Below, piece after piece: positions 1-61,310 of a stretch of DNA of 61,310 nt (the first letter of the stretch is position 1; the number at the start of each line of letters is the position of its first letter). The DNA comes from Pseudomonadota bacterium (GTDB lineage: Bacteria; Vulcanimicrobiota; Vulcanimicrobiia; Eremiobacterales; Eremiobacteraceae): the NCBI GenBank assembly GCA_021325335.1, contig JAJPHJ010000142.1:1-61310 (forward strand), in the 5' to 3' direction. The notes under the pieces are model-generated. The model was given only the letters and a program-made list of their open reading frames with translations. It was not told where the DNA came from and did no database searches. A program made the translations under genes and the position numbers.

Positions 1-507
1 GTCGAGCTGATGGGCGAGAGCGAGCGGGTGCAGACGCGCGAGCGCGGGTTGGAACCGACGCCCGATCTCGCCACCGCGCACAAGCGCGTGCGCAGTTTCG
101 CCATCCTGCCGGAGCGAGACAGCTGGATCGCGTTGCTCGAAGACGGTCAATCCTTAGATGATGGCGGCTTGGCAGAAGGCTTATCCGAGTTGCTGCGGAC
201 GGAGACGCTGCATCTCACGTACAGCGACTCCGTCGGCGCATGGTCGTTCACGCGCTATTGGGAAGGACAGCCGCTCGAAGCCGGCGGTTCGGAAGACGAA
301 GACTTCGACGCGCTCGCCCTCGAATTCGTCGAAGGTCAAGGGCTTCCGCACTTCGGTCTCAATTACGAGGAAGTCGCGGCCGCGGCGGGACCTGAGGCGC
401 CTTCGCTTGCGGGCGCGCTGGGCTTCGTCGGCGAGATCGTTCCGAACGTGCCCATCGGCACCGAGGTGCTCACGTTCTTGCGCCCGGGCAGACCCCTCCC
501 GACCTGA
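1..507 (+). CDS. Hypothetical acidic protein, 5' end missing
   Basis: The frame is open from the first base of the window. An ATG lies at 10, but residues before and after it read as one continuous acidic polypeptide, so this is probably the C-terminal part of a longer gene. At least 165 residues are visible, rich in Glu, Asp, Leu and Gly, with no signal peptide, membrane segment or catalytic motif that I recognise. It ends in TGA 8 nt before the stop of the convergent gene at 515–2050. No function is assigned. Confidence 0.5.
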   Translation, partial: VELMGESERVQTRERGLEPTPDLATAHKRVRSFAILPERDSWIALLEDGQSLDDGGLAEGLSELLRTETLHLTYSDSVGAWSFTRYWEGQPLEAGGSEDEDFDALALEFVEGQGLPHFGLNYEEVAAAAGPEAPSLAGALGFVGEIVPNVPIGTEVLTFLRPGRPLPT

Positions 508-514
508 AGGCCCC

Positions 515-2050
515 CTAGCCGAGTGGCGAGCCGCGCGTCGCGAACGGCGGCGCCAGGTAGACGTGTTGGCGGAGCTCCAACCCGCTCGGCGTGAGCGCCG
601 AGACCGACACCCGCACCGGCTCGGTGAGACCCGCCGGAACGGGCACGAGCGCCGTCGTCTCGCTCAGCGACTTTTTGAAGATGACCTTCTCCCCGGATGC
701 GACGAGGAGGGTCAGCGCCGTGCAGTGGACTTCGTCGAAAGACACCGACAGCAAATGTGGGTTGACATAGTGGGCCGATAAGCCCCATAAGGCAGGAGCC
801 GTGGCAGCCACGGGCGAGCCGACGCCTCCGCGCAGATGAAGTCCACGGGCGAGCTTGCCGCCCTCGCTCACCGTCACCGCAATCGCCTTCTTGCCGAATC
901 CGACGAGGGCCGAGGCGGCATGCGAGCTCGCTTGGAACGCACGCGTGATCATGGGTACGCGGCTGCGCAATTCCGGCGAGGCGTAGTAGTCACGCTGCGC
1001 CTGCGTCATGCCGATGACAAAGCCCTCGACCGCGATGATGCTCATGAGGATCGGCAACGGTTTCACGCGCCATTTCCCGCCCAAATACTGGAAGACAGGC
1101 CACCATGGGCTCAGGCGGCGGCCCGGCTGATGTGCCACCGCTCTGCGGGCGGCCGCTATCTCCGGAGGTGGGCCGCTGCGCACCGGTTGCGCCGTGACGG
1201 GCGCCGATGGGCTCGCGGACGTCCCCGCGGGTGCCGTCGCGCTTTCTGGTTCTTCCGGAACGAAATCCGGAAGCTTGTGCTGGAGCACGTCCTCGCCCGG
1301 CTGCGGCAGCCATGACAGCGAAAGCAACTCGTCCTCATCGTCGGCGGTTGAATAGATCGGCATGAACGGCTCGAGGGCTTCGGCGATTTTCTGCCACTCG
1401 ATACCGGCCGCAGCTTCGCCATCGCGGTAGCGCGCCCGCAACGTGACGCGCTCGGGATGGTTGTTCCGTCGCGCCGCGTTCCAGCGCACCTCGATGTCGA
1501 AGGAGACTTGACCGCCGAACGGCACCGACACCGTGCGCTTGCTGAAGGTGAGCGCCGGATGGGCGTCCGCGATCGGAGTCACCGTGACGTCCACATTGCC
1601 CCGGTTTTCGAGGGTGCAGTGGAGCACAAACCCTTCGGCCATGCCGAAGCTCATGAGCGGTCCTCGGAGCGTGAGCGTCATCGCAAGCTCCTGACGCTCC
1701 TCGACCTCGAACTGTCGCACGCACTCCGCGAAGATCACCCCTTCGAGGTCGCGCAAACGGATGGCCGCCTCATGCACGCCAGCGGCGATCGTGGTTTCGC
1801 TTTGCGGCGCGAAGACAATGGAGACCGTGGTCGTGTCGCCTGGATCGAGACTGATGCGCGGCGGTTCGGCCCATACCCAGTTCGCCGGTTCCTCCACGAT
1901 CACGGCGACGTCATGGCCTTCGTTTGTCTCGTTGCGGATCGTCAACGGGAACGTGGTCTGGCGCCCCGGGGCGGCAACCCACTTGCCGCCGCCGCCCGGT
2001 TCGCCGAACTCGAATAACGATCCCGAACCCGCGTGCTCGATATCTTTCAT
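515..2050 (-). CDS. Ig-like/NEW1-type repeat protein with one membrane segment, unknown function
   Basis: The product has 511 residues. The first ~240 residues look like two beta-sandwich modules of the kind found in COG1470/NEW1-type surface proteins: alternating hydrophobic strands and phrases such as 'FPLTIRNETNEGHDVAVIVE' and 'LENRGNVDVTV'. A Pro/Ala/Ser-rich linker follows. A single hydrophobic stretch near residues 335–355 (around 'ILMSIIAVEGFVIGM') is probably a membrane anchor. The last ~150 residues are again beta-rich and end in 'YLAPPFATRGSPLG'. There is no N-terminal signal peptide, so topology is uncertain. The gene is divergent from fumC and convergent with the truncated ORF at the left edge. 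Confidence 0.7.
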   Translation of the reverse strand: MKDIEHAGSGSLFEFGEPGGGGKWVAAPGRQTTFPLTIRNETNEGHDVAVIVEEPANWVWAEPPRISLDPGDTTTVSIVFAPQSETTIAAGVHEAAIRLRDLEGVIFAECVRQFEVEERQELAMTLTLRGPLMSFGMAEGFVLHCTLENRGNVDVTVTPIADAHPALTFSKRTVSVPFGGQVSFDIEVRWNAARRNNHPERVTLRARYRDGEAAAGIEWQKIAEALEPFMPIYSTADDEDELLSLSWLPQPGEDVLQHKLPDFVPEEPESATAPAGTSASPSAPVTAQPVRSGPPPEIAAARRAVAHQPGRRLSPWWPVFQYLGGKWRVKPLPILMSIIAVEGFVIGMTQAQRDYYASPELRSRVPMITRAFQASSHAASALVGFGKKAIAVTVSEGGKLARGLHLRGGVGSPVAATAPALWGLSAHYVNPHLLSVSFDEVHCTALTLLVASGEKVIFKKSLSETTALVPVPAGLTEPVRVSVSALTPSGLELRQHVYLAPPFATRGSPLG

Positions 2051-2144
2051 CGCGACCTGTGTCGCCGTCCATCCCAGGAGCGCATTGCGCGCGCTGCCGA
2101 ACGCATGCTGCCCCTAATAGTCATCGGACATTTGCGGAGCAGGT

Positions 2145-3554
2145 ATGACAAAAAACAGCGACTCACCGACCCGTGCGGAACGCGATTCCATGGGCGAAAT
2201 GCAGGTGCCGGCCAGCGCCATGTACGGCGCGAGCACCCACCGCGCGGTGCTGAATTTTCCGATCAGCGGATTGCGTTTGCCGCGCCGATTCATCAAGGCG
2301 CTGGGCTTCATCAAACTGGTGGCGGCGCAGACGAACGCCGAGCTCGGTCTCATCGATCGCGAGATCGCCGAGCGGATCGCGATCGCGGCGCAGGATGTGG
2401 CCGAGGGCAATCACGACGAGCACTTTCCGGTGGACATCTTCCAGACCGGGTCGGGCACCTCGACGAACATGAACGCGAACGAAGTGATCGCGCATAGCGC
2501 CGCCGGCAGCGCGAAGAAGATCCATCCCAACGACCACGTCAACTTCGGTCAGTCCAGCAACGACGTCATCCCCACTGCGCTGCACATCGCGGCGGCCCTC
2601 GCCATCAAAGAAGAACTGCTGCCGGCGCTCGAGGAGCTGCGCGTGTCGCTCGATCGCAAATCAAAAGAGTTCTGGCACATCATCAAGACCGGTCGCACCC
2701 ACTTGCAAGACGCGACGCCGATCCGCCTCGGTCAAGAGTTCTTGGGATATGCGGGCCAGATCGAGCGCGGTATCGCACGTTCGCGTCAAGCGCTCGCGGA
2801 GCTGTGCGAGGTGGCGCTCGGAGGCACCGCCGTCGGCACCGGCATCAACACGCATCCGGAGTTCGCCAAGCGAGCCACCGAACGTCTGGCGAAATTGACC
2901 GGCTTGCCCATCAAAGAGACGAGCAATCATTTCCAGTCGCAATCCTCGCTCGACAACGCTGTCGCCGCGAGCGGCGCGCTCAAGACCGTTGCGGTGTCGC
3001 TCACAAAAATAGCCAATGACATCCGCTGGCTGAGCTCGGGGCCCCGCGCCGGCCTCGGCGAACTTGACCTGCCGGCGGTGCAGCCCGGCTCGTCCATCAT
3101 GCCGGGCAAGGTCAACCCGGTCATCGCGGAGTCCGTGCTCATGGTCTGCGCGCAAGTGATCGGCAACGATGCCGCGATCACCGTTGGCGGACAGAGCGGC
3201 AATTTCGAAATCAATCTCACCATGCCGCTCGTGGCCTACGACTTGCTGCAGTCCATCGAACTCCTCGCTGCAGCCGCGGCGAATTTCGCGCGCCAAGCCG
3301 TCGACGGTCTCAAGGCGACCGCGCGCGGTCCTGAGATGGTCGAGCGGGGGCTTGCGATCGGTACCGCGCTCGCCCCGATCATCGGGTACGACGCCGCGGC
3401 GCAGATCGCCAAGGAAGCTGCTGCGACCGGCAAGAGCATCCGCGAAGTCGCGCGCGAGCGCACAAAACTTTCCGATGCCGAACTCGAGAAGATACTCGAC
3501 CCCGCGCTCATGGTCGAGCCGAGCGCGGATCGCGTGGGGGCAGGTGGCGGCTAG
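2145..3554 (+). CDS. fumC: Fumarate hydratase class II
   Basis: This is the TCA-cycle enzyme that interconverts fumarate and L-malate, a cytosolic homotetramer of the aspartase/fumarase superfamily. The 469-residue length fits class II. The superfamily signature GSSIMPGKVNP is present near residues 315–325 and includes the catalytic-loop serine. The general-acid region 'TGRTHLQDATP' and the substrate-binding 'SSNDVIPTALH' are intact. GGAG lies 6 nt before the ATG, which supports the start. The 3' end overlaps the convergent protease gene by 4 nt. Aspartase is the main alternative, but the fumarase-type sequence around 'GSGTSTNMNANEV' makes FumC the better call. Confidence 0.95.
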   Translation: MTKNSDSPTRAERDSMGEMQVPASAMYGASTHRAVLNFPISGLRLPRRFIKALGFIKLVAAQTNAELGLIDREIAERIAIAAQDVAEGNHDEHFPVDIFQTGSGTSTNMNANEVIAHSAAGSAKKIHPNDHVNFGQSSNDVIPTALHIAAALAIKEELLPALEELRVSLDRKSKEFWHIIKTGRTHLQDATPIRLGQEFLGYAGQIERGIARSRQALAELCEVALGGTAVGTGINTHPEFAKRATERLAKLTGLPIKETSNHFQSQSSLDNAVAASGALKTVAVSLTKIANDIRWLSSGPRAGLGELDLPAVQPGSSIMPGKVNPVIAESVLMVCAQVIGNDAAITVGGQSGNFEINLTMPLVAYDLLQSIELLAAAAANFARQAVDGLKATARGPEMVERGLAIGTALAPIIGYDAAAQIAKEAAATGKSIREVARERTKLSDAELEKILDPALMVEPSADRVGAGGG

Positions 3555-4324
3555 ATCTTGCCCAGGAGCTGCGACCTGCGCAAGAGCTCGGTGATGAGCG
3601 AGGCGGGTCGCGCGACCGCGAGCCCTTCGTCCTCGCCGCTCTCCGACCCCACGAGCATCCCGATGATGGTGCCGCTCGCGAGGAAGACCGGGCATCCGCT
3701 GACCCCGTGCCACGACCAGCCGTCGACCGTCAGCGTCGGCACGGCGTTGACGGGAGTGGTCGAGGCGATCCAACCGCGCCCGGTGATGGGCCACGCGTAA
3801 CCCTGCGGAAAGCCCAGATACGCCACCTCGGTTCCGTCAGGTTGCGCGTTCGTCTCGAAGCTCACGGGCGCGATATCGTCCTTCACGGAAGCGTTCGAGA
3901 ACGGATTGAGGGTCGTGCGGCACGCTGCGACGTCGTCGTCATAGTCCTGTTCGCAGGCATCCGGTGAGAATGGAAAGACCTCTCGCGCACTGGCGGGCGC
4001 GTTTTCGTTTTTCCAGCCCCCGGCGGGGAGCAGCACGGAGGGGTTGCAGCGGGCGCCCAGCGATTTCATCTTCTCGATCACGTGATTCGCCGTGACGAAG
4101 ACGCCCTCGCGGCTGACGAAAAATCCCGTGCCCGACACGCCTGGACCCAATTCTGCCGCGTGAAGCGCCGGCACGACGCACTCCACCGGCGCCACCGACC
4201 GTTTGACCTTCGAGATCGCCGACAGACCGAAGTCATCCGCACGGCCGCTTTCGGCCATGCCTACCACGAGGGCCAGCGCGAACGCCGTGGAGATGAGCGG
4301 CCGAAAAAGCATGTGTCGGCCCAT
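3551..4324 (-). CDS. Secreted trypsin-like serine peptidase
   Basis: The product has 257 residues with a Sec signal peptide (hydrophobic 'LISTAFALALVVGMAES', cleavage near residue 29). The chymotrypsin-fold triad can be placed: His81 in 'TANHV', probably Asp150 in 'KDDIAPV', and Ser209 in 'HGVSGCPVF', where the usual GG after Ser is GC. There is no PDZ domain, so it is a simple S1-type protease rather than HtrA. A second in-frame ATG at 4312 is an equally possible start. A longer upstream frame exists but encodes an Arg-rich shadow. The gene is divergent from the PDZ/multi-TM gene at 4390 and convergent with fumC. Confidence 0.75.
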   Translation of the reverse strand: MGRHMLFRPLISTAFALALVVGMAESGRADDFGLSAISKVKRSVAPVECVVPALHAAELGPGVSGTGFFVSREGVFVTANHVIEKMKSLGARCNPSVLLPAGGWKNENAPASAREVFPFSPDACEQDYDDDVAACRTTLNPFSNASVKDDIAPVSFETNAQPDGTEVAYLGFPQGYAWPITGRGWIASTTPVNAVPTLTVDGWSWHGVSGCPVFLASGTIIGMLVGSESGEDEGLAVARPASLITELLRRSQLLGKI

Positions 4325-4389
4325 ACGCGTCGCTTTGCGACCCGCCCTGTCGGAGTGGAAAGCCGGCCTCCAAAGTCCAATGAGATGGC

Positions 4390-6147
4390 ATGCGAACGTT
4401 CCTGCGCATCGCTGCCGTCGCTTTGCTCGCGCTCTACGGTTTTGCGGCGACGCTGCCGGATATCGCGATGTTGTGGCGGCCGTTCGGCACCTACGGGCTG
4501 ACGTCCGACGTCGAAGGGTACGTCCGCAGCGTCGCGCGCGACTCCGCCGCGGCGTCCGCCGGCATAGTGCCGGGCGATCGCGTGGCGGGCCTGGGCGCCG
4601 CATCGATCCCGGAGGTCTGGGTCGCCCGTCCAGGGATCTCGCGTATCGTGACCGTGATGCACGAGGGAACGCGGCGAGAAGTCATGCTGCGCGCGCGGCC
4701 TACGACGCTGCCCTCCGGCGGAGCGGTGATTTTCCCGCTGCGCAAGCTCCTGGGCGCGCTGTTCATCGTCGCCGGGATTTTCTTGGTTCTCGTGCGTCCG
4801 AGTCCGGCCACGTGGGGTTTCCTCCTCTATTGCGCCGGGGCCAACCCGTTCGAAGGATGGTATCTGCTCGGCGCGACGCTTCCGCCTCGCTTGTTTTTGG
4901 CTTTTTCCCTGCTCGACGACGTGATGAACGCCGCCGGCATCGTCGGGTTGCTCACCTTCGCGCTGTACTTCCCACGGTCGGGCGTGGCCGGCTGGAGAGC
5001 CATCGCCCAACGGCGCATTCCGCTCATCTTCGCCGTCACCGCCGCGCTCAATCTTTCGGTCGATCTCGCATCGTGGTACGCGCGACCGCCGCAGTGGTTC
5101 ATCAGCTGCGAGGAGGTCTGGTTCGACGTCCTCTTCCTCGCGACGGCGGCGATATTCTTGGAGACCTACCTGCGCACGCGCGGGGAGGATCGGCAGCGGG
5201 TCGCTTGGACGAGCTTCGGCATGGTTCTGGGGATGATCGGTCTCGCGGTCGCGGACATCTACGGGCTGTTCACGTGGTCCGTCTTCAGTTCGGCGAGCTG
5301 GCTCGAGCGGATCTCTTCCATGCTGGTCGGTGCGGTGCCCGTCACGATCATCTACGCAGCCGTCAAGCATCGGGTTTTTGATTTCTCGCTCGCCGTCAAC
5401 CGCACGATCGTCTACGGCGTCATGACCTCGCTCGTCGTGGCGGCGTTCTCTCTGCTCCACGCTTTCGCGATCAGAACGCTCTCGGGAACGAGGTTTGGCA
5501 CGTTCACGGAACTGCTCGCTGCGGTCGCGATAGGCTTTTGGCTTCAGGCCATCCACACGCGAGTGTCATCGTTCGTCGACACGGTGCTGTTCCGTCGTCG
5601 CCGTCGCGCGCGCACGCGGCTCGAACGCGCCGCTGAAGCGACGGAATATGCCTTGACGGCTGCGGCGGTCGACGAGATCTTGGCGAGCGAACCATACGAA
5701 TCGCTCGAGCTCGAATCGAGCGCGGTATTCCGCGTCGAGGGCGGTGTCGAGGCGCTCGACGGCCGCTCGCGGCGCTTCACCCGGCGCACGGCTCTCGGTT
5801 GGGGCGACGCTGCGTGCCGCGAGCTCGGACCAGATGACCTGCTCGTGCTCCAATTGGAGGCACGGCGCAGACCGCTGCTCCTCGCCGACGTGGCGTGGCC
5901 GCGGCGCGGTCTGCCCGAGGGGAACCTCGCTCCTTTGTATGCCGTGCCCGTCGTGTGCCGCCGGCATCTCGTCGCTGTCGCCCTCTGCGGTGCTCACCGC
6001 TCGGGCAGCGATCTCGATCCCGATGAAGTCGAAATGATCGGCGCCCTCGCGAGAGCGTGCGCGCAGGGCTACGAACGGCTTGAGGCCCAAGAACTTCGGC
6101 GCCTGTTGCGAGAGCAAAGCGGCGGCCGGCACGCCGCGGTCACCTAA
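4390..6147 (+). CDS. Membrane sensor-like protein: PDZ-like, multi-TM and GAF-like regions, no kinase domain
   Basis: The product has 585 residues. The order is: an N-terminal TM helix; a PDZ-like periplasmic segment (about residues 38–105, 'GYVRSVARDSAAASAGIVPG'); roughly seven further TM helices to about residue 385; a basic linker 'FRRRRRARTRLERAAEATEY'; and a ~170-residue cytosolic GAF-like region. The TM part, including 'KHRVFDFSLAVNRTIVYGVM', matches the sensory half of a group of membrane histidine kinases. No H-box or ATPase motifs follow, so it would need a separate output partner. The small membrane gene at 6162 starts 15 nt downstream and may be co-transcribed. Confidence 0.65.
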   Translation: MRTFLRIAAVALLALYGFAATLPDIAMLWRPFGTYGLTSDVEGYVRSVARDSAAASAGIVPGDRVAGLGAASIPEVWVARPGISRIVTVMHEGTRREVMLRARPTTLPSGGAVIFPLRKLLGALFIVAGIFLVLVRPSPATWGFLLYCAGANPFEGWYLLGATLPPRLFLAFSLLDDVMNAAGIVGLLTFALYFPRSGVAGWRAIAQRRIPLIFAVTAALNLSVDLASWYARPPQWFISCEEVWFDVLFLATAAIFLETYLRTRGEDRQRVAWTSFGMVLGMIGLAVADIYGLFTWSVFSSASWLERISSMLVGAVPVTIIYAAVKHRVFDFSLAVNRTIVYGVMTSLVVAAFSLLHAFAIRTLSGTRFGTFTELLAAVAIGFWLQAIHTRVSSFVDTVLFRRRRRARTRLERAAEATEYALTAAAVDEILASEPYESLELESSAVFRVEGGVEALDGRSRRFTRRTALGWGDAACRELGPDDLLVLQLEARRRPLLLADVAWPRRGLPEGNLAPLYAVPVVCRRHLVAVALCGAHRSGSDLDPDEVEMIGALARACAQGYERLEAQELRRLLREQSGGRHAAVT

Positions 6148-6161
6148 GGGGGGACGGCGAT

Positions 6162-6434
6162 ATGGATCTGCTCGTCTATTCCGTCGCTCAGCCTTTCCTC
6201 AACTTGGGATTCGGATTCATCTGGGGCACGATTTTCCCCGACCTGCCGAAACGACCGCTCGTGTTGTGGCCGCTGTTGCTGACGTTTGTCTCCGTCCGCG
6301 TGGTCGGCGACTGGCTCTTCGACCAGCCGCACCTGCCGTGGGAATCTTTGCGGCTTTACCTCTACGCGACGTGCTTTTTTCTCGGAATCGCGCTGGCGAG
6401 ATTTCTCCGCAACGTCTATCGCTCGGCTGGTTAA
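6162..6434 (+). CDS. Small multi-span membrane protein
   Basis: The product has 90 residues, mostly hydrophobic, with probably two or three membrane helices (around 8–27, 33–52 and 65–83) and a short basic C-terminus. A G-rich stretch (GGGGGGACGG) precedes the ATG at ribosome-binding distance. It starts 15 nt after the PDZ/multi-TM gene, which suggests co-transcription. I recognise no family. Confidence 0.6.
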   Translation: MDLLVYSVAQPFLNLGFGFIWGTIFPDLPKRPLVLWPLLLTFVSVRVVGDWLFDQPHLPWESLRLYLYATCFFLGIALARFLRNVYRSAG

Positions 6435-6473
6435 AGGCGGGCTTGCTCCGCGGGCCGACGAACCACACCGCCT

Positions 6474-7382
6474 GTGATCAAGAACGTTGGTCTGGTCGGC
6501 ATCGGCGCGATGGGCGAGCCCATGGGGGAAGCGTTGCTGCGCGCCGGGTTCGGGCTCCGGGTGTGCGTGCACCGAAATCGGGATCCAGTCGTGCGCCTCG
6601 TGGCGCAAGGCGCGATCGAGGACGACAATCCTGCCGACGTCGCCGGAGGCAGCGAGCTCGTCATCACCATGGTGCCCGACGCCCCGGACGTCGAAGACGC
6701 GATCTTCTCGAACAGCGGGGTCGCGCTGGGACTGCCGCCCGGAGGCATCGTGGTGGACATGTCGACGATCTCGCCGGTGGCCTCGCGCGCGTTTCACGAA
6801 CGCCTGGCCGAAAAAGGGCTGCACATGCTCGATGCGCCCGTCTCGGGCGGGCCGGCCCGCGCGAAGAGCGCCGAGCTCGCGATCATGGCAGGCGGCGATG
6901 CCGCCACCTACGCCCGCGCGCAACCGGTCCTCGCGGCCATGGGGCGGCCCACGCACGTGGGCCCCGCCGGCATGGGCGAGACCTTCAAGCTCGTAAACCA
7001 GATCATCATCGCCAACGTCATGCTCGCCGACATCGAGGGCCTGGTTTTCGCGAAAAAGGCCGGCGCCGACATCGACCTCCTGCGCCGCGTGCTTGCCACT
7101 GCGACCGCCTCGAACTACCTGCTGGACCAGTGGTTGCCCAAAGCGTGGTTCAGCGAGCACCATCGCGGCGGATTCGCGCTCGACTTGCTGCGCAAGGATT
7201 TGCGGTCGGCGCTCGATGCAGCCGGATCGGCCGGCGTCCCGATGCCGATTTCGGCGCTTGCCTACGAGCGATATAGCGAAGCATCCGCGCAAGGCCTGGG
7301 GCGTCTCGACTACAGCGCAGTCGCGGAGATCGCCGAACGCGCAGCCGGCGTCAGCGTGGCTGGTAGGACGGAGCAGCGATGA
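6474..7382 (+). CDS. NAD(P)-dependent beta-hydroxyacid dehydrogenase (3-hydroxyisobutyrate dehydrogenase/GlxR family)
   Basis: The product has 302 residues, normal for this family, which oxidises beta-hydroxyacids or reduces semialdehydes such as tartronate semialdehyde. It shows the Rossmann fingerprint 'GLVGIGAMGEPM' at residues 6–17, the substrate loop 'DAPVSGG' at 120–126, and the catalytic lysine K172 in 'GETFKLVNQ'. The start is GTG. Its stop overlaps the next ORF by 4 nt (ATGA), so it is the first gene of a translationally coupled cluster with a substrate-binding protein, two alcohol dehydrogenases and a cupin. The exact substrate cannot be read from sequence. Confidence 0.88.
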   Translation: MIKNVGLVGIGAMGEPMGEALLRAGFGLRVCVHRNRDPVVRLVAQGAIEDDNPADVAGGSELVITMVPDAPDVEDAIFSNSGVALGLPPGGIVVDMSTISPVASRAFHERLAEKGLHMLDAPVSGGPARAKSAELAIMAGGDAATYARAQPVLAAMGRPTHVGPAGMGETFKLVNQIIIANVMLADIEGLVFAKKAGADIDLLRRVLATATASNYLLDQWLPKAWFSEHHRGGFALDLLRKDLRSALDAAGSAGVPMPISALAYERYSEASAQGLGRLDYSAVAEIAERAAGVSVAGRTEQR

Positions 7383-9016
7383 GGCGCTGGACCGCGGCGT
7401 GTATCGGCTCCCTGCTCGCGGTCGCACTCGCGAGCTGCACGAAGATCTCGACGCAAACGAGCGCCACGCACGCGAGCAACCCATGGACGATGCATGGCGT
7501 GCTCCGCGTCGCGGCGCTCGACGAGCCGGATAACCTCAACCCGCTCGTGGGGAATCAGCAGGCAGAGGTGGACCTATCGCTCTTGTGGGCAGCCTATCTC
7601 TTCCGCGCCGACGATCGCAACGAATGGGTTCCCGAACTTGCGACCCGCGTGCCCACGTTGGCCAACGGCGACATCCGCAAGGATGGCTTAGCGATCACCT
7701 ACCATCTGCGGCCGGGGGTGCGCTGGCAAGACGGCGCGCCCTTCGGCGCGGACGATGTTATCTACACCTGGCAGCAAGTGATGAACCCGCGCAACAACGT
7801 CGCCAGCCGCGTGGGATACGACGACGTCACGAGCATCGACAAGCGTGACGACACGACGATCGTCGTCCACTTGCGCAAACCGTACGCGCCCTTCTTGTCC
7901 GCGTTCTTCTCCATGGGCGGCACGCCGCTGCCCATCTTGCCCAAGCACCTGCTCGCGCAGAACGCCGATCTCAATCGCGTCTCCTACAACCGACAACCGA
8001 TCGGGACCGGCCCGTTCATCCTGGCGCGCTACACGCCCGGCAGCATGGTCCAATTCATCGCGAACCCGCACTATTTCCGGGGGCCGCCGAAGATCAAGCA
8101 GATCGATTGGCATTTCATCCCCGATGCCAATACCGTCCTCACGCAGCTCGAGACCCACGAGATCGACGCGGTATTCGCGCTCCCGTATGCGTACTATCTG
8201 TCGGCCAAGCGCATCCGCGGCGTGCGCATCTACCTCACGCCGCTCGACGCCTACGATCAGATCGCGCTGAACTTGCGCAACCCGATATTGGCGGATGTGA
8301 CGGTAAGGCAAGCGCTTGCGTACGCCGTCGACCGGCAGTCGCTTGCGGACAAGGTCTATCACGGCGTGCAGACGCCGACGTCCAGCGATCAGCCGCCCTT
8401 CTCATGGGCCTACGACCCGCAGGTCAAGCGTTACGACCTCGACTGGAGTCGAGCGGCGGCGATGCTCGACGCGGACGGTTGGAAGCTCGGACCGGATGGC
8501 GTTCGATCGAAAGACGGACAGCGGCTGCAAGTCGAGATCGTCACGACGCCTTCCGGCAACGGGGCCGACAACGTCCTCATCCAACAGGGTTGGCGCAAGA
8601 TCGGCGTCGACGCCACCGTGAAGATCGTGGCGGGCCCGGTGTATTTCGCGACGTACGGCGCGGGCGGCACGTTACAGACCGGCAAGTTCGACGCGGCGTT
8701 CTTGGGCTGGTTCAACGGGCTCGACCCGGACGACTCGACCCAGTTCATGTGCGATCAGTTCCCGCCGCGAGGCCAGAACATGTATCATTTCTGCGACCCC
8801 GCGCTGGACGCCCAAGAGCGGATCGCGCTCGGGTCGTTCGACCTTCAGACCCGCAAGGCGGCGTACTTCAAGATCCAGCAGATCCTTGCGGAGCAAGTGC
8901 CGACCATCTTCCTGTTCGCCGTGCGCCGGGTGAGCGTGCTCAACTCGGACTTTCGAAACTACCGACCTTCGCACGCGGCGAGCACGTTGTGGAATCCGTG
9001 GGAGTGGGAGATCTAG
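7379..9016 (+). CDS. ABC-type peptide/nickel-class substrate-binding lipoprotein (SBP family 5)
   Basis: The product has 545 residues with a lipoprotein signal ending in the lipobox LASC (Cys20). The mature part matches the DppA/OppA family: 'LRVAALDEPDNLNPLVGNQQ' at the N-terminus, 'YHLRPGVRWQDGAPFGADDV', and 'VRQALAYAVDRQSLADKVYH'. Such proteins capture oligopeptides or other solutes outside the membrane and pass them to an ABC permease. No permease or ATPase gene is adjacent, so it is an orphan here. It overlaps the upstream dehydrogenase by 4 nt and directly abuts the next GTG start, consistent with one transcript. Confidence 0.9.
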   Translation: MRRWTAACIGSLLAVALASCTKISTQTSATHASNPWTMHGVLRVAALDEPDNLNPLVGNQQAEVDLSLLWAAYLFRADDRNEWVPELATRVPTLANGDIRKDGLAITYHLRPGVRWQDGAPFGADDVIYTWQQVMNPRNNVASRVGYDDVTSIDKRDDTTIVVHLRKPYAPFLSAFFSMGGTPLPILPKHLLAQNADLNRVSYNRQPIGTGPFILARYTPGSMVQFIANPHYFRGPPKIKQIDWHFIPDANTVLTQLETHEIDAVFALPYAYYLSAKRIRGVRIYLTPLDAYDQIALNLRNPILADVTVRQALAYAVDRQSLADKVYHGVQTPTSSDQPPFSWAYDPQVKRYDLDWSRAAAMLDADGWKLGPDGVRSKDGQRLQVEIVTTPSGNGADNVLIQQGWRKIGVDATVKIVAGPVYFATYGAGGTLQTGKFDAAFLGWFNGLDPDDSTQFMCDQFPPRGQNMYHFCDPALDAQERIALGSFDLQTRKAAYFKIQQILAEQVPTIFLFAVRRVSVLNSDFRNYRPSHAASTLWNPWEWEI

Positions 9017-10060
9017 GTGCGCCAAGCGATCTTGTCCGCTCCCAAGACGCTCGAATGGCGCGACGGACCGATGCCGCGCCCCGAAGCGGGCGAAGTAGTC
9101 GTGCAGGTGCGCGCCGCCTTGACCTGCGGCACCGACCTCAAGACGTATCGGCGCGGTCATCCCAAGCTCGGATTCGGCCCGTTCGGACATGAGGCTTCGG
9201 GCGACGTGCTCGAGGCCGGCGAGGGCGTAGCCGGATTCTCCGCGGGCGATCCGGTCATGTGGGTGCAGACGGCGCCGTGCGGAGAGTGTCACGAATGTCG
9301 CGCCGGACGCGAGAACCTCTGCTGGCGCTTGACCGACCAGATGGCGATCGGGACCTATGCCGAGGCCATCCGCCTGCCTGCCCACGTCGTCGCGCGAAAC
9401 CTTTTTCCGAAACCCGCGCAGCTGTCGTATATCGAGGCCGCGTTTCTCGAGCCCTTCGCCTGCATCGTGCACGGGTGGAGAGTGCTCGAACAGGCCGACG
9501 CGATGAAGCCCGTGCCCGAAAACGTCGCCATCGTCGGCGCGGGCACTATCGGCATGCTGCACCTCGCCTACGCGACGCATGCGCAGATCCCAGCCACGGT
9601 CGTCGCGCGACACCCGGAGCGTCTCGCACTTGCGCGCCGCTTGGGCGCTATCGAGACAGCCGCTGCAGATTTTGATTCCTTGCCGGAGGTGCTGGCCGCT
9701 TCGTTCGCAGCCGTCATCGAGTGCGGAGGCACGCCCGAATCGTGGCAAGAAGCGGTGCGCCTGTGTGCCCCCGGCGGCCGCGTGCTCTTCTTCAGCGGCC
9801 TGCCCAAAGGCGCGCACGTGCCGCTCGATGCGACCCGGGTGCACTACGAGGAACTTGTCTGCCTCGGAAGCTTCCACTTCACCCCAGACGACGTGCGCCG
9901 CGCTCGGGAGCTGCTCATCGGAGAAGTCGTGCCCGCGCGCGAACTCATCAGCGACGTGCTCCCGCTCGGGTCGCTCGAGGATGCCTTCGGGCGCCTCGAC
10001 TCACGCGACGGTTTCAAGTACGCGTTGATCCCGGGCCCTGGCGCGGCCGCCTGGGTATAG
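9017..10060 (+). CDS. Zinc-dependent alcohol dehydrogenase (MDR superfamily)
   Basis: The product has 347 residues. It has the medium-chain dehydrogenase layout: an N-terminal GroES-like domain with catalytic zinc ligand Cys37 ('LTCGTD') and His58-Glu59 ('GHE'), and a structural zinc set Cys88, Cys91, Cys94 and Cys102. The Rossmann fold follows ('VAIVGAGTIGMLHLAYA'). The GTG start abuts the stop of the substrate-binding gene, with GGGAG just upstream. The product resembles sorbitol/threonine-type dehydrogenases. The tight coupling to a second MDR gene suggests two successive oxidations, or oxidation of both hydroxyls of a polyol or amino sugar, but this is inference. Confidence 0.88.
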   Translation: MRQAILSAPKTLEWRDGPMPRPEAGEVVVQVRAALTCGTDLKTYRRGHPKLGFGPFGHEASGDVLEAGEGVAGFSAGDPVMWVQTAPCGECHECRAGRENLCWRLTDQMAIGTYAEAIRLPAHVVARNLFPKPAQLSYIEAAFLEPFACIVHGWRVLEQADAMKPVPENVAIVGAGTIGMLHLAYATHAQIPATVVARHPERLALARRLGAIETAAADFDSLPEVLAASFAAVIECGGTPESWQEAVRLCAPGGRVLFFSGLPKGAHVPLDATRVHYEELVCLGSFHFTPDDVRRARELLIGEVVPARELISDVLPLGSLEDAFGRLDSRDGFKYALIPGPGAAAWV

Positions 10061-10062
10061 GT

Positions 10063-11139
10063 TTGGATCGAAAGCTGCCGGCGACGACGCGCGCCGCGGT
10101 CTATGAGACCGGGGGGAAGGTCTCGATTCGCAACGTGCCGATCGCGGCACCGGGCAAAGGCGAGCTGCTCGTGCGCGTGCTTGCCTGCGGCTTGTGTGGC
10201 AGCGAGGCGCTGCGCTGGTATGCGGATCAGAAAGCACCGTTCGTGCTCGGCCACGAGCCGGTCGGGCGCGTCGAGGCGGTCGGCGCCGGGGCCTCGCCGG
10301 CCGACGGGGGCGCTCCCTTCGTCGCGGGGGAACGCGTCTTCGTCCATCATCATGCGCCGTGCATGCACTGCCGCAGGTGCGCCCGCGGCGATTACGTGCA
10401 GTGCGACACGTGGCGGGCCACGCGCCTGGACCCAGGCGCCATGAGCGAATATGCGATCGTGCCTGAAGCGAGCGTGCTGCACGACGTGTTGCGAGTGCCG
10501 GCGCATCTGAGCGACGAGCACGCCACCCTGATAGAACCGCTCGCGACGGTCTTGAAATCCATCCGGCGCTCGGGCCTTCGCGCGGGCGATCGCGCGCTCA
10601 TCATCGGCCTCGGGGCCATGGGCATGCTGCACGCGCTTGCAGCGCGCAGTTCCGGCGCCGAGCTCGTGCTCGGTGCGGATCTGGTCGGTTCGCGGCTCGA
10701 GCGCGCGGCTGCCTTCGGTATCGATACGGCGCTGGACGTCGCAGCGGCCCCGCTGCGCGATCAGGTGCTCTCCCGAACCGAAGGGGAAGGTGCAGACGTG
10801 GTGTTCGTCACGCCGGGATCGAGCGCTGCGCTCGACGAGGCCGCAGCGTGCGTCGCGCGCGGCGGCACGATCGTCGCTTTCACGCCGATCCCGCCGGACG
10901 AGCGCTGGGCGATCGATCAAAACCGTCTTTTTTTTCGCGACGTCAGCATCGTCACGAGCTACTCGGCGGGTCCCGACGACACCCGCGCCGCGCTAGCGTT
11001 GCTCGGAGGCGGCCTCGGCGTCGCGCCGCTGTTCACCCATCGCTTCACGCTCGATGACGCGGCGCAAGCATACGCCGTGCTCAAAGATCCCGCCGCGGCG
11101 CTGAAGATCGTCGTCACCATGGACGGGGCGACCGTGTAG
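10063..11139 (+). CDS. Second zinc-dependent alcohol dehydrogenase; 3' end built from repeat sequence
   Basis: The product has 358 residues from a TTG start 2 nt after the previous stop; no ATG or GTG fits as well. Catalytic zinc ligands are Cys45 and His64-Glu65. The structural zinc cysteines are 100, 103, 106 and 114 ('CMHCRRC'). The Rossmann motif is 'ALIIGLGAMGMLHALAA'. It is paralogous to the preceding gene but clearly diverged. The last codons (Gly-Ala-Thr-Val) and the TAG stop lie inside the first unit of a 15-bp tandem repeat that belongs to the palindromic element family, so the original C-terminus may have been replaced or extended. Confidence 0.85.
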   Translation: MDRKLPATTRAAVYETGGKVSIRNVPIAAPGKGELLVRVLACGLCGSEALRWYADQKAPFVLGHEPVGRVEAVGAGASPADGGAPFVAGERVFVHHHAPCMHCRRCARGDYVQCDTWRATRLDPGAMSEYAIVPEASVLHDVLRVPAHLSDEHATLIEPLATVLKSIRRSGLRAGDRALIIGLGAMGMLHALAARSSGAELVLGADLVGSRLERAAAFGIDTALDVAAAPLRDQVLSRTEGEGADVVFVTPGSSAALDEAAACVARGGTIVAFTPIPPDERWAIDQNRLFFRDVSIVTSYSAGPDDTRAALALLGGGLGVAPLFTHRFTLDDAAQAYAVLKDPAAALKIVVTMDGATV

Positions 11140-11176
11140 GGGGCGACTGTGTAGGGGGCGACTGGCAAGTCGCCCC
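11125..11176 (+). repeat. Three 15-bp tandem units ending in a family-1 palindromic element
   Basis: Three consecutive 15-mers start at 11125, 11140 and 11155: GGGGCGACCGTGTAG, GGGGCGACTGTGTAG and GGGGCGACTGGCAAG. The third opens into a perfect hairpin: arm GGGGCGACT (11155–11163), loop GGCA, arm AGTCGCCCC (11168–11176), with TGTAG on its 5' side. The first unit overlaps the end of the upstream dehydrogenase and gives its stop codon. The hairpin sits 14 nt before the cupin start and could also attenuate or terminate transcription. Confidence 0.85.
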
Positions 11177-11190
11177 GAACTTAGCATCTC

Positions 11191-11646
11191 GTGAAGAAAA
11201 AATTCGACCGGCAGTCGTTTTCCTGGAGCGGAGTGGCGCCTCAGCGTTATGCCGATGCCAACGACGACGGTGCCGGGCGCAGCTGGCGCAACACCTCGCG
11301 CCACATCATTAAAGGAAGAGAAGAAGGCGGGCGCTTCGACGTGCGGTACTTCGAGGTTGCGCAAGACGGCTTCACGAGTCTCGAACGCCACGCGCACGTT
11401 CATTCCGTCATCTGCGTGCGCGGTCGCGGATACGCCGTCGTGGGCGAAGAGATCCACGAAGTGGAGCCTTTCGACCACGTCTACGTTCCGGCGGATGCCG
11501 CGCACCAGTTCGTCAACGAGTCCGCAGAGCCGTTCGGTTTCCTGTGCATCGTGGATGCGGAGCGCGATCGCCCGCGCGCGCTTCAGCCCGACGAGCTGAT
11601 CTCGCTGCGAAGCAACGCAAAGATCGCAGGAAAGATTAGACTGTAG
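11191..11646 (+). CDS. Cupin-domain protein
   Basis: The product has 151 residues with a single conserved cupin barrel. Metal-binding motif 1 is seen as 'ERHAHVHSVICVRGRGYAVVG' minus the usual spacing detail, with His residues in 'RHAHVHS'; motif 2 is 'PFDHVYVPADAAHQFVNES'. Small cupins of this kind act as sugar or sugar-acid isomerases or as ligand-binding accessory proteins. The start is GTG. It is the last gene of the dehydrogenase cluster, separated from it by the palindromic repeat. It overlaps the 3' end of the convergent helicase-nuclease gene by 11 nt. Confidence 0.8.
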   Translation: MKKKFDRQSFSWSGVAPQRYADANDDGAGRSWRNTSRHIIKGREEGGRFDVRYFEVAQDGFTSLERHAHVHSVICVRGRGYAVVGEEIHEVEPFDHVYVPADAAHQFVNESAEPFGFLCIVDAERDRPRALQPDELISLRSNAKIAGKIRL

Positions 11647-14600
11647 CTTTTTCCGGCTGCGGACGAGAGCTGGTGCGTGGGTAGTCGCGGCAGGGAGCGT
11701 TGCGATAGACGCAGCTCCAGCACCACGCTCCAGGCCTGGCGCGTTCGTCACCGCGCTCCAAGCCCTCGCGGACCGCCCGGATGCGCGCGCGCAGTTCCGG
11801 CTCGTGCACGGGGTCGATCGGTTCGAGCGTAAACGTCGCGCCTGCGATCCGGCCGATAAGGCAGCGCTCGATCTCGATGCGATACACTTCGCGCGCGGCC
11901 AAGCGGTAAAGCGCCAGCTGCAGGCCATGGTCCGGCGACGGCTCACCGGTCTTGTAATCGACAAGGCACGCGCGCCCGGCTTCGTCTCGAGCGATGAGGT
12001 CGAGGTAGCCGAAGACGAGCGCCGGCGTGCCGTGCTCGCCGAAATCGAGCGTGAAGGGCGCCTCGACGTGAAGCGGTTTCCAGCCCGAGAGCTCGCGTTG
12101 TATTCGCCCGAGCACGTGGAGCGCTTCCTCGCGCTGCGAGCGCGAAGGTCCGGCACCCACAGTACGCAGCGCCGCGTCAAGATAAGCAGCGGGATCTGCG
12201 GGCGCACGGCCGTCGCGGCGATCGGCGGCCCATAACTCGAGCGCCTTGTGCAGCGTCTGTCCGTATTCTCCGGCGTTCTGCAAGGAATCGATGGGAGCGG
12301 CGTGGAGCGGCTCGAGGCCATCGACATCGTCATCTCGGCTTACGCTTGCCGCACGTCCCTGCGCGCCAAGGTCGGGCAAGCGCAGCACGGTTCGGTATGC
12401 GGCTTGGCGAGGACAACGCTCGTATCGAGCGATGAGCGAGTAGGAGAGCGCCACCGCCAAGCGGCTTTTGTCCTCGCCTCGCGTCGCACGCCCTTTTCGC
12501 ACCACCGGGCGCGCCGATCCATTCACCGCTTGCGCCTGCAAGCGGCGTGCGTAGGGCGGCGCATCCTTAGGCGCGGGTTCTTCGGTGGGCCAACCGCGAG
12601 CTGCTAAGCCCTCGTTGAGGCGCGCGAAGTAGTCGTGCGGTTTTCCGCTCGGATTGCTTTTGGAGGGATGCAGGCGAGGCCCGCTCACGTACACGCGGTC
12701 GCGAGCTCGAGTCAGTGCTACGTAGAACAAGCGCAACTCTTCGGGTTGCTCTTTCTCGAGATCGCGCGGGATGTAGCCGTGCGCATCAGCGCGTAACTTC
12801 ACGCTTTGATAGTGGAAAGAACGGCCGCCATCAGGATTTTCAGCGTACAAGAGCGCTCCGCTCGCGTCATCCACGAAAAGCCGCGAGTCCGGGGCGAGCT
12901 GCGGCCACACGCCGAGCACGAACACGAAGGGCCACTCCAAGCCTTTCGCGGCGTGGATGGTCGAAATCGTGACGGCCTCTGCGGCGGTGACATCTGCTTC
13001 ACGCTCGTCGAAATCCACGTTCTCAAGCTCTTCGATGAAGCTGACGAAGTCGGCCGCTTGTGCCGCCGGCGAGCTCTCCGCAAAACTACGCGCAAGAGCC
13101 TCGAGCTTGGCGATGTTGGCGAGGGCTTGAGCGGCACGCGGATCGTCGCTCGCCGCCGCCTCTTGGGCGATCCTGGTTGCCTCGATGACCGCGGCGAGCG
13201 CCGTCGACAGCGGCAAAGCTGCGTGCGGCGCGAGTTCGTCGAGCAGGTTCCGAAGCGCGCTTGCGGCAGCTGCCGCTTCTCCGGCAAGCGCATCTCCTTC
13301 CGGCAATGCATCCAGGAGCGCGCGCCGCGCAAATGCAGTCTCCTCGGGTTCGAGGCCCAGGCCAAGCCGGGCGACCGCCGCATCGGATGCGCCGATCGCA
13401 GACGACTGCAGCGCCCGAGCGACGGCGAGCGAATCGAAGGGGTTCGCAAGCAGCCGCATCCAGGCGAGCGTGTCGCGGATTTCGGGCGCATCGTAGAATC
13501 CGACGCCGCCCACGAGCTTGAAGGGTATGCCGAACATGACCAGAGCTTCGGTCACCGGCTGGACGTTACGCTTCGTGCGCGAGAGTATCGCGATGTGGCG
13601 GGGTGAGATCGGTTCCGGTCCCGCACCCGTATCTACGGTCGTGCCGCTCGCCAAAAGAGCGGCGATGCGTTGCGTCACCGCCTCAGCTTCGCGTTCGCGC
13701 GCGACCTCGATAGGGAGATAGCGATCCGAAGCCTCCCACACCGTATTGCAGAAGACGACCTGCTCGCCGGCCGGCCCGCGCTGGCCCTCGAGAGCTTGAG
13801 CCTCAGGGTGCGCGACTGCGATCGTCGCGTGAGCGAGATCGAGAATCTCCTGGCGCGAGCGCCGGTTATGCGCAAGAGCGTAGCGAGCGACGGCAGGGCG
13901 GTCCAAGAAGAGCGCAAAGTTTTCGGGCCGCGCGCCGCGGAAGCTGAAGATGCTTTGCAGCGTATCGCCGACGACCATGACACCGCCGAGCTCCTCGCCG
14001 AAAAGCGCTTCGAGCAGCCGATGCTGCGAGAGGTCGGTGTCTTGGTACTCGTCCACGATGCAGCACGCGTACCTGCGCTGAAACTCCGCCCGCAACTGCG
14101 GACGCTCGCGGAGCGCCTGCTGCGCGCGCACGAGCAGGTCGGCGTAGGTAAGCGCATGACGCGCCGCGAGGCGTGCCGCGAACCTGCGTAGGATGCCCGC
14201 GCACGCCTGGACGCGCTCCAGCTCCCATGCGATCTCCGCCCGGAATTGTTCCTCGCTCTGACGCAACTCCACGCTCCATTCCTTGCCGCGCTGGGGTTTG
14301 AGATAGGGTTTGCGCAGTTCGCGATACGGAGCGCTTTCGAAGGCGGAGGCTGCCTCAAGCGCGCGCTCCTCGAACGCGTCGATCGACAGGTTGCGTTGCT
14401 TGAGCTGCTGGTCGATCGAGAAGAGTTCGCGTCGGATCTCTTCCTGGTTGAAGGCGCGCATGGGAAATCCAGCTGATTGCCCGGCCGGGTCCTCGAGGAA
14501 CTCGTCGAAGGCGCGCTTGAACTCGACGCGCGCTTCGACGTCTTCGAGGACTTCGGTCTCGGGCGCCATGCCGACTTCATACGCATGGTCCCTCAGAAGA

Positions 14601-14878
14601 CTCCAGGCGAAGGCGTGAAAGGTGGAGCAAGTCGGCGCGATGTCGTGGAGGCGGCGCGCGATGCGCGCGCGCAGCTCGGCCGCCGCCTTTTTGGCGAACG
14701 TCAGTAACAAGATCTTGTCCGCCCGGCAGATGCCCTGCTCGTGCAAGGCCGCGACGCGTTCGACGATGGTGAAGGTCTTGCCGGTGCCCGCGCCGGCTTC
14801 GACCACTGCGGCCTGGGCGATGCCATGCCGGACGACGGCATGCTGCGCGGGCGTAAGCGTCGCGTCGTTCTCGCTCAC
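11636..14878 (-). CDS. UvrD-family helicase with C-terminal RecB-type nuclease (AdnA/AdnB-like or AddA-like subunit)
   Basis: The product has 1080 residues. Superfamily 1A motifs run in order: Walker A AGAGTGKT (28–35), 'LTFAKKAAAEL', Walker B 'DEYQDTD', 'QSIFSFRGA', 'TISTIHAAKGLEWPFVFV' and 'FYVALTRARDRVYV'. The C-terminus has a PD-(D/E)XK nuclease core ('GYLDLI', 'LVDYKTGE', 'LQLALYRLA') and cysteines 'YERCPRQ' plus 'CWSCVYRNAPC', suited to the Fe-S cluster of AddB/AdnA/Cas4-type nucleases. It starts inside the stop of the upstream helicase-nuclease gene (4-nt overlap). Both subunits carry motor plus nuclease, the mycobacterial AdnAB arrangement for processing double-strand breaks. Confidence 0.88.
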   Translation of the reverse strand: MSENDATLTPAQHAVVRHGIAQAAVVEAGAGTGKTFTIVERVAALHEQGICRADKILLLTFAKKAAAELRARIARRLHDIAPTCSTFHAFAWSLLRDHAYEVGMAPETEVLEDVEARVEFKRAFDEFLEDPAGQSAGFPMRAFNQEEIRRELFSIDQQLKQRNLSIDAFEERALEAASAFESAPYRELRKPYLKPQRGKEWSVELRQSEEQFRAEIAWELERVQACAGILRRFAARLAARHALTYADLLVRAQQALRERPQLRAEFQRRYACCIVDEYQDTDLSQHRLLEALFGEELGGVMVVGDTLQSIFSFRGARPENFALFLDRPAVARYALAHNRRSRQEILDLAHATIAVAHPEAQALEGQRGPAGEQVVFCNTVWEASDRYLPIEVAREREAEAVTQRIAALLASGTTVDTGAGPEPISPRHIAILSRTKRNVQPVTEALVMFGIPFKLVGGVGFYDAPEIRDTLAWMRLLANPFDSLAVARALQSSAIGASDAAVARLGLGLEPEETAFARRALLDALPEGDALAGEAAAAASALRNLLDELAPHAALPLSTALAAVIEATRIAQEAAASDDPRAAQALANIAKLEALARSFAESSPAAQAADFVSFIEELENVDFDEREADVTAAEAVTISTIHAAKGLEWPFVFVLGVWPQLAPDSRLFVDDASGALLYAENPDGGRSFHYQSVKLRADAHGYIPRDLEKEQPEELRLFYVALTRARDRVYVSGPRLHPSKSNPSGKPHDYFARLNEGLAARGWPTEEPAPKDAPPYARRLQAQAVNGSARPVVRKGRATRGEDKSRLAVALSYSLIARYERCPRQAAYRTVLRLPDLGAQGRAASVSRDDDVDGLEPLHAAPIDSLQNAGEYGQTLHKALELWAADRRDGRAPADPAAYLDAALRTVGAGPSRSQREEALHVLGRIQRELSGWKPLHVEAPFTLDFGEHGTPALVFGYLDLIARDEAGRACLVDYKTGEPSPDHGLQLALYRLAAREVYRIEIERCLIGRIAGATFTLEPIDPVHEPELRARIRAVREGLERGDERARPGAWCWSCVYRNAPCRDYPRTSSRPQPEKATV

Positions 14879-17800
14879 GCGGGGATCGCTCCAGCTCCCG
14901 GGCAGATGCGGCGGTAGTCGCAGGTCGTGCAGCGCTGCTCGTCCACGGTCGTGGCGAAGTGCTCGAGAGAGCCATCGCTGCAGATACGCGCGATGCGCGC
15001 CGCGATGTCACGCCGCGCGCGCTCGACTTCGCCCCTGCTTATCGATTTCTTCGAACCGCTCTCCCCGCCGTCGACGATGTCCGTGCGGTCGCGCAGCACG
15101 CCGCTCTCTTCGATGTTCTTGCCCCGGAAATACACGTATTCCACAGCGGCCACGCGCGCGTTGAAGCGGGTCTCCACCGCCGGGATGTAGAGCAACGCTT
15201 GCACGTTCAAACCTTTCGGCGCGTCCCCGAAGAGCACGTCGCCGGCATCGAGCCGTTCGAACGCGTTGCGCAGCGCCGGCGCGAGACTGGCGTGCTTGCG
15301 CCCCGCTTTGTAGTCGCGGATGACGAGTTCGCCGGAGGCGAGCCGGTCGACGCGGTCCACCCTTCCATGGATCGTGAGCCCGTCGAGCGTCGAGCTCACC
15401 ACAAGTTCTCGGGCGATCACGCGAAATGGCGAAGCCGCGGCCTCGCTCGCGAGAAGGCCGACATACTCGTCAAGTTTTCGGGCGAGCTCTTCGCGCTCGA
15501 ATCGCAACACTGCGCCGCGATCGTCCGCGGCTTCCCCGAAGAGGAGCGCGCGTAACGTCTCTCTGCAGCGCGCCGCGACCGCATCGGCATCGCGCTCGCT
15601 TTCGAAGTCCGCCTCGATCTCGTGAAGCCCGGCGAGCAGCTCGTGAAGGCGCTGTCCGTAACGGGTCGAGTCATCCTCGTGGCGCGGCAAATGCAAGACG
15701 TCGCCGTAGTAGAAGCGCCTTGGGCATGCGATGAAACGATCGATGCTCGTCGGAGACAGCGCCTCGATCGGCACAACGATACCTGTAGGGGGCGCCTGGA
15801 AAGGCGCCCTTTTTTCAACGACGCCTGTGGGGGCCGATTGGAAAATCGCCCCTCTTTCGTCCGGGTGCGCCCCTTGCGGGGCGACTTGCCAGTCGCCTCC
15901 TACATTTAACTCGGGAGAGGCGTCCTCTTCAGGAGGGATGGCTCGCGTGAAACTCGAGGCTTGGAGGTCAACGCCGTCATCGTCAACTTGCGCGGCCGTG
16001 ACGAACACCTCCGAGCGTGCGCGCGTGAGCGCGACATACCAAAGGGAATGCTCCTCGGTCCGCGCCCCGTCGTCGTCGACGAAGATGTCGGCGCCAAAAC
16101 GACGCAGCTTCTCAACGCCGTTTTGCGGCAGCAGCCGGTTTTGACGGATGCCGGCCGGCAACACGCCCTCGAGCGCTTGGGGGATCGCCACAAAATCGAA
16201 TTCCAGTCCTTTCGCCGCGTGGATGGAAATCACGCGTACCCCTTCCGAAGCGGAGGGCGGGGCTTGGCGGGTATCGGCGAGCAGGGCGATCGTTTCGTCC
16301 AGATTCTCGACGAATGCGGCGCATGTCGCATCGCCCCGGTCGTCAGAAGCTGCTAGCTCTTCGTAATCCGACGCCGCTTCGAAAAGCGACGCGAGCCGTG
16401 CGGGCGAGGCATGCCGATCGAAGCCTTCCACCGAAGCCTTCTCTCGCACCGGCCGCAGCAAATCAAGTCCACCCACGATGGCGCCGAGGAGCTGACGCGG
16501 CCCTTTGCGTTCGAACGCGTCGCGGCAGGGTCGCAGGGCCGCGAGGAGGTCGCGCATCGGAGTTGCGCCGGCGGGCGGGGTGCGCGCAAGCATCGCCTCG
16601 GGATCGGTGATCCCCGCTCGCCGCCCTTCGTCAAACGCGAAGCGCACGTCGATCGGCCGGTAGCCGACGATCGGGTTGACGAGCAAACGCTGCCACAGGG
16701 CGGTGTCGCTGGGCTGCGCGAGCAGCCGTAACGCTGTGAGCGTCGCGTCGACCAGCCCGTCGGCGTGAAAACCCGCAGTCGGCTGAGCGGCCACCGGAAC
16801 CTTTGCCTCGCGTAAGGCTTCCATCACGAGTTCCTGGTATGGTCGCGTTTGCCGCAAGAGCACCGCCACATCCCGCGGATGCGATCCCGCTTCGATTTTG
16901 CCGACCACCGCATCACGGATCGAGCGCACCTCGTCCTCGACCGTGCGTGGGCGCTCGAACGTCACAGAACCGCGGTGGCGTGCCTCTGCGGCCATGGTCT
17001 TCGAGCCCTCGTCAAGCGAAGGGTCAGCGTTTGCGACATCGAGGATCGCCTGCGCCGACCGCCGGTTGTCGCGCAACTCCAAGATCGTGCAGGCGAAGCG
17101 CCGGCGCGCTTCATCCACGTTGTCGGGAGACGCGCCGCGAAAGCGGTAGATCGATTGATTCTTGTCACCGACGAAGCAAAAGGTGGGCGCAGGGGTGATG
17201 ACCGCTTGCATCGCTTCGAGAAACTCAAGCTGCATGCGGTCGCTATCTTGGAACTCGTCGACGAGGACATGGCGAAAGCGGGCCGCACGGAGCCACGCCG
17301 AAGCGGGACTGCCGGCATCGCGCAAAGCGCGTTCCGCTTCGTTGACGAGATCCCGGAAGTCGTGCAGGTCGAGCCGCAGTCGCTGTGCTTCCATACCGGC
17401 GTAGACGGATGCGAGGTCGCGCAGGCGCGGATCGGACCCTGCGATCGCCGCGATGCGCTCTGCGCTGATGCCTCGGCCCTTGAGCTGCGCGATGACGTTG
17501 AGGCAATCGGTCGCGAACTGCGGGCTTTGGGCGACGCTCGGGTCGAAGCTCTCGAATCGACCTCTCTCGCGCATGAGGCGTCGCCACAGCAGGCGCTCCT
17601 TGACGGGTGTGAGCAAGCCGCGATCGCGGACGGGGAGGCGTTCGCCATCCAAGAGTCTGGCGCAAAAACTGTGGAAGGTCTTGACGAATAGCTCCGAGAC
17701 GGCAAGGCCGGTGCCACGCGCTTCGTGCATGCGCAAGAGCACCCGATCGCGCATCTCATCGGCCGCCCGGCGCGAGAAGGTGAGCACAAGGATTTGGTGG

Positions 17801-17949
17801 GGCGGTACTCCATCACCGACCAGGGAGGCGAAGCGCCGTGCGAGGGTCTCTGTTTTGCCGGTCCCCGGCCCCGCAAGCACGAGCAGATTGGCGCCGCGCT
17901 GGTCGATGACCGCCTGCTGCTGGTCGCTGGGAGGGAATAGATCGAGCAC
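14875..17949 (-). CDS. UvrD-family helicase with RecB-type nuclease (AdnAB-like partner) carrying an in-frame repeat insertion
   Basis: The product has 1024 residues. Helicase motifs: Walker A AGPGTGKT (26–33), 'LTFSRRAADEM', 'VDEFQDSDRM', 'QSIYRFRGAS', 'VRVISIHAAKGLEFDFV' and 'WYVALTRARSEVFV'. Nuclease part: 'IHGRVDRVDR', 'LVIRDYKAGRK', and cysteines 'CPRRFYYG' with 'CTTCDYRRIC', again a likely Fe-S nuclease. Residues about 684–722, exactly between motor and nuclease, are encoded by three palindromic elements (see repeat at 15784) and read 'GGDWQVAPQG', 'GAIFQSAPTG' and 'RAPFQAPPTG'. The frame stays open. The first gene of a two-gene operon; the start ATG is uncontested. Confidence 0.88.
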   Translation of the reverse strand: MLDLFPPSDQQQAVIDQRGANLLVLAGPGTGKTETLARRFASLVGDGVPPHQILVLTFSRRAADEMRDRVLLRMHEARGTGLAVSELFVKTFHSFCARLLDGERLPVRDRGLLTPVKERLLWRRLMRERGRFESFDPSVAQSPQFATDCLNVIAQLKGRGISAERIAAIAGSDPRLRDLASVYAGMEAQRLRLDLHDFRDLVNEAERALRDAGSPASAWLRAARFRHVLVDEFQDSDRMQLEFLEAMQAVITPAPTFCFVGDKNQSIYRFRGASPDNVDEARRRFACTILELRDNRRSAQAILDVANADPSLDEGSKTMAAEARHRGSVTFERPRTVEDEVRSIRDAVVGKIEAGSHPRDVAVLLRQTRPYQELVMEALREAKVPVAAQPTAGFHADGLVDATLTALRLLAQPSDTALWQRLLVNPIVGYRPIDVRFAFDEGRRAGITDPEAMLARTPPAGATPMRDLLAALRPCRDAFERKGPRQLLGAIVGGLDLLRPVREKASVEGFDRHASPARLASLFEAASDYEELAASDDRGDATCAAFVENLDETIALLADTRQAPPSASEGVRVISIHAAKGLEFDFVAIPQALEGVLPAGIRQNRLLPQNGVEKLRRFGADIFVDDDGARTEEHSLWYVALTRARSEVFVTAAQVDDDGVDLQASSFTRAIPPEEDASPELNVGGDWQVAPQGAHPDERGAIFQSAPTGVVEKRAPFQAPPTGIVVPIEALSPTSIDRFIACPRRFYYGDVLHLPRHEDDSTRYGQRLHELLAGLHEIEADFESERDADAVAARCRETLRALLFGEAADDRGAVLRFEREELARKLDEYVGLLASEAAASPFRVIARELVVSSTLDGLTIHGRVDRVDRLASGELVIRDYKAGRKHASLAPALRNAFERLDAGDVLFGDAPKGLNVQALLYIPAVETRFNARVAAVEYVYFRGKNIEESGVLRDRTDIVDGGESGSKKSISRGEVERARRDIAARIARICSDGSLEHFATTVDEQRCTTCDYRRICPGAGAIPA
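15784..15903 (-). repeat. Three palindromic elements inserted in frame in the helicase-nuclease gene
   Basis: Element a: GGGCGCCT (15790–15797), loop GGAA, AGGCGCCC (15802–15809), preceded by TGTAG. Element b: imperfect arm in 15829–15839, loop GGAA, AATCGCCCC (15844–15852). Element c: GGGGCGACT (15878–15886), loop TGCC, AGTCGCC (15891–15897), followed by CTACA, i.e. the same element inverted. Arms differ between copies but remain largely self-complementary. Total length is about 120 bp, a multiple of three, so the coding frame on the minus strand is kept. Confidence 0.85.
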
Positions 17950-18063
17950 CTACTCGCGTTCCGCGCCGCCATGGCGGCGGACCTCTTCAGCGAGTCTACG
18001 GTGCGAGCAACAGATGTTCACCGGCCGAACCGACCGGCCGGGTTGACAGCAGCGAGCTACTCG

Positions 18064-18437
18064 CTATTTGAAGTCGTTGTCGAGGGCGTTGAACAGCTTC
18101 GGAAGGTCGGCGCCCGAGGGTCCAAAAACGAGCTCGGTGTAGGTCACGGCGCTGCCCGCCTTCGTGCAGATGACGACCGCTTGGTACGGCGTCTTGGTGC
18201 CGTAGACCGCCGAGTTGCTCGGGTGAGTCTCGGAGTGGACGCCGCCGAAGTTCGCCTTCGCAAGTCCGACCGTCGCGCTCGTCACGCAGTCAGTGACGCT
18301 TCCTTTGTAGATGCCGGACCCATAGCGGAAGTCATAGCCGCTGTCGGCCTTGGCGACGCCGGCTGGTACGATCCAAAGCAGTGCGCCCCAAGACTTGCCG
18401 CGTAGGCGAGATGTTGTGGGGATAACCGCTGTTTCAT
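18064..18437 (-). CDS. Secreted hypothetical protein with apparent frameshift in the signal region
   Basis: A strong start (AGGAG, then ATG at 18437–18435) begins 'MKQRLSPQHLAYAAS'. The conserved-looking body is in another frame: a signal-like 'GALLWIVPAGVAKADS' followed by 'GYDFRYGSGIYKGSVTDCV' and on to 'LFNALDNDFK' at 18064. The distance from ATG to stop is 374 nt, not a multiple of three, so a one-base shift near 18390 is needed to join them. The body frame itself is open further upstream (to 18576) but lacks a start with a ribosome site. It could be a real frameshift or a sequence error. Two Cys suggest a disulfide. Function unknown. Confidence 0.5.
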
Positions 18438-18564
18438 GTGGTCTCCTCTCAGTGAGTGCTGCTGCCAGCCCAAAAGCGCGCCCTGTCGTATGGAGCGCGG
18501 CGGTCGCGGCCCCATTCGAGTCTCCGGATGGAGACTCCGCTTCGCGCGAGAACCCTTCGGACAG

Positions 18565-19461
18565 ATGCGATTGCACCTCACCCTTGCGATGCTCGCCGCC
18601 GTCGCTCTCGTCACACTTGCAGCGAGTGGAGATCTCACGGCCTCCGCGGTCGCGTCACCCGGCAAAGCAACGGCCCGTGCGACACCCTCACCAACTCCAA
18701 GCCCCAGCCCATCGCCGCTCGAGTCCTTGACCCCTGACGAGATCCTCGGGCGCACCGAGACCGCCTTGCGCGCCAATGCCGATCCGCCCTACATCTACTA
18801 CAAGATGCACGAGGTATTCGTGCACCATGGCAGGCGCTATCAATTCGATTATCAGGTGTGGTATCGCAACGACGGAAAAGGCCTGATGCAAAATGTCGTG
18901 ACGAACCGGGATGGTACGCACGAAACATTTTTTGGCTATCCGTTCCCGTCTGCCCCGGACAATAACATCTTGCTCTATGCGACCCCGGCGCCGGTCACCA
19001 CGGCTCCGCCGCCGGTGGGAACGCCCGCGCCCGGAACGACCGCTGCGCCACTGCTGTCGTCGCAATCCGTGCATGGCGACCGCTACTACGACGTCGCGCT
19101 CGCGGGCATCGAAGCGTATCAGGGTCACCAGGTCTATCATCTCAAGCTTCGTCCGCTGCAAGACCCCAAAAGGCACCCTTGGACAGACCTGTGGGTCGAC
19201 ACACGGCTCTACGAGGTGTGGCGAGCGCACGCGGACGCCATGGGCAGTTCGGGTCCGCTTGTGGGACGCGCTGTCGCGGACGTGGAGTTTGCGCCGTACG
19301 GAAACTACTGGCTGGTGAAGCAAGCCTCAGCCGATGCCCAAGGCCATATCGCTATCTTTTCGGATAGCGGCCACTACGAGTACTACTTTTCGGACTTCGG
19401 TTTTCCGAATACATTACCAGATTGGTACTTCGACCAAAAGGCCTACGGCGAGCATCGTTGA
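18565..19461 (+). CDS. Exported LolA-like/lipoprotein-sorting-type protein, unknown role
   Basis: The product has 298 residues from the ATG at 18565; upstream in-frame codons overlap the divergent gene and look non-coding. A Sec signal ('LAMLAAVALVTLAASG') is followed by a Thr/Pro/Ser linker, then 'LTPDEILGRTETALR' and a beta-rich body with Tyr/Trp-rich strands ('FDYQVWYRNDGKGLMQNVV', 'WTDLWVDTRLYEVWRAHAD') that resembles the half-barrel of LolA/LppX-type proteins. The protein encoded at 26999–27730 has a similar layout and may be a distant paralog. A short inverted repeat follows the stop. Confidence 0.65.
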   Translation: MRLHLTLAMLAAVALVTLAASGDLTASAVASPGKATARATPSPTPSPSPSPLESLTPDEILGRTETALRANADPPYIYYKMHEVFVHHGRRYQFDYQVWYRNDGKGLMQNVVTNRDGTHETFFGYPFPSAPDNNILLYATPAPVTTAPPPVGTPAPGTTAAPLLSSQSVHGDRYYDVALAGIEAYQGHQVYHLKLRPLQDPKRHPWTDLWVDTRLYEVWRAHADAMGSSGPLVGRAVADVEFAPYGNYWLVKQASADAQGHIAIFSDSGHYEYYFSDFGFPNTLPDWYFDQKAYGEHR

Positions 19462-19462
19462 G

Positions 19463-19481
19463 CGCCGAGCCTGGCTCGGCG
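19463..19481 (+). terminator. Inverted repeat after the LolA-like gene
   Basis: CGCCGAG (19463–19469), 5-nt loop, CTCGGCG (19475–19481), starting 2 nt after the stop codon. No T-run follows, so it may protect the 3' end of the transcript or act as a weak terminator. Confidence 0.35.
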
Positions 19482-19562
19482 AAGCAACCAATCCTCCGGT
19501 CAATACGTTTCTCTATTGACCAGGTTCGAAGCTCGTGGGAAGGCCTGGAGGAGGGTGCCACC

Positions 19563-19754
19563 GTGCGAGAGATCGGCCCATTCGAGAAACGGAGCCTGCG
19601 CAGCGACGCGCCGGCGGTTCGAGGCTGGCCCAAACCTGACTTCGTGCGCACCGCGCTCAACTCGCGGGAGCTCCACGCCTACTACATCGCCCTGATTTCG
19701 TCCCCGACGCTCTCAGTCGTTCGTAAAAACCTCAAACTGCAATCATTTAACTGA
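19563..19754 (+). CDS. Possible small ORF, 63 codons
   Basis: GTG at 19563 is preceded by AGGAGGG at about 8 nt, a strong ribosome-binding sequence. The predicted product begins 'VREIGPFEKRSLRSDAPAV' and ends 'KNLKLQSFN'. Base composition in the second half is noticeably less GC-rich than the neighbours. No recognised domain. It may be a small gene or the decayed end of a larger one. The rest of the 19482–19778 gap shows nothing else. Confidence 0.25.
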   Translation: MREIGPFEKRSLRSDAPAVRGWPKPDFVRTALNSRELHAYYIALISSPTLSVVRKNLKLQSFN

Positions 19755-19774
19755 AATAACGCTGGTTCCACATA

Positions 19775-19802
19775 TGTAGGGGGCGATTGGAAAATCGCCC
19801 CC
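19775..19802 (+). repeat. Family-1 palindromic element between convergent genes
   Basis: TGTAG flank (19775–19779), arm GGGGGCGATT (19779–19788), loop GGAA, arm AATCGCCCCC (19793–19802): a perfect 10-bp stem. It lies between the plus-strand gene region ending before it and the minus-strand TPR gene ending at 19821, and is followed by a T-rich stretch, so it may double as a bidirectional terminator. Confidence 0.85.
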
Positions 19803-19820
19803 TTCTTATTCCGACCACTC

Positions 19821-20564
19821 TTAGGCTCCGATCTGCGCGATGATCTGGCCGCACAAGGACTTGAGCACCGGATCACTCGAGAATCGCGCCGCTTGTTGGA
19901 ACTGCGATCGCGCGTCGTCGTCGTTGCCCTGGCGCAAGCGGATGGCCCCTCGGAGGAAGTACGCTTTGGCGAAGGAGTTGCTCAACTTCAACGCCTCGCC
20001 GGCTTCTTGATCCGCGGCGACGAGATTGCCGGTCCGGTACAGCGCGAGGGCCTTGTCGTAGTGGGCTTGCACGTACTGGGGATGCAACAGCGCTGCGACC
20101 GTGAACTGCGCAGCGGCTCCGCTTGTGTCTCCCGCCAGATAGCTCGACAACCCCATGTCGAAATGCGCGCGTACCGAAGACGGGTGCTGGTTGATGATCT
20201 CTTGGAAGATCGCTTTGGCCGCGTCGAGCTGGCTGAGCGCGATGTCGGCGACGCCGAGGTTGAACTGTGCCGGCACGAAGTCCGGCTGCAGTTTCAGGCA
20301 GGCTTGGAAATCGTCGGCCGCGGCTTGATATTGGCCGAGCGCATATTGGTCTAGCCCCCGGTCGAAGAGCGCTTCGACGTTACCGCTCGAGAGCGACAAC
20401 GCGTCGTCGAATTTCTGGATAGAGTGCTGATAGTCGCCGGTGTGGTACAGCGTCACGCCGTCGCTGACGAGCCCATCGACTCGCAGGCGATGGAAGAAGC
20501 TGTCGCCATACGCCACGCTTGCAGACGTGAACACGATGAGCGCAGCTGCTATGAGTCTCTTCAT
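19821..20564 (-). CDS. Exported TPR-repeat protein
   Basis: The product has 247 residues. A Sec signal ('LIAAALIVFTSASVAYG') is followed by about five to six tetratricopeptide repeats with the usual pattern, for example 'GDYQHSIQKFDDALSLSSGN', 'QYQAAADDFQACLKLQPDF' and 'NLVAADQEAGEALKLSNSF'. TPR arrays are protein-binding scaffolds. It is the last gene of a four-gene unit with a response regulator, histidine kinase and a small exported protein, and overlaps the latter by 4 nt. The partner is unknown. Confidence 0.85.
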   Translation of the reverse strand: MKRLIAAALIVFTSASVAYGDSFFHRLRVDGLVSDGVTLYHTGDYQHSIQKFDDALSLSSGNVEALFDRGLDQYALGQYQAAADDFQACLKLQPDFVPAQFNLGVADIALSQLDAAKAIFQEIINQHPSSVRAHFDMGLSSYLAGDTSGAAAQFTVAALLHPQYVQAHYDKALALYRTGNLVAADQEAGEALKLSNSFAKAYFLRGAIRLRQGNDDDARSQFQQAARFSSDPVLKSLCGQIIAQIGA

Positions 20565-20881
20565 TGCCCACCTCCGTACGGTCCGCTGCCTGCGCCGCCC
20601 GGCACGGGCAAACCGCCGATCATCGTACGCGAGGTGACCTCTTCGGTCGCCTGCTGCTGAGTGATGCCGCTCGGTCCGATGGCATCGATCATGTTGTACG
20701 GTCCCTCATCCTCGAGAAGCGCGGAACCGGTGAGGGCCTTGTCGGCGATTTCGACCGCGGCGGAGGCGGTAGCCCGCGCGGGCTCGCTCTGATGGCCGAG
20801 CAGCACGCCGCCGCTCGCGAGGAGCGAAGCCGCTGCCACAGCCAATTTTATTCTGATCGCGCCCCGCACTTGTTGCTTCAT
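20561..20881 (-). CDS. Small exported protein of a two-component operon
   Basis: The product has 106 residues from the ATG at 20881, which has AAGGAG 6 nt upstream. A positively charged N-terminus and hydrophobic stretch ('IKLAVAAASLLASGGVLLG') suggest a signal peptide or anchor. The mature part is Ala/Glu/Ser-rich and ends with a Gly/Pro tail 'PVPGGAGSGPYGGG'. It starts 23 nt after the histidine kinase stop and overlaps the TPR gene by 4 nt. A role as periplasmic accessory of the sensor is plausible from context only. Confidence 0.65.
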   Translation of the reverse strand: MKQQVRGAIRIKLAVAAASLLASGGVLLGHQSEPARATASAAVEIADKALTGSALLEDEGPYNMIDAIGPSGITQQQATEEVTSRTMIGGLPVPGGAGSGPYGGGQ

Positions 20882-20904
20882 CTGATTCTCCTTGGTGTCC
20901 GGTA

Positions 20905-21909
20905 TTAGGGGTTCATTGCCGGGAGGCGGATGGTGAAAACGCTGCCCTCGCCAAGCGTGCTGCGAGCCGTCACCTCGCCGCCGTGCGCGCGCGCGATCCA
21001 CCGGCACAACGGCAGGCCTAAGCCATGGACCTCGCTCGCTCCGTTTCGCTGTGCGCCGTTGCTCGTCGCCCCATTGACGCGTTGGTAGCGCTCGAAGATG
21101 CGCTCGAGATCGTCCGCCGGTATGCCGCCACCCTTATCGCTCACCGCGACGAAGGCCGTGTCGCGGTTTTGCCACACGGATATGTCGACCGTCGAACGCT
21201 CGCGCCCGTGTTTGATCGCATTGTCCACGAGATTGCCGACCAGTTGCGACAGCTTCAGTTCGTCGCCCATGACGACCGCGCTTTCGCTGCGTCCAAGTTT
21301 GAGATCGACCGTCCGGGCTAAGGCGAGCGGCGCGAGATCGCGGACGACGCCGTTGACGACGGCACGCAGATCCGTGGGCTCGCGGTCGAGCGCGCTGTCA
21401 GCGTCCAGATGGGAGAGCGTGATGAGCTGATCGATGAGCCGCTGCATGCGCTGGGCTTGCTCGTCGATGATGCGCAGCTGGTCTCGTGCGCCGTCGGGCA
21501 GCGATCCGTCTGCCAAGCCGACGGAAGCCTCGGTGCGGATGACGGCGAGCGGGGTACGCAAATCGTGAGATGCGTCGTTTGTGAACTGCCGCTGCAACGC
21601 GATGGCGCGTTCGAGGGGACGAAGCGTGATCTTCGCGAGAAAGGCGGCGACCGCCACGACGAAGACAAGCCCGATCCCGTTGGCGATGAGCAAACGCACC
21701 AAGTACACGTCGAGCATGCGGTGCGCAGCCGCCACGATGCCGGCATCATCTCGGAATGGTTCGATGTCCTGGAACACGACCATCGAGAGGAGCACGTAGA
21801 CGATGATCGAGAACGCCGCCAGCAGCAATGCGAGCAGGGCCGCGTACGCGAGCGTGAGGCGAACGCGCGGCGCCCCGATGTTCGTCATGACGCCCCGCTT
21901 GTCGATCAT
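20905..21909 (-). CDS. Two-component sensor histidine kinase
   Basis: The product has 334 residues from the ATG at 21909, which overlaps the response-regulator stop by 4 nt. Two TM helices (about 18–46 and 70–92) enclose a very short periplasmic loop. The H-box is 'SHDLRTPLAVI' with His115 as the phosphorylation site. The N box 'QLVGNLVDNAIKHG' and G boxes 'VSDKGGGIPADDL' and 'HGLGLPLCRWIARAHGG' are intact. The short sensing loop suggests that it reads a membrane signal or an accessory protein rather than binding a ligand itself. Confidence 0.9.
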   Translation of the reverse strand: MIDKRGVMTNIGAPRVRLTLAYAALLALLLAAFSIIVYVLLSMVVFQDIEPFRDDAGIVAAAHRMLDVYLVRLLIANGIGLVFVVAVAAFLAKITLRPLERAIALQRQFTNDASHDLRTPLAVIRTEASVGLADGSLPDGARDQLRIIDEQAQRMQRLIDQLITLSHLDADSALDREPTDLRAVVNGVVRDLAPLALARTVDLKLGRSESAVVMGDELKLSQLVGNLVDNAIKHGRERSTVDISVWQNRDTAFVAVSDKGGGIPADDLERIFERYQRVNGATSNGAQRNGASEVHGLGLPLCRWIARAHGGEVTARSTLGEGSVFTIRLPAMNP

Positions 21910-22580
21910 GCCTTGTCGATCGTGTATCCTACGCCGCGCACCGTGCGGATGAATTGATCCCCGCAGGCAGCCGAGAGCTTGCGTCGCAGCATCTTGACGT
22001 AGACTTCGAGGATGTTCGAATTCCCCCCGTGTTCGCCGCCCCACAGGCGGTCCAAAATCGAGTCTTTGGTGAGCACGATCCCCGCGTTTTCCATCAGGTA
22101 GAGCAAGAGCCGGTATTCGGTCCGCGTGAGGTGCAAGACGCGGCCGTCGCACGCGAATTGATGGCGCAGCACGTCGATAGAGAGCTTGCCGACCGTGACG
22201 TTCCGAGGCTTGACCTCGTTCTTGGGACGCCGCAGGAGCGCGTGCACGCGCGCCAGCAACTCGGGGAACGCAAACGGCTTGGGCAGATAGTCGTCGGCAC
22301 CGCTGTTGAGTCCGGTCACGCGATCGGACACGGCGTTGCGGGCGGTGAGCATCAATATGGGGGTAGAGATGCCTTGCTTGCGAGCTTCGGCGCAGACGGA
22401 AAGACCGTCCCGGCCGGGCAGCAGCACGTCCAGGATGGCGACCTGGTAGTCGTTGCCGCATAACTCGTGCAGGCCGTTGTTGCCATCGCCGACCGCTGTC
22501 ACGGAGAACTTCTGCGCTTCGAGCGCCCTTCGTAAAGAGGATGACAGGCTCGGATCATCCTCGACCAGCAAGACTCTCAT
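21906..22580 (-). CDS. OmpR/PhoB-family response regulator
   Basis: The product has 224 residues. The receiver domain has acidic pocket Asp8/Asp9, phospho-acceptor Asp51 ('VAILDVLLPGRDG'), a switch Thr ('LMLTARN') and Lys ('LPKPF'). The C-terminal winged helix is of OmpR type ('LTRTEYRLLLYLMENAG', 'VYVKMLRRKL', 'IRTVRGVGYTID'). It is the first gene of the operon that continues with its cognate kinase, a small exported protein and a TPR protein. The region upstream (22581–22646) holds the likely promoter. Confidence 0.92.
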   Translation of the reverse strand: MRVLLVEDDPSLSSSLRRALEAQKFSVTAVGDGNNGLHELCGNDYQVAILDVLLPGRDGLSVCAEARKQGISTPILMLTARNAVSDRVTGLNSGADDYLPKPFAFPELLARVHALLRRPKNEVKPRNVTVGKLSIDVLRHQFACDGRVLHLTRTEYRLLLYLMENAGIVLTKDSILDRLWGGEHGGNSNILEVYVKMLRRKLSAACGDQFIRTVRGVGYTIDKA

Positions 22581-22646
22581 AATCGGTATTTCGGCGTTGC
22601 GCGAATGGGCAGCCTGCGCCCATGAATTATGGCTTTCAGGGCCTTT

Positions 22647-22841
22647 TCAGGAATCCGGCTCGGCCTCTTCTATCTCACCCTCTTCGAAGGCGAAAGTGCC
22701 TGTTTCGAAGCGTACGAGGTATGGCATATACGGTCCGTTGTTCATGCTTTCGAGGACGCCGATAGCGCCTCGTTCTACTTTCCCGGCCTCGCCGAGGTCT
22801 ATCGAGCGCAACGCCCGCACCCGCTTGCCCACCTGCATCAC
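22647..22841 (-). CDS. Small acidic-tailed hypothetical protein
   Basis: The product has 64 residues, beginning at a GTG immediately followed by ATG; either may be used. AAAGGCG lies upstream. The sequence has a short beta-rich look ('GKVERGAIGVLESM', 'MPYLVRFETGTFAFEEGEIEE') typical of small SH3-like barrels. It lies upstream of and co-directional with the response regulator gene, 66 nt away. I know no family for it. Confidence 0.5.
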   Translation of the reverse strand: MMQVGKRVRALRSIDLGEAGKVERGAIGVLESMNNGPYMPYLVRFETGTFAFEEGEIEEAEPDS

Positions 22842-22990
22842 GGAGATCGCCTTTCTGAGGCCGTCGGCTTTCCGTATCCCAGTCGCCGCCTCCCCGGCCC
22901 AAATGCCCGCCGGCGGCGTCCCCGCGGCCCCAGCGGGCTTGTCACAAACGCCTCAAGCGCGGGGTCAGACGGAAGAGGTAGCATCATACC

Positions 22991-23122
22991 ATGAAGTGGT
23001 TCGTCGCGCTCACCCTGGTCGCCGCGTCCGGTTTGCTTCTCGTACCCGTGTTGCTGCGTGCCAGCGAGATTGCAGAATCGAACGGCCGGCTCGACCGGAT
23101 TCACCAAACAGCGGCCTTCTAG
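22991..23122 (+). CDS. Small single-span membrane peptide, 43 residues
   Basis: ATG at 22991 opens a 43-residue ORF: 'MKWFVALTLVAASGLLLVPV' followed by 'LLRASEIAESNGRLDRIHQ' and a TAG at 23120. The hydrophobic run followed by a charged tail is a typical signal-anchor peptide. GGAAGAGG lies about 15 nt upstream. It fills an otherwise empty gap between divergently placed genes. Confidence 0.45.
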   Translation: MKWFVALTLVAASGLLLVPVLLRASEIAESNGRLDRIHQTAAF

Positions 23123-23198
23123 TATCCCGCGCACGCAGGGCGCGCAAAACGACCTGCGAAACCGAGGGCCCATACTTGTGCTCTGACTTGGAGGCAAC

Positions 23199-24185
23199 AT
23201 GGGCGTTCGCATTGGTTTTGGCGCAGCGATCGTGTGCGCAGCCATCGTGCTGGCGGTCGCGACGGGCCCGGTCGTACCGGCGCATGCGGCTGATAGCGCT
23301 CTCAGCTATAACGAGATCACCAAGGTCATTACAAAGGGAAGTCCGGCGCCAGGTTCCTACAGCAATGGAAGCTTTGACGCCGACTGGGCCGCCGCGACGC
23401 AGAAAAAAGCCGGCGGGCTGTTCGGCATGATAAAAAATGCGATGAGCATGATGAGCAACGGCATTCCCTCCTCGCTCTATTACCTCAACAACATGGAACG
23501 GAACGACGACGTCAAGGACGCGACCGGCACGATCACGATTCCGGCGAAACGCGAGATCATCCATCTCGACTACGGGCAAAAGACCTATTGGATCGCCACG
23601 CCCAATCCCGCTCAGGAGACGATGGAAACGCCGCCACCACAGCCGCAGCCGCAGCCGCAGCAGAGCATGGCGCCGCCGCAACCGGGAACGGCAAAAGTCG
23701 CCGTCACCGTCACGACCACGAGCTTGGGATCGATGAACTTGGGCGGCGTCGACACGAATGGCTACCAGATGACATTCAAGGTCGTCTCAACGGAAGCGAC
23801 CGGTTCGTGCAAGAACGGCACCTTCGGGACGGCCATGACGGAGTTCGTATCGAGCTATCCACAGCCGGAGCTGCGAAATCCGAATCCAACCATGAAGCCG
23901 CCGCCAAAAATGGAGAACCCGCTCTTGCAGCCCGGGCTTGCGACGGTGGGCAGCCCTGGCTGCAAGCCGAAGGTGAGTGCGACCGTGAAAAACGGACCCA
24001 CAGCGCCCTCAGGCCGCCTCGTCATATGGGAAATGCTGACCTTCAACCTCGCCGGTGGGGCGACTGGACAGCAAGCCGGAGGCATTTCGACCGTGATCGA
24101 GCGGGGCGATGTGAAGCAGCTCGGCTCGGGGGACAGCGGACTCTTCGACATACCGGCGGGCTTCAAACAAGTCGCACCGCAATAG
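23199..24185 (+). CDS. Exported hypothetical protein with proline/glutamine linker
   Basis: The product has 328 residues. GGAGG precedes the ATG at 6 nt. A Sec signal ('AAIVCAAIVLAVATGPVVPAHA') is followed by 'YNEITKVITKGSPAPGSYSNG', a segment with conserved-looking 'GTITIPAKREIIHLDYGQKTY', a PQPQPQ linker near residue 145, and a C-terminal beta domain ending 'LFDIPAGFKQV', a phrase common at the end of DUF4412-type exported proteins. Two Cys may form a disulfide. Function unknown. Two tandem palindromic elements follow the stop. Confidence 0.7.
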   Translation: MGVRIGFGAAIVCAAIVLAVATGPVVPAHAADSALSYNEITKVITKGSPAPGSYSNGSFDADWAAATQKKAGGLFGMIKNAMSMMSNGIPSSLYYLNNMERNDDVKDATGTITIPAKREIIHLDYGQKTYWIATPNPAQETMETPPPQPQPQPQQSMAPPQPGTAKVAVTVTTTSLGSMNLGGVDTNGYQMTFKVVSTEATGSCKNGTFGTAMTEFVSSYPQPELRNPNPTMKPPPKMENPLLQPGLATVGSPGCKPKVSATVKNGPTAPSGRLVIWEMLTFNLAGGATGQQAGGISTVIERGDVKQLGSGDSGLFDIPAGFKQVAPQ

Positions 24186-24191
24186 CTCAAA

Positions 24192-24251
24192 GGGGCGACT
24201 TTCCAGTCGCCCCCTACGGCTAATGGGGCGACTTTCCAGTCGCCCCCTACA
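24192..24251 (-). repeat. Two tandem family-1 palindromic elements between convergent genes
   Basis: Copy 1: GGGGCGACT (24192–24200), TTCC, AGTCGCCCC (24205–24213), then CCTAC. Copy 2: GGGGCGACT (24225–24233), TTCC, AGTCGCCCC (24238–24246), then CCTACA. On the minus strand each reads TGTAG/CGTAG flank, arm, GGAA loop, arm, the same direction as the plus-strand copies elsewhere. Placement between two stop codons suggests a bidirectional terminator function. Confidence 0.88.
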
Positions 24252-24254
24252 TTT

Positions 24255-25193
24255 TTAGAGGCGTTCGCGGCCGTGCGGCGCCATGAGGTCTTGGATCGGC
24301 CCGATCGGCACGATGCGCGTCGGATTGATGTCCTCGTGCGTGAGGTAATAGTGACGCTTGATGTGGTCGAAATTGACCGTGCTCGCCACGCCCGGGATCT
24401 GGTACAGGTCACGCAGATAACCGAAAAGGTTCGGGTACTGAGCGATCTGACGCAGATTGCATTTGAAATGGCCGAAGTAGACGGGATCGAAGCGCACGAG
24501 GGTCACGAAGAGTCGCCAATCCGTTTCAAGCGGAGTCCCGCCGAAGAGATAGCGCTGGGTGGAGAGTCGCTCCTCGAGGAGATCGAGCGTTTTGAAGACT
24601 TCGCGCGCGTTGCGTTCGTAGACCGCTTGCGAGCCTGCAAAGCCGGCGCGATAGACGCCGTTGTTGACCGTCACGTAGATGAGTTCGTTGAGGTCCTCGA
24701 TTTCCGCTCGATGCGACGCGGGGTAGAAGTCAAGATCGTTCTTGGCAAGCGGATCGAATTCGGTCTCGAACATGCGCATGATGTCGTCGTCAGAATTGCT
24801 GACGATTTTCTTTGTCTTCTTATCCCAGAGCACGGGGACGGTGACGCGAGCGCGATAACCTGGATCGGTGAGAAAATATGCCTCGCTCAAGAAGGCGAAA
24901 CCATTGATCGGATCGAGGGTGTGATCGGGTCCCTCGGTGAACGCCCAGCCGCGTTCGTCACGCACCGGGTCCACTACGGTCATCCCGATGGCGTCTTCGA
25001 GTCCCCGCAGCATCCGTACGATGATGGTGCGGTGCGCCCACGGGCATGCGAGCGAAACGTACAGATGGTACCGGTCTGCTTCGACCGGATACTCTGAGCC
25101 CGCTTCGTCCGAGATCCAGCCGCGGAACGCGTCTTCTTGCCGGACAAACTCGTCGCCGACGTTTTCGTGAGGAAACTGGACCTTGATCGTCAT
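24255..25193 (-). CDS. yqjG: Glutathionyl-hydroquinone reductase-type glutathione S-transferase
   Basis: The product has 312 residues, the length of the YqjG/ECM4/GS-HQR family. These enzymes remove glutathione (or another thiol) from S-conjugated hydroquinones through an active-site cysteine. The signature 'SLACPWAHRTIIVRMLRGLE' contains that Cys near residue 49. 'PVLWDKKTKKIVSNSDDDIM' and 'TDWRLFVTLVRFDPVYFGHFK' are family motifs of the thioredoxin-like and helical domains. It lies 31 nt downstream of sat and is likely co-transcribed with the sulfate-activation genes, which fits thiol metabolism. Confidence 0.9.
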   Translation of the reverse strand: MTIKVQFPHENVGDEFVRQEDAFRGWISDEAGSEYPVEADRYHLYVSLACPWAHRTIIVRMLRGLEDAIGMTVVDPVRDERGWAFTEGPDHTLDPINGFAFLSEAYFLTDPGYRARVTVPVLWDKKTKKIVSNSDDDIMRMFETEFDPLAKNDLDFYPASHRAEIEDLNELIYVTVNNGVYRAGFAGSQAVYERNAREVFKTLDLLEERLSTQRYLFGGTPLETDWRLFVTLVRFDPVYFGHFKCNLRQIAQYPNLFGYLRDLYQIPGVASTVNFDHIKRHYYLTHEDINPTRIVPIGPIQDLMAPHGRERL

Positions 25194-25224
25194 CCTATCT
25201 CACTTGAGAGGAGATGGGCTCTTG

Positions 25225-26409
25225 CTAGCGCGCCGGGGTGGCTTTTTCAGGCGTCGCCGCCATCGCTTCGATCAAGATGTCTGCCACCTCGGGGCGGGAG
25301 AACTCGCGCGGCGGCCGCTGCCCGGCGCGCAGCATCTCGCGCACCTTCGTGCCCGAGAGACTGACCCGATCGGCTGCGCCATGCGGGCAGGTCTTATCGG
25401 TGACCATGGCTTCGCAGGCGTTGCACCAAGAGGCATTGTCGAACCGCAGGATGGCGATGCCGAGTTCCTCTTCGATGCCGTCAAAGATGTGCTGCGCGTC
25501 GAATGATCCGTAGTACGACCCGACGCCCGCGTGATCGCGACCGACGATGAAATGACTGCAGCCATAGTTTTTCCGCGCAATCGCGTGGAGGATGGCTTCG
25601 CGCGGTCCGGCATAGCGCATCGCAGCCGGAAAGATCGAAAGCACGGCGCGCTTGGGCGGGTAGTACTTCGCGAGCAGCGTCCGATAGCAGTCCATCCTGA
25701 CCGTCGCCGGGATGTCGTCATCTTTTGTGAGCCCGACAAGCGGGTGCAGCATGAGGCCGTCGACCGTTTCCATCGCGACTTTCTGGAGGTACTCGTGCGC
25801 GCGGTGCACGGGGTTGCGTGTTTGAAAGCCCACGACCGTCTTCCAGCCCAGTGAGGAGAAAAGCTCCCGCGTTTGCGCGGGCGTGCGGTATTCGTTGGGG
25901 AAACCGAAATCCGGCGCATCGAGCAAGGTCAGTTTTCCGGCGACGAGCGTCTTCGGAGCGTTTGCGATGAGCGCGACGCCCGGATGGGTCGCCTCGGACG
26001 TCCGGTAGACGGCAGGCGCCTCTCGCGCGACATCCGACGGAAACATCTCGCTGACATCGATCGTCGCGAGCACCGAACCGCTGTCGGTCACAAGCGCCGC
26101 TCGGCCTTTCTCGCGGACCGCGCCGATTTCGTCGTCGCTTACCGGTAGGGTGATCGGGATAGGCCAGATCAGCCCGTTCGCGAGACGCATCCCCGCGATC
26201 ACCGCTTCGTAGTCGGCCTTGCCCATGAAACCGTCGAGCGGAGAGTACACGCCTGTGCCCAGGCACACGACGTCGCAGATCGAGCGATCGCTCAACCGGA
26301 TGCGAGGGAGCTTCGCCGCGCGCTCGCGCGCGCTCGCGACATCGGCATCCTTGACCTGTGCGTCGCTAAGCCTCCCCCCGTGGGGTGCGTTAAGGTCAGC
26401 GGATGGCAT
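25225..26409 (-). CDS. sat: Sulfate adenylyltransferase, single-subunit type
   Basis: The product has 394 residues. The enzyme makes adenosine 5'-phosphosulfate from ATP and sulfate. It is the homo-oligomeric ATP sulfurylase (Sat/MET3 type), not the CysDN heterodimer. The nucleotide-binding motif '[16 protein letters not shown]' and '[12 protein letters not shown]' are complete, as is '[15 protein letters not shown]'. It overlaps the upstream cysC by 14 nt. Together the two convert sulfate to PAPS, so they serve assimilation or sulfation. Confidence 0.95.
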
Positions 26410-26953
26410 CGAGCGTCAAGAGCGACCTGGACGCCAAAAAGTCGAGAATCCGACGCGCGCTCTCGTCCGGAGCTTCCTCTTGCGTGCGGACGTGCACCTC
26501 GGGCTGCAGCGGCGGCTCGTACGGGTCGGAAACGCCGGTGAACTCTTTCAATTCGCCGCGGCGCGCTCTCTCGTACATCTCCACCTTGCCGTCGCGGGTG
26601 GCGCACACGTCGAGCGGGCAATCGGCGAAGACTTCGATGAACCCCGGTCCGATCTGCGCGCGCACCTCATCGCGCGTCTTGCGGTATGGGGAGATGGCAG
26701 AACAGATCACCGCCACGCCGTTACGCGCCAGCAGATGGGCGACAAAACCGATGCGGCGGACGTTCGTGTCGCGATCCTCGCGCGAAAACCCCAAACCCTT
26801 TGAAAGATTGGTCCGGACGACGTCGCCGTCCAGCATCTCGACGTTCAGCCCGGCCGCGCGCAGCCGCGGTTCCAGCAGCTGAGCGAGGGTGGTCTTGCCG
26901 GCGCCCGAGAGGCCGGTGAACCAGATGACAAAACCTTGTGATGCGTTGCTCAT
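26396..26953 (-). CDS. cysC: Adenylyl-sulfate kinase
   Basis: The product has 185 residues. It phosphorylates APS to PAPS. The P-loop '[14 protein letters not shown]' is near residues 15–28, and '[20 protein letters not shown]' is the family's APS/Mg site. '[19 protein letters not shown]' and '[14 protein letters not shown]' complete the fold. It is the first gene of the cysC–sat–yqjG operon. No PAPS reductase is present in the window. Confidence 0.94.
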
Positions 26954-26998
26954 GCAAGCGGCTTATCGACCCGCGCACGAGCGCCCTGTTGCGGCCTG

Positions 26999-27730
26999 CT
27001 AGTTATCGCACTGATGGAGGGGGTCGGACGGGGTCGGCGTGGGTGTAGGAACCGGAACGTTATATTGAAATGAGTCGAACGTCCCCGTGCCTTTGGCACG
27101 GATGTGATGGCGCGTAATATCGGTCTGCTGAAGCGTCACGACATCATATCCCTTCACGTTGCCGTAGTATTGCGTTAGGGAGATGTTGTCGTCCGAGTCA
27201 TGATACGACCAGCTGAAGTGCTCCAAGTCGCCGTTGCGCTTGTTGACCGTCACGTCCATCTGCGAGACCTCACCGCGGATCTTCGGCACCATGTGCAGGA
27301 TGTAGACGCCCGGCTGGTCTTCAAGGCCGATGTCGTAGCAACGCCGCCATCGACTCGCCATGCCCATCGCGCCTTCGACCCGGGTGATGCCCTGCAAGTA
27401 CGAGGGCGTGTGCGGGAAGTCGTAGACCGTGTATCCGGGCGCGGTGTAGTACACGTGTCCGTCCAGCACCGGATGCAGATACGGAAAGTTGACCTGGTGG
27501 ATGTCGAGCGTGGTGTGCGCCGAGTAGGAATGCACGTCCGGGTTGCGGCCGAGCACCAGAGCGATGACGCCGTCGACGTCGGTCGGCGTCAGCGTGGGTT
27601 TCGGGCTGACCTGTGCGCCCGCCGCCGGAGCAAGGCAAGAGCAAAGACCCGCTGCGAGCGCGAGCACGACGCAGGATGCTCCGAAACCGGCGAATACGGT
27701 GGGAAGGCGATGGCGTCGGCGATTTGGCAT
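26999..27730 (-). CDS. Exported LolA-like hypothetical protein
   Basis: The product has 243 residues. The N-terminus ('VVLALAAGLCSCLAPAAGAQ') is a signal peptide with a possible but non-ideal lipobox. After 'LTPTDVDGVIALVLGRNPDV' it is beta-rich ('YSAHTTLDIHQVNFPYLHP', 'KIRGEVSQMDVTVNKRNGDL'). The phrase 'MDVTVNKRNGDLEHFSW' fits a half-barrel LolA/LppX-type fold. The C-terminus is a short PTPTPTP tail. It resembles the protein at 18565–19461 in layout. Function unknown. Confidence 0.65.
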   Translation of the reverse strand: MPNRRRHRLPTVFAGFGASCVVLALAAGLCSCLAPAAGAQVSPKPTLTPTDVDGVIALVLGRNPDVHSYSAHTTLDIHQVNFPYLHPVLDGHVYYTAPGYTVYDFPHTPSYLQGITRVEGAMGMASRWRRCYDIGLEDQPGVYILHMVPKIRGEVSQMDVTVNKRNGDLEHFSWSYHDSDDNISLTQYYGNVKGYDVVTLQQTDITRHHIRAKGTGTFDSFQYNVPVPTPTPTPSDPLHQCDN

Positions 27731-28028
27731 GGCCGTATACTATACGTGCGGTCTGCGGGTTTCATTCCCGGAGCGGTCCCGCGTTTCGATCCAATCGCTC
27801 CGGTTTCATGGACCTCTCATCGGCCGGGGGCCATTGGCGGCGCCGCCCTGGACCATCGCGTCATGAGCCCGCTCACGTCCCCATGGCTGGATAGGAAACG
27901 GGATTCCCAGCGCTAACTTCAAGCGCTCCAGCTCGACTGCAGGGACGCTGTCCAGCCGCCGATGGAAAGAGAAGAGGGCGGCGTCAGCATCTGCGGCCGC
28001 GCTTTTTTCTCCTGACCTTGCGGCGAAA
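27731..28028. other. Divergent intergenic region, no gene seen
   Basis: About 300 bp between divergent genes. Next to the minus-strand start lies GTATACTATAC, an AT-rich patch that may contain a promoter. Frames crossing the region lack ribosome sites and protein-like composition. Nothing else is evident. Confidence 0.3.
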
Positions 28029-30131
28029 GTGATGAGCAAGCGAGCGCGACCGTCGGCCACGCGCAAGAAAGCGCATCGCTTCGCTACGCTCCGGAAGCGG
28101 CGGCAAGAAGAACCCTATCTTTTCGAGGCGATCGAGCGCCGCCAGCGGCAGCAGCAAGCGCGCTTGATCGCACTGCGTGCCGGCTTTCGGGATCATGCGC
28201 GTGCCGCTGACAGCATCGAGAACCGGCGCGAAGAATACGTGGAGATCGCGCGACCGGTTCCGTCGACCGCGATACCGCCCGCGATCCTCACTGCGATCGC
28301 CGCATCATTCGTCGCACCGCTCGTGCTCGCGATCGTCGGCGGCACGCTCAAGCCGGCGCCGGCCCCCCAAGTCGCCCGGTCGCATGCGTCGCCCGTCCAC
28401 GTAACTGGCACGAATGCATCCGCCCACAGTCATGTCGCGAATACATTCGCGACGGCTACAGTCGGTAGGACTCATCCGACGTCTACATTCGGCGGGACCC
28501 ATGTAGCTCGCGCAAATTCCTTTGCGCGTGAGCAAGCACCGCCTGCGACCCATGGAGCTCGCGCGAATGCGTCCGCGCGCCCGCCCGCAGCCCCCGCGAG
28601 CAACCGCCCATCGATCGGCGGCCGTTTCATAGCGTCTTTGCTTCAGTCGATCTTTGGTGTCGCTCCGCAATCGACGCCAGCGACCGCGCACCGCAAAGTC
28701 TCCAGCACCCGGGTCGCCTTCAAACCGATGCCGGCTTCGCATGCGGCGACGACGCCGGCGAAGCGCCTTCTCCCGTCTCCGTGGTCGCTCAGTGCCGACG
28801 GCACCTGGGTCGCCTCGCTGGCCGCACCAGCCTCGATGCCGGGAGCTGCGTTTTCAGCCTCGACCGGCCAACTCATCGAACGCGAGCGTTCGGCGGTAGC
28901 GCCGGATGGAGCCACGGTCACCATCGGCTGGTCGCGTTCGGTGGTCGTAAATATCTCGTCGCAAGGCCAGACGCTCACGAAGACGCTGCCGGCGCCCGAT
29001 GCAGGCATTGAGGCGTTCGACGTCGCCGCTGCCGCCGTCGGCCCGCACCTGGTGGACGTCGGGTGGACACCGCTTGATGCCTCAGCGCAAGTGAGCGGCT
29101 ATGAGATCTTCCGTTCGAGCGGCGAGGGCGAGCGCCCCGAACTCATCGCGACGCTGCCTGCGACCAAGCACTCCTACCACGATAGCGGGGTCGAGCCGAA
29201 CGCTCGCTATCGCTACAGCGTTGCTGCCGAGACGAGCGAGGAATCGATCCAAGCCAGCGCCCTCGTGGTGCAGACGCCCGGCGCGTTGCCCTCCGCCTCT
29301 GCGGGAGCCGTCAGCGGCAAGGGGATGTTCCTGTACTTCTCGTCGCTTGCGGGCGACCCGCGGAACTTCCATCATTACAATCCGATCCGCGTGGTCGCCG
29401 AAGCGCAACGGACGGGCATCCACGTCCTCGAGCTACGCATGGCCCGTGGCGCCTGCACCATGGCGCAGACCCAAGCCGCTCACGCCTGGCTCGACGAGCT
29501 CATCGATGCGGCCGCATCCGCCAACATCAAGCTCCTCGCCTGGACGGTTCCCCGTCGGGCCACTACCCAGGATCTCGCAGAGACGATCGCCGCCGCAGAG
29601 TACGTCACGCCGAGCGGCAACGGCTTTGACGGTCTGGCGCTCGACTTGGAAACCGGGGACAATTATATGGGCGACGGACCGAAGGCGCGCGAGCGGATGG
29701 TCCAATACATCCATGACGTGCGCGCGGCCACGGGTCCGCACTACCTGATCGTGGCCACCGTCGCGTCGCCGCGGTTCGGTAATCAAAGCGACTATCCGTA
29801 TGCGGGGATCGCCCACTATGCCGACGTCCTGCAGCCCATGGAGTACTGGCATTACTTCGACGAAGCCGCGCATCACGAGTACGGTCGTGGCGAAGTCGCC
29901 GGTGCCGCCGCCGCCGCGGTGACGCAGACGCGACAACTCGCCGGACGTGACATTCCGGTCAACGTCGCCGGACAGAGCGTGGCATTGGAGGGCACGGACG
30001 CACCTTCAGGACGCGAGATCCGCTGGTCGCTCGATGCGTCGAAATCTGGCGGTGCGATTGGCGAGACCTTCTTCGACTGGGCGGGCACCGGCCCGGACGC
30101 ATGGGCCGCAATCCAGGCGTTTGACTGGTAG
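28029..30131 (+). CDS. Large surface protein: TM anchor, repeat-derived linker, FN3-like domain, TIM-barrel hydrolase-like domain
   Basis: The product has 700 residues. A basic cytosolic N-terminus (to about residue 77) is followed by one TM helix ('AILTAIAASFVAPLVLAIVGG'-like, about 78–102). Residues about 120–190 are an Ala/Ser/Thr/His-rich linker encoded by palindromic elements ('HVARANSFAR', 'HGARANASAR'). A fibronectin-III-like segment covers about 335–415 ('LVDVGWTPLDASAQVSGYEI'). The C-terminal ~270 residues resemble a glycoside-hydrolase-type TIM barrel ('GFDGLALDLETGDNYM', 'YADVLQPMEYWHYF'), with Asp/Glu in 'DLETGD' as candidate catalytic acids. A surface carbohydrate- or peptidoglycan-related role is inference. 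Confidence 0.7.
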   Translation: MMSKRARPSATRKKAHRFATLRKRRQEEPYLFEAIERRQRQQQARLIALRAGFRDHARAADSIENRREEYVEIARPVPSTAIPPAILTAIAASFVAPLVLAIVGGTLKPAPAPQVARSHASPVHVTGTNASAHSHVANTFATATVGRTHPTSTFGGTHVARANSFAREQAPPATHGARANASARPPAAPASNRPSIGGRFIASLLQSIFGVAPQSTPATAHRKVSSTRVAFKPMPASHAATTPAKRLLPSPWSLSADGTWVASLAAPASMPGAAFSASTGQLIERERSAVAPDGATVTIGWSRSVVVNISSQGQTLTKTLPAPDAGIEAFDVAAAAVGPHLVDVGWTPLDASAQVSGYEIFRSSGEGERPELIATLPATKHSYHDSGVEPNARYRYSVAAETSEESIQASALVVQTPGALPSASAGAVSGKGMFLYFSSLAGDPRNFHHYNPIRVVAEAQRTGIHVLELRMARGACTMAQTQAAHAWLDELIDAAASANIKLLAWTVPRRATTQDLAETIAAAEYVTPSGNGFDGLALDLETGDNYMGDGPKARERMVQYIHDVRAATGPHYLIVATVASPRFGNQSDYPYAGIAHYADVLQPMEYWHYFDEAAHHEYGRGEVAGAAAAAVTQTRQLAGRDIPVNVAGQSVALEGTDAPSGREIRWSLDASKSGGAIGETFFDWAGTGPDAWAAIQAFDW
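28398..28585 (+). repeat. Cluster of about five palindromic elements inside the coding sequence
   Basis: Element B: GTCGCGAA (28434–28441), TACA, TTCGCGAC (28446–28453), then CTACA. B2: GTCGG (28461–28465) … CCGAC (28476–28480), then CTACA at 28483. C: TGTAG flank (28502), GCTCGCGCAAA (28506–28516), TTCC, TTTGCGCG…TGAGC (28521–28533). D (28551–28585) and A (28398–28430) are more degenerate relatives. C closely matches the isolated copy at 42931. Every element keeps the reading frame open and they jointly encode the protein's low-complexity linker. Confidence 0.7.
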
Positions 30132-30151
30132 GACGCGAAACTGCTCGCGCG

Positions 30152-31105
30152 ATGTCCGAAGCCTCAACGCAACCAGTCGAGCGCGTCGACTTGCGCGAGC
30201 TCCCTTCATGGCAGCGCCACGATCGCGTCCTGACTTCCTTCGATCGGCTCCTTGCCGGCCAGTCGGTCGAGTTCACGAACGACTACGAACCCAAAGCGCT
30301 TCGTTCGCATCTTGAAACCGAGCGCGAAGGCTTGGCCTCATGGGACATCCGCAACGCCGGCGACAATCGCTGGATCATCCGGCTCACGCGGCTTCCCGAC
30401 CCGGCAATGCAAGGGGATACGCCGCGCATCGCGTTCCTGCGCCAACTTCGCATGTTCCGCAACGCGCCCAACGATCTGCTGCGAGAGGTCGACCGCGCCG
30501 CCAAAGAGCGCAACTATCACGACCGCATGGTCATCGTCGCCGAAGGGACGAACTGGCCGCAACTCGCCATCGTGCGCCGCGGCGTCGTGGAGGTAACCCG
30601 CGCGGCTGACGAAGGCAGAGAAATCGTTCTCTACGACGTGTTGCCCTACAGCATGTTCAACGAAGCCTCCGTCTTTGACGAAGGGACGGCTGAGGCGACC
30701 GTCATCGCCCGCGGTGAGGTCGAGATCATCGAACTGCCGGCACAATTCGTCCGCGGCTTGGTGCAGCGCAGTCCGGAGATCGCGCTCGGCGTGACGCGTT
30801 TTTTCTCACAGCGCCAGCGCAGACTCAGCGGCGCGGCCGGCAACCTTGCGTTCGGGCGCGTGCTCACCCGCATCGCGCGAGTGCTGCTCGATTACGCCTC
30901 ATCAAAAGAAGGCATGGCCCCAGGGGAAAGCGGCGTGGAGCGCATCACCCAATCCGATCTCGCGGCCCGGGTGGGGACCGTTCGTGACATGGGCAGCCGC
31001 GCGCTGTCGCATCTCGAGGACATGGGCGCGCTCGAGTTACGCCGTGGCCGCGTCGTCAAGCTCGACCGCGCAAAACTCGAAGAGATCGTCCGCACCGGCC
31101 GCTAA
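30152..31105 (+). CDS. DUF2249–Crp/Fnr fusion transcriptional regulator
   Basis: The product has 317 residues, about 90 longer than usual Crp/Fnr proteins. Residues about 9–85 match DUF2249 ('VDLRELPSWQRHDRVLTSFD', 'FTNDYEPKALRSHLETER'). A cyclic-nucleotide-binding-type barrel follows (about 90–205, 'NEASVFDEGTAEATVIARGE'), and then a Crp-type winged helix ('QSDLAARVGTVRDMGSRALS'). There are no Fnr-type Fe-S cysteines in the barrel. DUF2249 domains are often linked to hemerythrin and nitrogen-oxide genes, so a redox or NO signal is possible. The next gene starts 1 nt after the stop. Confidence 0.82.
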   Translation: MSEASTQPVERVDLRELPSWQRHDRVLTSFDRLLAGQSVEFTNDYEPKALRSHLETEREGLASWDIRNAGDNRWIIRLTRLPDPAMQGDTPRIAFLRQLRMFRNAPNDLLREVDRAAKERNYHDRMVIVAEGTNWPQLAIVRRGVVEVTRAADEGREIVLYDVLPYSMFNEASVFDEGTAEATVIARGEVEIIELPAQFVRGLVQRSPEIALGVTRFFSQRQRRLSGAAGNLAFGRVLTRIARVLLDYASSKEGMAPGESGVERITQSDLAARVGTVRDMGSRALSHLEDMGALELRRGRVVKLDRAKLEEIVRTGR

Positions 31106-31106
31106 A

Positions 31107-31604
31107 ATGGCCGCAGCCGACCCAGGCGCCGTTGCCAAGGGTCTGCGCGAGCGGATTTTTTCGCTCTCAGCCAGGGACCTCGGGAACTTGCAGCGCTCCG
31201 ACGGCATCATCGCGGCTTTGATGGAGTTCGCGGCCGGTCGCGGCGCCGTCGCGACATGGGTCAGTCTCGTGGTCATCGCTGACGGGACCACGAGCCTTTA
31301 CTTCGGTAGCGGCGGCGGCATCATCGGCGCGGGCGGAAAGGAAAAAGTTCGCAACGCGAGCCGGCGGTTCTTGAACCAAGCGGGCGCGGTGTTCCAGCGC
31401 TTTTCGAAGACAAGCGCACACGCGACGCCGGTCGGATCAAGCGTCGTGTTCTACGTGCTCAAACCCGACGGCGTCTATACGTCAGGCCCGACCGAGGAAA
31501 GCGAGATCCGTAGGGAAGGCAATCCGCTGCTGCCGCTGTATGCCGCGGCCCAGGACGTCATCACCGAGATCCGTCTTTCTTCGGAGCGCGGCGAGCAGCG
31601 CTGA
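31107..31604 (+). CDS. Conserved hypothetical protein coupled to the regulator
   Basis: The product has 165 residues from the ATG at 31107, 1 nt after the regulator stop, so it is translationally coupled. It reads as a small alpha/beta protein: 'DLGNLQRSDGIIAALMEFAA', 'WVSLVVIADGTTSLYFGSGG' and 'SSVVFYVLKPDGVYTSGPTE'. No membrane segment. The fold could be roadblock- or profilin-like, but I cannot assign it. It is convergent with the rhomboid-like gene, 1 nt apart. Confidence 0.7.
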   Translation: MAAADPGAVAKGLRERIFSLSARDLGNLQRSDGIIAALMEFAAGRGAVATWVSLVVIADGTTSLYFGSGGGIIGAGGKEKVRNASRRFLNQAGAVFQRFSKTSAHATPVGSSVVFYVLKPDGVYTSGPTEESEIRREGNPLLPLYAAAQDVITEIRLSSERGEQR

Positions 31605-31605
31605 G

Positions 31606-32349
31606 CTATTTCTTGTGCTTGAAGAGGTCTTCGGGTCGCTCCGCGCGGGCCACCCTGCGTTGCCACTCGCGCATGCGGCGCCTTTGACGCCAGCGCTCGA
31701 TCCGCTCCTTGAGCGTGGGTCCGCTTCCTCGGCGGAAACGGAACGAGAACCGCGTCACCTGGAAGACATACGCGAAGCCGGCCGTCGCCCCGACGGCAAG
31801 AATGGCTTGCCATGGGCCGCCGTAAAGGCCCGTGCGCGCGAACAGCTCGTACGCGACCGAGATGACGGCAAGCCATCGTGCTTGCAGCGGGAAGATGAAC
31901 AGGAGCACGGTCTGATACGGCGCCATAGCGGCGAAGGCGACGACCATCGCCACAAAACCACCCACCATGCCGAAAAAGACAGCTCCGCCCGTCCAGGGTG
32001 AGAGGGCGATCTCCACGAGCCCAGGCACGATGCCCGCAGCGAAGAAGAAGAAGAGGAAACGGCCCGATCCCCATGCACGCTCGAGCGATCCACCGAAGAA
32101 GTAGAGCACGAGCGCATCCATGATCAAGTACAAGAAGTTCGCGCCATGCGCGAACGGGAACGTGAACGCCCGCCAGAGCTGCAGCGTCGAGAACCACGAC
32201 ACGTTGGCCGGCCACACCATCCAAACGCTCAGCGCGCCGTGCGCGATCCAGTCGAGGATGAAGATGATGCCCATCGCCGCGAGCAAGCCGTATACAGCTG
32301 GGGTGTCGCCACCGCGTACCGGCGATGAACCGAAGGAATAGGTCCGCAT
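31606..32349 (-). CDS. Rhomboid-like membrane protein lacking the catalytic serine
   Basis: The product has 247 residues with about six TM helices and a strongly basic cytosolic tail ('RIERWRQRRRMREWQRRVAR'). 'LWRAFTFPFAHGANFLYLIM' and 'YFFGGSLERAWGSGRFLFF' match the rhomboid L1 loop and TM2 region. Where active rhomboids have GxSG, this protein has 'FFGMVGGF', so the nucleophile is absent, and the TM6 His is not seen. It is therefore likely a pseudoprotease, comparable to derlins or iRhoms, that binds membrane proteins without cleaving them. It lies 18 nt downstream of the M20 peptidase gene. Confidence 0.7.
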   Translation of the reverse strand: MRTYSFGSSPVRGGDTPAVYGLLAAMGIIFILDWIAHGALSVWMVWPANVSWFSTLQLWRAFTFPFAHGANFLYLIMDALVLYFFGGSLERAWGSGRFLFFFFAAGIVPGLVEIALSPWTGGAVFFGMVGGFVAMVVAFAAMAPYQTVLLFIFPLQARWLAVISVAYELFARTGLYGGPWQAILAVGATAGFAYVFQVTRFSFRFRRGSGPTLKERIERWRQRRRMREWQRRVARAERPEDLFKHKK

Positions 32350-32367
32350 CGAGACTCCAGCCTTGGC

Positions 32368-33513
32368 CTAGGCGGCGGCGCGCTCCTTGACGCACTCCAG
32401 CACGATCTCCGCGCAGCGATAGAAGTCTGCCAGGTCGATCCACTCGTTCACCGTGTGGATGTCGCGCATGCCCGTGCCGAGGTTGACGCTGGCGATGCCG
32501 TGCTGGTTGAAAACGTTCGCATCGGAGCCCCCGCCGATGGTGACGGTCTTCACCTCGGTGTTCTGCGTCCGTGCCGCGCGCTGGATGAGCCTGACGATCG
32601 GCGCGTCGTCGGCGATCTGAAAGCTATGGTATTCACGCGAACATTGCTCTTCGACCCAGGCGCGTCGTGTTTGCCCACCGAGTTCGATCTTCGCCCCTTG
32701 CGCCGCACCGGCAAACGCTCCGCGGATTTCGCGCATCACCGCATCGAGCCGCGCTTCATCGAGGGCGCGCGCCTCGCCACGCACCACGCACAGGTTGGGG
32801 ATGACGTTCGTCGCGGTCGGACCGCCGGCGATCACGACGTTTGCGGTCGTGCCCACATCGACCCGGCCCAGCGGCATGGCGGCTATGGCTTCGGCAGCGA
32901 CGCGCACGGCGGAAATCCCGTTCTCGGGGCACATCCCCGCGTGCGCTTCGAGGCCGTGGACGGTGAAGATGTAGCGATCCGCGCTCGGCGCGCGCGTCAC
33001 GAGTTCGGTAGCACGCGGGGAATCGAGCACGATCGCATCGCGCGCTTGAAAACGCCCGTAATCGAGCCCCTTTGCGCCAAGCAATCCGATCTCTTCACAG
33101 ATCGTGAATGCGATCTCTACCGGGCCGTGTGCGACGCCCTGATCTTCCAAGGAACGCAGCACTTCGAGGATGACTGCAAGTCCGCTCTTGTCGTCACCTC
33201 CGAGAATCGTCGTGCCGTCCGAGCGGATGCGCTCCGTCTCGCGCACCGGCTGTACGCCCAGACCCGGGGGCACGACATCCATGTGCGCGGACAACAGCAG
33301 CGGCGCTGCACCGGGGGCTGAGGCTTCCAGACGTGCGACGATGTTGCCGCTGTTCGACCCGACCGCAGCGCCCGCGGCATCCTCTTGGGGCCGGCAACCG
33401 AGGTCGGCAAGGCAACGGGTTAGATAGTCGGCTACCGGCCTTTCCGCCTTGCTGTGACTGTCCAGCCGCAGCAAATCCAAGACGGCGCCGGTCATCCGCT
33501 CGCGGTTGATCAT
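32368..33513 (-). CDS. M20-family metallopeptidase (peptidase T-like)
   Basis: The product has 381 residues. It is a dizinc aminopeptidase of the PepT/M20B or M42-adjacent group. Metal and catalytic residues are visible: His-Asp in 'LLSAHMDVVPPG', bridging Asp in 'ILGGDDKSGLAV', Glu-Glu in 'FTICEEIGLLGAK', Asp in 'AIVLDSP', and a C-terminal His in 'GMRDIHTVNEWI'. A dimerisation lid domain is inserted between ('TVHGLEAHAGMCPENG'). It likely trims small peptides in the cytosol; no signal peptide. It may be co-transcribed with the rhomboid-like gene. Confidence 0.88.
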   Translation of the reverse strand: MINRERMTGAVLDLLRLDSHSKAERPVADYLTRCLADLGCRPQEDAAGAAVGSNSGNIVARLEASAPGAAPLLLSAHMDVVPPGLGVQPVRETERIRSDGTTILGGDDKSGLAVILEVLRSLEDQGVAHGPVEIAFTICEEIGLLGAKGLDYGRFQARDAIVLDSPRATELVTRAPSADRYIFTVHGLEAHAGMCPENGISAVRVAAEAIAAMPLGRVDVGTTANVVIAGGPTATNVIPNLCVVRGEARALDEARLDAVMREIRGAFAGAAQGAKIELGGQTRRAWVEEQCSREYHSFQIADDAPIVRLIQRAARTQNTEVKTVTIGGGSDANVFNQHGIASVNLGTGMRDIHTVNEWIDLADFYRCAEIVLECVKERAAA

Positions 33514-33634
33514 CCCGCACCATACCGCGGACGGTGCCTCGTTCCTTGCATCGCGCCAAACTTGAGGTGAGGAGAGTCACATCGTCGAGCCGCTAAGGGT
33601 GCCAACCCAAGCCGCGCCGATTATATCTGTAAGC

Positions 33635-33682
33635 GACGCACAGGAAGTGCGTCATTGACCGCTCAGGGGTTCTCACCCCTGA
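33635..33682. repeat. Two adjacent hairpins in a divergent promoter region
   Basis: Hairpin 1: GACGCAC (33635–33641), AGGAA, GTGCGTC (33647–33653). Hairpin 2: TCAGGGG (33663–33669), TTCTCA, CCCCTGA (33676–33682). Both are perfect 7-bp stems. They lie just upstream of the ATG at 33698. They could be 5' UTR structures or members of further palindromic families. Confidence 0.6.
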
Positions 33683-33697
33683 CACACGGGGGCTTCC

Positions 33698-34114
33698 ATG
33701 CTGAACACGCACGCACACGGAACAGGTGATGGCCAAGATCAATTCGAGCTGCGCTTCAAGCAGCTGCGGACGGGCGCCATCGTCTCGTTCGGCTTCTTCG
33801 TCGGAGCGCTCATGGGCGGCGTCTGCGGCCTGTTCGTGTACGCGAACTCCAAGACGCCGAACGTGCACGACGGCGTCTACGTCTTGATCCAAAGCGTGGG
33901 AATTCTGTCGGGCCTGGTGCTCGGATATCTTGCCGCCCGCAACGTCGAGACCCAAGACGAGCTCATCGAAGCCGCGCAGAAGGCGGGCGGATCGCTGTTG
34001 CGCCGGTACAAGCCCAAGCCAGGAACAGCGAGCCACAGCAACGTGGGCCAGCGCACCATCGGCGCAAGCGCCGGCGAAGATTTCTTGAAAACGCTGCTCA
34101 GCAAGACCTCCTGA
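33698..34114 (+). CDS. Small two-span membrane protein
   Basis: The product has 138 residues. A polar start ('MLNTHAHGTGDGQDQFELRF') precedes two TM helices (about 29–50 and 60–82: 'AIVSFGFFVGALMGGVCGLF', 'VYVLIQSVGILSGLVLGYLA'). The C-terminal half is cytosolic and basic. GGGGG sits 5 nt before the ATG. Unknown function. The 5' UTR carries two strong hairpins. Confidence 0.6.
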   Translation: MLNTHAHGTGDGQDQFELRFKQLRTGAIVSFGFFVGALMGGVCGLFVYANSKTPNVHDGVYVLIQSVGILSGLVLGYLAARNVETQDELIEAAQKAGGSLLRRYKPKPGTASHSNVGQRTIGASAGEDFLKTLLSKTS

Positions 34115-34136
34115 CCGAACGCACGATTCCAAGACC

Positions 34137-34163
34137 GTAGCGGGGCGATTGAAAAATCGCCCC
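34137..34163 (+). repeat. Family-1 palindromic element
   Basis: Flank CGTAG, arm GGGGCGATT (34142–34150), loop GAAA, arm AATCGCCCC (34155–34163), a perfect 9-bp stem. It sits between two co-directional genes. A TTG inside its left arm is in frame with the downstream gene, but the signal-peptide start at 34176 is preferred. Confidence 0.85.
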
Positions 34164-34175
34164 GAATATTTTCTC

Positions 34176-35294
34176 GTGTTCCGCCGTGCATGCAAAAGCT
34201 TGGTCGTCGCTGCCGCGAGCGGCCTGCTCGCGAGCTGCGCCGGTTCGCTTGCCTCAGATGGCGCACGCTCGCTCGCAGTGCCGGCCGGGTTCACCATTGC
34301 CCAAGTATCCACACACGTCCCCGGCGCGCGCTTCCTGGCCTTCGCGCCGAACGGCGACTTGCTCGTTTCGGAGACCAACGCCGGAGCCGTCGTCGTCATC
34401 CCCCACGGCAGCTCGGGTGATGCGCGGCCGTCGGTCTTCGCAAGCGGGCTTTCCTATCCGCACGGACTCGCCTTTTACAAAGGAAAGCTGTACGTCGCGA
34501 CGTGGTCCGGTATCATCGAATATGCCTACCCGTCACGCCAGGCGGTAACCCTATCCTCCGACATGCCCCAAGGCGGCGACCACAACCGGCGCGCGCTGGC
34601 GGTCGCGGGCGATGGCTCGCTCTACGTCTCTTCGGGTTCGGACTGCAACGTCAGCGCCGAGAGCGACGCACGGTTTGCTACGGTGCTACGCTACGCTCCT
34701 GGTGGGGGCTCCGGCAGCATCTTCGCGAGCGGCCTGCGCAACGCATCGGGTCTCGCCTTTGACGCGAGCGGGCGCTTGTGGGCGGTCGTCAATCAGCGCG
34801 ACAACATCGGTCCGACCCAAGCGGTGACCGACAACCTTCCCCCCGACGAACTCGACCTCGTGAGCGCTGGGGAAAAATTCGGTTGGCCGCAATGCTATCC
34901 CGATCCATCCGCACCCCGCCGCTTGCCGAACCCTGAGTACGCCCGCGCCAGCTGCACCGGTGAGACGCCGGCCGCTTTGGACTTCCAAGCGCACTCAGCT
35001 CCCCTTGGAATCGCCTTTTACTATGGCAACCAGTTCCCGGCGGCGTTCAAAGGGGACGCCTTTGTCGCGTTCCACGGATCGTGGAACCGCAGCGATCCAA
35101 CGGGCGACAAGGTCGTCCTTGTGAAGTTCTCGGGTGGCCGTCCGACGGGCTATAGCGACTTCGTCACGGGATGGTTGCGCGACGGTTCGTTCGATGGCCG
35201 GCCGGTCGGCGTCGCCGTGGCTCCGGACGGCTCGCTCTACATCAGCGACGACCAGCGCGGCGCGATCTATCGCGTTTCGTACGACGCTCGCTGA
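34176..35294 (+). CDS. PQQ-dependent sugar (sorbosone/aldose) dehydrogenase-like lipoprotein
   Basis: The product has 372 residues from the GTG at 34176, giving a lipoprotein signal ending in LASC ('VVAAASGLLASCAGS'). The body is a six-bladed propeller of the soluble glucose/sorbosone dehydrogenase family: 'ARFLAFAPNGDLLVSETNAG', 'LSYPHGLAFYKGKLYVATW', 'DNLPPDELDLVSAGEKFGWP' and 'FHGSWNRSDPTGDKVV'. Such enzymes oxidise aldoses in the periplasm using PQQ. The frame is open further upstream into a palindromic repeat (TTG at 34149), which would add nine repeat-derived residues. Confidence 0.85.
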   Translation: MFRRACKSLVVAAASGLLASCAGSLASDGARSLAVPAGFTIAQVSTHVPGARFLAFAPNGDLLVSETNAGAVVVIPHGSSGDARPSVFASGLSYPHGLAFYKGKLYVATWSGIIEYAYPSRQAVTLSSDMPQGGDHNRRALAVAGDGSLYVSSGSDCNVSAESDARFATVLRYAPGGGSGSIFASGLRNASGLAFDASGRLWAVVNQRDNIGPTQAVTDNLPPDELDLVSAGEKFGWPQCYPDPSAPRRLPNPEYARASCTGETPAALDFQAHSAPLGIAFYYGNQFPAAFKGDAFVAFHGSWNRSDPTGDKVVLVKFSGGRPTGYSDFVTGWLRDGSFDGRPVGVAVAPDGSLYISDDQRGAIYRVSYDAR

Positions 35295-35297
35295 GCC

Positions 35298-35325
35298 GAC
35301 GCACGGACCTTGCGGTCCGCACGTC
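35298..35325. repeat. Near-perfect palindrome after the sugar dehydrogenase gene
   Basis: GACG, CA, CGGACC (to 35309), loop TTGC, GGTCCG, CA, CGTC (to 35325). The two stems are symmetric around a CA/CA internal loop. It starts 3 nt after the stop codon and may terminate transcription or represent another small palindromic element with a 4-nt loop. Confidence 0.65.
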
Positions 35326-35338
35326 TAAGCCGCAGCTC

Positions 35339-36343
35339 ATGGAGACATACCAACGCGGCGAGGTGCGCGTCCTCTCCTACACCTCGAAGGCTCTCGCCGG
35401 CAACGCGCTCGGCGACCCGGTCAGGCGCGATCTGTACTGTTACCTTCCGGCGGGCTACGAGCGCTCGCAAGAACGATATCCGGTGATCTATTGGCTGTCT
35501 GGCTTCACCGGCAGCGGCCGGATGATGTTCAATTTCGATCATTGGGCTGAAAGCATCGATCGGAGGCTTGACCGGCTCATCGGCACAGGAGCGATCGCGC
35601 CGTGCATCTGCGTGTTGCCGGACTGCTTCACTCGCTTGGGTGGCAGCCAGTATGCGGATTCGACGGCCACGGGCAACTATGAGACCTATATCGTGAGCGA
35701 ACTCGTGCCGTTCGTCGATGAATCTTTGCGCACGAAGGCCTCCCGCGACCATCGAGGCGTGACCGGCAAGTCGAGCGGCGGTTACGGAGCGATGCGGCTT
35801 GCAATGCGCCACCCTGACGTCTTCGGCGCGCTCGGTTCGCATGCGGGCGATGCGTACTTCGCGTTTTGCTACTTACCAGATTTTCCGAAGTTCTTGGCGG
35901 GCATCGAGCGCGCCGGCGGCGTTGTGCCCTTCGTGCGCTGGTTTGAGGGGCTGCCGAAAAAAACCAAAGAAGCGATGGAGGTCATCAACATCCTGGCGAT
36001 GGCTGCATGCTACTCGCCCGATCCCGACGGTCCCATGGGCATCGGGTTGCCGATCAAGCTGCCGAGCGGCGAGATCCGCGGCGATGTCTGGGCTCGCTGG
36101 CAGAGCAACGACCCGGTGCACATGGCGCGCGAGCACGCCATGGCGCTGCGCTCGATGAAGACGATCTACCTCGACGCCGGGTCGCGAGACGAGTTCAACC
36201 TCCACATCGGCGCCCGCGTCTTCTGCGCCCGTCTGGACGAGCTCGGCATTCCCTATATCTACGAGGAGTTCGACGACACGCACATGGGCATCGTGTATCG
36301 CTACGATCGCTCGTTCACCGAGCTTTGCAAGGCGCTCGCCTGA
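35339..36343 (+). CDS. Esterase of the S-formylglutathione hydrolase/esterase D type
   Basis: The product has 334 residues from the ATG at 35339; the longer upstream frame overlaps the palindrome and the previous gene. Alpha/beta-hydrolase features: 'RYPVIYWLSGFTGSGRMMFN' (oxyanion region), nucleophile elbow 'GKSSGGYGAMRLAMRHP' with Ser in GKSSGG, Asp near 'LDAGSRDEFNL', and His in 'DDTHMGIVYRYD'. It resembles putative esterases (DUF/COG0627). Longer than typical FrmB (about 280 residues). The substrate is unknown. Confidence 0.82.
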   Translation: METYQRGEVRVLSYTSKALAGNALGDPVRRDLYCYLPAGYERSQERYPVIYWLSGFTGSGRMMFNFDHWAESIDRRLDRLIGTGAIAPCICVLPDCFTRLGGSQYADSTATGNYETYIVSELVPFVDESLRTKASRDHRGVTGKSSGGYGAMRLAMRHPDVFGALGSHAGDAYFAFCYLPDFPKFLAGIERAGGVVPFVRWFEGLPKKTKEAMEVINILAMAACYSPDPDGPMGIGLPIKLPSGEIRGDVWARWQSNDPVHMAREHAMALRSMKTIYLDAGSRDEFNLHIGARVFCARLDELGIPYIYEEFDDTHMGIVYRYDRSFTELCKALA

Positions 36344-36363
36344 ACGTGGAGGCGGAGCGTGGG

Positions 36364-36942
36364 ATGGTGGTCCGGCTGAGCTACGTCTCGATCTTTCTCG
36401 CGTTTGCAGAAGCCGCTTTGGCCATTCCGGCAGGCTTGGCTGTCGGCAGTGTCGCGTTGCTTGGTTTTGGCTTGGACAGCCTTATCGAAGCCGGATCCGC
36501 CGCGACCGTGTGGTGGGGCGTCTCCGGCGCCGGAGCAGAGGCTGAGGGGCGGGAGAGCTTGAGTCTGCGAGTCGTCGGGGCCCTGCTGCTCGCCCTGGCC
36601 GCGTACGTCGCGTTCGCCTCGGTGCTGAGCTTCGTCCGCCATGACCACCCTCGCCCGTCGCTTTTCGGCATTGTGGTCTTGCTCGGCTCCATCGTCGCCA
36701 TGCTTTGGTTGCGCGGCCAAAAGCGCAGCGTCGGCCGGCGCCTCGACAGCGATGCCGTGCTCGCAGACGCAAAGCAAACCGAGTTTTGCGCATATCTCTC
36801 CGCGATCGCCCTGGCTGGCCTCGGACTCAACGCGCTGTTCGGTCTGTGGTGGGCCGACCCGGTCGCGGCGCTCGTCATGGTGCCCGTCATCGTGCGCGAA
36901 GGCATTGAGGCCGCTTCGGGGAGAGCCTGCGCCCATGGATGA
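36364..36942 (+). CDS. Cation-diffusion-facilitator-like membrane protein, TM domain only
   Basis: The product has 192 residues from the ATG at 36364, with GGAGGCGGAG upstream; a GTG at 36346 is an alternative. Five to six TM helices. 'VGSVALLGFGLDSLIEAGSA' matches the CDF helix II motif, where an Asp binds the metal ion, and 'YLSAIALAGLGLNALFGLWW' and 'ADPVAALVMVPVIVREG' match helices V–VI, including a second Asp. The C-terminal cytosolic CDF domain is missing. The end overlaps the next gene by 8 nt. Confidence 0.75.
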   Translation: MVVRLSYVSIFLAFAEAALAIPAGLAVGSVALLGFGLDSLIEAGSAATVWWGVSGAGAEAEGRESLSLRVVGALLLALAAYVAFASVLSFVRHDHPRPSLFGIVVLLGSIVAMLWLRGQKRSVGRRLDSDAVLADAKQTEFCAYLSAIALAGLGLNALFGLWWADPVAALVMVPVIVREGIEAASGRACAHG

Positions 36943-37438
36943 CGACGCGATTCGCGTGCGGCCCGCCGTAGCGGCGGACCTTCCCGACATCGCGCGCATC
37001 TACAACCAGGGCATCGAGGACCGTGAGGCTACGCTCGAGTCCGCGCCAAAGGATGAGGCCGAAGTGCGCCAGGCTTTGGAGAGGCGAGAACCGCGCTACG
37101 AATTCGTCGTCGCCGAGCGCGGCGCGCGGATCCTGGGATGGGCCTCGCTCAACCCCTATTCGCATCGCTGCGCGTACGACGGTGTCGCGGATCTGTCGGT
37201 GTACGTGGAGCGCACCGCCCGAGGGACCGGCGTGGGAAGCATGCTTCTCGAAAAGCTCGAGGGACGAGCCCGCGCGCACGGATTCCACAAGATCGTGCTC
37301 TTCACGTTTCCCTTCAATGCTGCAGGACAGGCGCTCTATCACAAGCGTGGTTTTCGAGAAGTCGGGATCTTCCGGGAGCAAGGACGTCTCGACGGACGTT
37401 TCATCGACGTGATGGCGATGGAAAAAATCCTCGACTGA
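36935..37438 (+). CDS. GNAT acetyltransferase, phosphinothricin-acetyltransferase-like
   Basis: The product has 167 residues from the ATG at 36935. It matches the Pat/Bar/YwnH group: 'RPAVAADLPDIARIYNQGI', 'ADLSVYVERTARGTGVGSML' (acetyl-CoA loop R/Q-x-x-G-x-G/A as 'RGTGVG'), and 'HKIVLFTFPFNAAGQALYHK'. Such enzymes acetylate amino groups of amino acid analogues such as methionine sulfone. The start lies inside the upstream gene's end (8-nt overlap), so the two are coupled. Confidence 0.85.
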   Translation: MDDDAIRVRPAVAADLPDIARIYNQGIEDREATLESAPKDEAEVRQALERREPRYEFVVAERGARILGWASLNPYSHRCAYDGVADLSVYVERTARGTGVGSMLLEKLEGRARAHGFHKIVLFTFPFNAAGQALYHKRGFREVGIFREQGRLDGRFIDVMAMEKILD

Positions 37439-37526
37439 ACCAAATCCTGAGCGAAATCTCATAGTCTCCTTACGCATGCCTCATGAAGCGACGCGCGCGC
37501 CTGCCGTATGCTACCCCCAAGGACCT

Positions 37527-37545
37527 GCATGCCTTGACGGCATGC
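37527..37545. promoter_or_regulatory. Inverted repeat upstream of a lipoprotein gene
   Basis: GCATGCC (37527–37533), TTGAC spacer, GGCATGC (37539–37545), 52 nt before the ATG at 37597. The spacing suits an operator or a 5' UTR hairpin. No regulator is identified. Confidence 0.4.
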
Positions 37546-37596
37546 CGCTGACATCATCGGCGAATGAAGAGTCCATGAGAAAGGGTTAACACGAAC

Positions 37597-38676
37597 ATGC
37601 GAACGCGCATCCTCTTCGCGATCCTGGCATCGGTTGTCATCGCCGGTTGCAGCGGCGCCGGCAGTAGCCTGACGAATCCCTCGGGTTCGAACCCGGGCGG
37701 TTCCACCCAATCCGTCTCCAAGCAAGACGTGGCGCAAGGCGCGACGGAAGCCGCTTTCGATCCAATCGAAGCCGGCACGCTCGACGCCGGCCTCTTCAAC
37801 GGCAACATGGGCGTGACGCTCACCGCCGCGGCTGCGCCGCAGAGCACGGGGACGTGCAAGAACGGCGTCGAGCACACGGTGACCGTCATCAGCTCGAACC
37901 AGACCCAATACGAGACCAAATACTTCTACGACAAAGCGTGCGCGGAGCTGGCGCGTGACGTGGTGTCGCTCGTCACCCTCAACAGCTCGTCCAGCGAGAC
38001 CGTCGTGCGAACGGCCAAGAATTACAACCTCTCGGGCACGCTCTTGAGCACGCGTGACACGAACTTCAACATCACGGGCTCGCCCGGCAACTTCTCGGCC
38101 GTCGTCACGAGCGACGTCTTCATCGGCACGTCGACGAGCCCGACCATCATGTTCGGCCGTCAATTCACCGTAGCGCCGCAGAGCAGCACGGTGTACACGC
38201 TGGCTGCGAACTCGGGCCGCGTCGTCAACAACGCCAACCTCAACCATTCCTACGGACACATGGGCGTGCTCTCCAACGGCACCATCACGCTGGACATCTC
38301 GGGTGATGTCACCTTTGCCGGCTCGCATGCAGGCACGTTCATCCGCGGTCCGATGGGCGCGCTGACGCTGTCGTCCGCACCGCCGTTCACCGTTTCGGGC
38401 GGCACCGCGCTCGGCACGACGAACCTCTCAGGCTCGGTCGAATTCGACGCCAACTGCGACATCGTCTCGGTCAACGTGAATGGCACGCTGTGGAACGGCG
38501 ACTCGATCGTCGTGACCTCGAGCGGAACTCCGCCGACCGTCGCCATCAACGGCCAGATCACCGATCCTTCGAACAATCCCGTGGCGACCTTCACGGTCGA
38601 TCAATATGGCGATGGCGTCATCACCTATGCGGATGGTTCCCAGGGTCTCATCGTCGACTGGCACCTGGTCCGCTAA
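37597..38676 (+). CDS. Secreted Ser/Thr/Gly-rich lipoprotein, unknown
   Basis: The product has 359 residues. Lipobox IAGC gives a lipidated Cys near residue 17. A Gly/Ser linker follows, then a beta-rich body of Thr/Ser/Val strands ('VEHTVTVISSNQTQYETKYF', 'TLDISGDVTFAGSHAGTFIR', 'GTLWNGDSIVVTSSGTPP'). It looks like a surface-exposed beta structure, possibly a repeat-type adhesin or sorption protein. It is monocistronic: own upstream inverted repeat and a strong terminator 18 nt after the stop. Confidence 0.65.
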   Translation: MRTRILFAILASVVIAGCSGAGSSLTNPSGSNPGGSTQSVSKQDVAQGATEAAFDPIEAGTLDAGLFNGNMGVTLTAAAAPQSTGTCKNGVEHTVTVISSNQTQYETKYFYDKACAELARDVVSLVTLNSSSSETVVRTAKNYNLSGTLLSTRDTNFNITGSPGNFSAVVTSDVFIGTSTSPTIMFGRQFTVAPQSSTVYTLAANSGRVVNNANLNHSYGHMGVLSNGTITLDISGDVTFAGSHAGTFIRGPMGALTLSSAPPFTVSGGTALGTTNLSGSVEFDANCDIVSVNVNGTLWNGDSIVVTSSGTPPTVAINGQITDPSNNPVATFTVDQYGDGVITYADGSQGLIVDWHLVR

Positions 38677-38693
38677 CTCGCGTCCCCAACCCG

Positions 38694-38729
38694 CGAGGGC
38701 CGTCCCCGCTACGGCCCTCGCCTTTTTTT
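38694..38729 (+). terminator. Rho-independent terminator
   Basis: Stem CGAGGGCCGT (38694–38703), 7-nt loop, ACGGCCCTCG (38711–38720), followed by CC and seven T. A perfect 10-bp GC-rich stem plus T-run, directly after the lipoprotein gene. Confidence 0.9.
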
Positions 38730-38768
38730 GGCATGGCGACAGCCTCGCATGGGAGAACGCGGCGGTCA

Positions 38769-39308
38769 GTGATCGCTTACGCTTTTTGGCATGCGCCCGC
38801 GACCGGCTCCGACATCCACGCCTACGAGACGGAGCTTGTCCGGTTCCACGAGCTGCTCGCAACGACTGCGATCGCGGGTTACGAACGATCGTCCACCTGC
38901 GCCGTTTCGGCCTTGCCATGGGTACGCGGCTCGCCCGCATACGAAGATTGGTACGTGCTTGCAGATTCTGCGGCGCTCGACCGGATCAACGAAGCCGCGC
39001 TCGGCGCACGCGCGCGCCCGCTGCACGATTCGCTTGCGGCCGCCGCGGATTTCGGAGCGGGCGGCCTGTATCGTCATCGGCGCGGCCCAGATGGCACATC
39101 GTTACGGTACGCGCATTGGTTCGGCAAGCCGCCAGGGATGGGCTACGTGGAACTCGCGGACGTGCTGGCTGTCATCCCCGAGGATGGCGCGCTCTGGCAG
39201 CGGCAGATGGTACTCGGCCCGGGGCGCGAGTTTTGCCTGCTTGCGCCACGCAAAGTGAAGCTGCCTGAGCCGCTGGAGGTTCTCGTGGTGGAGCGCCGGC
39301 CCTTGTAG
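38769..39308 (+). CDS. Hypothetical cytosolic protein
   Basis: The product has 179 residues from the GTG at 38769, with GGGAG about 13 nt upstream. An ATG at 38733 is in frame but lies immediately after the terminator T-run. The sequence has alpha/beta character ('AYETELVRFHELLATTAIAG', 'PGMGYVELADVLAVIPEDGA', 'WQRQMVLGPGREFCLLA'), no membrane segment, and no motif I recognise. It precedes the aldo/keto reductase by 40 nt and may be co-transcribed. Confidence 0.6.
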   Translation: MIAYAFWHAPATGSDIHAYETELVRFHELLATTAIAGYERSSTCAVSALPWVRGSPAYEDWYVLADSAALDRINEAALGARARPLHDSLAAAADFGAGGLYRHRRGPDGTSLRYAHWFGKPPGMGYVELADVLAVIPEDGALWQRQMVLGPGREFCLLAPRKVKLPEPLEVLVVERRPL

Positions 39309-39348
39309 TTCGACCGGGAATTGGCGAAGCGCCGGCCAACCGCCGTCC

Positions 39349-40293
39349 ATGCAATATCGCAACCTTGGCCACTCCGGGCTTTCCATCTCCGCCATCGGCA
39401 TCGGCTGCAACAACTTCGGCCCGCGCGCCGATCAAGAGGCGACCGCACGCGTCGTCAACGCTGCGATCGACCACGGCATCAACTTCTTCGATACGGCCGA
39501 CACCTACGGGCCGCGCGGGGTGTCCGAGCAATACCTGGGTAAGGCGCTCGGCGCCAAACGCGATCAGGTGATCGTCGCGACGAAATTTTCGGGCGAGATG
39601 GGAGAGGGAGTGCTGCGCGGCGGCGCATCCCGCGGCTACATCATGCGAGCGGTCGAGGCCAGCTTGCGCCGCTTGGGCACGGATTACATCGATCTCTACC
39701 AAGTCCACCGCTATGATGAGAAGACGCCGATCGAAGAGACGATGAGCGCGCTCGACGATCTCGTTCACCAGGGAAAAGCGCGTTACATCGGTCACTCGAA
39801 CTTCGCGGCGTGGCAAGCGACGGAATGCCACTACATCGCAAGCACGCGCGACCTTATCCCGTTCATCAGCGCGCAAAACGAGTACAGCCTTCTCGATCGG
39901 TCGATCGAAAAAGAGCTCGTGCCGGCGTGTGTCGCATTTGGAGTCGGCGTTCTCCCGTACTTCCCGCTTGCCGGCGGCTTTCTGACCGGCAAATTTCGAC
40001 AAGGCAGGCCGATACCGTCCGGAACGCGCATCGCGAACAATCCGCAGATGCAAGCGCGCTACGCCACCGACCGCAATTGGCGCATCATCGAGGAGCTCGC
40101 CGCGCTGGCACAAGCGAGTGGTCACACGATGACGCAGCTTGCCATCGGTTGGCTCCTCAGCCGGCCTCAGGTCGGCAGCGTCATCGCCGGAGCCATGACG
40201 CCCGAGCAAGTCGAGGAGAACGTCAAAGCCGGCGAGGCGTCCCTGGGCCTAGAGACGCTGCGCCGGATCGACGAGATCACTGCTGCGGGTTAG
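39349..40293 (+). CDS. Aldo/keto reductase
   Basis: The product has 314 residues in an (alpha/beta)8 barrel. The tetrad is visible: Asp and Tyr in 'FFDTADTYGPRGVSEQYLG', Lys in 'VIVATKFSGEM', His in 'LYQVHRYDEKTPIEETM'. The NADP-binding C-terminal part includes 'TQLAIGWLLSRPQVGSVIAG'. It resembles the YajO/Tas and voltage-channel-beta-like groups that reduce aldehydes. The 3' end overlaps the small minus-strand ORF by 4 nt. Confidence 0.9.
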   Translation: MQYRNLGHSGLSISAIGIGCNNFGPRADQEATARVVNAAIDHGINFFDTADTYGPRGVSEQYLGKALGAKRDQVIVATKFSGEMGEGVLRGGASRGYIMRAVEASLRRLGTDYIDLYQVHRYDEKTPIEETMSALDDLVHQGKARYIGHSNFAAWQATECHYIASTRDLIPFISAQNEYSLLDRSIEKELVPACVAFGVGVLPYFPLAGGFLTGKFRQGRPIPSGTRIANNPQMQARYATDRNWRIIEELAALAQASGHTMTQLAIGWLLSRPQVGSVIAGAMTPEQVEENVKAGEASLGLETLRRIDEITAAG

Positions 40294-40442
40294 TCCCGCT
40301 TGGTGAGCTCGAGCTTGGGCATGTCCTCGATGCGCGTGAGCGAACCTTCCGTCGCCCGGTCATCGAGCGCGAAGCTCCAGCGCAGACGAAGTCGGCCAAG
40401 CTCGAGGTTGATGGAAGTGCCGAATATCTGCATGTGGCTCAT
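40290..40442 (-). CDS. Small ORF coupled to the ABC permease gene, 50 codons
   Basis: ATG at 40442 overlaps the permease stop (ATGA), the same coupling used by the other genes of this operon. The product, 'MSHMQIFGTSINLELGRLRL' then 'RWSFALDDRATEGSLTRIED', is short, charged and not hydrophobic. It may be an accessory peptide or simply the operon's ragged end. It overlaps the convergent aldo/keto reductase stop by 4 nt. Confidence 0.4.
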   Translation of the reverse strand: MSHMQIFGTSINLELGRLRLRWSFALDDRATEGSLTRIEDMPKLELTKRD

Positions 40443-41281
40443 GCCTCCAGTCTGCGCCATTGGAGCAAGGACACAGCGACGCCGAAGACCGCGATACATG
40501 CGAGCGCCGCGATGGCCGCGACTTGCCCGCTGACGAGCGCGCGAATCGCGCTCGAAGCCGTTGATTCGGTGTCGCTGAAGCTCACGTAGAGCAGCGGGTT
40601 GATCGCGTTCACCACGGTGAGTATTTTGCCCAAGATCGACTGCGGGTGGAGCTTCTCCAAGACGATCGCTATCGATGCCACGGGCCAGGAGAGACCGGCC
40701 ACCAAGCCCGCCCCGCCGCGGAGTGAGGCGGTGAGCGCTGCGACCAGGCCATACCATGCGAAGGGGAACGCGAAGAGCCTCGCTGCAAGGGGCACGGACG
40801 CCGCATCTGTATGGATGTCCGGCCACCAACCCTTGATCGTGATCAGCGCCGCGCTGAGGGCGAGCACGAACGCGAACATCGTGACGATGCCGATGGCGTC
40901 GACGAGCGTCACGCGTAGCCCGTAGCCGACGCGCGACGCGGGGCGAGTCCACGCCACCTCGAGGTGACCGGCGTTCTCGGACGCGAGCGCGCAGCCGATC
41001 ACCATCCCGAAGATCGCGGCGGCGAAGCCGGCGATCGCGAACAAGATCTCGATAGGCGCCTTGTCGCTCTCGCCCTGGATCTGGATGCCGGCGGAAGGGC
41101 CATGGCCCGCGTCGGTTTGCGCTGCGCTCGCCACGACTGCGCCGTGGGGTACACGGGCGGACTCACCGACGCTCCCGCTCACGTGGCCGCTGAAGACAAG
41201 GATGAGGACAAAAAGCGCCACGAGGCAGATCGCAAAGCCCGTGAATATCTTCCGAACCCGCAAGAACTCTTTGTAATACAT
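40439..41281 (-). CDS. ABC transporter permease (ABC-2 type)
   Basis: The product has 280 residues with about six TM helices: one near the N-terminus, then a large extracytoplasmic loop, and helices around 'IEILFAIAGFAAAIFGMVIG', 'GIVTMFAFVLALSAALITIK' and the C-terminal 'VAAIAALACIAVFGVAVSLL'. It lies 10 nt downstream of the ATPase gene. ABC-2 permeases in GntR/YtrA-controlled operons usually export antimicrobial peptides or respond to cell-envelope stress. Confidence 0.8.
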   Translation of the reverse strand: MYYKEFLRVRKIFTGFAICLVALFVLILVFSGHVSGSVGESARVPHGAVVASAAQTDAGHGPSAGIQIQGESDKAPIEILFAIAGFAAAIFGMVIGCALASENAGHLEVAWTRPASRVGYGLRVTLVDAIGIVTMFAFVLALSAALITIKGWWPDIHTDAASVPLAARLFAFPFAWYGLVAALTASLRGGAGLVAGLSWPVASIAIVLEKLHPQSILGKILTVVNAINPLLYVSFSDTESTASSAIRALVSGQVAAIAALACIAVFGVAVSLLQWRRLEA

Positions 41282-41291
41282 GCTGCGCTCC

Positions 41292-42224
41292 TTATGCTCG
41301 CGGGGCGGCTTGCTCGTCGCCCGCTGGGTGTTGGTCGTCCCCGACGGCCGCGAGGAAGATATCTTCGAGGTTCTGGTTCATGACGCGCAAGCTCGTCGGC
41401 TGCGCGCTCTGGATCGCGCTTGCGACGCCGTTTCCGCCGCCGGTCACGTACACGCGCAGAAGCCGGCCCTGCCGGGTGACTCGGCGTACGTGCGTGTCGG
41501 CATCGAGACCGCCGATCGTCGGCACGGCGCCATCGAACGTCGCTTCGATGACCTTCTCGTCCGCGCGCAGCTGCTCGACGTCGCCTTGCAACACCGCTTT
41601 ACCGTGATGCATGATAGCGACATGGTCGGCGGCACGCTCTACCTGGCCGATCTGATGAGAGGAGAAGAGGATGGTCGCGCCACCGGCGGCCGCGTCGATC
41701 ATGAGATCCAAGACGTGGCGCTGGTGCACCGGGTCGAGCCCAGCCGACGGCTCGTCGAGCACGAGCGTCTGGGGCCGGATGGCAAACGCGAGGGTCAACG
41801 CAAGCGCGCTCTTCTGACCCTTCGACAATTGCTTGACACGCTTGCGTGCATCGAAGCCGAAAAGCTCGACCAGATGCTGCGCGATGGCCGGATCGTACGA
41901 GCGAAAGGAGCGCCGGGCGAACTCTAGATGCTCGCGGCCGGTCATCCACTCGTAGAGGGCGGGTTGCTCGGGCACGTATGACAACGACTCGAACATTCGC
42001 GCCTCGAGTGGCTGCCCAGAGAACAGCACGCTCCCCGCGCTCGCGCGCGCAAGTCCGAGCATGCATTTGAAGGTCGTCGTCTTGCCGGCGCCGTTCGTGC
42101 CCAACAGGCCGAAGATCGACCCCTTAGAGACATCGAAGGACAAACCGTCGACGGCTTGGGTGCTGCCGTAAGACTTCGCCAGTCCCTGCACGAGGATGGC
42201 GGCGGTGGCTGCTTCAGTGGTCAT
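41292..42224 (-). CDS. ABC transporter ATP-binding protein
   Basis: The product has 310 residues from the ATG at 42224, which overlaps the gntR stop by 4 nt. Walker A 'GTNGAGKTTT', Q-loop region 'SYVPEQPALYEWMTGREHL', a signature 'LSKGQKSALALTLAF', Walker B 'TLVLDEPSAGLD' and switch His 'FSSHQIGQVER' are all intact. The C-terminal ~80 residues form the extra domain typical of drug/bacteriocin-export ATPases (CcmA/EcsA type). It pairs with the permease at 40439. Confidence 0.92.
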   Translation of the reverse strand: MTTEAATAAILVQGLAKSYGSTQAVDGLSFDVSKGSIFGLLGTNGAGKTTTFKCMLGLARASAGSVLFSGQPLEARMFESLSYVPEQPALYEWMTGREHLEFARRSFRSYDPAIAQHLVELFGFDARKRVKQLSKGQKSALALTLAFAIRPQTLVLDEPSAGLDPVHQRHVLDLMIDAAAGGATILFSSHQIGQVERAADHVAIMHHGKAVLQGDVEQLRADEKVIEATFDGAVPTIGGLDADTHVRRVTRQGRLLRVYVTGGGNGVASAIQSAQPTSLRVMNQNLEDIFLAAVGDDQHPAGDEQAAPRA

Positions 42225-42643
42225 TGCGTGTCGTGCTCCTTGGCCTCGCCGTTCGGGGAGTACCAGCGGTTGAGGGCTTGTGCGAATAGATCTTTGAGCT
42301 GGTCGCGCTGCAGACCCAGGGACTTGGCCTCGCGCACCGCTGCGTCCAACGCAGACGCGGACACATCGCTCAGCGCAGTCGCTGCGCGAGCAGTCGCGCC
42401 GTGTGCGCTGACGAAAGACCCGCGGCCGACGCTCGTTTCGATGATCCCGTCGCGCTCGAGCTCGCGATACGCGCGAGCGACGGTGTTGGCGTTGATCGTG
42501 AGGTCGGATGCGAGTTGTTTGACCGTCGGGAGCCGTTCGCCGGCCGAAAGCACACCCAGGGCCACCGATCGCTTCACCTGCTCGATGAGCTGGAGGTAGA
42601 TCGGGACCCCGGTGTGCGGGTCGACCGTGAAAATGGCTGGCAT
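42221..42643 (-). CDS. GntR-family repressor, YtrA subfamily
   Basis: The product has 140 residues. The N-terminal winged helix 'PIYLQLIEQVKRSVALGVLS' then 'KQLASDLTINANTVARAYRE', followed by a short helical dimerisation tail, is the YtrA layout with no ligand-binding domain. YtrA-type proteins repress their own ABC operon. The gene sits at the head of that operon with AAAGGAC before the ATG. A matching inverted repeat lies upstream at 42797. Confidence 0.9.
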   Translation of the reverse strand: MPAIFTVDPHTGVPIYLQLIEQVKRSVALGVLSAGERLPTVKQLASDLTINANTVARAYRELERDGIIETSVGRGSFVSAHGATARAATALSDVSASALDAAVREAKSLGLQRDQLKDLFAQALNRWYSPNGEAKEHDTQ

Positions 42644-42654
42644 GACGGGGTCCT

Positions 42655-42771
42655 TTAGAGTCTCGGACCCCAGCCGGAGAACATGCTCGTAGTCGCGATC
42701 GGCAGACCAACAAAGGAATGATCTTCGGCCGAGCGCTCGGTGTTGGGGAGGACGTGCACTGAGGTGGTCAT
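42655..42771 (-). CDS. Leader ORF upstream of gntR, 38 codons
   Basis: ATG at 42771 is preceded by AGGAG at 6 nt, the best ribosome site in the region. The product reads 'MTTSVHVLPNTERSAEDHSF' then 'VGLPIATTSMFSGWGPRL', with TAA at 42657–42655, 11 nt before the gntR ATG. It lies between the putative operator and gntR, so it is the first cistron of the operon. It could be a leader peptide or a small substrate or sensor peptide. Confidence 0.5.
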   Translation of the reverse strand: MTTSVHVLPNTERSAEDHSFVGLPIATTSMFSGWGPRL

Positions 42772-42796
42772 GGATGGCTCCTCTTCTTCATATTAC

Positions 42797-42816
42797 CTAG
42801 TTCGCTATTGAACTAG
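42797..42816. promoter_or_regulatory. Inverted-repeat operator for the GntR/ABC operon
   Basis: CTAGTTC (42797–42803), 6-nt spacer, GAACTAG (42810–42816), perfect 7-bp half-sites, followed by a CTAGTACG/CTAGTAC direct repeat to about 42827. It sits within an unusually AT-rich patch about 25 nt upstream of the leader ORF. YtrA-type regulators bind such AT-rich inverted repeats overlapping the promoter, so autorepression is likely. Confidence 0.65.
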
Positions 42817-42930
42817 TACGCTAGTACAATATAACAAGCAAGGCCATAAGTCAAGGCATTGCTCTTGGGCCATGTCCCGCACAATGGCATTTTCAGCGAC
42901 TAAGGGCTCCAATGCGTTCGCGGCGATTTA

Positions 42931-42957
42931 CGCGCAAAGAAATTTGCGCGAACTACA
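42931..42957 (-). repeat. Family-2 palindromic element, single intergenic copy
   Basis: Plus strand: CGCGCAAA (42931–42938), GAAA, TTTGCGCG (42943–42950), then AACTACA. On the minus strand it reads TGTAG flank, T, stem CGCGCAAA, loop TTTC, TTTGCGCG, closely matching element C at 28502–28528. It lies 23 nt after the stop of the cytochrome gene and could act as its terminator. Confidence 0.75.
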
Positions 42958-42979
42958 CATTTGGATCGCTAGGCGAGCG

Positions 42980-44134
42980 CTATTTGAGCCAGTTCGGATC
43001 GGGGAGCGCAAAGAGCAGCTGTGCGTTGGTCTGTTGCATCGTGCCCGGAGCGTTGATCGGCATGAGGTGCTCGAGGAGCAAGCGGGACTGGTGAGTGAGG
43101 GCGACGGCGCCATACACATTCCAATCGCGCGACGCGAAGGGGTTCGCGGCTGCGTCGTATCGCAGTCCTATGTAGGAATGCGCTGTCGGGCGGTACTTCA
43201 GCGTCGCGAAACCGCCGCTGGAGCTTTGCGCCGTGCCAAAGCCGTCGGCGTTGGAGTCGTGTCCCCACACCTGCTGAGCGGCAAAGTCGAAATGGCCGGA
43301 TGTCCAGCCGCCCTGAATGCCTTCGCGGTTGTAGGTATCCTTGAATTCTTTACCGGTCGAATGCGACACGAAGTTGCGCGCTCCATCCAAACCCAGCACT
43401 CCGAGGCGGAAGCCTTGTGCGAAGCCGAAGGTCGCGGACCCGAACATTTCGGGGTAGGCGAAGCTTTGCGCGAGATCTCCTGACGGTGTCGGAGCGCCGT
43501 ACGCGGGTCCATGATATTCGTCGCCGGACAGCACGAGCTCCGCGTCGACACGCGCAGTGCGCTGGCCGAACTCCAACCCCCAGCGCGGGTTCGCGAAGTT
43601 CGCGCTACTGTGGCCGACCTGGTAGGTATAGACCGACTGCGGCGTGATCGTGTCCAGTCGCTGCGTCGCGTTTTCGATAAGCGGCAGATTGAAAAGGCCA
43701 GCACGCTCGAAGACACCGCTCGTCGCGTTCACGTGCTGGAGAAACGAATAGTATAAGCTGCCCGGGCCGCCTTGCGTGCCGAAGAAGTATCGGCCGAAGA
43801 ACGCATACGATTCTTTGGGACCAAAGTTGAACGTGCCGACCAGGATCGCCAGCGTGTTGAAGCGCCGCGTGCCGGATTGCGGCAGATCCTTCATGTATGT
43901 CTCTTGGAAGCGGAGGGCGATGGGAAACTCCTTGTGCCTGGGCACTCCGGGCAAAACGAATCCATTGCGGCGGAAAGCATTACCGAACGCGTTGAGTTCG
44001 GGCACTGCCGTATGGCACGTACTGCACGAGAAACCATAGCGCTCGGCGAAAACGGGAACCGCGAGCGCCGGCCGCGCCAGAAGAATGGCGAGCACCCCGC
44101 CGCACACGACAAGACCTACGCGCCTATTGAACAA
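42980..44134 (-). CDS. Exported mono-heme cytochrome c-like protein
   Basis: The product has 384 residues from a TTG at 44134, chosen because it begins the signal peptide 'VGLVVCGGVLAILLARPALA'. One heme site CSTCH is at residues 37–41 ('YGFSCSTCHTAVPELNAFGN'). The remaining ~330 residues are Gly/Phe/Tyr-rich with alternating strands ('GLEFGQRTARVDAELVLSGD', 'GWTSGHFDFAAQQVWGHDSN') and could form an outer-membrane-type beta barrel. The start overlaps the cupredoxin gene by 11 nt, so the two are coupled and probably exchange electrons. Confidence 0.75.
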   Translation of the reverse strand: MFNRRVGLVVCGGVLAILLARPALAVPVFAERYGFSCSTCHTAVPELNAFGNAFRRNGFVLPGVPRHKEFPIALRFQETYMKDLPQSGTRRFNTLAILVGTFNFGPKESYAFFGRYFFGTQGGPGSLYYSFLQHVNATSGVFERAGLFNLPLIENATQRLDTITPQSVYTYQVGHSSANFANPRWGLEFGQRTARVDAELVLSGDEYHGPAYGAPTPSGDLAQSFAYPEMFGSATFGFAQGFRLGVLGLDGARNFVSHSTGKEFKDTYNREGIQGGWTSGHFDFAAQQVWGHDSNADGFGTAQSSSGGFATLKYRPTAHSYIGLRYDAAANPFASRDWNVYGAVALTHQSRLLLEHLMPINAPGTMQQTNAQLLFALPDPNWLK

Positions 44135-44591
44135 TGATAACGCCCCGCATGATCGGATAGTGGAAGAAGCAGCCGAAGAGGAACGTGCCGGTTTGCGAGG
44201 TCTGCAGCGGCTGCGAGAAAGCGTTCGGAAGGAGGAGGCCCGACGACCACCCGCTTTGAGAGACATCGGTGCCGCTTTGTGAAAGTGCCGCATCGCCTAT
44301 GGGGTTGCCCGGCGGGAACGCTGCGGCGCTGATGCTCGAGGCCGTGTGATTGAACGAATCTTCGTTGTGGAACTGCACGGGGGTGCCGTGCGCGACGACG
44401 ACGATCCCGGGATTGAACCCACCGACCATGCCGAACTTGCTCGATGTTTGGCCGTACCTGATCAGACTCTCTCCGACGAGGACGCCGCTTGCGAGGGCGT
44501 TCCTGTTCGACGCGCCCGGCGCGCCCGCAGTGCAGCCTGTTGCGACGGCCGTCAATGCCGAGCAGATCAGCCAAAATATCTTGCGGCTCAT
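44124..44591 (-). CDS. Cupredoxin (plastocyanin-like) lipoprotein
   Basis: The product has 155 residues from the ATG at 44591. The signal ends in ATGC, a lipobox-like Cys20. Type 1 copper ligands can be placed: His82 ('FNHTASS') and Cys141, His144 and Met148 in 'GCFFHYPIM'. It would be a periplasmic one-electron carrier. It is co-transcribed with the mono-heme cytochrome downstream. The gap before the divergent HhH-GPD gene (44592–44683) holds the promoters. Confidence 0.85.
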   Translation of the reverse strand: MSRKIFWLICSALTAVATGCTAGAPGASNRNALASGVLVGESLIRYGQTSSKFGMVGGFNPGIVVVAHGTPVQFHNEDSFNHTASSISAAAFPPGNPIGDAALSQSGTDVSQSGWSSGLLLPNAFSQPLQTSQTGTFLFGCFFHYPIMRGVIIVQ

Positions 44592-44683
44592 TTCGAAAAA
44601 ACTGTAAAACGCGGGCCTGAAAGGCAAATGAAAGAGTTGCCTGCAAAGAGGCATCGCGCCCGGCCAACGAAACGGCGCGACTC

Positions 44684-45190
44684 ATGACGACCTCATATCC
44701 GTTCACGACAAATTCAGCGGCGAACGAACTGCTCGCCCGTAGCGGCACGGCCTTGCTCATCGGACTATGCCTCGATCAGCAGGTGCGTACGGAGAAAGCA
44801 TTTGCCCGACCGTACGAGTTGCGCGAGCGGCTGGGACATCTCGACGCGAAGAAGATCTCGCAGATGTCCGAAGCGCGCCTCGCCGCCGTTTTCAGGCGGC
44901 CGCCTGCGTTGCATCGTTATCCCGGCATGATGGCAAGCCGCGTGCATGCCCTTTGTGCGGTCATCGCGCGAGAGTACCGCAACGACGGCGCTTGCGTGTG
45001 GGCAGGCATCAAAGACGCGCCCGAATTGCGCGACCGGTTCCTCGCATTGCCCGGCTTCGGGGGTGGAAAAGCTGCCGCCGGGATCTACATCTTGGCCAAG
45101 TTCGGGCGCATGCGCTTGCCCGGCTGGCAGCGCATGGCGACGGAAGAGGATTCGCCCTGGGAGTTCAAATCCGGGAAGAAACTCGTCTAG
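44684..45190 (+). CDS. HhH-GPD-family base-excision repair-like protein
   Basis: The product has 168 residues and fits the short uncharacterised HhH-GPD group (TIGR03252-like): 'GTALLIGLCLDQQVRTEKAF' followed by a helix-hairpin-helix 'LPGFGGGKAAAGIYILAKFG'. The catalytic Lys/Asp of Nth/MutY is not evident, and there is no Fe-S cysteine loop. The role in DNA repair is by family only. It overlaps the stop of the convergent M61 gene by 4 nt. Confidence 0.85.
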   Translation: MTTSYPFTTNSAANELLARSGTALLIGLCLDQQVRTEKAFARPYELRERLGHLDAKKISQMSEARLAAVFRRPPALHRYPGMMASRVHALCAVIAREYRNDGACVWAGIKDAPELRDRFLALPGFGGGKAAAGIYILAKFGRMRLPGWQRMATEEDSPWEFKSGKKLV

Positions 45191-47091
45191 CGCGCACGCG
45201 GCGCGACGATCTTCGCGAGCAGATCCGGCGTGTTGGACATGCGCTCGAGGTGCGGGTGGCGTGGGCCGCCGTGATAGTCGAGCGTATAGGTGCGATACCA
45301 GTCGTCTTGGTTCACGAGCAAGGCAATCGGCTCCGATGCATGACGAGCCGCTTGGAGCGCAGCGTCAAGCCGGTCGGCATCGAACGCTCGCTGGTCCACG
45401 GCCACGATCTTCATCGCCGGCGCCAAACCCGCTTTCCAAGCGGGTGATCCATCGCGCACATCGTCGATCTTACCATCGCTGTCCATGGTCAGGCCGAGCG
45501 AATACCACAGGTTGATCTGTCCGTTGAGGGCGTCAGCCGCGCTGTCGAAGACGTTCGGCTCGTCAGTATAGATGAGACGCCAACCCGCACGCGTGAGATC
45601 GTCGATCGGCGGGTGCGCCGCGATGTCGTAGACATACCGTTGGAAAAATCCGTGCCAGTCATACGGCGCGACGCTGTTGAGCAGCCGCTCGACGTCCGCG
45701 CGCCCGTAGGTGACGACCATCGGTCCCGTGCTGGGCGGCCCGGCGAACGCATGGAGGAAGTCGTCGAGCGACTCCTTGCCGCTGGTTTGTTCCCGGATGG
45801 TAAGGTCGGCCGCAAGCCAGATGAGCTCACCCTCGCCATAGAAATCACCGCTGGAACGGCGCAGCGAGCCGTAGTCGCCTTTCGCGAGGTAGAAAAAGGG
45901 CGCGCCGGTCGCGGTGTCGATGAGCGGTGTGGTCGCTCGCCCGGGTTCGGTGTCTGCGGACGCATAACCCGAGGCGATCAAGTCCGGAAACAATGCCTGC
46001 TTCCGCGCGCCAGAGCGGAACGACAGGACGTCGCCGAGATATTGGTTGAGGCCTTCGTATACCCACAGCAGGTCAGTCTGCATCGGGATCTGGTAGTTCG
46101 CGGTCGTCAGATCGAACGGGCGCCGATACTTGCCGTTCCACGAGTGCGAGAGCTCGTGCATGAGCCAGTCGCCATCGGTCGGCGCGAGCGCCTCGTTCGG
46201 ATCCTCGAAATAATTCGCGGGCGTTCGATCGTCGCTGGATTCGTGATGCTCTATGCCTTCGTTGGTGATCACGTCTGAGGCCACGACGAGTGAATGGTAA
46301 TCGTTCCAGTGGCGCGCCCCGTACATCGCGAGCGCCTCGGGGACCATGCGCCGAAATGGGGCGAGCTGTGCGGCGGAGAGGCTGAGGTTCTCCGGGGCAT
46401 CCGCGAACATATCGAGATAGGCGGCTGACGCTCCGTTGCGCCACAAGAGATAGTGCCTGGCGTACCGGCCGCAGTCGAGCGGCGAATCGACGAGCGTGCG
46501 CAGTGGCGCCTCCGCGAAGTCTATGCGAGCGCCGTGGCGCGCAAAGACCGGAAGCGCCGTACCAAAGTCCCAGCGGTCGGGCAAGATGATGGATGCCTTG
46601 ACGTAGACGTCTGCGGAGTCGGTGTCCTCTTGGTAAAGCACGTCGCGATTCCAGTTGACGACGGCCGAATGATTGCTCGACATGATGTCGTTCGGCGCGT
46701 TCAGCAGCACGTCGAAATCGACGTCGAGCGAGCTTGCACCCCCGGGCACGAGCACATGGAAGGCGTACATGTCGATCGGATCGCGCGCCCACGGCAGCGG
46801 CGCGCCGTTCGCGCTGACGCGCAACTCGGCGAGGTCGTTGAGCGGGCCGGACGGCGTGTGCTCGCCCGGGATCCATTTCGGGTAGACGAGAGTGAAAGGG
46901 CCCGGCTTGACCGGCACAACGATGTGCGAGTACATCAATCCGCGAGACGCAGCGCGCGCATCGAGCGTCAGGACCATGGGGTTGGCGCTCGTGGCATAGG
47001 ACACCGCGTTCGCGTTGGGTTCGTCGGCTCGCGCGACCCCCGCGCAACAAATCGCGAGAACGCCGAGAAGACAGAGCCCGCGCAACGTCAT
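45187..47091 (-). CDS. M61-family metallopeptidase (glycyl aminopeptidase) with PDZ domain
   Basis: The product has 634 residues from the ATG at 47091, in a 4-nt overlap with the upstream hydrolase. A Sec signal ('GLCLLGVLAICCAGVARA') is followed by the N-terminal beta domain, then the zinc site HELSH near residue 312 ('WLMHELSHSWNGKYRRP') with the third ligand Glu in 'WVYEGLNQYLG'. A C-terminal PDZ domain is present ('DVRDGSPAWKAGLAPAMKIV'). It is an exported aminopeptidase with preference for Gly/Ala. Confidence 0.9.
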   Translation of the reverse strand: MTLRGLCLLGVLAICCAGVARADEPNANAVSYATSANPMVLTLDARAASRGLMYSHIVVPVKPGPFTLVYPKWIPGEHTPSGPLNDLAELRVSANGAPLPWARDPIDMYAFHVLVPGGASSLDVDFDVLLNAPNDIMSSNHSAVVNWNRDVLYQEDTDSADVYVKASIILPDRWDFGTALPVFARHGARIDFAEAPLRTLVDSPLDCGRYARHYLLWRNGASAAYLDMFADAPENLSLSAAQLAPFRRMVPEALAMYGARHWNDYHSLVVASDVITNEGIEHHESSDDRTPANYFEDPNEALAPTDGDWLMHELSHSWNGKYRRPFDLTTANYQIPMQTDLLWVYEGLNQYLGDVLSFRSGARKQALFPDLIASGYASADTEPGRATTPLIDTATGAPFFYLAKGDYGSLRRSSGDFYGEGELIWLAADLTIREQTSGKESLDDFLHAFAGPPSTGPMVVTYGRADVERLLNSVAPYDWHGFFQRYVYDIAAHPPIDDLTRAGWRLIYTDEPNVFDSAADALNGQINLWYSLGLTMDSDGKIDDVRDGSPAWKAGLAPAMKIVAVDQRAFDADRLDAALQAARHASEPIALLVNQDDWYRTYTLDYHGGPRHPHLERMSNTPDLLAKIVAPRAR

Positions 47092-47864
47092 CTTTCCCGC
47101 TTTCCGAGAAATGCATCGACAGCCTGCAAGACGATCTGCGGTTGCTCGAGATTGGGCAAGTGACCCGCGTCGGGCACGCCGACGAAACGAGCGCCCTTCA
47201 TCTGCGCTGCCAGCGCCCGCGCTTCGGCTTCGCTTACATAGCGGTCGTCGAGCCCGTGAATGACCATGCTCGGGATGTTCAGTTGCGAAAGCAGTGGAGT
47301 CGAATCCGGCCGCGCTGCCATGGCGCGCTGCGCGGCTGCAACGCCGCCGGGCGTGGCTGCCCGTACGAGGTCCCGCACCTGCTCCACGACGGCTGGTCGC
47401 TGCGACAGCGTGACCTGCGACAAGGCACCCAAATGCCACTCGTCCGCCAGGAAGCCGCAGCCCTCTCTCTCGACCCGTTCGGCCAGGGCGAGCCTGTTTG
47501 CGCGGGACTCCTCGGCATCGGCGGTCGCCTTGCTGTTGATGAGGATGAGCGACGAGACGAAGCTCCGCTCAATGCGCAGGAACGCGAGAGCGAGATAGCC
47601 GCCCATCGAGCATCCGATCACGGTCGCCTGCCGTACGCCTTCTGCGCGCAACTCGTCAAGTATCGTTGCGGCAAGTCCGTCGAGCGTTGCGAAGCTCGGC
47701 GCCTGCGCCGACGCTCCAAAGCCCGGGTAGTCGGGTGCCCAGACGGTCGCGCGTTTGGACCAGGCGCCGGTCTGGGCGTCCCACATCGTGGCGTTGAGCG
47801 GAAAGGCGTGAAGCGCGAGCAAGGCCGGTCCTGATCCGCTGCGCCCAAGTATGATCTGCGTCAT
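47088..47864 (-). CDS. Alpha/beta-hydrolase
   Basis: The product has 258 residues. The nucleophile elbow 'GCSMGGYLAL' (Ser), an Asp in 'MVIHGLDDRYVSE' and His in 'PDAGHLPNLEQPQ' form the triad. 'LLALHAFPLNATMWDAQTGA' carries the oxyanion region. The layout is that of 3-oxoadipate enol-lactonase/BioH-like esterases, without a lid motif that would fix the substrate. The stop overlaps the M61 start by 4 nt. Confidence 0.85.
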   Translation of the reverse strand: MTQIILGRSGSGPALLALHAFPLNATMWDAQTGAWSKRATVWAPDYPGFGASAQAPSFATLDGLAATILDELRAEGVRQATVIGCSMGGYLALAFLRIERSFVSSLILINSKATADAEESRANRLALAERVEREGCGFLADEWHLGALSQVTLSQRPAVVEQVRDLVRAATPGGVAAAQRAMAARPDSTPLLSQLNIPSMVIHGLDDRYVSEAEARALAAQMKGARFVGVPDAGHLPNLEQPQIVLQAVDAFLGKRER

Positions 47865-47910
47865 ACCTGGGCAGCCCGGCGCCTTGCATGGCGGTCTGAA
47901 TGTGCTTTGA

Positions 47911-48060
47911 TTAGTCCACCCGCCGAAACGTTACATTTCCGCACGAGCACGGCTCGATTTCGAACGACAGAGCGTATTCCGTCGTCTCTTTTCCGCACGC
48001 CTCGCACCGGTAGGTACCTGGTCCGGCGAGTTGGCCGACTGTGAACTGCTCCTCATCCAT
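47911..48060 (-). CDS. Small zinc-ribbon protein, 49 residues
   Basis: ATG at 48060 gives 'MDEEQFTVGQLAGPGTYRCE' followed by 'ACGKETTEYALSFEIEPCSC' and 'GNVTFRRVD'. Two CxxC/CxC pairs 15 residues apart form a zinc ribbon. A longer N-terminus to 48120 is open but would run into the divergent gene at 48109. The divergent pair shares a promoter region. Confidence 0.65.
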   Translation of the reverse strand: MDEEQFTVGQLAGPGTYRCEACGKETTEYALSFEIEPCSCGNVTFRRVD

Positions 48061-48108
48061 CCGGTCCACTCTTTCGCTCGGACACAAACTCAGGTCAGTG
48101 CTAGTCGT

Positions 48109-48462
48109 ATGAGCATGCAAGACTCAATCGAGAACCTCCTGGAGAATCTGCTGCAGGGCCCCGTCGAGCCCGACGCCGACGCATGGAACCGCTTCGGCGA
48201 GCACGCGGAGCACGGCGTTCGCTGCCCGCTCTTCAAAACCGACAAGATGTGTCAGGCGTGCTGCGAACACTTCACCCGCGATCTTTTCGACGGCGCCCGG
48301 ATCGAGTCTGCATTCGACGATGCGTACACGCGGTTTCGCCTCACGGCGCGGCGCGAAGTCAGCCGGCCGGTGTTCCGCCATCTCGCGTCCTACGCATGCC
48401 GCCGATGCCCAAACAACCCGCTGCGGCAAGTGCCCGCAAGCGAGGCCGAAGGCGACGACTAA
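48109..48462 (+). CDS. Cys-rich small protein
   Basis: The product has 117 residues from the ATG at 48109. Two cysteine groups: 'CPLFKTDKMCQACC' near residues 39–52 and 'CRRCPNNPLRQ' near 96–106. The N-terminus is acidic and helical ('SIENLLENLLQGPVEPDADA'). Zinc binding is likely. The partner is unknown, but the divergent zinc ribbon may be related. A terminator follows. Confidence 0.65.
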   Translation: MSMQDSIENLLENLLQGPVEPDADAWNRFGEHAEHGVRCPLFKTDKMCQACCEHFTRDLFDGARIESAFDDAYTRFRLTARREVSRPVFRHLASYACRRCPNNPLRQVPASEAEGDD

Positions 48463-48483
48463 GGACCGAGGCAACACGATGAC

Positions 48484-48510
48484 GAGGGACGGCGCAAGTC
48501 GTCCCTCTTG
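48484..48510. terminator. Bidirectional terminator
   Basis: GAGGGACG (48484–48491), loop of 8 nt, CGTCCCTC (48500–48507), followed by a TTGATTTT stretch. It separates the plus-strand Cys-rich gene from the convergent acetyltransferase remnant ending at 48516. Confidence 0.75.
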
Positions 48511-48515
48511 ATTTT

Positions 48516-48947
48516 CTAGCTCAAGGTCTTGCGAAACCGGACCGCGCGCTCGACCTCTTCGTAGCCCAAACGCTCGTGGGCTTGCTGCGAGTCCACGTTG
48601 TCGAGCAGGCTGTCGGACGCCATCTCGATGCAGCCTTGCGATCGGGCCCATTGCTCCGCCGCCTCGATCAGGGCGCCCCCGATACCGGAGCGGCGACGCT
48701 CTGGTATCACATACCAGCCTTCGATATAACCGACCGGGCTCGTGCTGCAGCCATCGGCGTACTTACGCAGGCTGACCTAGACAAAACCGCACAGCCTCCG
48801 CTCGCTTTGCGCGACGAAAACGGCGCCAGTGGAGTCGCCCAGCCCGGCCTCGGATTCACGCTCGTTGTCCTCAGGCGTGATTTCAGGCCACAGAGCGCTG
48901 CGCAAAATCCGAAATTCCCTCAGATCGTGCTTTCGTAGCACGCGCAC
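48516..48947 (-). pseudogene. AAC(6')-type GNAT acetyltransferase interrupted by an in-frame TAG
   Basis: Read through, the frame gives about 143 residues, the length of aminoglycoside 6'-N-acetyltransferases. It matches throughout: 'ILRSALWPEITPEDNERESE', 'AVFVAQSERRLCGFV', then a stop, then 'VSLRKYADGCSTSPVGYIEG', 'WYVIPERRRSGIGGALIEA' and 'ERLGYEEVERAVRFRK'. The stop TAG at 48779–48777 replaces the Glu (GAG) expected in 'GF-E-VSLR'. Both halves remain well conserved, so the lesion is recent, or the stop is read through, or it is a base error. The GTG start overlaps the upstream gene's stop. Confidence 0.75.
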
Positions 48948-49618
48948 TAACACGAATTGCCGATGCTGATGAACGCGAGCCGGTCGTGCCTGAAGCCAAA
49001 GACCACACCTTGGCCGCAGCGAGCGCCACGAGGTTGGCCGGGAAGGATCGAAGCATACCAGAGCTCCGACCATCCGGGGTGGCTCGTCGAGACCATAGAA
49101 CGGGACTGGCCGTAGATCTCCATTACAACTGAGGGGCTATCACCGAGTCGAACCCCGCGAACGGTGCGCAGACCGGAAAGGTCACGAGTTGCGACCTTTT
49201 TCGGAGGGGGCCCGCAGTCTGCGGCCTCGGTCACCTCATGCCAAGAGCAGCAGCCCTCGTCAAAAAACACAATTCGATGGATGGGATCGTACACGATGTG
49301 ACCCTTCGGCGGTCCAGCCTCACCATAGACGAAGAAAGTTCCGTCCTCAGGTCCCTGGAAACCGAGCCTTTGCGGCGATTCCGGTCTCTCGTTCTCATAG
49401 GTGAAACCGTCTCGCTGAGAAATGCGGGTGGGGCCCTTCCGTGACACGACGTTCCAACTTGCTATGGTTGGCAACCAAGCACCGATTGCCGGGCTATACG
49501 CATCGCCATACATCGAGGTCCCGTTCCACGTCGGAGTTGGCGTTGGCGACGACGTGGCGGCAAGGCATACCGCGGATAGAATCATGATCAACAGAGGAGT
49601 TGACGCACCCAGGTTCAT
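48947..49618 (-). CDS. Exported hypothetical protein
   Basis: The product has 223 residues from the ATG at 49618 (a GTG at 49627 is the alternative). A short Sec signal ('TPLLIMILSAVCLAATSSP') is followed by a beta-rich domain ('HIVYDPIHRIVFFDEGCCSW', 'GVRLGDSPSVVMEIYGQS', 'GQGVVFGFRHDRLAFISIG'). Six Cys suggest disulfides. The segment 'LRTVRGVRLGDSPSVVMEIY' resembles exported propeller or beta-lactamase-inhibitor-like families only loosely. The TAG stop overlaps the GTG start of the interrupted acetyltransferase. Confidence 0.65.
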   Translation of the reverse strand: MNLGASTPLLIMILSAVCLAATSSPTPTPTWNGTSMYGDAYSPAIGAWLPTIASWNVVSRKGPTRISQRDGFTYENERPESPQRLGFQGPEDGTFFVYGEAGPPKGHIVYDPIHRIVFFDEGCCSWHEVTEAADCGPPPKKVATRDLSGLRTVRGVRLGDSPSVVMEIYGQSRSMVSTSHPGWSELWYASILPGQPRGARCGQGVVFGFRHDRLAFISIGNSC

Positions 49619-49640
49619 GTGACGCACGGCGCTTCGATTC

Positions 49641-49664
49641 TAAAGGACGATTTCCTAATCGCCG
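49641..49664. repeat. Probable decayed palindromic element
   Basis: CGATT (49648–49652), TCCT, AATCG (49657–49661) within GGACGATT…AATCGCC. The arms resemble GGGGCGATT/AATCGCCCC with two changes and one insertion. It sits between two minus-strand genes. Confidence 0.35.
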
Positions 49665-49679
49665 GCCGTTGGGACGGGA

Positions 49680-50057
49680 TTATAAGCTTGACTGGATTAG
49701 GCTTTGCTCGTTCCCACTGGAGGTTTGCAGCGCGGCTTGGACTTGGCTGAGCGCCTGTTGCAAAAACCCGATGGCTTGCGCCTTGTGCCCGGCGTAATCG
49801 TTGGGATCGCGCTGCAGCATCGTGATGAGCCGGCCCAGATTCCTATCCGCGTGTTCGAGCACGGCGGCGGGATTTGGCGATCCCTGGGCGTGCGGGCTCT
49901 CCCCGTAAGGGCGACCGCCGGAAGGCTGGCATGGGTTGTAGGGACTTGGCTGGTTCGTGCCGGTCTGCCCGCTCGTGTCCGCCATGCCGGCGCCTGCGGC
50001 GACGACGATCGCGCTTGCTCCGATGAGCCCGGCCGAGAGAAAGTGCTTGCGTTCCAT
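49680..50057 (-). CDS. Small exported helical protein
   Basis: The product has 125 residues. AAGGAG lies upstream of the ATG at 50057. An N-terminal 'MERKHFLSAGLIGASAIVVA' is signal-like with a twin-residue-less Tat-resembling start. A Pro/Ser/Gly region follows, then a helix-rich C-terminus ('LEHADRNLGRLITMLQRDPN', 'AIGFLQQALSQVQAALQ') that resembles small exported helical-bundle families. It precedes no obvious partner. Confidence 0.6.
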   Translation of the reverse strand: MERKHFLSAGLIGASAIVVAAGAGMADTSGQTGTNQPSPYNPCQPSGGRPYGESPHAQGSPNPAAVLEHADRNLGRLITMLQRDPNDYAGHKAQAIGFLQQALSQVQAALQTSSGNEQSLIQSSL

Positions 50058-50083
50058 AGCGAGGCAATCTCCTTACGGTGTTA

Positions 50084-51304
50084 TCACACGAAGTTCAAGG
50101 TGTCGAAGGCTCCGCCCAAAATGGGAGCCGATTGCACGCCCAACCAGCGCTCGAGCACGGTCGCGTAGACGGAGCGAAAATCGGTGTGCCATTTGAGGTT
50201 GCCGAAATCGAGGTCCGATAGGCTGGGATGGTCGCCGTAGATGCCGCCTTTGACGCCGCCGCCGATGAGGAACATGGGAGCCGCCGTGCCATGGTCCGTG
50301 CCGCGGTTGGCGTTCTCCTCGACCCGCCGCCCGAATTCAGAGAACGTCATGGTCAACACCTGACCATCCAGCTGGTGTGCGGCTAAGTCATCGTAAAACG
50401 CTTTCATGCCTCCTGCAAACTGCTCCAAGAGACGATCTTGCGTCGCGCGCTGGTTCGCGTGCGTGTCGAACGAGCCCAAACTGACGTAGATCACTTTCGT
50501 GCCGACGCCCGAAGCGATCACGGCAGCCGCCAGATTCAAGCCCTGTGCGAACGGTGTCTGCGGATATTCGATGGCCGGCTTGTATCCGGCGACGAGATGG
50601 GGGAGCTGGGCCGAACTTGCGTTGGCGTCGTGCTCGATCTCTTGCACGAGCTTGAGGTACGGGCTCTGCACCGCGTAATCGCTGCCGGCGCCGTTGAGGA
50701 TCTGGTCGGCGGACGCCTGCTCGTCGCGCGCGCCCTTGAACGCGCCCGTCTTGAAGTTCTCGACCGTCGGCACGTCGGTCTGGTTGGAGACGAGCATCTT
50801 CGGGAGGATGGGGCCGATCGCGATGCCTTTGAAGAGATTGCTTTTTGGAAGTCCGGCGTCGTCGAGGTAGCGGCCGGCCCAGCCCGTGTCGATGATCGTC
50901 TCGGGCGCGGCCGTCTGCCAGATCTCAGTCGAGCGGAAATGTGAGAGGTTCGGATTGGGATAGTGCACGCCTTGAAGGACGGCGACGCGATGCTGGTCGT
51001 ACAGCGCCTTGATCCCGGCGAGCTTGGCGTTAAGCCCAAGCGAACGATCGAACTGCAGCACGTCGCTTTGCGCGACGTTGATAGTGGGTCGCACGCGGTA
51101 GTAGTCCGGATCACCAAAGGGGACAACGGTATTGAGCCCGTCATTGCCGCCTTGCAAGTTGACGACGAGCAGCGTTCGCGCTCCCGACCCGGGCGAAGGC
51201 ACAGCACCCGCGGCACGCGCAGCGCGGGCGAAGATCGAGTCGATGGCGAGAAAGCCGGCGAACGCGCCTACGCTTTGCTGGATGAATTGGCGACGTGTGT
51301 TCAT
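50084..51304 (-). CDS. DUF1501 protein, Tat-exported
   Basis: The product has 406 residues. The N-terminus 'MNTRRQFIQQSVGAFAGFLA' is a twin-arginine signal. The body matches DUF1501, an alkaline-phosphatase/sulfatase-like fold: 'LLVVNLQGGNDGLNTVVPFG', 'YDQHRVAVLQGVHYPNPNLS', 'VIYVSLGSFDTHANQ', 'MTFSEFGRRVEENANRGTDH' and 'AAPMFLIGGGVKGGIYG'. It lies 10 nt downstream of the DUF1800 gene. The pair is widespread but biochemically uncharacterised. Confidence 0.93.
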   Translation of the reverse strand: MNTRRQFIQQSVGAFAGFLAIDSIFARAARAAGAVPSPGSGARTLLVVNLQGGNDGLNTVVPFGDPDYYRVRPTINVAQSDVLQFDRSLGLNAKLAGIKALYDQHRVAVLQGVHYPNPNLSHFRSTEIWQTAAPETIIDTGWAGRYLDDAGLPKSNLFKGIAIGPILPKMLVSNQTDVPTVENFKTGAFKGARDEQASADQILNGAGSDYAVQSPYLKLVQEIEHDANASSAQLPHLVAGYKPAIEYPQTPFAQGLNLAAAVIASGVGTKVIYVSLGSFDTHANQRATQDRLLEQFAGGMKAFYDDLAAHQLDGQVLTMTFSEFGRRVEENANRGTDHGTAAPMFLIGGGVKGGIYGDHPSLSDLDFGNLKWHTDFRSVYATVLERWLGVQSAPILGGAFDTLNFV

Positions 51305-51313
51305 GGGTGCTCC

Positions 51314-52834
51314 CTAGGCTAGTTGGTAGGTCGGTAACGCCATGGCGAGGCTGACCGCTCCGCGGACTTTCTCTTCAAAGTTCTCGCCGTTGAGTGCCAC
51401 GCGATTGCCGACGCCATCGGATACGATGTAGCGCAAGATGTCCTGCTGCTGCTCGATCGTTGCATCGCCTTGGACCACGAGCTCGAGCACGCTTGCGGCG
51501 AGGGAGTGCGCGTCGCCCGGTTTGGCGGCCGAGACCCATGCTTGCGGCGATGACAGTTGACCGGCGGGCGCGTAGAGCACACCCGGATCCACCCCTTGCG
51601 GCGGCGCGACGAGCTGCGCGGCCGCCATCGTCGTCATCTGATCGCTACTCGCCGGTTTGAACGAGACGAGTTGGTTGAGGTAGTTCAAGCGAGCGAGATA
51701 CGTGCCCGTGTTCAACCACAGGCTTCCGCCGGGCCAACCCGCGACGTTCGGGGGCTGCATCGGGATCTGCCCCATCGCGACCATCGCCTGCAGCGTGCGC
51801 GCGCCCACTTCGGTGGCGCCGAGCGTCTTCATTGCGCCGATCGTGACTTCGAGCGGGCTTTTCACCAACGCCCGATACGCCCGCTGCGAGTAGAAGACGT
51901 TCGAGCGCAAGAGCACGCCCATGAGCCGCGCCACGTCATAATCGAATCCGCGGAACCGGTCGCCAAGGGCGTTGACGAGCTCGGGTTCGGGATCGTCATA
52001 GACGAACGCGCGCAAGAACTTATAGGCCATGAAACGCGCCGTCGACGGCTGCGTCATGATGATGTCGATGACGTCGTCACCTGTGAAGTCGCCCGATCGG
52101 CCCAGAAAAGTCTTCCGACCGTCGTCATGAAAGCGCGGGTTGAACACGGACTGGCCCGTGAAGCGGTCGACCGTCGTGCCGGTGAAAGCTCGCGCGGCCT
52201 GACGCACATCCTCTTCTGTGTAGTTCCCCACGCCCATGGTGAACAGCTCCATGAGCTCGCGCGCGTAGTTCTCGTTCGGATGCTGCGCTCGATTGGCGAT
52301 GCCGTCGAGATAGTGGAGCATGGCAGGGTCGGCCGTCACCGCGTGCGTGAGCTCAGCGTAGTTGCCAAGCGCGAAGCGGCGGAAGAGCGCGTACTGGTCC
52401 ACCATCATCTGCGGCGTGATACCCTTTTGCCCGATGCCGCTCGTGAAGTGGTTGCTCCAGAAGTAGGTCATGCGCTCGCGCAGCGGATCCGTCGTGCGCA
52501 GGCAACGGTCGAGCCACCACAGGTCGGTGAGGATCATCGCGTTGCGCCGCTGGGTCTTGTCGCCGGTCGCGCGCATGTCGTAGCTGATGTCGCCGGCCGG
52601 CGCCGCAGGCAGTTGGTCTGCTCCGAAGTGGATCAACCGCGCGACCGTCGTGTCCATACCCGCCGCGGCCGCGTTTTCTATCTCTTGGGGCGAACCGCCG
52701 AACCCGGCGCGCCGGAGCAGATGGGCGGCGCGGCGCGAGTCCCACTGACCTCGGTACTCGTCGAGAGCAGTTGACAGGTCAAGCGTACCCGCCGGTCGAT
52801 ACTGCGCGGGTTGTGCGTCGGCGCTCATGAGCAT
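51314..52834 (-). CDS. DUF1800 protein
   Basis: The product has 506 residues and matches DUF1800 throughout: 'AAHLLRRAGFGGSPQEIENA', 'RERMTYFWSNHFTSGIGQKG', 'NENYARELMELFTMGVGNYT', 'GDDVIDIIMTQPSTARFMAY' and 'PPNVAGWPGGSLWLNTGTYL'. DUF1800 proteins are helical, usually exported and always genomically linked to DUF1501, as here (operon, 9-nt gap). No clear signal peptide is visible, so export may need the Tat partner. Function unknown. Confidence 0.93.
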   Translation of the reverse strand: MLMSADAQPAQYRPAGTLDLSTALDEYRGQWDSRRAAHLLRRAGFGGSPQEIENAAAAGMDTTVARLIHFGADQLPAAPAGDISYDMRATGDKTQRRNAMILTDLWWLDRCLRTTDPLRERMTYFWSNHFTSGIGQKGITPQMMVDQYALFRRFALGNYAELTHAVTADPAMLHYLDGIANRAQHPNENYARELMELFTMGVGNYTEEDVRQAARAFTGTTVDRFTGQSVFNPRFHDDGRKTFLGRSGDFTGDDVIDIIMTQPSTARFMAYKFLRAFVYDDPEPELVNALGDRFRGFDYDVARLMGVLLRSNVFYSQRAYRALVKSPLEVTIGAMKTLGATEVGARTLQAMVAMGQIPMQPPNVAGWPGGSLWLNTGTYLARLNYLNQLVSFKPASSDQMTTMAAAQLVAPPQGVDPGVLYAPAGQLSSPQAWVSAAKPGDAHSLAASVLELVVQGDATIEQQQDILRYIVSDGVGNRVALNGENFEEKVRGAVSLAMALPTYQLA

Positions 52835-52935
52835 GCTCCTGTTCCCATCTTAGCCTTATCGGCGTGAGAGCGGCTTGAGGCCTGCGTGAGACTTCCATGA
52901 GAAACCGCCCCTAGCGTGCGTAGGGCAAGCTTCGG

Positions 52936-52954
52936 GGTGCGCCCAAAGCGCACC
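52936..52954 (+). promoter_or_regulatory. Hairpin directly upstream of a start codon
   Basis: GGTGCGC (52936–52942), CCAAA, GCGCACC (52948–52954), ending 2 nt before the ATG at 52957. No Shine-Dalgarno is visible. The hairpin may regulate translation, or the mRNA may be leaderless. Confidence 0.4.
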
Positions 52955-52956
52955 GC

Positions 52957-54495
52957 ATGCGATATGCTGCGATCGTGATTGGCGCCGGTCACAATGCGCT
53001 CGTGGCGGCAGCCTACCTCGCCAAAAACGGCCTCAAGACGATCGCACTCGAGCGCAGCGAGATGATCGGCGGTGCTGCGGTCAGCGAGCACCCGTGGGCA
53101 GGGTGGACCGTGTCGGCCGCCTCGTACGTCGTGAGCCTCTTGCACCCTCGGATCATCGCCGACTTAGACCTCGCCGCTTTTGGCTACCATGCCTACTTGA
53201 AAAACCCGAGCTCGTTCACCGCCTCGCTCGACGGCCGCTCGCTCTTGCTGTCGCGAAACAAGGAAGAGTCAGCGCGCGAGGTCGCTGCTTTTTCACGCGC
53301 GGACGTCAAGGGACTGGCCACGCTGGACGATTTGCTGTGCAGGTATGCCCGCGAGATCTTCGATGCGCTGCTCGACGAGGATCCGCGCTTCGACCGGCTC
53401 TCCGCCGAGGCCCAAGCGATGTTTCGAGGATCCGCTGCGGAGTTCGCGGAGCGCTACCTCGAAACGCCGATGCTGGCCGCGGCGGTCGCCAATGACGGCA
53501 TCGTGGGGACGTTCGAAGGACCGCGCAATCCGGGGACGGGTTATGTCTTAGCGCATCATTATGCGGGGCGGGCCATGGGCACCCAAGGCGCCTGGGGCTA
53601 CGTGCGCGGGGGGATGGGATCGATTTCGGCGGCGATTGCCGGCGCGGCACGGCGCCACGGCGCGCAGATCCGCACGGGCGCGGAGGTCGCTTCTATTCTT
53701 GTCCGCGGCGAGCGAGCCGCGGGTGTGGTCCTGGTTGACGGAACCGAACTCGAGGCTGAGGCGGTCCTTTCCGGCGCCGATCCTTTGACGACGTTCGGAC
53801 GTCTTGTCCCGGATGGAATCCTCGACCCCGGCTTTATGCGACGCGTGCGCGAGTGGCGCTGCGAGGGTCCCTCGCTCAAGCTCAATATCGCGCTGGGCGA
53901 GCTGCCGAACTTCACGTGCCGGCCAGCCCTCGCGGCGGAGGGGCACCTCAACGCGACCATCCACATCGCGCCCGACATCGATTATCTCCAACGGGCTTAC
54001 GAGGAAGCCGCTACCGGCACGCCATCTTCGCAACCCATGCTCGAGATGTTCTTGCAGACCCCGAGCGACCCGAGCTTGGCGCCCCAAGGCAAACATCTGT
54101 TGTCGGTGTTCGCGCAGTATTTTCCTTACGCACGCGCCGACGGAGCGTGGACGCAGGCTCGGCGCGATGCGGCAGCCGCCACCATCATCGCTACGATCGG
54201 CAAGTATGCGCCGAACGTGCCCAACGCGGTCGAAGCGCAGCAGCTCTTCACGCCACCGGACCTCGAACGCCGCTTCGGCCTGCCGAAAGGACACATCTTC
54301 CACGGCGAGCTGCTGCCTGGGCAGATCTTCGAGGATCGGTTCTCCGTGAGGACGCCGCTGGCAGGATTGTACTTATGCGGGTCGGGCACGCATCCGGGCG
54401 GGTGTGTATCGGGCGCGCCCGGTTTGCGCGGAGCGACGGCGGTTCTCGCCGATCTTGCCCGAGCACGGGACGTTCCCGCGCGCACCGCGAACTAG
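52957..54495 (+). CDS. FAD-dependent oxidoreductase, CrtI/PYROXD2-like
   Basis: The product has 512 residues. The Rossmann FAD motif 'VIGAGHNALVAAAYLAKNG' is at residues 6–24, and the C-terminal 'LYLCGSGTHPGGCVSGAPGL' closes the FAD site. 'GSISAAIAGAARRHGAQIRT' precedes the second glycine-rich strand. This is the phytoene-desaturase-like family, closest in pattern to PYROXD2/COG1233. No carotenoid genes are nearby, so the substrate is unknown. The ATG sits right after a strong hairpin. Confidence 0.88.
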   Translation: MRYAAIVIGAGHNALVAAAYLAKNGLKTIALERSEMIGGAAVSEHPWAGWTVSAASYVVSLLHPRIIADLDLAAFGYHAYLKNPSSFTASLDGRSLLLSRNKEESAREVAAFSRADVKGLATLDDLLCRYAREIFDALLDEDPRFDRLSAEAQAMFRGSAAEFAERYLETPMLAAAVANDGIVGTFEGPRNPGTGYVLAHHYAGRAMGTQGAWGYVRGGMGSISAAIAGAARRHGAQIRTGAEVASILVRGERAAGVVLVDGTELEAEAVLSGADPLTTFGRLVPDGILDPGFMRRVREWRCEGPSLKLNIALGELPNFTCRPALAAEGHLNATIHIAPDIDYLQRAYEEAATGTPSSQPMLEMFLQTPSDPSLAPQGKHLLSVFAQYFPYARADGAWTQARRDAAAATIIATIGKYAPNVPNAVEAQQLFTPPDLERRFGLPKGHIFHGELLPGQIFEDRFSVRTPLAGLYLCGSGTHPGGCVSGAPGLRGATAVLADLARARDVPARTAN

Positions 54496-54501
54496 CCGGT
54501 C

Positions 54502-54816
54502 ATGATTGCATTCTTTCTCCGTTTGAAATTCTGGTGGAGTCTTCGCACGTACGGCATGCGGGTTGTGCGGCTGTTCATGGATCGTCGCGTTTCCCCCGCA
54601 TTGAAGGCGGTGACCGCTCTCGGTGCGCTCGTCGCCATCTCACCGATCGACCTGCTCTCGGATGTTCCCATCTTGGGTCTCGTCGACGACGCCGGTTTGC
54701 TCGCCCTCATCGCGGCCCTTTTCGTGTTTTTCTGTCCGCGCGACGTTGTGGCCGAGCACTTCGGTTCGGCTCGCCAGCTCAAGAACGTCAGTCCAGGACC
54801 CGGCAAAAACCGCTAA
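54502..54816 (+). CDS. YkvA/DUF1232 membrane protein
   Basis: The product has 104 residues. The DUF1232 core 'ISPIDLLSDVPILGLVDDAG' is clear, between two TM helices. YkvA proteins are small membrane proteins of unknown function, often linked to stress or cell division. It starts 6 nt after the oxidoreductase stop and is likely co-transcribed. It overlaps the convergent gene by 4 nt. Confidence 0.88.
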   Translation: MIAFFLRLKFWWSLRTYGMRVVRLFMDRRVSPALKAVTALGALVAISPIDLLSDVPILGLVDDAGLLALIAALFVFFCPRDVVAEHFGSARQLKNVSPGPGKNR

Positions 54817-55442
54817 GGCTGCTTGCCGGTCCTGCGTTTGAAGAGGAACACTCTGCGATCGGGCGTCCTCGTCCGATAGGATTCCACGAAGCGAAATCCA
54901 TTCTCGTCGGCGAGGTTGAGCGCCGCCTCGACCTTGCTCGCGCATTGGGTCGAAAGCTCGAGTGCCATGTAGCGGTTCTTGTCGCCGCTGGGCTTGATGC
55001 CGGCCGTGGCTCGCTGCACGAGGCGTCCGATGGCCGCTAGGATCGCCGAGCCGATCGGCTCCCCGGCGATGAAGAGCTTGCTACCCACCGCTTCGACCGG
55101 CAGACGACCGGCAGATGCGTCGACGAGCGCGAGCGAGAGCCGGTCTTTCGAGCGCTGGATCGAGAACTTCTGATCGTGATAGCCGACTTCGATCGCCTGA
55201 CTGCCGTCCGGCAAGGCGAGGCGGTCGCGTTCGCGGATTTGCCCGCTTGCGTCGAGGCCGCGGTTGAGTTCCGCGATCTCTTCGGCCAGCACGTTTTGCA
55301 CCAGCCGCCACGCATCGTTCGCGCGCTCCGCGCGCGAACGGCCCTCTGCTCCGGTATCGGCGTACTCTCGCAGGCGCGCGCGGATTTCGCTTCGTGTGTC
55401 GACGAGATCGAGATCGCTGTGCAGCTCTTTGAGCACGAGCAT
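54813..55442 (-). CDS. Hypothetical cytosolic protein
   Basis: The product has 209 residues, charged and mixed alpha/beta. It begins 'MLVLKELHSDLDLVDTRSEI', has a long helix 'AWRLVQNVLAEEIAELNRGL', a beta patch ('YHDQKFSIQRSKDRLSLAL') and ends with basic strands. No recognised motif. The upstream region (55443–55587) is shared with the divergent gene. Confidence 0.65.
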   Translation of the reverse strand: MLVLKELHSDLDLVDTRSEIRARLREYADTGAEGRSRAERANDAWRLVQNVLAEEIAELNRGLDASGQIRERDRLALPDGSQAIEVGYHDQKFSIQRSKDRLSLALVDASAGRLPVEAVGSKLFIAGEPIGSAILAAIGRLVQRATAGIKPSGDKNRYMALELSTQCASKVEAALNLADENGFRFVESYRTRTPDRRVFLFKRRTGKQP

Positions 55443-55587
55443 CGCCTTTCGAAGAGACGCGCATATATCTTGCCGTCAGAAGGGGCAAGGACGCGCATTT
55501 CTGACGCGCGATGAAAACTTTCCTGTTAGCCGTCTGACAGATCGCAAGCGGAGGTTCGTGCCCGGAAGAGATGCAAGAAACGGTGTG

Positions 55588-55932
55588 ATGGCTACTCCGG
55601 TGTCTCTCGCGAACGTCGCGCGTGTCTCCGTCGGTATCGTCGCCATCGTGTGGGCGTTGTTGGGCCTTGGAGACGCGCTTGCCGCCGGTCTGGGACGCGG
55701 GCTCGACGCGCCGGAGATCGTCGCCGTGGCCGTCAACGCAGCGCTCATCGCAGGCGCCGTCCTCGCGTTCATGCGCGCGCGTTTCTGGCATGCGGCAATG
55801 ATCGGCGCTGCCGTCGTGGTGACGGCTGACCGCATCGTGGGAATCTTGGGAACCGGAGATTCTTGGCTCGTGCTCAGCAGCGTCGCCATGCTCTGCGCCA
55901 TTGCTGGCATAACTTTGGTCGCAAAGAGTTAA
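55588..55932 (+). CDS. Small multi-TM membrane protein
   Basis: The product has 114 residues from the ATG at 55588 (a GTG immediately upstream and one at 55558 are alternatives). Four TM helices cover nearly the whole protein ('VGIVAIVWALLGLGDALAAG', 'VAVAVNAALIAGAVLAFMR', 'MIGAAVVVTADRIVGILG', 'LVLSSVAMLCAIAGITLVA'). No function is apparent. Confidence 0.6.
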   Translation: MATPVSLANVARVSVGIVAIVWALLGLGDALAAGLGRGLDAPEIVAVAVNAALIAGAVLAFMRARFWHAAMIGAAVVVTADRIVGILGTGDSWLVLSSVAMLCAIAGITLVAKS

Positions 55933-55936
55933 AGAA

Positions 55937-55990
55937 GGCGGCTCGCAGACCGCCCGAACCCTCGTCATACAGGGGTACTGGCAAGCCGCC
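55937..55990. repeat. Hairpin and decayed family-1 element
   Basis: GGCGG…CCGCC (about 55937–55954) forms a hairpin after the small membrane gene and may terminate it. The adjacent GGGG, TACTGGCAAG, CCGCC (55972–55990) resembles a degenerate family-1 element with a GGCA-type loop. Confidence 0.35.
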
Positions 55991-56079
55991 GATTCCTGAA
56001 ACGTAACAGAGGCCTCAAAAGTCTCGCCGCGCAATCTAGGGCTGCAGCAGGGCCTGTGTTCGTCCCGTGGGAGGCACGA

Positions 56080-58701
56080 TTGAAGACTCTTTGCACGCTC
56101 ATGCTTTTCTGCTGCCTGTTCGCCGTCGCGCCGGCGGCGCGCGCCGATGATGCGGCCGGCCCCGACGCGGGCACCGGTCCTGCGACGTACACCACCTTCA
56201 TCCAAGGCGCGCAAGTCCAAAACGGGTTGTTCAATATCATCCGCAAGGCGGGCAAGGTCTACATCGAGGTCGCCCCGTCCCAACTTGATTCGGACTTCAT
56301 CGTCACCGCCGAGCTTGCGAACGGCCTGGGTGGCTACGGCGTCCTGCCCGGCGGCATCAGCGCCACGTTCAATGCGCATATTCTGCGCTTCTCTCGGAAC
56401 GACGACAAGATCGTCGTGACGTTGCCCAATGAATACTTCATCGCTCCCGGCAATGATGCTGCGCAGCGCGCCGTGACGCGGACGTTCGCGAATTCCGTGG
56501 TAGCGGTGGCACCGATCGCGGCGACGGATGCTGCAACGGGACATGTCGTCTTCGATGCGTCGTTCTTGCTCGGTGACTTTTTTGACCTCACTGCGGCGCT
56601 GCGCCAAATCACCGGTCCGGACCATCCTGACCAAGCCTACAGCCTCGACATGGACCAAACGCTCTTCGGACCGACGAAGGCTTTCCCGCAGAACGTGGTC
56701 ATAGACGCCGATCAGACCTGGCACAGCGACAATCCCCAGGTCGTCGACAACGTGCCCGACCCCAGATCATTCTCGATGCGCGTGGCCTACAACATCATGC
56801 AGCCGCCCGATAGCACCGGCTACATGCCCCGTCTTGCCGACGACCGCATCGGATTCTTCGACTCCGCGTATCTGAATTTTGCCAAGGATACGGACTACAC
56901 GCGCGTCGTTCACTACGTGATCCGCTGGAATCTGCAGCCTTCGGATCCGACGAAGCGCGTCTCCCCAGCGAAGCAGCCTATCGTTTACTACCTTTCCAAC
57001 TCGATTCCGACGCGCTACCGGGCGACGATTCGTACGGCGATTCTTCGTTGGAACGACGCCTTTGCACGCGTCGGCATCAGCGATGCGATTGAGGTCAAGG
57101 ATCAGCCGGCCGATGCAAGCTGGGATCCGGACGACATCCGCTACAACACCGTCCTGTGGCTCACCGAGTCCAACAGCGGCGCATTCGCTGCAGCGGGACC
57201 AACGTACGATCCGCGCAACGGGATGGCGTTCCGCGGCAATATCGTGATCGACGCGGATTGGCCGAACTACCTCACGACCACGGGCCAGTATTTCGCAAAC
57301 CCGGCGAATAGCGCGCGCCAGAGAACCATTGGGGACGAGCGCGAGCTCATGCTCGGCGTGCGCCAAGAGGCTGGGTTCGGACGCGTGGCGCTCGCGCTGG
57401 AAGGCCAGCCGCTCACGGGCCCGGCCCTAGACAAATACCTCGACGATGCGCTCTTGTGGACCATCATGCACGAGTCGGGACATGCGCTCGGGCTCATGCA
57501 CAACTTCGCGGGCACGCAAGCCTACAGCATCAAGCAGATGCAGAGCAAACAGTTCACGGATGCGCACGGTCTGTCGGCATCCGTCATGGAGTATGTGGGC
57601 ATCAACGTCTGGCCCAAAGGCAAGTCGCAAGGCGACTACTGGATGACCCACCTAGGTCCGTACGACTACCACGCGATCCAATACGGCTATGCCCGGATTC
57701 CCGGCGCGCGCTCGCCGGACGCCGAGCGGTCGACGCTCAACGCTTGGGCGGGCCAGTGGACGAATCCACTGTACCGTTTTGCCAGCGATGAGGATGCGAC
57801 GTACCAGGGCGCGCACGCCATCGACCCGCGCGTGGCGCGCTGGGATCTCACGAGCGACCCCCTCGGTTGGGCCCAAAACCGGCTCGCGTTTTCGAGCGCT
57901 CTCTTGAACAAGCTCGACGCGCGCTGGCCGCAGCCGGGGAACACGTACGATCAGGAACGCTACGCTTTCGAATTCGTCATGTTCGAGAAGTTCAACGCCG
58001 CGATTCAGCCCGAGCACTTCATCGCAGGCGAGTACCTCTCTCGCTCCCACGCGGGCGACCCGGGCGCGGGGCAACCCCTCGTGCAAGTCCCGCGCGCGCA
58101 AGAAGTGCGTGCCTTCGGCATGCTGGACCGGTACGTGCTCGGTGACAACGCCTGGAGCTTCTCGCCTGCGACGCTCAACCGCATGGTGTACACCGAGTGG
58201 GAGAGTGCTCCGGGCGCCGCTTGGGGGTACAGCCCTCCAGCGCGTCACGACGAACCCGTGGCCGAGATGGCTGCGGGGTTCGCGACCCAAGTGCTGACGA
58301 TGATCTACGACCCGCTCATGCTCGAGCGGTTGGATGACTTGCCGCTCAAGGCTAAGCCCGGATCCACGATGACTCTTCCCGACCTGTTCGATTGGACGCA
58401 GGCTTCGATCTATCGCGACTTGAGCGACCCCAAGCTGCGCACGATCGATCCCGTGCACCGTGCCGTGCAGCAGTGGTATGCGCGCAAGCTGGCACAGATC
58501 TGGCTTGCGCCCGACGATGGCACGCCATACGACGCCCAGTCGCTGGCACGGGCCAAACTCGTCGCCTTGCGGGCGGATCTCGGAACGGCTCTCGGCCGCT
58601 CCACGCCCGACGAGCTCACGCGTGCACACCTCGCGAGCTTGCAGGACGTCGTAGCGCGCGCGCTCGACGCCCGTCAAATCGTGCCAAGTCCGAAGATGTA
58701 G
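56080..58701 (+). CDS. Exported zinc-dependent metalloprotease (DUF5117/DUF4953-type), copy 1
   Basis: The product has 873 residues from a TTG at 56080, preceded by GGGAGG at 5 nt. It gives the signal peptide 'LCTLMLFCCLFAVAPAARA'; a GTG at 56056 is the alternative. The metzincin-like zinc site HESGHALGLMH is at residues 464–474 ('HExxHxxGxxH'). The N-terminal ~330 residues are the DUF5117 beta domain ('GLFNIIRKAGKVYIEVAPSQ'). It is an exported endopeptidase. A paralog starts 9 nt after its stop. Confidence 0.9.
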   Translation: MKTLCTLMLFCCLFAVAPAARADDAAGPDAGTGPATYTTFIQGAQVQNGLFNIIRKAGKVYIEVAPSQLDSDFIVTAELANGLGGYGVLPGGISATFNAHILRFSRNDDKIVVTLPNEYFIAPGNDAAQRAVTRTFANSVVAVAPIAATDAATGHVVFDASFLLGDFFDLTAALRQITGPDHPDQAYSLDMDQTLFGPTKAFPQNVVIDADQTWHSDNPQVVDNVPDPRSFSMRVAYNIMQPPDSTGYMPRLADDRIGFFDSAYLNFAKDTDYTRVVHYVIRWNLQPSDPTKRVSPAKQPIVYYLSNSIPTRYRATIRTAILRWNDAFARVGISDAIEVKDQPADASWDPDDIRYNTVLWLTESNSGAFAAAGPTYDPRNGMAFRGNIVIDADWPNYLTTTGQYFANPANSARQRTIGDERELMLGVRQEAGFGRVALALEGQPLTGPALDKYLDDALLWTIMHESGHALGLMHNFAGTQAYSIKQMQSKQFTDAHGLSASVMEYVGINVWPKGKSQGDYWMTHLGPYDYHAIQYGYARIPGARSPDAERSTLNAWAGQWTNPLYRFASDEDATYQGAHAIDPRVARWDLTSDPLGWAQNRLAFSSALLNKLDARWPQPGNTYDQERYAFEFVMFEKFNAAIQPEHFIAGEYLSRSHAGDPGAGQPLVQVPRAQEVRAFGMLDRYVLGDNAWSFSPATLNRMVYTEWESAPGAAWGYSPPARHDEPVAEMAAGFATQVLTMIYDPLMLERLDDLPLKAKPGSTMTLPDLFDWTQASIYRDLSDPKLRTIDPVHRAVQQWYARKLAQIWLAPDDGTPYDAQSLARAKLVALRADLGTALGRSTPDELTRAHLASLQDVVARALDARQIVPSPKM

Positions 58702-58710
58702 GGAGAGCAC

Positions 58711-61310
58711 ATGAAGATCCGCCTCACGCTCCTGACGCTCATCCTCTGCGCGCTCGCGCCGGTGCTCGCGCGAGCGGACGACAGCCCGCCGCCTGCCGCC
58801 TACGCGACGTTCGTCGCCGGCGCGCAGGTCCAGAACGGCCTTTTCAACGTCATCCGCAAGAGCGGAAAGGTCTATCTGGAAATCGCGCCCTCGCAGCTTG
58901 ACACCGACTTCATCATCAGTGCGGAACAAGTCAACGGCATCGGGGGCTGGGGCGTCATCCCGGGCGGTATCAGCTCGGTCGACCGCATTGTCCGCTTCTC
59001 GCGCAACGACGATAAGATCGTCGTCACGTTTCCGAACACGTACTTCATCGCGCCGGGCAACGACCCGGCGCAGCGCGCGATCAAGCGCACCTTCGCCGAT
59101 TCGGTCGCCGGGGTCGCGCCGATCGCGGCCGTGGATGCCGCTAGCGGCCACGTGGTCTTTGACGTCTCCTTCCTGCTTGGCGACGTCTACAATCTCAGCG
59201 CGGCGCTCAAGGGCGTAACCGCAACGGACGACCCGGAACAGCAGTACCGCCTCGACGCGGATCGCACGCTCTTCGGACCGACGAAAGCCTTCCCGGACAA
59301 CGTCATCATCACGGCGGATCAGACCTGGATGTGCGACAATCCGCAGACGATCGACAATGTGCCCGACCCGCGAACTCTTCTCATCCGCGTGGCGTACAAC
59401 TTCGTGCTGCCGCCGCACGACGGCGACTACATGCCGCGTCTCGCGGACACGCGCGTCGGCTACTTCGATACCGCCTTCTTGAATTTCGCAACCGATACGG
59501 ACTACTCGCGCATCAACCGCTACGTGGTGCGCTGGAACATGCAGCCCTCGGACCCGAGCAAGGCGATGTCGCCGGCCAAGCATCCCATGATCTACTACAT
59601 GTCGGATAATGTTCCGACGCAATACCGAGAGTCGATCCGCAAAGGCATCGAACGCTGGAACGCGGCCTTCGAGCGCATCGGGATCTCGAATGCGATCCAA
59701 GTGAAAGATCAGCCAACCGATCCGAACTACGATCCGGACGACGTGCGCTATAATACGATCATCTGGATGACCGAGTCGAATTCAGGCGGCTACGCCGCCG
59801 AAAGCCAGATCTGGGATCCGCGCACCGGACAGGAGATCCGCACGAACATCGTGATCGACGCAGACGTCATGGGCTTCTCGAATATCTCCTGGCAGTTTCT
59901 CACGAACCCCACGGCCGGAAGCGCGGGCAATCAGATCCGCGGGCTCGATGTGGATTATGCGATCGGCAAAGAGCGCGAGGCGACGTTCGGACGCGTGGCG
60001 CTGGCAGCGATGGGCCATCCGCTCACGGGTTCAGCGCTCGCGACCTACAACGATCAGCTGATGCAATCGTTCATCGTCCACGAATCCGGGCACGGCTTTG
60101 GGCTGCAGCACAACTTCATCAGCTCGATGGCGTATACCGCGAAACAAGTCCAAAACAAATCATTCACGGAGAAATATGGCGTGGCCACGTCCGTGATGGA
60201 ATACGCACCTCTGAATCTGTGGCCGAAGGGCTACCCCCAGGGAACCTATTGGCAAGTTGTGCTCGGTCCGTACGACTATCACGCAATCCACTGGGGATAC
60301 GCTCGGGTGCCCGGTGCGCGCACGCCGCAAGACGAGGTCCCGACCCTCCACCGCTGGGCGAGCGCCTGGGCCAACCCGCTCTACCGTTTCGCGAGCGACG
60401 AGGACGTTGCGTATGGAAGCGCGCACGCGATCGACCCGCGCATCGCGCAATTCGATCTGACAAACGATCCCCTCTCGTGGGGGGAGACCCAACTCAAACT
60501 CAGTCACGACCTCTTCTCGACCCTCGATCGCCACTGGCCGCAGCCGGGCAACACCTACGATCAAGAGCGGGCTGCGTTCGGCACCGTCTTGCAAGTGTAC
60601 GTCGTCGCCGCGACATGGCCCGAGCACTACATCGGCGGTGAGTATCTCTCACGCTCCTATCTCGGCGACCCGGACTCGCAGCCGCCGCTCGTGCAGGTGC
60701 CGCGGACGAACGAGCTGCGGGCGTTCCGGCTGCTCGACAAGTACCTCTTTTCGGATGGGGCGTGGAGTTTTTCGCCTGCGACCCTGAACCGGCTCGTCTA
60801 TAGCGAGTGGGAGTCATCGCCAAACGCCTTATGGGCCTACAACCCGCAGCCGCGGCACGACATGCCGGTTGCGGAAATCGCCACAGGGATTGCTGAAGGG
60901 GAGCTGACGACGATGTTCCAGCCGCTCATGCTCGAGCGCGTGGACGACCTCGCCTTGAAGACGAAGCCCGGCGCCACGATGAGCCTGACCGATCTGTTCG
61001 ACTGGACGCAGGGCTCTCTGTATGGAGATCTTCACGACGCAAAGCTGCAGAATATCGGCGAGGTGCACCGCGCCATCCAGCAGTGGTACGCGCGTAAACT
61101 CGTGCAGATCTGGCTCGCGCCCGAACCCGCGACCCCGTACGACGCCCAATCGATGGCGCGCGCGGAGCTCGTCGATCTGCGGGGCTCGCTCGCGACGGCG
61201 CTCGGCCGGCCTGGTTTGGACGAGATGACCCGCGCGCATCTCGCAAGCCTGCAGGACGTGGTGGTTCGCGCCCTTGACGCCCGCCAGATGGTTCCCGCCC
61301 CCAAAATGTA
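58711..61310 (+). CDS. Exported zinc-dependent metalloprotease, copy 2 (last base of stop missing)
   Basis: The ATG at 58711, with GGGAG 5 nt upstream, opens 866 codons to the window edge, which ends '…CCC AAA ATG TA'; one more base would give the stop, as in copy 1. The signal is 'LTLLTLILCALAPVLARA'. The zinc site HESGHGFGLQHN starts at residue 457. It aligns along its full length with copy 1 ('AQVQNGLFNVIRKSGKVYLE', 'GNTYDQERAAF'). The two are a tandem duplication that has diverged. Confidence 0.9.
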   Translation, partial: MKIRLTLLTLILCALAPVLARADDSPPPAAYATFVAGAQVQNGLFNVIRKSGKVYLEIAPSQLDTDFIISAEQVNGIGGWGVIPGGISSVDRIVRFSRNDDKIVVTFPNTYFIAPGNDPAQRAIKRTFADSVAGVAPIAAVDAASGHVVFDVSFLLGDVYNLSAALKGVTATDDPEQQYRLDADRTLFGPTKAFPDNVIITADQTWMCDNPQTIDNVPDPRTLLIRVAYNFVLPPHDGDYMPRLADTRVGYFDTAFLNFATDTDYSRINRYVVRWNMQPSDPSKAMSPAKHPMIYYMSDNVPTQYRESIRKGIERWNAAFERIGISNAIQVKDQPTDPNYDPDDVRYNTIIWMTESNSGGYAAESQIWDPRTGQEIRTNIVIDADVMGFSNISWQFLTNPTAGSAGNQIRGLDVDYAIGKEREATFGRVALAAMGHPLTGSALATYNDQLMQSFIVHESGHGFGLQHNFISSMAYTAKQVQNKSFTEKYGVATSVMEYAPLNLWPKGYPQGTYWQVVLGPYDYHAIHWGYARVPGARTPQDEVPTLHRWASAWANPLYRFASDEDVAYGSAHAIDPRIAQFDLTNDPLSWGETQLKLSHDLFSTLDRHWPQPGNTYDQERAAFGTVLQVYVVAATWPEHYIGGEYLSRSYLGDPDSQPPLVQVPRTNELRAFRLLDKYLFSDGAWSFSPATLNRLVYSEWESSPNALWAYNPQPRHDMPVAEIATGIAEGELTTMFQPLMLERVDDLALKTKPGATMSLTDLFDWTQGSLYGDLHDAKLQNIGEVHRAIQQWYARKLVQIWLAPEPATPYDAQSMARAELVDLRGSLATALGRPGLDEMTRAHLASLQDVVVRALDARQMVPAPKM

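Follow-up and report, generated by a model that had tools for sequence, protein, structure and literature searches.

The gene for an AdnB-like helicase-nuclease in the 61,310-nt stretch of DNA analysed here (the window) carries three short palindromes that lie in frame, which raises the question of what these elements are, how they came to encode part of a protein and why they have persisted there. The genome (G000) is a fragmented MAG of 2.39 Mb in 149 contigs. The first-pass annotation had described a 1024-residue subunit left intact on both sides of three palindromes in both orientations, and this was borne out: the open reading frame has no internal stop or frameshift over its full length, the three copies lie in frame at the positions given in Table 1, and Pfam matches were found for UvrD-helicase (residues 9-285), UvrD_C (518-653) and PDDEXK_1 (731-1017). 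The nuclease residues H769, D865, D879 and K881 are invariant in the family alignment of the AdnB-like subunit, as are cysteines 742, 1007, 1010 and 1016, and a full-length ortholog is present in 11 same-family genomes, this one counted. The adjacent AdnA-like gene contains no REP, and the order of the two genes is the same in relatives. Because both ORFs share one architecture, each of the adjacent subunits combining, by Pfam, a UvrD motor with a nuclease domain of the RecB type, the pair was classified as AdnAB-like. PDB matches include the two-subunit helicase-nuclease entries 6ppj, 6ppr and 6ppu, which we take to be mycobacterial AdnAB. The NCBIfam scan gave matches well short of cut-off (pcrA, addA, recB and others), none of them to an AdnAB model; since no curated model there names the pair, only the term AdnAB-like is used.

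Table 1. Coordinates of the features of the window that are discussed in the text.
Feature	Position	Strand	Remarks
AdnB-like helicase-nuclease ORF	14875..17949	(-)	1024 aa, GTG start, open frame
Motor region, residues 1-653	15991..17949	(-)	Pfam UvrD-helicase and UvrD_C
REP array encoding interdomain linker, residues 683-722	15785..15903	(-)	between Pfam UvrD_C and PDDEXK_1
REP copy 1, GTAGGGGGCGCCTGGAAAGGCGCCC	15785..15809	(+)	antisense to gene
REP copy 2, GTGGGGGCCGATTGGAAAATCGCCC	15827..15851	(+)	antisense to gene
REP copy 3, GTAGGAGGCGACTGGCAAGTCGCCC	15879..15903	(-)	sense to gene; orientation opposite to that of copies 1 and 2
Predicted tryptic peptides across the array			GAIFQSAPTGVVEK, APFQAPPTGIVVPIEALSPTSIDR
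PD-(D/E)XK nuclease domain, residues 731-1017	14899..15759	(-)	Pfam PDDEXK_1
Partner AdnA-like helicase-nuclease	11636..14878	(-)	1080 aa; Pfam UvrD-helicase, UvrD_C, PDDEXK_1
Same-family REP	11151..11175	(+)	intergenic
Same-family REP	19776..19800	(+)	intergenic
Same-family REP	24193..24217	(-)	intergenic pair
Same-family REP	24226..24250	(-)	intergenic pair

As UvrD_C extends to residue 653 and PDDEXK_1 begins at residue 731, the array is interdomain. Copy 3 encodes residues 683-691 (VGGDWQVAP), copy 2 residues 700-708 (GAIFQSAPT) and copy 1 residues 714-722 (RAPFQAPPT). The earlier estimate of about 39 residues and 120 bp derived from the element holds for the array as a whole (residues 683-722, about 119 bp), but the palindrome cores account for only 75 bp of it. 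A distance of 42 bp (14 codons) separates copies 1 and 2, which share one reading frame and have similar upstream flanks (caacgatacct and caacgacgcct, respectively), which suggests that they arose by tandem duplication rather than by two insertions. The position had been described as a linker throughout the family; it is indeed length-variable, fixed anchors being separated by 42-80 residues in the ten orthologs from the same family. AlphaFold2 pLDDT was about 27-32 across residues 681-730, which fits the disordered loop expected for this segment but is weak evidence for it, alignment depth being low from about residue 670 onwards. Short repeats might have fused unrelated contigs within the gene during assembly, for which a MAG in 149 pieces with repeats at this very site gives some occasion. 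Yet the elements, at 25-26 bp, are far below usual read lengths, the frame and the homology run across the array with 45-55% identity to single orthologous genes, the same partner gene adjoins in relatives and the array copies can be told from the other copies by their sequence, all of which makes such an artefact extremely unlikely.

The array element conforms to the consensus GTAG-N-GGGCGAYT-GGNA-ARTCGCCC, that is, a GTAG tag at the 5' end and behind it a GC-rich palindrome some 20-40 bp long, the definition of a GTAG REP that was applied here. The 2.39-Mb genome contains 67 matches with up to two mismatches and 101 with up to three, against zero and one, respectively, for a reversed control, so the pattern in the array is not due to chance. 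Pairing in the stem is kept in 96-100% of 72 scored copies, with double changes from C-G to T-A in many of them and from A-T to C-G in array copy 1, and 59 of the 72 are intergenic according to our own gene caller. The first-pass annotation expected the insert to be absent elsewhere, and accordingly 11 of 13 same-family relatives had no match to the element, the remaining two having a single three-mismatch match each, no more than the reversed control. The family is thus dispersed, multi-copy, mainly intergenic and specific to this genome.

Three Y1-transposase genes were identified in the genome. One of them (C108:43201-43416) has seven copies of the array element around it, four direct and three inverted, and scored 99.4 bits against the NF047646 model (REP_Tyr_transpos, cut-off 80). 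The array element is therefore a GTAG-type REP with a cognate REP-associated tyrosine transposase (RAYT). From the general RAYT literature, we infer that the C108 enzyme would mobilise the element. All three transposases of this genome and the one found in the sister genus G005 exceeded the NF047646 cut-off, and the other two of this genome (L010 and L011, on C82 and C94) are flanked by their own GTAG hairpins, GTAGCGGCGGACCTTTAGGTCCGCC (10 copies) and GTAGTTCGCGCAAATTTATTTGCGC, forming two more REPtrons. The association with a RAYT bears directly on the comparison with Rickettsia palindromic elements (RPE) made in the first-pass annotation. A separate class of intragenic palindromes, RPE-like and unrelated to RAYT elements, would account for in-frame palindromic inserts, the hallmark of RPE (discussed in PMC3733652), but it is very improbable, as the same 25-bp sequence, with the same GTAG tag and orientation, flanks a RAYT gene and is found mostly between genes. 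What stands of the comparison is the in-frame palindromes; since the element is a RAYT-linked GTAG REP, RPE serve as an analogy only.

Elements of other families and further repeats were also noted. In the window, a REP of another family (28503-28528 (+), two mismatches) lies in frame in ORF 28029-30131, which encodes a protein of 700 aa that matches fn3 and GH18 weakly; the segment is of low complexity, and about 52 bp downstream there is a second, decayed unit. A membrane-type protein of 639 aa without a Pfam match, encoded at C144:2953-4872 of G000 (L150:1954-3873 (-)), contains three in-frame elements of at least two REP families, at residues 90, 114 and 271. Another REP family, GTAGGGCGGACCTTTAYGGTCCGCC, had 306 matches in G012, where tandem clusters occur, 47 in its congener G002 and six in G009. 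At the right end of the window, a long direct repeat (57367-58592 and 59977-61202, 2610 bp apart, about 70-73% identical) suggests two tandem paralogous genes. Putative in-gene REPs near N-termini at C44, C88 and C124 of this genome and two in G005 were set aside as probable mis-called starts. The codon-bias gene caller missed a histidine-kinase ORF (20905-22461), as did the order-3 model that replaced it, and calls of REPs inside genes were for this reason checked by hand.

The case is not an isolated one: in the sister genus G005, REPs of an unrelated family occupy the same linker and are also present in some ten further genes. The AdnB of G005, 50% identical to that of G000, holds GTAGTGCCGGGGCTTTAGCCCCGG in the linker with no mismatches, together with a diverged second copy that has paired stem changes. 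This element, unrelated to that of G000, is present in 236 copies in G005 and flanks the RAYT of that genome; 12 matches with two to three mismatches were found in G007, and none in the 12 other genomes searched. As the two families are unrelated, the sequences indicate that REPs reached one AdnB linker independently. The remaining nine AdnB linkers of the family showed no GTAG hairpin, and neither did those of the more distant class members inspected. Strong hairpins in the G007 linker lack the GTAG tag and were not counted as REPs.

To what extent REPs enter genes was surveyed in G005 (1.59 Mb, 172 REPs). A strict 150-nt coding filter dropped true linker cases and a relaxed version was used, by which 10 of the 172 REPs lay inside coding sequence as compared with 335 of 600 random positions. 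REPs are therefore strongly depleted in genes, and the copies found there look like survivors at permissive sites. The decorated genes encode AdnB, AdnA, PheT, CysS, PurD, a penicillin-binding protein, an IMS-family (ImuB-like) protein, a 2-oxoglutarate dehydrogenase E2-E1 fusion (two copies), a GT4 glycosyltransferase, a penicillin-amidase-family protein and an acyltransferase-like protein with the REP in its C-terminal tail; AdnA and the acyltransferase-like tail were missed by the filter and added by hand. Genes such as PheT and CysS are essential, and the decorated copies of these two are the only full-length ones found in G005. DNA-repair genes (AdnA, AdnB and the IMS-family gene) make up three of the about 11 decorated genes, a raw count that is suggestive and on which no claim of enrichment is made.

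Several survivors, that in AdnB among them, mark domain boundaries. The REP in PurD of G005 lies between GARS_A (ending at 296) and GARS_C (starting at 342), that in the GT4 glycosyltransferase at the boundary of two domains, that in the dehydrogenase E2 part between the lipoyl (ending at 78) and E3-binding (starting at 132) domains, and that in CysS after the catalytic domain (ending at 314). Others fall inside a Pfam match, namely in the AdnA nuclease, the PheT core, the transpeptidase domain of the penicillin-binding protein and the penicillin amidase; in alignments, those of AdnA and PheT fall in variable loops. The rule is hence permissive loops and linkers, not linkers alone. The PurD loop was reached in other genomes as well: G003 has there a one-mismatch copy of its own RAYT-linked REP and G010 a decayed REP, so that in two genera the loop between the ATP-grasp and C domains holds REPs, those in L300 and L299 (G003/G010) being unrelated to that in L294 (G005). 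In the E2-E1 fusion the G005 REPs are in the lipoyl linker (L208:450-4421 (-)); REP-like sequence in G002 and G012 (L320, L319) is in the next linker, not the lipoyl one. By inspection, the element of G000 is stop-free in five of six frames, being closed only where GTAG reads TAG, and that of G005 in three of six. Elements open in several frames need no special mechanism for in-frame survival. The frames used among the survivors look non-uniform, with counts too low for a test.

The array had been described as an insertion, and this stood in so far as the linker is REP-encoded; the array is not clearly an added insert. In 16 REP-free AdnB orthologs, 41-80 residues separate the same anchors. 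The G000 linker of 63 residues would shrink to 23 without the whole array and to 38 without the palindrome cores only, and that of G005 from 47 to about 27-31 without its REPs. Because both fall below the floor of the orthologs when the REPs are taken away, REPs may replace linker as well as add to it, and these lengths are hard to reconcile with an ancestral linker that was simply extended. Two histories would account for them, a loss of flanking linker that followed insertion or linkers that were short from the start; the cases are too few to choose, but they speak against an extra insert as the full account.

These lengths speak for domestication of the array, in which the ancestral linker would have been lost and the REP peptide would supply the tether length needed to position or swing the nuclease, the array being selected for length. 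Both REP-bearing AdnB linkers are within the ortholog range only with their REPs, and CysS of G005 behaves likewise, its segment going from 18 to 10 residues without the REP (16-24 in the other orthologs). Moreover, the tether of E. coli RecB must be long and flexible enough for nuclease action at Chi (PMC7644769). However, such cases are few, the AdnA, PheT, PurD and E2 segments remain within or near the ortholog range without REP cores, the lineages may have had short linkers before insertion, and the decorated proteins are mostly unrelated to one another. Domestication is consequently a tentative reading that we consider unlikely. Equally doubtful is the broader idea that REPs are a recurrent source of interdomain linkers in this family, a selfish 25-bp hairpin repeatedly replacing, and not just lengthening, the tether in a RecBCD-type enzyme as well as loops in other core proteins, with length kept in range and sequence transposon-derived.

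The palindromes might instead act at the level of RNA or DNA, pausing ribosomes, stabilising the mRNA or terminating antisense transcription, with the peptide incidental. Stable hairpins are predicted in the mRNA, and copy 1 on the plus strand, antisense to the gene, forms a GC hairpin followed by six T. Nevertheless, promoter, terminator and Rfam scans returned nothing at the array, with no Rfam match anywhere in the window; the T run is absent from most other copies, the orientation is mixed, and such a role leaves unexplained why unrelated REPs share one linker. It is accordingly improbable.

The explanation that we favour with considerable confidence is that three GTAG REPs dispersed by a RAYT persist as a translated, stop-free linker in a working AdnB-like enzyme. 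The C108 RAYT would have spread the REPs through the genome, and some would have landed by chance in the AdnB-like gene, one being then tandemly duplicated. Purifying selection would remove most REPs from genes, survival being limited to places where the peptide is tolerated. The array would have been kept because the frame in which it is read contains no stop and because the motor-nuclease tether is flexible and length-tolerant, and it would be translated as about 40 linker residues of an active enzyme. The identity, copy number, RAYT association, frame and position of the element are directly observed, as is an independent REP family at the same place in G005; tolerance is the probable cause of persistence. 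The locus illustrates cleanly, and in a form open to testing, how mobile DNA can supply the sequence of a protein, and the independent REPs in one AdnB linker and one PurD loop constitute natural insertion experiments marking peptide-tolerant sites.

Intragenic GTAG REPs were already published in 2013 (PMC3733652; BMC Genomics 2013, 14:522), and the present case is a better-documented further example. The available text of that article describes GTAG REPs inside ORFs, single or grouped and encoding up to tens of residues, many of them in replication and repair genes (UvrABCD, recBCD, UvrD/REP helicase), proposes that they sit in linkers or loops, and mentions two recB genes of Xanthomonas in which different REPs occupy roughly one site. 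The likeness to the palindromes studied here, including their occurrence in repair helicase-nucleases, is therefore close. What differs is the AdnAB-type enzyme, the uncultured lineage, the use of ortholog alignments and linker lengths, and the unrelated REPs in two genera; in the same portion of the article no AdnAB case was found, nor ortholog-aligned decorated synthetases, PurD or REPs replacing linker residues. Our data support what it says on the recurrence of REPs in helicase-nucleases of recombination and repair; for RecBCD, which belongs to this class, tether length is known to matter.

Compared with known REP/RAYT systems (REPtrons), the family shares a Y1 transposase passing NF047646, inverted clusters of GTAG hairpins and a dispersed, genome-specific distribution, and differs in that some copies, a minority, are intragenic and free of stops in the frame of the gene. 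With RPE it has in common palindromic DNA read in frame within protein genes, but the element is 25 bp long, mostly intergenic and tied to a RAYT, whose gene it flanks, and so does not belong to that RAYT-independent family; we know of no RAYT link for RPE-1. The encoded segment corresponds to the tether of RecB, a flexible stretch between motor and nuclease (residues 870-940) that carries a nuclease-blocking helix (PMC5030088) and that has to be of suitable length and flexibility for control by Chi (PMC7644769). In E. coli the tether consists of native sequence, whereas that of the AdnB-like subunit is mostly REP-encoded. As both the length and the helix of the RecB tether are functional, a tether made of REPs could, by analogy, have functional effects here as well.
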